Assembly: GCA_945917385.1 (NCBI GenBank)
Contig: CAMEHJ010000002.1
Location: forward strand, 1 to 19,505
Direction of reading: 5' to 3'
Length of the DNA stretch: 19,505 nucleotides
From: an uncultured bacterium
Lineage (GTDB): Bacteria; Bacillota_A; Clostridia; Oscillospirales; Oscillospiraceae
Made by a program: the position numbers and the translations under genes. Below, piece by piece: positions 1 to 19,505 of the stretch (its first letter is position 1; each line of letters opens with the position of its first letter). The notes beneath the pieces were generated by a model. It saw only the letters and a list, made by a program, of their open reading frames with translations, was not told the DNA's origin and did no database searches.

Positions 1-50
1 AGACCCTTCAGGTCGCTTAATAAATATTTTGTCTAACTTTTGGGGTTCAC
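1..50. mobile_element. Probable end of an IS3-family (IS150-like) insertion sequence, truncated by window edge
   Basis: Positions 30-49 read TGTCTAACTTTTGGGGTTCA, which resembles the terminal inverted repeat of IS3-family (IS150 subgroup) elements, with its CCCCAAAAGTTAGACA core on the other strand. The body would lie left of the window. An open frame from position 1 ends at a TAA at 34-36, just before this repeat, as expected if the right end follows the transposase stop, but too few codons are visible to identify it. The putative end lies about 50 bp from the stop codon of the neighbouring surface-protein gene. The call rests on remembered terminus patterns; the other end and any target duplication are not visible. 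Confidence 0.42.
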
Positions 51-101
51 TTCACGGAGCGGGCGTCTGCTTTTATTTACCTTTTACGGCAGGCGGGAGG
101 A

Positions 102-1889
102 TTACTCCTTGCCGCTGCTCTTCTTCACTCTGGGCAGGGCAACCGCTACCGCTGCGCCGGAGAGAATGAGGAATGCTGCCCACAGGGCGATATCGCTTGC
201 ATCGCCGGTGTCAACGCTTGCGTTGGCCTGTGCGGTGGTCAGGATCTGGAAGTAGACCACATTGGACTCGTTGCCGGAAGTATCCTCAACCCAGAGGGCG
301 TAAGAGTAGCCTGCGGTACGGGCGTTGAGGAATTCGGGAGTGAGGGTAAGGGTCTTGCCGTCGTTGGACAGCTTATACATCGTGTAGTCGAAATTGTCAA
401 GCTGGGTGCCGTTCTTGCCTGCGTAGACAGCCTTGATAGGCTCGCTGCTCTTGAGCTTCAGGCTCTTGCCGCTGTTGATGACGTGCTTGTAGGTGCCGGA
501 GAACTCAAGGACAGGTGCGGGATCCTGAAGCACTATGAAGTTGCAGGAGCCGGTGAACACGTTGCCGTTTTTATCCTTAGCGTGGAGAGTGATAGTGTGC
601 TCACCCTTGGAAAGCTGGTTGAGGAACTGGCTCTCGCCTACATAGAAGTAGCCGCCGCCCTGATCATACCACTGCTCGTTGTTGAGAGTGAGAGTGACCT
701 TATGATCCAAATCGTCAATGGTGACCTTGTAGACAGTGTAGTCGCCGGGAGTATAGACGAAGTAAAGGTGTCCGTCGCCGCTCTCCCAACCGCCGTTAGC
801 GGTGTACTGCTTGTCGTAAACAGATACGAGAATGCCGCCTGTGCCGTCGCCGGTGGAGGGAACTTCCTTATTTCTGATTTGCAGAGTCTGCTTGGAATAT
901 TTGACACTTTCGGGATCAGCAGCTGAACCCTTGTAGCATCCGCCGCCAAACCAATAGCTACCTTCGGCCAGACCATCCAGATACTTGTTAATACCGTAGA
1001 GGGTAGCAGTTGTATCGTTATAAGCGATTTCAAAGTAAGCAAGAAGGTCTTCGTCGGTAATAGTGGTCTTGCTGGATTTTGCAATAAAGAAGAACGCAAA
1101 ATCTCCGTCTGTTTTAGTATTAAATGTAGCCATGAACTCTTCGGTGGAACCCTTTACGTAATCGTAGGTGCTGAGTTCAATCGTTTTAATTTCAGTTTTC
1201 GGATTCAGATAGACGGTAGCGTCTTTGTCCTCAGGCTCATCCTCTGCCTTGGGTTCATCAGCTGCCGCAGTATCCTTGACTACATCGAAGTAGCCGTTGC
1301 TCGTGTCGACCTTATAGCCTTCTGCAAGGTACTTGCTGGGGTCTTCGGTAAAGCTGCCGCCGGAGATGAAAAGCTTTCCGCCTTCATTGACCGTCGGGAG
1401 TGCGCCCATACTTCCGGTGCCGCTGATACGTGCCGTGCCATTTACGATAATCTTATCAGTATCTTCTACCTCACAGCCCTCTGCAAGAACGAAGGAAACA
1501 TCCATGTTCTTTTCGATCACAAGCTCTTTATCAAAGCAGAAGTAGCCGCTGAACTTAATGGTTCTCTGACCGTTCTTGAGAGCCTCGGCCATTTTATCGA
1601 CAGCGTTTGAGTAGTCCTCGTCGTCATCCTCAACTTCGGGTGAGTATGCCTCATCAGGCTCGCCTGCGCCGAAGCCTGCATCAAGTGCGGGAGTGGCTTT
1701 CGGTGCGGGGGTGGGGGTTGCTTCGGCCTCATCGTCCTCGGAAATGCTGACGGGGATGTTGACACTGCCGGTGGAAGAGCTGCCTGAACCGCCGATATTT
1801 AAAGACAGTGCAGACGCGGATGCGCCGAAAAAGCTCATGCACATTACTGCGACCATAAGCAAGCACAAAACTTTGGATAATGTTTTCAT
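102..1889 (-). CDS. Secreted surface protein with signal peptide and C-terminal wall-anchor-like segment
   Basis: A 595-aa exported protein. Residues 1-27 form a signal peptide (Lys near the start, hydrophobic core, SASA cleavage region). A low-complexity Asp/Glu/Pro/Thr stretch lies around residues 45-95 (TPTPAPKATP), probably a linker. Residues about 100-215 alternate hydrophobic and Gly-rich strands, suggesting a short beta-helix-like region, and the rest looks like Ig-type beta domains. The C-terminus has VDTGD, a ~17-residue hydrophobic stretch and the basic tail RVKKSSGKE, the layout of a sortase sorting signal, but the usual Pro of LPxTG/NPxTG is missing. The start has AAGGAG upstream, with a good promoter at 1988-2016. 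Expected at the cell surface; binding partner unknown. An alternative is simple membrane anchoring. Confidence 0.85.
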   Translation of the reverse strand: MKTLSKVLCLLMVAVMCMSFFGASASALSLNIGGSGSSSTGSVNIPVSISEDDEAEATPTPAPKATPALDAGFGAGEPDEAYSPEVEDDDEDYSNAVDKMAEALKNGQRTIKFSGYFCFDKELVIEKNMDVSFVLAEGCEVEDTDKIIVNGTARISGTGSMGALPTVNEGGKLFISGGSFTEDPSKYLAEGYKVDTSNGYFDVVKDTAAADEPKAEDEPEDKDATVYLNPKTEIKTIELSTYDYVKGSTEEFMATFNTKTDGDFAFFFIAKSSKTTITDEDLLAYFEIAYNDTTATLYGINKYLDGLAEGSYWFGGGCYKGSAADPESVKYSKQTLQIRNKEVPSTGDGTGGILVSVYDKQYTANGGWESGDGHLYFVYTPGDYTVYKVTIDDLDHKVTLTLNNEQWYDQGGGYFYVGESQFLNQLSKGEHTITLHAKDKNGNVFTGSCNFIVLQDPAPVLEFSGTYKHVINSGKSLKLKSSEPIKAVYAGKNGTQLDNFDYTMYKLSNDGKTLTLTPEFLNARTAGYSYALWVEDTSGNESNVVYFQILTTAQANASVDTGDASDIALWAAFLILSGAAVAVALPRVKKSSGKE

Positions 1890-1987
1890 GTTTGTCCGTC
1901 TCCTTATATGCTAATTTTCTTAAACAAACTTTTTATCCACCTCAACTCAAGCGGCCTGCAGTTCCTCCTGTGATGCGGTGCAACTAT

Positions 1988-2016
1988 AATGTACCACTAT
2001 GTTATGTAAAATGCAA
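1988..2016 (-). promoter_or_regulatory. Predicted housekeeping promoter of the surface-protein gene
   Basis: On the minus strand a TTGCAT -35 box (2011-2016) and a TACATT -10 box (1988-1993) are separated by 17 bp. The start codon at 1889 is about 95 bp downstream, giving a moderately long leader. Confidence 0.6.
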
Positions 2017-2325
2017 GAGTTTTTTTCATAATTTTGCGATAAATTTTTTCCTTTTTGTAACCACTCCGATTTTTTGATTAAACTTTTACGGTAGTCAAGG
2101 CTAAAATCACGCTGTTTCTCAGGCATTTTTACTATAATCTTACAAATTACTGCGTGGTACGGAGCACATGCGGTCAGGTTTTATTTGTCATTCTGTAACT
2201 TTTTTGTTTCCTGATCGTCTGTGTGATTATAAGACGGCGATGGTTTTATTTTTGTTCCACACTTTTTTGTTTTTATTTTATCGCCTGTATTTTGCCCCGC
2301 TGTCCCCTTTGTCCGGCATAAGCTC

Positions 2326-2354
2326 TTGATTTATTCTTCTTTCTTATTTATAAT
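2326..2354 (+). promoter_or_regulatory. Predicted housekeeping promoter of the CapA-like gene
   Basis: A TTGATT -35 box (2326-2331) and a consensus TATAAT -10 box (2349-2354) are 17 bp apart. GGAGG at 2386-2390 then precedes the ATG at 2404 by 13 nt (16 nt for the second ATG at 2407), slightly long but the only candidate ribosome binding site. Confidence 0.7.
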
Positions 2355-2403
2355 AAAATGACTTAACAGACTACTCTCTTCATACGGAGGATTTAATTAT
2401 AAT

Positions 2404-3624
2404 ATGATGAATAAGGTTTTGAGGTTCTTTTTGCAGTTTATAGTCTTTCTGCTGTGCCTTGCGCTTCTCGGTTTAATTACGCAGGCACGCATCGACCAGG
2501 CGACCCTAATCACCGTGCCATACTCCTCGGCAATTCCGGCAGTCTCCACCTCCGCTCCCTCAGCCCCCGTCACGACGGCCGAGGCTTCAGCCGAACCCAC
2601 TCCGGAGCCGACTCCCGAACCCACCCCCGAACCGGAGTATTTCACGCTCTCCTTCATCGGTGACTGCACGCTCTGGTCAAACGCTAACTATGCCCAGCAT
2701 CCCGCGGGCTATGCCGGCGTCATGGGCGACGATTACTCCTACCCCTTCCATAATACGGTACAGTATTTTGAAAACGACGATTTCACCTTTGCAAACCTTG
2801 AGTGCATTCTCTCCGACAAGCAGCTCCCCTACGACTACACCGTTGCGACCTTTGCATTCATCGCCCCTTCCGCCTACGCCAATGTCATGACCGAGGGCGG
2901 CGTTGACTTTGTCACCACCGCGAACAACCATATGATGGACTGCTACGAGGCCGGTGCAAACTCCACCTACGCCGTGCTTGAGGAGTATTCCCTCCCCTAC
3001 GGCACCGAGCGGCAGGCGCAGATCGTCACCACCGACAGCGGTCTGAAAATCGGCGTCTATACCGCGGGACTGAATATGCGCCCCGACTGGAAGACGGATG
3101 ATGCCATTGCCTCGATAAAGTCGCTGCGCGAGCAGGGCGCGGAGTACGTTATCTGTATGTTCCACTGGGGAGACGAGCTTTACTATTCCCCCTACGAGTA
3201 CCAGACAACGCTCGCGCACGCCTGTATTGACGCCGGCGCGGATTTGATTTACGGCAGTCATTCTCACTGTCTCCAGCCCGTTGAGGAGTATAACGGTGGC
3301 CTCATTCTGTACAGCATGGGCAACTGGACCTTCGGCGGCAGCACGATGCCCAAAGACCCCGATACCGCCATCGCGCAGGTCGTTGTGAAACGCGACCTTG
3401 ACGGCACTATAAGCCGCGACAGCTATTCTCTCATTCCCTGCTGCGTCAGCAGTAAGATAGACGAGGCGCAGAACAACACCCAGAACTATAACGACTACTG
3501 CCCCACCCCCTATGAAGAGGGCAGCGAGGCGTATTTCCGCGTCCTTGCAAAGCTTGACGGCTCTTTCGAGCCCACAAGTCAGGGCGTCGATTACTCCGAC
3601 TGGTGGGCAAGCCGCGCCGGTTAA
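2404..3624 (+). CDS. CapA/PgsA-type metallophosphatase-like protein, membrane-anchored
   Basis: A 406-aa protein of the CapA family (PGA_cap domain, calcineurin-like metallophosphatase fold), whose members take part in poly-gamma-glutamate capsule synthesis or export; many gut Clostridia homologues have no proven role. Residues 8-26 form an uncleaved-looking signal anchor, followed by a Ser/Thr/Pro linker ending in a PEPTPEP-type repeat (about 64-78). The catalytic domain then shows the expected metal-site motifs: GD at 86-87, NLE at 131-133, NNH at 174-176, HWGD at 254-257, GSHSH at 284-288 and GNW at 306-308. The linker would hold the domain outside the membrane. The gene is monocistronic, with its own promoter and a strong terminator. 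No capB/capC partners are nearby, so a capsule role is not established. Confidence 0.88.
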   Translation: MMNKVLRFFLQFIVFLLCLALLGLITQARIDQATLITVPYSSAIPAVSTSAPSAPVTTAEASAEPTPEPTPEPTPEPEYFTLSFIGDCTLWSNANYAQHPAGYAGVMGDDYSYPFHNTVQYFENDDFTFANLECILSDKQLPYDYTVATFAFIAPSAYANVMTEGGVDFVTTANNHMMDCYEAGANSTYAVLEEYSLPYGTERQAQIVTTDSGLKIGVYTAGLNMRPDWKTDDAIASIKSLREQGAEYVICMFHWGDELYYSPYEYQTTLAHACIDAGADLIYGSHSHCLQPVEEYNGGLILYSMGNWTFGGSTMPKDPDTAIAQVVVKRDLDGTISRDSYSLIPCCVSSKIDEAQNNTQNYNDYCPTPYEEGSEAYFRVLAKLDGSFEPTSQGVDYSDWWASRAG

Positions 3625-3644
3625 TCTACTATAATAATATAATG

Positions 3645-3676
3645 TCAGCCTGTCGAATACGACAGGCTGATTTTTT
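3645..3676 (+). terminator. Rho-independent terminator after the capA-like gene
   Basis: A perfect 11-bp stem (3645-3655 with 3660-3670, core CAGCCTGTCG) with an AATA loop is followed by six Ts (3671-3676). It sits between the convergent capA-like and holin genes. The opposite strand lacks a T-run after the stem, so it is mainly a rightward terminator, though it may also slow leftward transcription. Confidence 0.9.
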
Positions 3677-3677
3677 A

Positions 3678-3938
3678 TTATTTCTTCAACTGTTTGGATA
3701 TCTGGTCGGCTCCCGTTGCGGCAAGTCCCGATACGATACCCACCGCGACCGCGCTTATCGGGTCGCCTGCCGGGAATTGCGGCACCGTGTACATCGCCGC
3801 TATTCCGAGTATGGCGCCGAGAAGGCCGCATATCACCGGAATCCATTTCCCGTCAAGCGTCAGCGCCTTCACCAGCTCGGCCATAAGGTATGTAATAACA
3901 CTTATTGAGGCCACTCCGGCCACGCCCCACATTTCCAT
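3678..3938 (-). CDS. Phage holin
   Basis: An 86-aa protein that would form the membrane lesion allowing endolysin release. Hydrophobic segments lie at about residues 4-24, 36-55 and 63-80, separated by short polar turns, with a basic C-terminus (QLKK). The pattern with IPVICGLLGAILG and AVAVGIVSGLAATG matches the small holin families of Firmicute phages (Hol44/holin superfamily V type). An upstream in-frame TTG at 3956 is possible, but the ATG at 3938 is preferred because AAAGGGGG lies 7 nt upstream and the preceding stop is one base away. It is the last gene of the leftward operon. Confidence 0.82.
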   Translation of the reverse strand: MEMWGVAGVASISVITYLMAELVKALTLDGKWIPVICGLLGAILGIAAMYTVPQFPAGDPISAVAVGIVSGLAATGADQISKQLKK

Positions 3939-3939
3939 T

Positions 3940-4158
3940 TCATATCCCCCTTTCAAGGTCGTCGATTCTGTGATTGATGACCTTTATCTGTTCCTCGACC
4001 ACCGGCATACGCCGCGCGAAGTTGTTGTGCTCGCGCACCTCGCGCGTCAGCTCCTCAAGCCGGGCCTTTGTCACCGCCTGCGCGGCGGAATTGCTCACCA
4101 GCACCCCCGCAAGGGTGAGCGCCCCCGTGACAAGCGCGGCGATAATCGTGTCTCCCAC
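3940..4158 (-). CDS. XhlA-like small membrane/coiled-coil lysis protein
   Basis: A 72-aa protein with an N-terminal transmembrane segment (about residues 4-22) and a charged helical C-terminal half with heptad-like spacing (LEELTREV, MPVVEEQIKVINHRIDDLE), suggesting a coiled coil. This layout resembles haemolysin XhlA, which works with a holin in PBSX-type lysis cassettes, though XhlA usually has its membrane segment at the C-terminus. It starts with GTG directly after the endolysin stop, with GGAGG 8 nt upstream inside that gene, and ends one base before the holin ATG. The lysis role is inferred from position and topology. Confidence 0.65.
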   Translation of the reverse strand: MGDTIIAALVTGALTLAGVLVSNSAAQAVTKARLEELTREVREHNNFARRMPVVEEQIKVINHRIDDLERGI

Positions 4159-4785
4159 TCACTGTCCCTCCATTGATTTCATGTAATCCCTGAGCGCTTC
4201 AAGCGTTTTCCCGTCTCCCCGCCCGCTCAGCTCCACCGAATATCCCCTCAGCACGAGTAGCGCCTGCATAATCAGCACCGTCATGTCAGCACCGGCTTCG
4301 TTCTTCGTGTTCTGAAGCTCTGCGGAGAACTTCTGCGCCGCATCAAACCTTGCCTGAACATTGTTCACTGCGGGGCGCTCGTACTCCTTGCAGATGCGCT
4401 CTGTGGCGGTATACAGCTCGTCCGTTTTGCAGAGAAATTTCCACAGCGCCGCATACTCCGTTTTAAGCTCCTCCACCGTGAACGCCGTCTGCATATCCTC
4501 CGCCCCGACGCTTACCCCCCAGTTCCGGGCAAACTGCCTGAGGTTTCTCTTACGCTGCGGGTACGTCCACTGGCACAGCCCGTAGCCTACGCCGTCAGAG
4601 ATGCAGCGCTCCGGATTCGCGTCAAAAAGCTTTGTGTACTGCGCGTCGGTGAGGCTTGTCATGCCTCTCTGTGCGATATTGGCTTTAAGCCCGCTTTCGC
4701 ACTGCATATTGCCGAGCATCGCGCAGGCGCCCTCGTGCGTCATGCCGGCGCGCCGCAGCTCATCATAAATCGTCTGTGCGCTCAT
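4159..4785 (-). CDS. Endolysin with phage tail-lysozyme-type domain
   Basis: A 208-aa peptidoglycan hydrolase. Residues about 3-150 match the phage lysozyme 2 (tail lysozyme) domain: GACAMLGNMQCESGL (about 19-33) holds the likely catalytic Glu30, and YGLCQWTYPQRK (about 68-79) is the second family hallmark. Residues about 168-205 (IMQALLVLRGYSVEL...GDGKTLEALRDYM) resemble a shortened peptidoglycan-binding repeat. There is no signal peptide, so export through the holin is expected. AAGGGGG lies 5 nt before the ATG, and the start overlaps the stop of a tiny upstream ORF. Placement next to XhlA-like and holin genes favours lysis over a virion-bound role. Confidence 0.85.
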   Translation of the reverse strand: MSAQTIYDELRRAGMTHEGACAMLGNMQCESGLKANIAQRGMTSLTDAQYTKLFDANPERCISDGVGYGLCQWTYPQRKRNLRQFARNWGVSVGAEDMQTAFTVEELKTEYAALWKFLCKTDELYTATERICKEYERPAVNNVQARFDAAQKFSAELQNTKNEAGADMTVLIMQALLVLRGYSVELSGRGDGKTLEALRDYMKSMEGQ

Positions 4786-4859
4786 TTAAGCCCCCTTATT
4801 CTGTGCCAGAGCAGATAAATGATCTGCTCCGTGTACGTCTGTCTGCGGTATGGCATCAT
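4782..4859 (-). CDS. Possible 25-aa basic peptide coupled to flanking genes
   Basis: A short frame reads MMPYRRQTYTEQIIYLLW then HRIRGLK. Its ATG (4859-4857) overlaps the TGA of the 54-aa gene, and its TGA (4784-4782) overlaps the endolysin ATG. This exact fit on both sides suggests it is translated by coupling. The only Shine-Dalgarno-like sequence, GAGG, is very close to the start. It may be a real peptide or only a translational bridge. Confidence 0.35.
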   Translation of the reverse strand: MMPYRRQTYTEQIIYLLWHRIRGLK

Positions 4860-5020
4860 GCCTCGCTTTCGGCGTAAACCCCGTTCACGAACTCGATAAG
4901 CTCAAGGTACTCGTCGTCCGTGATAACGCCGCCCATGTTGTAGACCGTGAGCTTGCGCCGGGCTTCATCAAGGCTCCTGAATTTTTTGCGTGAAATGAAA
5001 TTTTTAAGAATACCGTACAT
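4856..5020 (-). CDS. Small phage protein, 54 aa, XkdX-like position
   Basis: The 54-aa product begins MYGILKNFISRKKF, a basic possibly amphipathic N-terminus, and continues with an acidic helix-like part (ITDDEYLELIEFVNGVYA). AGGAG lies upstream of the ATG. It sits between the tail-fibre genes and the lysis cassette, where many Firmicute phages carry a small XkdX-type protein of unknown function with a similar 'ITDEEY' motif. I cannot assign a function. Confidence 0.6.
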   Translation of the reverse strand: MYGILKNFISRKKFRSLDEARRKLTVYNMGGVITDDEYLELIEFVNGVYAESEA

Positions 5021-5022
5021 TT

Positions 5023-5328
5023 TTACTCTCCTACTATAAGCTCCTCAATCGTGTCAAGGAGGATCCCGATTTCCTCGTCCGCCTGTGCCTGTGTGCGGTC
5101 AACCGCGGCTTGTATCGCGGCAAGGCTGCTGTAATCCCGCCACGGCGTGATCATCTCGCCTGTAAACATCTGACCGTCCGCGCGTGTCCACGTCTCGCCG
5201 CTCGGCACATATCTGTATCCCTCAACAAACTCCGCGCACTTGACGTCGAAAAACGGTACATCAAAGGCTCTGCGCGTGCCGTCATCGGAGAGATGGCACT
5301 TGTAATCGCTGTCGATGTAGATTGTCAT
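5023..5328 (-). CDS. Tail-fibre-associated conserved phage protein, 101 aa
   Basis: A small acidic protein beginning MTIYIDSDYKCHLSDDGT, with an aromatic middle (FVEGYRYVPSGETWTRADG) and an Ala/Gln/Glu-rich helical C-terminus. From memory, proteins of this look commonly follow tail-fibre genes in gut Clostridia prophages, where they could be fibre assembly factors or small virion subunits. GAGG lies about 10 nt before the ATG. No enzymatic motif is visible. Function is inferred only from position. Confidence 0.65.
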   Translation of the reverse strand: MTIYIDSDYKCHLSDDGTRRAFDVPFFDVKCAEFVEGYRYVPSGETWTRADGQMFTGEMITPWRDYSSLAAIQAAVDRTQAQADEEIGILLDTIEELIVGE

Positions 5329-5339
5329 GTTACGTCACC

Positions 5340-6005
5340 TCACGCCAAGTATATTCTTGTAATGCTGCCAATCAGATTGTCGACATAACCATTGCCAGCC
5401 GATACACAAATATAATGGTTGCCGGTCAATGCGCTGATATCGACCATCCACTCCCCGTTTGTTGTATCAAGCTCCGCACTCGCTACATACATCTGGTTGG
5501 TATCGTTGGCGTGTGGTGTTACAGTAGTAACGCCCGCTCTGCTCTTATCGCCGTTTGAGTTCACGACTTGAGAGAACGAACCCTCAAAGACTACGCGGTC
5601 GTAGTCAGTGAGATCGAGGGCGTCTGTTGTGTACGCGGTCGCTCCTTTTTCATAGGTCCCACTTTCGCCTATTTCAAAAAGTATGGTTTCTCCGACCGTA
5701 ACCTTTCCGTGTGGTTTCTCTATTGTCGTAAACGGTACTATTGCGCCGCCGTTGAAAATTTCAACCGAATAATTAAGTGTCACGCTCTCGCTCTGACCCT
5801 CGCTTGTTATCTCGACGCTCTGAGCCTTTGTGTTTGTCCCGTCCGTCGCTGTGACCGTCCATGCGGCCGCATAAGGAATGAGGAAAAATCCCTGTCCGCC
5901 CGTGTCTTTAAGCGTAAGCGTTTTCGTGCCGTCAGTGCAGGTGCATACAGACCCGGCAGGATAAGTAACGCCGATAACCGCAAAGGCTTTGGCTCCGCCG
6001 CTCAT
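5340..6005 (-). CDS. Phage tail/fibre-tip protein with N-terminal Ig-like domain
   Basis: A 221-aa protein. Residues about 5-83 form an all-beta module (FAVIGVTYPAGSVCTCTDG, WTVTATDGT, then VTLNY), the carboxypeptidase-regulatory/Ig-like kind often added to surface-binding phage proteins. The rest (about 84-221) is also beta-rich, with a Gly/Asp/Asn-rich end that could be a receptor- or glycan-binding domain. Its ATG overlaps the stop of the tail-fibre gene by four bases (ATGA), so the two are probably made in linked amounts. No catalytic residues recognised. A receptor-binding role is an inference from position and composition. Confidence 0.65.
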   Translation of the reverse strand: MSGGAKAFAVIGVTYPAGSVCTCTDGTKTLTLKDTGGQGFFLIPYAAAWTVTATDGTNTKAQSVEITSEGQSESVTLNYSVEIFNGGAIVPFTTIEKPHGKVTVGETILFEIGESGTYEKGATAYTTDALDLTDYDRVVFEGSFSQVVNSNGDKSRAGVTTVTPHANDTNQMYVASAELDTTNGEWMVDISALTGNHYICVSAGNGYVDNLIGSITRIYLA

Positions 6006-7312
6006 AACGTAAATCCTCCGACCACCTCCGCATTGCCGCTGATATACCAGCGGTCAAGCCGTTCGACCGTATCGCGAAGGATAAGCTTTGCCGCCGCCAT
6101 ACCGAAGGGCGCCACGGTGACGGTTTCGGGCGTGCTCCCGTCGCAGAGCAAAAGCGCCGTGTTCAGCCCCGCCGAAATCGTGACTGCCGCCTCGCCGGTG
6201 TTCAGCACCGCAAACTCAGCCCCCACGGGTATCGTCTCGTCATACGAAAGCGTCAGCGCCGTCTCCGTACCGGCAAGCAGCGTCATCCCGCAGTGCTCCG
6301 CGCCTATAAGCGTGTCCGCCTCGATTGCAAGAACCGGGCTGTACAGCGCATCCCGCGCGAGCTTTGAACGGCTGACTGCGGCGTCTTTGAGCTTTGCCGC
6401 GGTCACTGCGCCGTCCTCGATGTTACCGGTTTTCACCGTAATCGGGTCCGCCCCGTCGGGCAAATGCCTGACATTGTGGTACGGGAACAAGGTCAGGGCG
6501 GCGTTGAAGGTCTGCTCTGTTCCGGTGTATCCCGCTTCGCAGGCCGCCTGATAGGGGCTTTTCCCGTCGTCGCCCTTATCTCCCTTGTCGCCCTTTGCAC
6601 CCATGATGTTCACGGTCTCCGGGTTTTCAAGTCCGCCGTCATTCGTCCACGAGAGGTTGCCGTTACTCTCAACGCTCGGCGTAAAGGTCACGCCCGGTGC
6701 GCCGTCGTCGCCTTTTGCGCCCTGCAGTTTACCGTTGTTGACCCACGCGGAGCCAACGCCGTCCCATATATAAAGGTCGTAGGGCTCTCCGCTGCCGACT
6801 CCGTAGATGTCTCCGGGCGAGGGGTTTTCCTGTGCCGCCGCAAGCTCCTCCGCGCTGTTGTAGAAGCCCTTGATCTCGAAGCTTCTTCCGTCGAATTTCC
6901 CCTCGTCCGCCGCGTCCTTCACCGCCTGCGCCATAAGCAGCGCGGTGCTCGCCTTCGCGTCGATCTGCTCCGCGACCGACATGGGTATGCTGTGCAGCGG
7001 CTCATCAATGAGACCGCTCTCCTTCACGGAAAGAATAACCGGCACCGTGGTGAGCCGACGCTCCCCGTCGCTTCCCGTGACAAAGACCTCCCACTGCCCC
7101 AGACTCAGGTTCAGCCCCATCTCCGCCGTTATCCTGTCGTCCGCAAGATTCAGGTCAAAAACGGTGTCCCCCTGTCTGAAGTGGGCCCATTTAGAGAATC
7201 CGTCCCAGTCTCCGCTGAAGAAAAAGCGTGCCTCAAGGTATTTGAAGCTGTTTGCCGCTATCACCGGGGACGCGAAGCGGATGCTCTGCTGTGTAATGTA
7301 AAAATCAATCAT
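6002..7312 (-). CDS. Tail fibre/receptor-binding protein with collagen-like repeats
   Basis: A 436-aa structural protein. Residues 1-97 form a beta-rich N-terminal domain, likely the attachment to the virion. Residues about 110-160 are a helical Ala/Glu-rich linker, 163-195 an aromatic 'SPGDIYGVG...LYIWDG' segment. Two collagen-like Gly-X-Y tracts lie at 198-207 (GAKGDDGAPG) and 238-251 (GAKGDKGDKGDDGK). A second part starts near HNVRHLPDGADPIT (279-292) and includes DGAVTAAKLKDAAVSRSKLA, typical of trimeric fibres. Collagen-like tracts imply a homotrimer. AGGAG lies upstream of the ATG at 7312. It is followed by two smaller fibre-region genes, consistent with host recognition. Confidence 0.8.
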   Translation of the reverse strand: MIDFYITQQSIRFASPVIAANSFKYLEARFFFSGDWDGFSKWAHFRQGDTVFDLNLADDRITAEMGLNLSLGQWEVFVTGSDGERRLTTVPVILSVKESGLIDEPLHSIPMSVAEQIDAKASTALLMAQAVKDAADEGKFDGRSFEIKGFYNSAEELAAAQENPSPGDIYGVGSGEPYDLYIWDGVGSAWVNNGKLQGAKGDDGAPGVTFTPSVESNGNLSWTNDGGLENPETVNIMGAKGDKGDKGDDGKSPYQAACEAGYTGTEQTFNAALTLFPYHNVRHLPDGADPITVKTGNIEDGAVTAAKLKDAAVSRSKLARDALYSPVLAIEADTLIGAEHCGMTLLAGTETALTLSYDETIPVGAEFAVLNTGEAAVTISAGLNTALLLCDGSTPETVTVAPFGMAAAKLILRDTVERLDRWYISGNAEVVGGFTL

Positions 7313-7315
7313 TGT

Positions 7316-7432
7316 TTACTCCTGGCTAATTTCTTCGTTCAGCTTCTGAACGAGCCGCACGAGATAGTCGCGCAGCTCCCGAAGCTGCTGCTGCTCGCTG
7401 CCTCTGAGCATCGGGGGGAGTTCAAGCATCAT
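7316..7432 (-). CDS. 38-aa phage protein between tail and fibre genes
   Basis: The ORF begins MMLELPPMLRGSEQQQLREL and continues RDYLVRLVQKLNEEISQE. Its first ATG overlaps the TGA of the upstream tail gene and GGGGAG precedes it; the second ATG at 7429 is an alternative start. The composition predicts one long amphipathic helix, probably a coiled coil. Its stop lies 3 bases before the tail-fibre ATG. It could be a small linker or chaperone for fibre assembly; no family recognised. Confidence 0.6.
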   Translation of the reverse strand: MMLELPPMLRGSEQQQLRELRDYLVRLVQKLNEEISQE

Positions 7433-9192
7433 ACATCACTCCCCGCCTCAAGCACCCTTGCCATTGACAACAGTCTGAACTCGCCCTTTCCTTCGAGCCT
7501 GAGTCTCAGATGGTCGCAGCGTCTCGGGCAGACAGGAACCGTCACCGTCCCCGTACCGTTCAGCTTTATTCTGCCCTTGTGCTCCCACTCGCCTGAGGAG
7601 TCGTACTGGATGAAGATGTCCATCTCCGCACCCTCCTCCATGCTCAGTCTGAAATCGAAGCGTCTCAGGTTGAATCTTGACATATACTTTCTGACCGGGT
7701 ACTGGTAGTAAAGCATCCCGCTCTCCAGCATCCACTCGACGAAGCGCTCTTCCTCGCCCTCGCTTCCGTTCATCGTAAACAGCGCCTCATCCGTCATGCA
7801 CCAGAGGTCACCCCCGTACTCCGCGAAGAACAGCGCGTTAAGGCCGTCCTCCTTCATCCAGAGATGTTTGCCGATGTCGTAGACAAACAGGCTCCTTTCG
7901 CCGTTCTCGTCGCTCATGGCAATAAAGTATTTGTCTCCGAGCGTCCCCGCCGCGGCGTCGTAGTACACACCGTCTCCGAGGGCGGTCGATACCCCAACCG
8001 GAAAGCCGCCCTGGTATGCACAGATATCCTTTTTGGATTTGTAGTAGAGCGTCTCGTTCACGATTGCAAGGCTCTTCCGGCAGCCCTTCTGCACCCCTCT
8101 GCATACTGTCTCGCTGACGCGGTGAGCGCCGTAGGAGGACACAGTCACGGTATGGATGACATTTTCCTTAAAGAACATCGGGCTTCCGAGGTAGTTTATC
8201 GCCCCCGTCCACGCGCCGTCGGAGCCAACCGAAGCTCTCCACGAATCCGTGCTCAGGCCCTGAAACTGCTCCCAGTTTTTGAAATCGCCGAGCGCGCAGC
8301 AGTAAATTTCGTTGATGTTCTTTTCTCCGTCGTTGCCGTATCTGCACCCCCAGAGTCTGTTTTTGCACTCGCAGACGAAATCCATATCCGGCACGCTTCT
8401 TGAAATGGTGATACAGCCCTCGGTCTGGTTGATCGTCTCTCTGATAAGCCCGCTCACGACGATGTAATCGTAAACTCCGTCCCCGCCGCCTATGGCCTCG
8501 ATTATCCTGCTGCCGTTCAGGCGCTCATCCTGCGCGCCGGAGATCTTCACTCCGTCGAGCCTGTTAAACAGCCCCGGCAGCTCCCCCTGGGAAACGAAGC
8601 GCAGCTTTGTGTAAACGCTCGGCAGCTCCACCCAGTTCTTGTTCTCGCCGCTCCACTGCTTGAGTACGTCGTTTTCTCCCGACGTGTCAATCCAAAGCTG
8701 CATAGCCTTAGGCTCCTCCGGCGGTGCGGCGCCGACCGTGGGCACGGCGTATTCGCTGCCGTCCACTCTGCACATTGTGCAAACCACAGCGCCCGTTGAG
8801 CTGTAAAAGGCCTCCATGCTGCCGCAGTCCGTCTCGTCTGCCGTGTTGAAGTAGCGCTTGTCCGGGAAGATGCAGATGTACGCGCCCATGCTGACAAGCT
8901 GTTTTTCTCCGTCAGAGAGCCCGGTGAGCGCCGTCTCCCTCCCGTCGTAGAAAAGCGTTCCGTCTGCCACATATGCGAGCTTTTCCTTTGCGAGCATTCC
9001 CCCCGGATTACTAAGCTCCCGGACTTTTCCTCTCTTTTTTCTGGAGGCTATCATCGGGTAGAGTGCGCTCGTCATATTCATCATGTCGTTGAACTCACCG
9101 CCTCCGATTTTCATGGCTCTGTGGTAGCCTCTGAAGGTGTCGGTGATGTCTTTTCTTGTGCTCCTTGCGGCGATTCTCGGATAGTCCGGCAT
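7429..9192 (-). CDS. Large tail protein, P22 gp10/tail-tube-B-like (beta-propeller type)
   Basis: The 587-aa product starts MPDYPRIAARSTRKDIT. An upstream in-frame extension to 9288 exists, but the ATG at 9192 has AGGAGG nine bases before it and avoids overlapping the previous gene. The protein has repeated blocks of aromatic/Gly-rich strands ending in a Trp or Tyr (such as NRLWGCRYG, LFVYDIGKHLWMKE, GDLWCMTD), the pattern of beta-propeller proteins that cap or stabilise short phage tails. It carries an unusual number of Cys residues (for example VCTMC, FVCECK, IYCC). It is the largest tail protein, and no tape-measure gene exists. A tail-hub or nozzle role is inferred from length, strand pattern and position. 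Confidence 0.68.
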   Translation of the reverse strand: MPDYPRIAARSTRKDITDTFRGYHRAMKIGGGEFNDMMNMTSALYPMIASRKKRGKVRELSNPGGMLAKEKLAYVADGTLFYDGRETALTGLSDGEKQLVSMGAYICIFPDKRYFNTADETDCGSMEAFYSSTGAVVCTMCRVDGSEYAVPTVGAAPPEEPKAMQLWIDTSGENDVLKQWSGENKNWVELPSVYTKLRFVSQGELPGLFNRLDGVKISGAQDERLNGSRIIEAIGGGDGVYDYIVVSGLIRETINQTEGCITISRSVPDMDFVCECKNRLWGCRYGNDGEKNINEIYCCALGDFKNWEQFQGLSTDSWRASVGSDGAWTGAINYLGSPMFFKENVIHTVTVSSYGAHRVSETVCRGVQKGCRKSLAIVNETLYYKSKKDICAYQGGFPVGVSTALGDGVYYDAAAGTLGDKYFIAMSDENGERSLFVYDIGKHLWMKEDGLNALFFAEYGGDLWCMTDEALFTMNGSEGEEERFVEWMLESGMLYYQYPVRKYMSRFNLRRFDFRLSMEEGAEMDIFIQYDSSGEWEHKGRIKLNGTGTVTVPVCPRRCDHLRLRLEGKGEFRLLSMARVLEAGSDV

Positions 9193-9205
9193 TCTCCTCC
9201 ACCTC

Positions 9206-9577
9206 CTAAAACAGGAATGTTTTTCCTGTGCCTGTGTGCGTGTGCGTTCTTGTAACAGAGTTTGCGTACTGTCTGTAAGCGCTGTCAAACAGCGTGATGT
9301 GCTGGTTGTATTTACCCGTCTCGTAGTTTTCCGACGCCATCATCGCCTGGAGAAAATGGCTGTAAACGCCCTGAGCATACGGCTCGTCAACCAGAAGCTC
9401 CTCCTCGCCGGTGACGTATCTCCCCGGCTGACTCATGCACGGCTCATAAACGCTTGAAAGCTCAAGGAAAATCTGCCCGTCAAGCTCGGAGAGCCAAGCG
9501 AGCTTCTTGTCCGCGCCGAACTGGTTCGGCTCAAGCTCATCCACCTTTCGGATGATATCAATGGCTTTCATTTTCAC
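9206..9577 (-). CDS. Head-tail connector/adaptor-like protein, 123 aa
   Basis: The sequence MKAIDIIRKVDELEPNQFG and KKLAWLSELDGQIFLEL looks like the N-terminal helices of connector/adaptor proteins placed after the capsid gene in Clostridia phages of this type. A YRQYANSV segment follows, then a His/Thr-rich tail (TRTHTHTGTGKT). The GTG at 9577 overlaps the previous stop (GTGA), and an ATG two codons later (9571) is an equally possible start. It is followed by the large tail protein, so a gp4-like adaptor or tail-tube-A-like role joining portal to tail is likely but unproven. Confidence 0.65.
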   Translation of the reverse strand: MKMKAIDIIRKVDELEPNQFGADKKLAWLSELDGQIFLELSSVYEPCMSQPGRYVTGEEELLVDEPYAQGVYSHFLQAMMASENYETGKYNQHITLFDSAYRQYANSVTRTHTHTGTGKTFLF

Positions 9578-9786
9578 TTGCTGTTTTTCATCCCGTCCAT
9601 GTTTTCGTAGAAGATGTCCGCGGCGCGCTCGCTCCGGAAAATCTCCTTAGCCACAAATTCGGGCACCATGGATTTCTTGCCCCTCGGCAGCAGGTAGTTG
9701 ACGCCGTTCACCGCCACGAAGAAATTGGGGTCCTCTCTGTCGCTGCCTCTGGGAATTGCTATTTCAACGCGTTTTACTTCGCTCAT
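9574..9786 (-). CDS. Small conserved phage protein downstream of capsid, 70 aa
   Basis: A 70-aa protein containing VEIAIPRGSDREDPNFFVAV and NGVNYLLPRGKKSMVPEFV, a short beta-rich, basic sequence that I associate with the gene just after the major capsid protein in Clostridia prophages. AGGAGG-type ribosome binding sequence (AAAGGAGG) precedes the ATG. The stop overlaps the next start. It could be a head-completion or capsid-decoration protein; no assigned function. Confidence 0.62.
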   Translation of the reverse strand: MSEVKRVEIAIPRGSDREDPNFFVAVNGVNYLLPRGKKSMVPEFVAKEIFRSERAADIFYENMDGMKNSK

Positions 9787-9817
9787 TCCTGTTCCTCCTT
9801 TTCAAAATTTGCTCTGC

Positions 9818-9843
9818 CCCGCTCCCTCCGGTGAGGGAGCGGG
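9818..9843 (-). terminator. GC-rich hairpin between capsid and downstream tail genes
   Basis: A perfect 11-bp stem (CCCGCTCCCTC with its complement, 9818-9828 and 9833-9843) with a 4-base loop lies 17 bases after the capsid stop codon. No T-run follows on the minus strand, so it is more likely a partial terminator or an mRNA 3'-end stabiliser than a full stop. It would allow more capsid than tail message. Confidence 0.55.
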
Positions 9844-9859
9844 CTTAATTACTTGTTCG

Positions 9860-10969
9860 TCAGTTCTCCTCGTCGGCCGCGCTGAAGCTGGAGCAGCTCA
9901 TAACTCTGAGCAGTCTTTCGGGGTAAAGGATAGTCGCGCCGTTTGTCTCGAACTTGTAGCCGATGGTGGAAAACTGGTTGAGCGGGCCGCCGATCTCACC
10001 CTTGTCGTGAATAATCATCTCAAGCGCGCCGCCTTCGGGGTCGATGATGCCGAAGCTGTCCTTGCCGAAGAAGTAGCTTGCGTAGGTCTTGGTGCCCTCC
10101 GCGTTTTTGTATTCGTCGCCGCCGAGCACGGGTGCAAAGACGTTCTCGATGAAGCGCACGCCGTGAAGCTCGCCTATCTCGCCGTTAAAAAGCTCGTCGG
10201 GAGAAGCGTACTTGTGCGCCTCTATCCAGCCCTCACATTCGCGCAGGTCGTGGGCGACCGAGGGGTGTACGACCGCGTAATAGCGGCCGTTGATGCGCGG
10301 GACGCGGTTTTTCTTCATGATGGTTACGGCCTTGTTTATCATCGCAGGTGTGAGCAGCGACATGATATCTGAGCCTGCCTTCATCGGCACGTCGCCGTCT
10401 CCGCTGCCGTTACAGCAGTTGGGGGTAGACTCCATAGCGCCGGTTGCGAGATTGATGTTATCGCAGTACAGTACGTTCGTACCCATGAGCAGTGCGTCGC
10501 GGATGAGCTTTTCCTGTGTCTCCGCCGCGGACGCGCCCATCTCCTCGGTCGCGCCGAGAATAACGTCGTCGTAGGCTCTCAGCTCAAGCTTGTCGGTAAT
10601 GGAGGTGTAGGTGCCGTACTGGTCGATGGTGCCGGTAACGGTTGTCACGCCGAACTTCTGACCGGTGGGGATAACGCCTTCGGTGAGCTTTGCGGCTCTC
10701 TCGAAGGTGTTCCACTTTCTCCATTCCACGGAGCCGTGGTGGTTTGCGGGCAGCGCCTGTCTCTTTGCAAACTGCGCGTAGAAAAGCTCGGTTCGGGTGT
10801 TTTCAAGCAGCTCAGTGTCGTAGTATGCCTTGAGCTCGGGCGTCAGGGTGTTGCCGCCGTCAAAGCCCGTAACGCTGCCGGTGCCTGCGTTTACGTAGCC
10901 GGCGGTGCCGTTTACAACGGTGCCGGCGTCTGCAAAGCTCTGAAGCATTTCAATGGTGTTTCTGTTCAT
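9860..10969 (-). CDS. Major capsid protein, N4-gp56 family
   Basis: A 369-aa coat protein starting MNRNTIEMLQSFADAGTVVN. The family signature is clear: GNTLTPELKAYYDTELLENT, VEWRKWNTFE, LTEGVIPTGQKFG, TIDQYGTYTSITDKLEL and DDVILGATEEMGASA, matching HK97-fold coat proteins annotated as N4-gp56. The ATG at 10969 has AAAGGAAC upstream; a longer in-frame start at 11035 would overlap the scaffold gene and is rejected. The LQSFADA segment at residues 9-15 resembles the Prp protease recognition site of ribosomal protein L27, suggesting removal of the first 12 residues. It follows the scaffold gene, as in most tailed phages. Confidence 0.9.
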   Translation of the reverse strand: MNRNTIEMLQSFADAGTVVNGTAGYVNAGTGSVTGFDGGNTLTPELKAYYDTELLENTRTELFYAQFAKRQALPANHHGSVEWRKWNTFERAAKLTEGVIPTGQKFGVTTVTGTIDQYGTYTSITDKLELRAYDDVILGATEEMGASAAETQEKLIRDALLMGTNVLYCDNINLATGAMESTPNCCNGSGDGDVPMKAGSDIMSLLTPAMINKAVTIMKKNRVPRINGRYYAVVHPSVAHDLRECEGWIEAHKYASPDELFNGEIGELHGVRFIENVFAPVLGGDEYKNAEGTKTYASYFFGKDSFGIIDPEGGALEMIIHDKGEIGGPLNQFSTIGYKFETNGATILYPERLLRVMSCSSFSAADEEN

Positions 10970-10994
10970 TTTGTTCCTTTCTTCGGGTGCCGCC

Positions 10995-11735
10995 CTATCC
11001 GCCGTAGGGTAGCTTCCTCCCCTGCGCTTTCGCATCGTAAATTCGTTTTTTCAGTGCTTCTCTCTGTTCTCTGGTCATGGCTCTGGGGTCGTCGGAAATT
11101 TTGCTGGCGCTCTGCCTGCCGGTGTTTTCTCTGGGTCTCAGCTCCCCTGCGCGCACCGAGTTTGAAACCGCCATGAGACTTTTCCTCGCCTCGCTCTCTC
11201 GAATCTCGGCGTAGTGCAGCGCGCAGTATGCGTCCTCAAGGCTCAGTCCGGTGTGCGGTGCTGTCAGACGCAGAAATCTCTCGTCCTCCATCGCCTTTGA
11301 AAGCTCAAAGTCCGGATATTTGGCTTTCATATACCTCTCCTGCGCGATGAGTGAGTCCAGATGCTCCTTTGCCTTTGCCCGTCTCCCCCTGTTTTCCCCG
11401 GCAAGAATCGTCTGCGCGAGCTGAGCTGCGTCCGTTTCGGAAAGCTCCGCTCCGTTTGCGTACCTGCGGCTTACCGCATCTATCACGGGTTTGAGCCTTG
11501 AGAGCGTTTCCTCGGCGTGCTTGCTGTTTCTCAGCCGTTTCTGAACGATATTCTGTACCGACGCGTCGTACTCTTTTTTGTACTCCGCGTCCTGAAGTAT
11601 CTCCCCCCAGCTCAGCCTTGAAGCACTTAAAGTCGGCTGAGTCTCGTTTGTCTGCCCGGCGTCGGCAGTAATGTCGCCCGTTGTCTGTGCCTCAGCCTCG
11701 GCGAAAAGCTGAAGCAGCCGAAAGATTTTCTGCAT
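10995..11735 (-). CDS. Phage scaffolding protein
   Basis: A 246-aa, charged, mostly helical protein directly before the capsid gene. It has LQLFAEAEAQ at residues 8-17, a Thr/Ala/Gly-rich linker, KKEYDASVQNIVQKRLRN (about 53-70) and long helices through the middle and C-terminus, ending in the basic segment KKRIYDAKAQGRKLPYGG. Scaffolds guide coat assembly and leave before or during packaging. LQLFA at 8-12 resembles the Prp recognition motif LQFFA, and a Prp-like gene lies two genes upstream, so N-terminal trimming after Phe11 is predicted. GGGAGG lies 7 nt before the ATG. Confidence 0.8.
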   Translation of the reverse strand: MQKIFRLLQLFAEAEAQTTGDITADAGQTNETQPTLSASRLSWGEILQDAEYKKEYDASVQNIVQKRLRNSKHAEETLSRLKPVIDAVSRRYANGAELSETDAAQLAQTILAGENRGRRAKAKEHLDSLIAQERYMKAKYPDFELSKAMEDERFLRLTAPHTGLSLEDAYCALHYAEIRESEARKSLMAVSNSVRAGELRPRENTGRQSASKISDDPRAMTREQREALKKRIYDAKAQGRKLPYGG

Positions 11736-11790
11736 ATGGATGCCTCCCTGTTTACTCCTTTATTTGAACCCGTAATGGGAAAAAGGGCTG

Positions 11791-12618
11791 TTATCTATGC
11801 GGCCTGTGGTCACCCTCTGCCCGTTCTCTGAGCATATCCAGCACGCTCTTCGGCTTCGGTATGTCCTCATACGCCATTCCCGAATACCCTGCTCCGGCTT
11901 CGCTTCCGTCCTCAGGCAGGTGATTTACCCTGAGATATTCCTTCCTCAGCGCCTGCGCCTGTTCCTTTGTCATCCCCGCCTCGCCGAGCTGCTCGTCGCT
12001 CGGCTGGTAGCCCGTCTGGCTTATGAGCTTATAGAGGTTGTCGTACAGCTTCTGTCTCTGCTCGAAGGCGCTGTTATACTGTTCCGATGCAATCTCCGAA
12101 ACGAACTTTGAGTCGCTTACTCTGTCGCGGTACCGGTCGTACTCGTTCTTTGCCGCCGTCATCGTTATGTCGAAGCTGTCCTTCAGCGCCTCGCCCTCCT
12201 CGGTGTACCTCTCATATGCGTCGGAATACAGCTCCGGCAGCACGTCGTTCAGCTTTTTCAGGTATGCGTCGTACTGCTGCTGTCCCGCCGCCTCACTGTA
12301 AGTTGAGGCGTAACCGCCCGTCAGCGCCGCGGTCTGCCCTACGGTGTTTCTCATCGCAAGCTCGCCCTCTCTGACGTATCTGTCCCTGTAGCTGCCGTAC
12401 ACCGGGTCGGAGGCGGCGTCGTAGCGAAACTCCCTTCTGTTCACGATCTTCCGGTACAGCTCGCTTATCTCGTCGTCATAGCTGCTTTTGAACTGCGGCA
12501 GAGTTTTCTCCGCCTCCTTCAGCGTTTCCATCGCGTACTCGTAGTCAGAGCCTGCCGCGGTCGTTCTGACCGTACCCGCGGTTTTCACCTTTTCTTCTTT
12601 CAAAAGTTCTTCGTCCAT
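11791..12618 (-). CDS. Conserved phage internal/ejection-like protein, unknown function
   Basis: A 275-aa, Tyr/Glu/Ala-rich, almost wholly helical protein. It contains DPVYGSYRDRYVREGELAM, a Gly/Ala/Thr patch (TGGYASTYSEAAGQQQYDAY) and several long amphipathic helices; no enzyme motif or membrane segment is seen. Its ATG overlaps the Prp stop (TAATG), with GGAGA upstream. Proteins of this kind occur between portal and scaffold in Clostridia phages. In podoviruses, helical proteins in the particle are ejected with the DNA and extend the tail across the envelope, so an ejection role would suit a phage without tape measure. This is inference; a second assembly factor is equally possible. Confidence 0.55.
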   Translation of the reverse strand: MDEELLKEEKVKTAGTVRTTAAGSDYEYAMETLKEAEKTLPQFKSSYDDEISELYRKIVNRREFRYDAASDPVYGSYRDRYVREGELAMRNTVGQTAALTGGYASTYSEAAGQQQYDAYLKKLNDVLPELYSDAYERYTEEGEALKDSFDITMTAAKNEYDRYRDRVSDSKFVSEIASEQYNSAFEQRQKLYDNLYKLISQTGYQPSDEQLGEAGMTKEQAQALRKEYLRVNHLPEDGSEAGAGYSGMAYEDIPKPKSVLDMLRERAEGDHRPHR

Positions 12619-12890
12619 TATCTTCTCCGTATCACTTTCACATACTGGGGGCAGTTATCTTCCAGCCATTCATACCCCGCCATTATCACTCTCACCGCGT
12701 CCTCACTTTGAAGTTCAAGCTCCGCGTGACCGCTCTCAAGCCTGACCTTCTCGTCTCCGAACGCCTTCTTTGCCGCGATTGCGAGCATGCTCGCCGCCGC
12801 GCACACGAGGTCGTTTCCGTATTCCGCCGCCCCCGCGTGTCCGCTCACGATTATTTTGCCGGACTTCTCACAGCAGACCACTTCTATCAT
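12618..12890 (-). CDS. Prp-family cysteine protease, phage-borne, likely prohead processing
   Basis: A 90-aa protein with the family signature GHAGAAEYGNDLVCAAASML. The catalytic pair is His18 and Cys30, twelve residues apart as in ribosomal-processing protease Prp of Firmicutes (His22/Cys34 in Staphylococcus aureus, from memory), which removes the N-terminal extension of ribosomal protein L27. Chromosomal prp normally lies between rplU and rpmA; here it lies between portal and internal protein. No classical head-maturation protease is present, and both scaffold and capsid carry LQxFA near their N-termini, so processing of these proteins is the likely task. The ATG lies one base after the portal stop. 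Confidence 0.82.
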   Translation of the reverse strand: MIEVVCCEKSGKIIVSGHAGAAEYGNDLVCAAASMLAIAAKKAFGDEKVRLESGHAELELQSEDAVRVIMAGYEWLEDNCPQYVKVIRRR

Positions 12891-12891
12891 T

Positions 12892-14757
12892 TCAATCCGG
12901 CTGCGCCGCGCTCTGGGCGCGTTCCCTTGCTTTTCTCATGTGACCGTTCTCCCTGTCCGCGCCGGTTTTGAGCTTTGTCGCGCCCGGCTGCCTGCTTTTC
13001 ACCCCGGTTATACCCTCTATCAGCGCCTGCGCCATATTGGGTTCGTATTTCTGTGTCAGTGCCAGCGCGTACTGCTGGTAGAGCGCCAGCTCCCTGTGCA
13101 TATTCCCGTTGTAGCTGAGCTGCTGCATAAGCTCGTCCTTGCCCTCGAATTCCATCATGCTCATGCAGGCCAGTGCCTGGTCGGCGCGTTCGGGAGTAAA
13201 GAAGCCGAGCTGGTAAAACTGCAGCGCCAGCTCGTTCTGGCTTAGCTTGGTGTAGTAGTTGCTTCTCTGCGGCACCACCTTAATATCGAATACCGGCACT
13301 CTGATGCCGAGGTCGATTTCGCCCGCCATTCCCTGTGCCTGGGGTCTGAGACCGGCGTTCGTGTACGCAATGAACTGCTCGATGCCGAGCTGCCCCGTGA
13401 TTCGAAACTGTCTCGGCACATCGTAGAACTCGCGGATAAGCTCTATGCACATATTGATTATTTTGCCGTACACGCGGTAGCTTGCTCTGGTTGCGTCGCG
13501 GCTTCCCTTGCCGCTTGCCTCCTGAAGCGCCGCGATTGCCGACGCGGCGGTGACGCCGGAGCTTGCGATGCCCACCGCCGTCTCGGTGTTGCCGCTCGTC
13601 TCGCGAAGCTCGTTAATAATGTTTGTGCGCATATTTATGTAGTTGCCGCTGAGCGGTCGGTACTCCACGCTTCTCAGGCTGTCCTCGCCGAGATTGCCGC
13701 TGACGTGGATAATGGGGTTATTGAGGTTCAGAAACTCGTCCTCATTGATAGCCCCGTCAACTCTCTGGAAGTAGCGCGGCACCGCGCCCACCATTGTATT
13801 TTTCACGAAAGCGGTCTGCATGAGGTCTATCTGCGTCTGGCTGTTTTTGCAAAGGTCGATGAAGCCGTATCCGCAGGGGCTTCCCTCCACCGGGAACAGG
13901 CTGTCAAAAACAAAGGGGTACATCCCGTGCCCGTACAGTCCCTCGCGCATTACCGCTGCGTCGGGCGCAAGCTCCTGCCGTGTGAGATATTCGGCGTACT
14001 CGTTCTCCGTCGAGTACAGCACCTCATCCCCCACGAACTTGCAGTAGTGCAAAACGGTCTTTCCTCCGCGCTTTTTCTTGTAGTACGCGTCCACCACGGT
14101 GCTCTTTCCCTCGGTGGAAACGCTGTCGTCATACACGAAGCTTGTCGCGGTAAAGCCCGTTGTTTTCAGCCTGCCCTCAAGCCACGGGTACAGCTCGACG
14201 AGTCTCTCGTTATCTTCAAGCTTTGTGTGGAAGAAAAACTTGCTGTCCTGGATATCCCTCACGCCCGGCTCCCAGAAGACGTTCAGCAGATCTATCCTCT
14301 CGATTGCGATGTCGCCGAGCCCTCCCAGCTTACTTGCGTCCCAGTAGACCTTGTAAACGCCCGTGCCGGTTTTCAGCTTCTGCCACATGGCGTCCGAATA
14401 TGTTTTTTCAAACTCGTTCTGCTCCAAAATCACCGGGATGATCCGTGACAGAATCGCGGCCTCCGCCTTATCCCCCGGCTCGCGCGGGAGGATACTGGGC
14501 TCGGGGTACGCCTCCATCGCGTCTGCGTGCTTTGAGACTATCACATTGTGCAGCCACCCGGACACGGCCTGAAACCCGTTCAGTCCCTCCGTGACCTTGC
14601 GTTCCTCCGCGCTGTTTCTGAGCCTCCACCAGTTTTCGGCAGCCACGGTGCGCCTCTCAACGCTCGCCTTGCCTGTTTTGTATTTATGCAGGATGCGCGT
14701 CATCTCCTGCACCTGTGTCCTGCCCACAACGGGTGCGTATTCAATAAAATCTTCCAT
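12892..14757 (-). CDS. Phage portal protein
   Basis: A 621-aa protein placed directly after the large terminase. It opens with MEDFIEYAPVVGRTQVQEM and contains ERIDLLNVFWEPGVRDIQDS, KFFFHTKLEDNERLVELYPW, MYPFVFDSLFPVEGSPCGYG and IGFID-type helix residues before SQTQIDLMQTAFVKNTM, typical of large portal proteins of short-tailed phages. The dodecameric ring it forms is the DNA gate and binds terminase and tail. The C-terminal ~60 residues are basic and disordered-looking (KLKTGADRENGHMRKARERA). AGGAGAGG lies upstream of the ATG. Length above 600 aa fits P22-like rather than HK97-like (about 400 aa) portals. Confidence 0.85.
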   Translation of the reverse strand: MEDFIEYAPVVGRTQVQEMTRILHKYKTGKASVERRTVAAENWWRLRNSAEERKVTEGLNGFQAVSGWLHNVIVSKHADAMEAYPEPSILPREPGDKAEAAILSRIIPVILEQNEFEKTYSDAMWQKLKTGTGVYKVYWDASKLGGLGDIAIERIDLLNVFWEPGVRDIQDSKFFFHTKLEDNERLVELYPWLEGRLKTTGFTATSFVYDDSVSTEGKSTVVDAYYKKKRGGKTVLHYCKFVGDEVLYSTENEYAEYLTRQELAPDAAVMREGLYGHGMYPFVFDSLFPVEGSPCGYGFIDLCKNSQTQIDLMQTAFVKNTMVGAVPRYFQRVDGAINEDEFLNLNNPIIHVSGNLGEDSLRSVEYRPLSGNYINMRTNIINELRETSGNTETAVGIASSGVTAASAIAALQEASGKGSRDATRASYRVYGKIINMCIELIREFYDVPRQFRITGQLGIEQFIAYTNAGLRPQAQGMAGEIDLGIRVPVFDIKVVPQRSNYYTKLSQNELALQFYQLGFFTPERADQALACMSMMEFEGKDELMQQLSYNGNMHRELALYQQYALALTQKYEPNMAQALIEGITGVKSRQPGATKLKTGADRENGHMRKARERAQSAAQPD

Positions 14758-14766
14758 AATCCTCTC

Positions 14767-16203
14767 CTACTTCTTCAACTGATTGAGCGGGTCATTGATA
14801 AAGCTTTTCTTTTCTACGGGTCTGAGCGGCGCCACCGGCCTTGACATACAGACGTATCTCCACTCGTCCGCGACGTGGTCCTCAAGCTCGGTGTCGAGGT
14901 CCTCCGGCCTGTGCTTACTGAACACCATCAGCGGTATGGTTCTGATGAATGCCTCGCAGTTACTGAAAACGTACATTCTGCTGTACCCCTCCTCGTCGAA
15001 CTGCAAGCGGTAGTGGCACTGCATCCATCCGGGTATTCTCTTGTTGTCCCCCGGCACGAAGTACAGCCCGTACCTGCTCGCGGTATCCGCGATGCTCTCT
15101 CCGCGGCTTGCGTCCCAGATAGCGGGATCTGCCACGCCCTCTATGTTTTTCCCTCTGAGCCACGGGTGTTCTCTTTCTATCCTTGAAATCTCCTGAAACT
15201 GCTGGTCCGGCGTCCAGCGCACGCCCTCGTTTGCCGTCCCCGTGCATCCGTACAGCTCAAGTATTCTGTACAAAACCCCGTCGTAGTCGAGCGCCCACCA
15301 GGCGCACGAGAAGGGCTTGCCGTACCCGAAGTCGTAGGAGCGCAGAATTTTCCAGCCCCTTCTGCTCCCGGAGCACAAATCCAAGGGCTCTATAACATGG
15401 ACCCATCTTCTCTGCCGTCTCAGCTCGTCCCTGTCGAGCCTGCAGCCGTGCTCCCACGCAGCTTTCATATCCGGCTCAATGCGGAAATCCTCGAAGAACT
15501 GCCCCTCGAAGATGTCCCAGTTGCCGTGCAGCCATGCCTCCCTGAGCTTAGGCGGCAGCGCCTCAAGCTGTTTTATGTAGTCGGGGTCGGCGCGCATCAG
15601 TGCCTTGTTGTCTGTGACGAGCGCCTGAATGAAGCTGTGCTCCTGCGCGTTTTCCCCGTCCTTGAATCGCTTGTCGATGAACAGCCGCTTGACCCAGCCG
15701 TGCCCCTCACCTCCGGGGTTGCAGGTGAAGTAGATTCTCTTGGGGAAGTCGTTTACACCTCTGACGCAGGCCTTGAGCTTTTCGATTTTCTCCTCGCTCT
15801 GCTGTGTGGCCTCGTCCACGAACAGCACGTCCACCTCGGTCCCCTGGAACTTGAGCGTATCGCGCTCATTGTCGCAGTAGCGGAAAAGTATCCTGCTCCC
15901 GTTTGCGAAGGTGATGTGCTTTTTGCCGTCGTTATATTTGGCGAAGCTCTCGTCCTCCCCGTCACAGCCCAGCATTTCGCACAGCGGTATAATGTGGTTT
16001 TCCTGAAGCTCCGGGTAGGTTTTACGAATTATCATCACCTTGATCCCCGGATACCGCAGACACAGCAGAACGGCCTTCACTCTCACGGCCCAGCTCTTGC
16101 CTCCGCCTCTTGCCCCGCCGTAGCCTATATATTTATGCCCATCCGCCATAAACTGCTTTTGTTTGTCGTTTGGCTGAGGTATATTCAGCCTTGAAGTCGT
16201 CAC
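14767..16203 (-). CDS. Terminase large subunit (ATPase and nuclease)
   Basis: A 478-aa packaging motor. The ATPase has Walker A GGARGGGKS (residues 29-37), Walker B VDVLFVDE (124-131) and the coupling motif FTCNPGG (159-165). The C-terminal RNase-H-like nuclease has the acidic triad candidates Asp291 (YDFGY), Asp359 (VADPAIWD) and Asp446 (HVADEWRY), so both activities look intact. It starts with GTG overlapping the stop of the small-subunit gene, with GGAGGAG 8 nt upstream. It pumps DNA into the prohead through the portal encoded next. The intact enzyme indicates that the element could still package DNA, though the packaged DNA (own or host) cannot be told from sequence. Confidence 0.93.
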   Translation of the reverse strand: MTTSRLNIPQPNDKQKQFMADGHKYIGYGGARGGGKSWAVRVKAVLLCLRYPGIKVMIIRKTYPELQENHIIPLCEMLGCDGEDESFAKYNDGKKHITFANGSRILFRYCDNERDTLKFQGTEVDVLFVDEATQQSEEKIEKLKACVRGVNDFPKRIYFTCNPGGEGHGWVKRLFIDKRFKDGENAQEHSFIQALVTDNKALMRADPDYIKQLEALPPKLREAWLHGNWDIFEGQFFEDFRIEPDMKAAWEHGCRLDRDELRRQRRWVHVIEPLDLCSGSRRGWKILRSYDFGYGKPFSCAWWALDYDGVLYRILELYGCTGTANEGVRWTPDQQFQEISRIEREHPWLRGKNIEGVADPAIWDASRGESIADTASRYGLYFVPGDNKRIPGWMQCHYRLQFDEEGYSRMYVFSNCEAFIRTIPLMVFSKHRPEDLDTELEDHVADEWRYVCMSRPVAPLRPVEKKSFINDPLNQLKK

Positions 16204-16583
16204 CTGCTCAGCTCCTCCGTCTCACCCAAAAAGCAAACCTCCAGCCGTCTGCCGGAGCCGTATTCCTCGCTCCCCTCCCTCCGCATCTCTCTCAGCTCCT
16301 TGAGCGCGCCCGTCATGGCCTTGATCTCCTTGCTGTCCATCTCCGCACTTCTGTCAATGGCAAGCTCCATCTTCTCAAGCAGCTTTGCCGTGACCCGCTC
16401 CATTCTCCCCTCGCTGCCGGACTCCTCCCGCGATTTTTTCAGCTCGACCCAGTTCTCTTTCTTTGCCCTGCGGCAGAGTGTCCGGTAGTTAACGCCCTCA
16501 TCCTCCGAAAGCTTCAGGAGACTGATCTCGTTGCAGAGATATCTGTTTTTGATGCCCTCCCAATCGGTCATGATACTGCGCAC
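16200..16583 (-). CDS. Putative terminase small subunit
   Basis: A 127-aa protein (123 aa from the internal ATG). Its N-terminus carries a helix-turn-helix-like segment (LLKLSEDEGVNYRTLCRRAKK, split here as LLKLSEDEGVNY and RTLCRRAKKENW), followed by a long charged helix region (ERVTAKLLEKMELAI, IKAMTGALKELREM) suited to oligomerisation. This is the usual plan of small terminases, which recognise the packaging site and regulate the large subunit, and the gene directly precedes it with a 4-base overlap. The GTG at 16583 has AGAGG close by; the ATG at 16571 overlaps the previous stop and is the alternative. Call rests on position and architecture. Confidence 0.72.
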   Translation of the reverse strand: MRSIMTDWEGIKNRYLCNEISLLKLSEDEGVNYRTLCRRAKKENWVELKKSREESGSEGRMERVTAKLLEKMELAIDRSAEMDSKEIKAMTGALKELREMRREGSEEYGSGRRLEVCFLGETEELSR

Positions 16584-16822
16584 TCATCCTCTTTGTATTT
16601 TGTCTCGTACACCATTTTGTACAGCGGGCACTGTGTGTACCTTGCTACGCAGCAAATGCCCATGTGCCTGTCCCTCTCCGCGAGAGTTCTGAATTTGGTG
16701 ACCGCCTCGCTGTTGTCGCTGAAGCCCTCACAGCTTATGCTCCTTGCGCTTCTGTCATCCTTTATGTAGAAGGGGCACTTGACGTCCGCCTCCGTCCAGC
16801 AGATTTTCCTGTAATTGGCCAT
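16568..16822 (-). CDS. Cys-rich conserved phage protein upstream of terminase
   Basis: An 84-aa protein with seven Cys residues arranged in CPFYIKDD, ISCEGF, GICCVARYTQCPLY and DECAVS segments, suggesting a metal-binding or disulfide-stabilised small fold, probably zinc. I recall similar proteins beginning with a 'ADVxCPFY' motif just before terminase genes in many Clostridia prophages; their role is unknown, and DNA binding or late regulation is only a guess. AAGGAG precedes the ATG at 16822. Its end overlaps the small-terminase start. Confidence 0.7.
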   Translation of the reverse strand: MANYRKICWTEADVKCPFYIKDDRSARSISCEGFSDNSEAVTKFRTLAERDRHMGICCVARYTQCPLYKMVYETKYKEDECAVS

Positions 16823-16843
16823 AAAATCACTCCTTTTCTCCGC

Positions 16844-16948
16844 TTAAAGAATCCTGTCGATTTCTTCTGCCCGCTCATCATCCATCCAGGGCGGGAAGCC
16901 GCTTCTTTCCATGCTTTTGATGATCGGGTCGTCTGGAATAAGAATCAT
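16844..16948 (-). CDS. 34-aa phage protein, first gene of the particle operon
   Basis: A short ORF beginning MILIPDDPIIKSMERSGF and continuing PPWMDDERAEEIDRIL. GGAG lies 8 nt upstream of the ATG and the next gene starts 21 bases after its stop. Similar 'DxPII...GYP' short proteins accompany the Cys-rich protein in related prophages, from memory. It is the first translated product after the leftward promoter; function unknown. Confidence 0.6.
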   Translation of the reverse strand: MILIPDDPIIKSMERSGFPPWMDDERAEEIDRIL

Positions 16949-17003
16949 CTTTTTCACTCCGTTTAATTTAAGATTTAATTCTTAAAAAAATAAGATTTAG
17001 CTG

Positions 17004-17032
17004 TTGACAAAATCCGTAGAATATACTACAAT
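17004..17032 (+). promoter_or_regulatory. Predicted rightward promoter for repressor/ImmA
   Basis: A consensus TTGACA -35 (17004-17009) and TACAAT -10 (17027-17032) are 17 bp apart. Transcription would start near 17039, giving a ~150-base leader before the repressor TTG start. It is the best promoter in the control region by consensus match. Confidence 0.65.
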
Positions 17033-17104
17033 ACATACGAAAGATGTCGATTTATGGCGATTTCATCTTGTTTTTTGAAGATTATGCTTTCTTTTTCTGT
17101 CTGC

Positions 17105-17133
17105 AGTATATCTTATTTTATTAAGATTTTCCA
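17105..17133 (-). promoter_or_regulatory. Predicted leftward promoter of the particle operon
   Basis: On the minus strand TGGAAA (17128-17133) and TATACT (17105-17110) are 17 bp apart, with dyad O3 between them. Transcription would start near 17098 and run ~150 bases before the first ORF (16948). It faces the rightward promoter, so their transcripts overlap by about 60 bases. Confidence 0.5.
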
Positions 17134-17189
17134 GTCTGTACTCTCTCTTTTTTAAGATTTGTTATTATGCACAGTTTGGGGGTGTAGTT

Positions 17190-17546
17190 TTGTTCGAATA
17201 TGACAGATTTGATGAATTGCGCCGTTCACGGGGTATAACGAAGAAGTTTATAGCGCAGTCATTGGGACGCAGTCCCGCTCTCTGTCAGGATTGGAAGCAG
17301 CAGAAATCACAGCCAAGCTCAACTCAGCTCTCCAAAATCGCGGAAATACTTGATACTACACCCGCCTATCTCTGCGGCGAGACGGACGACCCCTCCCCCG
17401 ACTCGTCGGACGAGCTTTCACAGCTTCTTGAAACCCTCAGGGAGCGCGAGGATATGCGTATGCTCTTTAAGCTCGCCAGCACCGCCACTCCGGAGGATGT
17501 GCGTAAAGCCGTAAAGATAATCGAGGCGCTGCGCCGCGATGATTGA
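17190..17546 (+). CDS. Xre-family (HTH) phage repressor
   Basis: A 118-aa protein with an N-terminal HTH_3 domain at about residues 6-63 (DELRRSRGITKKFIAQSLG, then the recognition helix near SPALCQDWKQQ, then LSKIAEILDTTPAYL). The C-terminal part (about 75-118) is a short helical region, possibly for dimerisation. There is no S24/LexA-like autocleavage domain, so induction must occur by another route, plausibly cleavage by the adjacent ImmA-like protein. It starts at TTG with GGGGGTG 5 nt upstream; no ATG fits. It probably represses the leftward particle promoter through the upstream dyads. Its end overlaps the metallopeptidase gene by 8 bases. Confidence 0.85.
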   Translation: MFEYDRFDELRRSRGITKKFIAQSLGRSPALCQDWKQQKSQPSSTQLSKIAEILDTTPAYLCGETDDPSPDSSDELSQLLETLREREDMRMLFKLASTATPEDVRKAVKIIEALRRDD

Positions 17547-17874
17547 CTACTATGTGCGTGAGCTTGCGCTGCCCCTCGCCGTTGAGGGAGTAACCATCCC
17601 GAATCCCGACGGCAGCTTTGATATTTATATAAATTCGCTTTTGTCCGCGCCGCGCCGCGAAGAAGTGCTTGAGCATGAGCTGAACCATATCCTGCATGAC
17701 CATTTTTATATTGATATGCCCGTCTCGGTTATGGAGCGGCAGGCAGACGGCGAGGTGCTGAATGTCGCGCTGCACCCGCCCGCGGGGCTTATTACAGCTT
17801 TTCATTCGGAGGAAGCTTTGCTGAACTGGCTCCGCCTTGTCCTTTCACAGCGCCGTATTAACCTGAAAATCTAA
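17539..17874 (+). CDS. ImmA/IrrE-family metallopeptidase
   Basis: A 111-aa protein with the zinc-metallopeptidase signature HELNH at residues 46-50 (EEVLEHELNHILHDH) and a downstream MERQAD segment (65-70) that could supply the third ligand, as in ImmA of ICEBs1 and related phage proteins. ImmA proteins cleave the partner repressor on induction. The gene overlaps the repressor by 8 bases in another frame, so the two are translationally coupled, which matches the repressor-ImmA pairing. It is on the short side for the family, with the helical N-terminus reduced, but the active site is complete. Confidence 0.85.
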   Translation: MIDYYVRELALPLAVEGVTIPNPDGSFDIYINSLLSAPRREEVLEHELNHILHDHFYIDMPVSVMERQADGEVLNVALHPPAGLITAFHSEEALLNWLRLVLSQRRINLKI

Positions 17875-17900
17875 AAAAACAAAATAGCAAAGGAGTGCCT

Positions 17901-18266
17901 ATGTTTACCTTCAATCACTTTAACTTCAATGTCCTCGACCTTGACCGCAGCCTCAGCTTTTACGAATCCGCTCTCGGTCTGAAGCCCGTCCGCGAGAAGG
18001 CGGCCGACGACGGCAGCTTCCGCCTTGTCTATCTGGGCGACGGCGTGAGCGACTTTACGCTTGAGCTGACATGGCTGCGAGACCGGACGGAGCCTTATAA
18101 TCTCGGTGAGTGCGAATTTCATCTTGCATTCAAGGCCGACGACTATGACGCTGCCCACGCAAAGCACGCCGAGCTTGGCTGCATCTGCTATGAAAACCCC
18201 TCCATGGGCATCTACTTCATCTCAGACCCCGACGGCTATTGGATAGAGGTCATCCCCACCCGCTGA
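17901..18266 (+). CDS. VOC-family protein, lactoylglutathione lyase (glyoxalase I)-like
   Basis: A 121-aa protein of two beta-alpha-beta-beta-beta modules. Candidate metal ligands are His6 (NHFNFNV), Glu55 (FTLELTW), His74 (EFHLAF) and Glu116 (YWIEVIP), closely matching the spacing in bacterial GloA (His5, Glu56, His74, Glu122), which isomerises the hemithioacetal of methylglyoxal. SDPDGYWIEVIP near the end is a family hallmark. The ATG at 17901 is chosen over an upstream GTG (17895) because AAAGGAG lies 5 nt before it. It lies 26 bases after the ImmA gene with no terminator between. It may be a host gene or an accessory gene read in the lysogen. Clostridia often lack glutathione, so the true substrate is open. 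Confidence 0.87.
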   Translation: MFTFNHFNFNVLDLDRSLSFYESALGLKPVREKAADDGSFRLVYLGDGVSDFTLELTWLRDRTEPYNLGECEFHLAFKADDYDAAHAKHAELGCICYENPSMGIYFISDPDGYWIEVIPTR

Positions 18267-18340
18267 AGCCTTCTCTGCTTTGCTCTCCCAACGCGCAGCC
18301 TCCCGAATAAAGCGAACCGCCTTATGCTTCAGCCAACTTC

Positions 18341-18596
18341 CTTGGCTCTCCCTTTGGGAGAGCTGTCAGCGCAACTGACTGAGAGGGCTTTGCCGCTCAG
18401 GCTCCCCCTTGGCTCTCCCTTTGGGAGAGCTGTCAGCGTAGCTGACTGAGAGGGCTTTGCCGCTCAGGCTCCCCCTTGGCTCTCCCTTTGGGAGAGCTGT
18501 CAGCGTAGCTGACTGAGAGGGCTTTGCCGCTCAGGCTCCTCCTTGGCTCTCCCTTTGGGAGAGCTGTCAGCACAGCTGACTGAGAGAGCTTTGCCG
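18341..18596 (+). repeat. Four tandem 67-bp double-hairpin repeats
   Basis: Copies start at 18341, 18408, 18475 and 18542 (last one incomplete). Each unit has two stem-loops: GCTCTCCC-TTT-GGGAGAGC (8-bp stem) and GTCAGC-GTA-GCTGAC (6-bp stem), followed by GAGAGGGCTTTGCCGCTCAG. Loop bases vary (GTA in copies 2 and 3, ACA in copy 4), while the stems are kept; copy 1 has a slightly weakened second stem. I recall this consensus as a dispersed intergenic repeat of Clostridium cluster IV genomes. It occupies most of the 393-bp gap after the VOC gene; 18267-18340 shows nothing I can identify. Its role (transposed MITE-like sequence, transcript stabiliser or partial terminator) is unknown. CCGAATAAA occurs at 18303-18311 and again at 18594-18602. 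Confidence 0.9.
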
Positions 18597-18597
18597 A

Positions 18598-18649
18598 ATA
18601 AATCACAGAAGCCGGACCTCCTTACGGAAGTCCGGCTTCTGTGATTTAT
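18598..18649. terminator. Long perfect hairpin, probable bidirectional terminator
   Basis: A perfect 20-bp stem (18598-18617 with 18630-18649, inner core AGAAGCCGGAC) encloses a 12-base loop. It lies between the repeat array and the convergent lipoprotein gene, whose stop is at 18660. A/T-rich sequence flanks both sides, though T-runs are short. It probably stops transcription from both directions. Confidence 0.8.
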
Positions 18650-18659
18650 AATTTACGTT

Positions 18660-19457
18660 TTATTTTGTTTCGGTTTTCGCCGCCTTGAGCGCCTCCTGCG
18701 GGATCTTGATTTCCTTCAGGGTGTCGAAGGAATCAAACTCCACCTCAAGCGGCATACTCGTTATCTTGATGTTGTCTGCGTCGTCCTCCAGCACTGTCGA
18801 GACGAGCAGCTTTGCTATCTCGCTCAGCTCCGTCTCAAGGCGCAGAATATGTCCGTCCGCCTTGTTGACCCATGCGTTGATAACGACGTCCCCGACGATG
18901 CAGTCCTGGTTTCCGAGCGCGACGGCGAACATATCTCCCGGCATTGTGAGCGTGATTTTTACCGCGTCGACGCCGTTTATCTGTTTTTCCTCGCCCTTGG
19001 CGACAAGCACGGAGCCTTTGTCTATCAGTGAAATGATGCCGCTGACGTTAAAGGACTGTCCCTCCGGGAGGTCCGCCTTCTCATAAAACCAGTTCATCCC
19101 GTCACCGAGCTTTTCAACGCCCGCGTAAATATCCACTGTGTTCTCCCCGACCTCGGCGTAAACGTCCACGTCCATATCTCCGAGCAGTCCGAGATCTATC
19201 TCCGCGTCGAGCCAAACCGTCGGCTTCTCCGCGAGGTACGAGATGTCCCCTTCCATCTTCGCCTTGACCGGCACGATACCGTAAGAGCCCTTTGCGCTGC
19301 ACTCGAACTCACCCTCTGCGCTCTTGGTCGTTTCGACCGCATCATAGACCTTTTTCATCAGCAGCATGGTGTCGAGATCGGTGCTGCACGCGCAGAGGCT
19401 TAAACACATCACGCCCGCCAGGGCAATAGCCGTGAGTTTTTTAAAGAATTTATTCAT
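18660..19457 (-). CDS. Secreted lipoprotein of unknown function
   Basis: A 265-aa protein with a lipoprotein signal: basic MNKFFKKL, a hydrophobic core to residue 21, and lipobox LCAC with Cys24 as the likely lipidated residue; Cys18 and Cys22 are extra. The mature part is acidic and beta-rich with alternating strands (about 45-265), including INGVDAVKITLTMPGDMFA and INAWVNKADGHILRLETELS, reminiscent of LolA/LppX-like lipoprotein folds seen in Clostridia. No catalytic motif visible; it may bind a lipid or wall component. GGAAGG lies upstream of the ATG. It is convergent with the VOC gene and has the long hairpin just downstream. Likely host chromosomal. Confidence 0.8.
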   Translation of the reverse strand: MNKFFKKLTAIALAGVMCLSLCACSTDLDTMLLMKKVYDAVETTKSAEGEFECSAKGSYGIVPVKAKMEGDISYLAEKPTVWLDAEIDLGLLGDMDVDVYAEVGENTVDIYAGVEKLGDGMNWFYEKADLPEGQSFNVSGIISLIDKGSVLVAKGEEKQINGVDAVKITLTMPGDMFAVALGNQDCIVGDVVINAWVNKADGHILRLETELSEIAKLLVSTVLEDDADNIKITSMPLEVEFDSFDTLKEIKIPQEALKAAKTETK

Positions 19458-19505
19458 GCGTCATCCTTCCTTTCCTTAGTCTCTTTCTGGATATATGACG
19501 CGGCA

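What the first reader, a model, noticed from the sequence alone, without database searches (positions are those of the whole stretch)
10950..12890. Phage-encoded Prp protease with matching LQxFA sites in scaffold and capsid N-termini
Seen: the 90-aa gene has the Prp motif with His18/Cys30. The scaffold has LQLFAEA at residues 8-14, and the capsid has LQSFADA at 9-15. Known: Prp cleaves ribosomal protein L27 after the Phe of the LQFF-A site, and in S. aureus host Prp also processes phage 80alpha scaffold and capsid proteins. Inferred: this phage brings its own Prp within the head operon, so it can trim its scaffold (after Phe11) and capsid (after Phe12) without a conventional prohead protease. 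It may also cleave or compete for host L27, linking head assembly with ribosome maturation.
Basis: partly seen in the sequence, partly recalled or inferred. Interest (0 to 1): 0.8.

Follow-up and report, generated by a model that had tools for sequence, protein, structure and literature searches.

The report
Head-maturation Prp protease with matching sites
A phage-like gene cluster in gut bacteria carries its own copy of a small protease that many bacteria use on their ribosomes, apparently to trim its own shell proteins, in hosts that seem to have neither that protease nor its ribosomal target.

Summary
The 90-aa gene is a Prp peptidase (Pfam PF04327; model matches S. aureus Prp) with His18, Asp27 and Cys30; LQLFA and LQSFA lie in the scaffold and capsid N-termini. 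An LQxFA-type site is in 156 of 159 evaluable capsids of this family, but 9 of 1,824 other ORFs. It tracks element-encoded Prp: 59 with both, 0 Prp only, 3 site only, 10 neither (Fisher p = 5e-10); with phylogeny controlled the direction holds, but too few independent pairs exist for significance. Eight Lactobacillales phages with Prp beside the portal carry such sites in both proteins.

The L27 idea is not supported. None of 46 short-L27 host genomes has prp at rpmA; their Prp genes lie on element contigs or beside portal-type genes.

Unexpectedly, window-type elements sit beside the single thrC in 20 MAGs, show no integrase or replication gene in the window, and track host genes (TerL vs thrC r 0.91; vs unlinked Obg 0.87). 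That suggests a vertically inherited, gene-transfer-agent-like cluster, comparable to Faecalibacterium FpGTA. Prior art: phage Cp-1's own clan-CR protease; 80alpha's use of host Prp. Cleavage itself is inferred.

The parts
12618..12890 (-). Prp cysteine protease, His18/Asp27/Cys30
   Evidence: Pfam PF04327, phrog_4478, AlphaFold model matching SaPrp
11791..12618 (-). 275-aa ORF of unknown function between Prp and scaffold
   Evidence: no Pfam or PHROG hit; relatives beside Prp in other loci
10995..11735 (-). scaffold-position protein (246 aa) with LQLFAEA at residues 8-14; predicted cut after Phe11
   Evidence: sequence; phrog_13908, unknown function; scaffold role inferred from position
9860..10969 (-). 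major capsid protein (369 aa) with LQSFADA at residues 9-15; predicted cut after Phe12
   Evidence: Pfam PF25209, phrog_1357 major head protein
12892..14757 (-). P22-type portal protein
   Evidence: PF16510, phrog_156
14767..16203 (-). large terminase
   Evidence: PF04466, phrog_979
16200..16583 (-). small terminase
   Evidence: phrog_1206, E 2e-8
7429..9288 (-). internal virion or tail protein (619 aa)
   Evidence: phrog_511
6002..7312 (-). tail-fibre-like protein
   Evidence: phrog_3904 and others
4159..4785 (-). phage lysozyme
   Evidence: PF18013
3678..3956 (-). holin
   Evidence: PF16079, phrog_1129
17190..17874 (+). XRE regulator and ImmA/IrrE-like pair at the packaging end of the cluster
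   Evidence: PF01381; PF06114 below its cut-off; XRE gene kept beside thrC in 20 MAG loci

Best explanation
The 90-aa Prp is the dedicated head-maturation protease of a short-tailed-phage-type head module. Shown by sequence: it has the Prp fold and catalytic residues, and its own capsid and scaffold-position protein carry Prp-type sites. Inferred: it cuts after Phe12 of the capsid and Phe11 of the scaffold (LQxF|A) during procapsid assembly. Hosts of the module's close relatives have short L27 and no prp at rpmA, so an element that uses this step there must bring its own enzyme; where the element lacks Prp, the capsid site is usually gone too. In the window's closest relatives the module is probably a vertically inherited, GTA-like cluster rather than a free phage (my estimate about 0.6).
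For: Prp family and fold; H18, D27, C30 invariant in 51 aligned Prps; site in 156 of 159 evaluable capsids against 9 of 1,824 other ORFs; Prp/site table 59/0/3/10, p 5e-10; eight Lactobacillales phages with both; six capsid relatives with no Prp found in the stretch fetched have no site; 46 of 46 short-L27 hosts without prp at rpmA, the Prp genes not on the capsid's contig lying beside portal-type or 275-aa-ORF genes; dN/dS below 1 in all pairs with a defined dS; thrC linkage and distance correlations.
Against: No cleavage data. Related rows: only 5 independent pairs, sign test median p 0.25. MT835662 has a Prp-like gene but no LQxFA in its capsid. Three capsids keep the site without an element Prp found (L156, L157, L422). 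Only 63 of 154 scaffold-position ORFs have the strict site, 83 of 142 loci under a relaxed pattern. In 80alpha, uncleavable capsid or scaffold mutants are viable (PMC5744158, passages), so cleavage may be dispensable.
Confidence: 0.83

Rival explanations
1. Prp acts on host ribosomes: it cleaves or competes for L27 and ties head assembly to ribosome maturation.
For: The family includes the L27-processing Prps, and some relatives live in hosts with long L27 and chromosomal prp (20 of 67 genomes read).
Against: 46 of 67 read host L27s have no extension and none of those genomes has prp at rpmA. The phage Prps mostly form a lineage apart from host Prps. The gene sits in head operons.
Confidence: 0.05
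2. The protease reading is right, but the cluster is an ordinary or decaying prophage, with integration and replication genes lost or outside the window, not a GTA-like element.
For: Wider relatives lie on viral contigs of 30-44 kb; the window is not beside thrC; right flanks differ between subgroups.
Against: No integrase or replication gene among the window ORFs scanned. thrC on the same side in 20 genomes, distances tracking thrC and unlinked Obg (TerL r 0.91 and 0.87), against TerL r 0.16 in 7 prophage-like controls; those controls' capsid r 0.76 (n = 8, p 0.09) is less clear. dN/dS below 1 does not tell a phage from a GTA.
Confidence: 0.35
3. The LQxFA motif is conserved for another reason, such as a chaperone or assembly signal, and Prp is not its protease.
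For: In 80alpha the scaffold N-terminus is required but its cleavage is not (PMC5744158, passages).
Against: The motif matches the known Prp site and goes with Prp in two unrelated capsid families.
Confidence: 0.1

Closest known systems
Bacterial Prp (PF04327, MEROPS C108), e.g. S. aureus Prp
   Same: Fold, His/Asp/Cys motif, site type (PMC9405229, passages and sections 4 and 11).
   Different: Encoded in a head operon rather than between rplU and rpmA; predicted substrates are capsid and scaffold; occurs in hosts with short L27.
Streptococcus phage Cp-1 maturation protease (clan CR with Prp; PMC12445089, passages)
   Same: Phage-encoded, Prp-related, trims the N-terminus of the major head protein.
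   Different: Cp-1 removes 48 residues; no LQxFA is seen in its head or scaffold protein; other gene order.
Phage 80alpha with host Prp (PMC5744158, passages)
   Same: Scaffold and capsid both carry the LQxF|A site near the N-terminus.
   Different: 80alpha uses the host's Prp and encodes none.
Lactobacillales phages with Prp beside the portal (Oenococcus phiS11 and others)
   Same: Prp in the head operon and sites in both scaffold and capsid.
   Different: Another capsid family; annotated only as 'peptidase', 'ribosomal protein', 'unknown' or hypothetical.
FpGTA of Faecalibacterium (PMC12946183, sections 9 and 26 and passages)
   Same: Podovirus-like head, portal, terminase, fibre and lysis genes without replication genes, in gut Clostridia.
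   Different: Two separate operons; no hit for protease, peptidase or Prp in the main text. Sequence homology was not tested here.

Membership tests
Prp peptidase (PF04327, C108) | Match over the family's curated cut-off | tested here: met
   46.4 bits against a cut-off of 27
Prp peptidase (PF04327, C108) | His-Cys dyad 12 residues apart with Asp three before Cys | tested here: met
   H18, D27, C30 align with SaPrp; invariant in 51 Prps
Prp peptidase (PF04327, C108) | Prp fold | tested here: met
   pLDDT 94.8; best PDB match 7kld, E 2.3e-6
Prp peptidase (PF04327, C108) | Cleaves LQxF|A substrates | not testable with these tools
   needs coexpression or mass spectrometry
Ribosome-processing Prp of bacteria | Gene between rplU and rpmA, long L27 in the same cell | tested here: not met
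   gene lies between portal and scaffold; long L27 absent in 46 of 67 read host genomes of relatives; window host itself not held
Conventional prohead protease | Match to such a family in the head module | tested here: not met
   none among the 20 window proteins scanned
Gene transfer agent | Vertical inheritance at a fixed chromosomal place | tested here: inconclusive
   met for 20 MAG relatives on the thrC side; right flanks differ and the window itself is not beside thrC
Gene transfer agent | No integration or replication genes | tested here: met
   none among the window ORFs scanned
Gene transfer agent | Particles pack random host DNA | not testable with these tools
   needs particles

The most novel reading that the evidence does not exclude
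A vertically inherited, podovirus-like gene transfer agent of Oscillospiraceae matures its heads with its own Prp, in bacteria that have no ribosomal Prp and no long L27. Prp would then have a conserved capsid role independent of the ribosome, and its retention, and its joint loss with the capsid site, would show that the cleavage is under selection.
Probability: 0.5. Interest if true: 0.78.

Novelty: new variant of a known kind. Interest (0 to 1): 0.64.

Why it matters
The role of Prp cleavage in 80alpha assembly is still described as unclear (PMC5744158, passages). Elements that carry their own Prp in hosts without one give a clean system: the enzyme should not be needed by the cell, so it can be removed and only particle assembly should respond. 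If the cluster is a GTA, it adds a maturation step that the FpGTA paper's main text does not mention, and a marker (Prp plus LQxFA in head genes) for finding more such elements in gut bacteria.

Tried and rejected
The window's own genome is not held, so its host prp and L27 could not be read. A viral-contig scan with Prp alone confirmed no relative; the capsid scan worked. Loci that first seemed Prp-less (L093, L097, L117, L122, L141, L148) had Prp elsewhere on the same contig. Capsids L013-L015 and L159 first seemed to lack the site; it lies behind a non-ATG start. A second possible fixed site (glpK near L091, L099, L143, L145) is weaker, since strand and distance vary. Matching the variable x residue to Prp clade was judged uninformative, because both are co-inherited. 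A phylogeny-controlled test of Prp against site lacks power. In print: I found no held paper that links element-encoded Prp to LQxFA sites in scaffold and capsid; most subscription papers are not in that library. Wall 2015 and Martin 1998 are not held and are cited only through other papers. Rows dropped before the count: MAG loci on contigs under 11 kb and all viral contigs, L150 (truncated), MT835607 (no Prp found in its record, FQFFA in its capsid), MT835606 and the Lactobacillales phages (other capsid family), L420 (same locus as L157). Dropped before the tree: rows over 80% alike, short rows, and the host Prp of G046, which my pattern missed.
Full report
WHAT IS THERE. The operon on the minus strand runs TerS (16200-16583), TerL (14767-16203), portal (12892-14757), Prp (12618-12890), a 275-aa ORF, the scaffold-position protein (10995-11735), capsid (start 10969), then virion, fibre, lysozyme and holin genes down to 3678. 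A divergent XRE and ImmA-like pair lies at 17190-17874. Among the window ORFs scanned there is no integrase, replication gene or conventional prohead protease. The cluster is about 14 kb.

THE PROTEASE. Prp passes the Pfam cut-off. In 51 aligned phage Prps, G17, H18, G25, D27 and C30 are among the invariant residues. In a wider set of 141 non-chromosomal Prps, His and Cys are present in all; four came out shifted in the script and were read by eye. Left out of that set were L142 (an insertion missed the pattern; both residues are there) and the truncated L015 and L076. The AlphaFold model (pLDDT 94.8) has S. aureus Prp 7kld as best PDB match (E 2.3e-6), and the 12 matches with E <= 0.001 are S. 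aureus Prp and the entries for S. mutans SMU.848, S. pneumoniae 2idl and T. maritima TM1457.

THE SITES. From 159 capsid relatives (80 on viral contigs; 79 MAG loci) plus the window, 159 of 160 could be evaluated and 156 carry [LI]QxFA or a close variant (nine of them by eye). In 123 of the 147 found by script it lies exactly 40 residues before the same capsid motif. Spellings among the 147: LQLFA 52, LQFFA 30, LQHFA 22, LQYFA 19, IQFFA 8, others 16. Under a stricter start-codon rule the counts are capsid 141 of 157, scaffold-position ORFs 63 of 154, other ORFs 9 of 1,824, Prp ORFs 0 of 103. With G or S allowed after Phe, 83 of 142 loci have a scaffold-position site. So the capsid site is the better conserved one.

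PRP AND SITE GO TOGETHER. MAG loci on contigs of 11 kb or more (63): 58 with Prp and site, 0 with Prp and no site, 2 with site only (L157, L156), 3 with neither (L100, L143, L158); p = 2.5e-4. In 2 of the 58 (L088, L113) Prp is on another contig of the genome. The genomes of L100, L143 and L158 hold no Prp match at all. As a further test, 80 genomes were searched for the capsid: 79 with a single Prp match, plus G048, the L157 genome. Nine have a relative; 7 of them lack the site and 2 keep it (L420, which is the L157 locus, and L422). L157's capsid begins MKVNIQLFA, close to its host L27's MLKVNIQLFA; L422 has DLQLFA against a host GLQFFA. With these and the window the table is 59/0/3/10, p = 5e-10; with nine further phage records 61/1/3/16. 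The rows are related: on supported branches there are only 5 independent pairs, in which the site goes the same way in 2-4 and the other way in 0, sign test median p 0.25; parsimony needs 8 changes for Prp and 7 for the site.

INDEPENDENT PHAGES. Eight Lactobacillales phages of another capsid family with Prp beside the portal (Oenococcus Krappator27, phiS11, phi9805; Enterococcus phiFL3A; Lactococcus TP712, PLgT-1; Latilactobacillus TMW 1.1447 P1; Lactobacillus Lj965) all have a site in both scaffold and capsid, LQ[RFIHL]FA except TP712's capsid, LQRFS. They were chosen from 28 matching records; duplicates, near relatives, Listeria and short records were not read. Six relatives of the window capsid in which no Prp was found in the 8-kb stretch fetched (Bacillus Page, Paenibacillus SV21 and API480, Streptomyces FlowerPower, Alteromonas AD45-P4, Bacteroides BS162P1) have no site. 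Of the human-gut records, MT835606 has Prp and three LQLFA proteins, MT836159 and MT836218 have Prp and a capsid site, MT835662 is a counterexample (Prp-like gene, no LQxFA in the capsid), and MT835607 has FQFFA in the capsid with no Prp found.

HOSTS. The relatives' 79 MAG loci lie in 77 genomes. L27 was read in 67: 46 short, none with prp at rpmA; 21 longer, of which 20 have prp at rpmA and one (G069) has an unusual short extension and none. In the short-L27 genomes the Prp matches lie on the capsid's own contig or, where on another contig, beside a portal relative or a relative of the 275-aa ORF, with no L27 or L21 motif nearby. Two of the 46 (G027, G029) come from MAGs titled Bacteroidales and Bacteroidaceae and may be misbinned; for G049 the short reading assumes a TTG start. 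In a wider draw of the family of G001, 149 of 300 genomes have a Prp match and 272 of 300 an L27 match. The best matches of a window flank gene (CapA-like) are in G024, G296 and G001 at 58-61% identity; G024 and G001 have short L27. So the window's host probably lacks chromosomal Prp, but that is inference.

ORIGIN. In a tree of 112 Prps, 90 phage rows form one side; the other side holds the 12 host rows and 10 phage rows, among them the Lactobacillales ones, and 11 of the 12 host rows cluster (98/91). The tree has few columns and many unresolved forks. This argues against recent capture from present hosts.

A GTA-LIKE ELEMENT. In 20 MAG loci the XRE gene is followed by thrC, which lies 8.3-9.3 kb from the capsid start, and each of those 20 genomes has one thrC match at E <= 1e-40. 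Protein distances follow thrC: TerL r 0.913, portal 0.889, Prp 0.935, capsid 0.898 (n = 20), fibre 0.785 (n = 19), XRE 0.443 (n = 20); Mantel p 2e-4 each. They also follow Obg, which lies elsewhere (TerL r 0.868, n = 12), and L21 (0.656, n = 16). A control set of prophage-like relatives in long-L27 hosts gives TerL r 0.161 (n = 7, p 0.14) and capsid r 0.762 (n = 8, p 0.09), so the control is clear for TerL only. dN/dS is below 1 in all pairs with a defined dS for Prp, capsid and TerL; the highest is 0.64, for Prp. A related capsid is found in 53 of 81 genomes of the genus draw. Against: right flanks differ between subgroups, though the window and L084 share the CapA-like neighbour family, and the window has a glyoxalase gene where the others have thrC. 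The closest known kind is FpGTA, reported in 2026 from Faecalibacterium with ~40 nm capsids and ~9 kb DNA (PMC12946183, sections 9 and 26).

WHAT IS KNOWN. Clan CR already holds phage Cp-1's own protease, which removes 48 residues of its head protein (PMC12445089, passages), and 80alpha's capsid and scaffold are cut by host Prp (PMC5744158, passages). A phage-borne Prp relative for capsid maturation is therefore not a new idea. New here, as far as the searches made show, are its spread through head operons with matched sites, its occurrence in hosts without ribosomal Prp, its joint loss with the site, and the link to a vertically inherited element.

Noticed in passing
L081-L084, L086, L094, L102-L104, L106, L110-L112, L114-L116, L119, L144, L146, L147: Window-type element beside thrC in 20 MAGs with distances tracking host genes: a candidate gene transfer agent.
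   Followed up: partly
L339 (MT835606) 9698-10222: A third LQLFA N-terminus, on a 174-aa protein in the tail region, besides scaffold and capsid.
   Followed up: no
L144-L149 capsid genes: Capsid relatives with an insertion between residues matching about 287 and 290 of the window capsid; seen as split matches in one open frame for some of them.
   Followed up: no
L091, L099, L143, L145: Another subgroup has glpK nearby, a possible second fixed site; strand and distance vary.
   Followed up: partly
L013-L015, L159: Capsid site lies upstream of the first ATG/GTG/TTG, which implies a rare start codon.
   Followed up: no
L337 (OR846610.1, Enterococcus phage Efs 1-1-1): Record filed as phage holds a Prp gene directly before an L27 gene, so this stretch looks like host chromosome.
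   Followed up: no
L017, L026, L093, L097, L117, L327: Relatives with a giant protein of about 1,850-2,940 aa; in L093, L097 and L117 Prp lies several kb from the capsid.
   Followed up: partly
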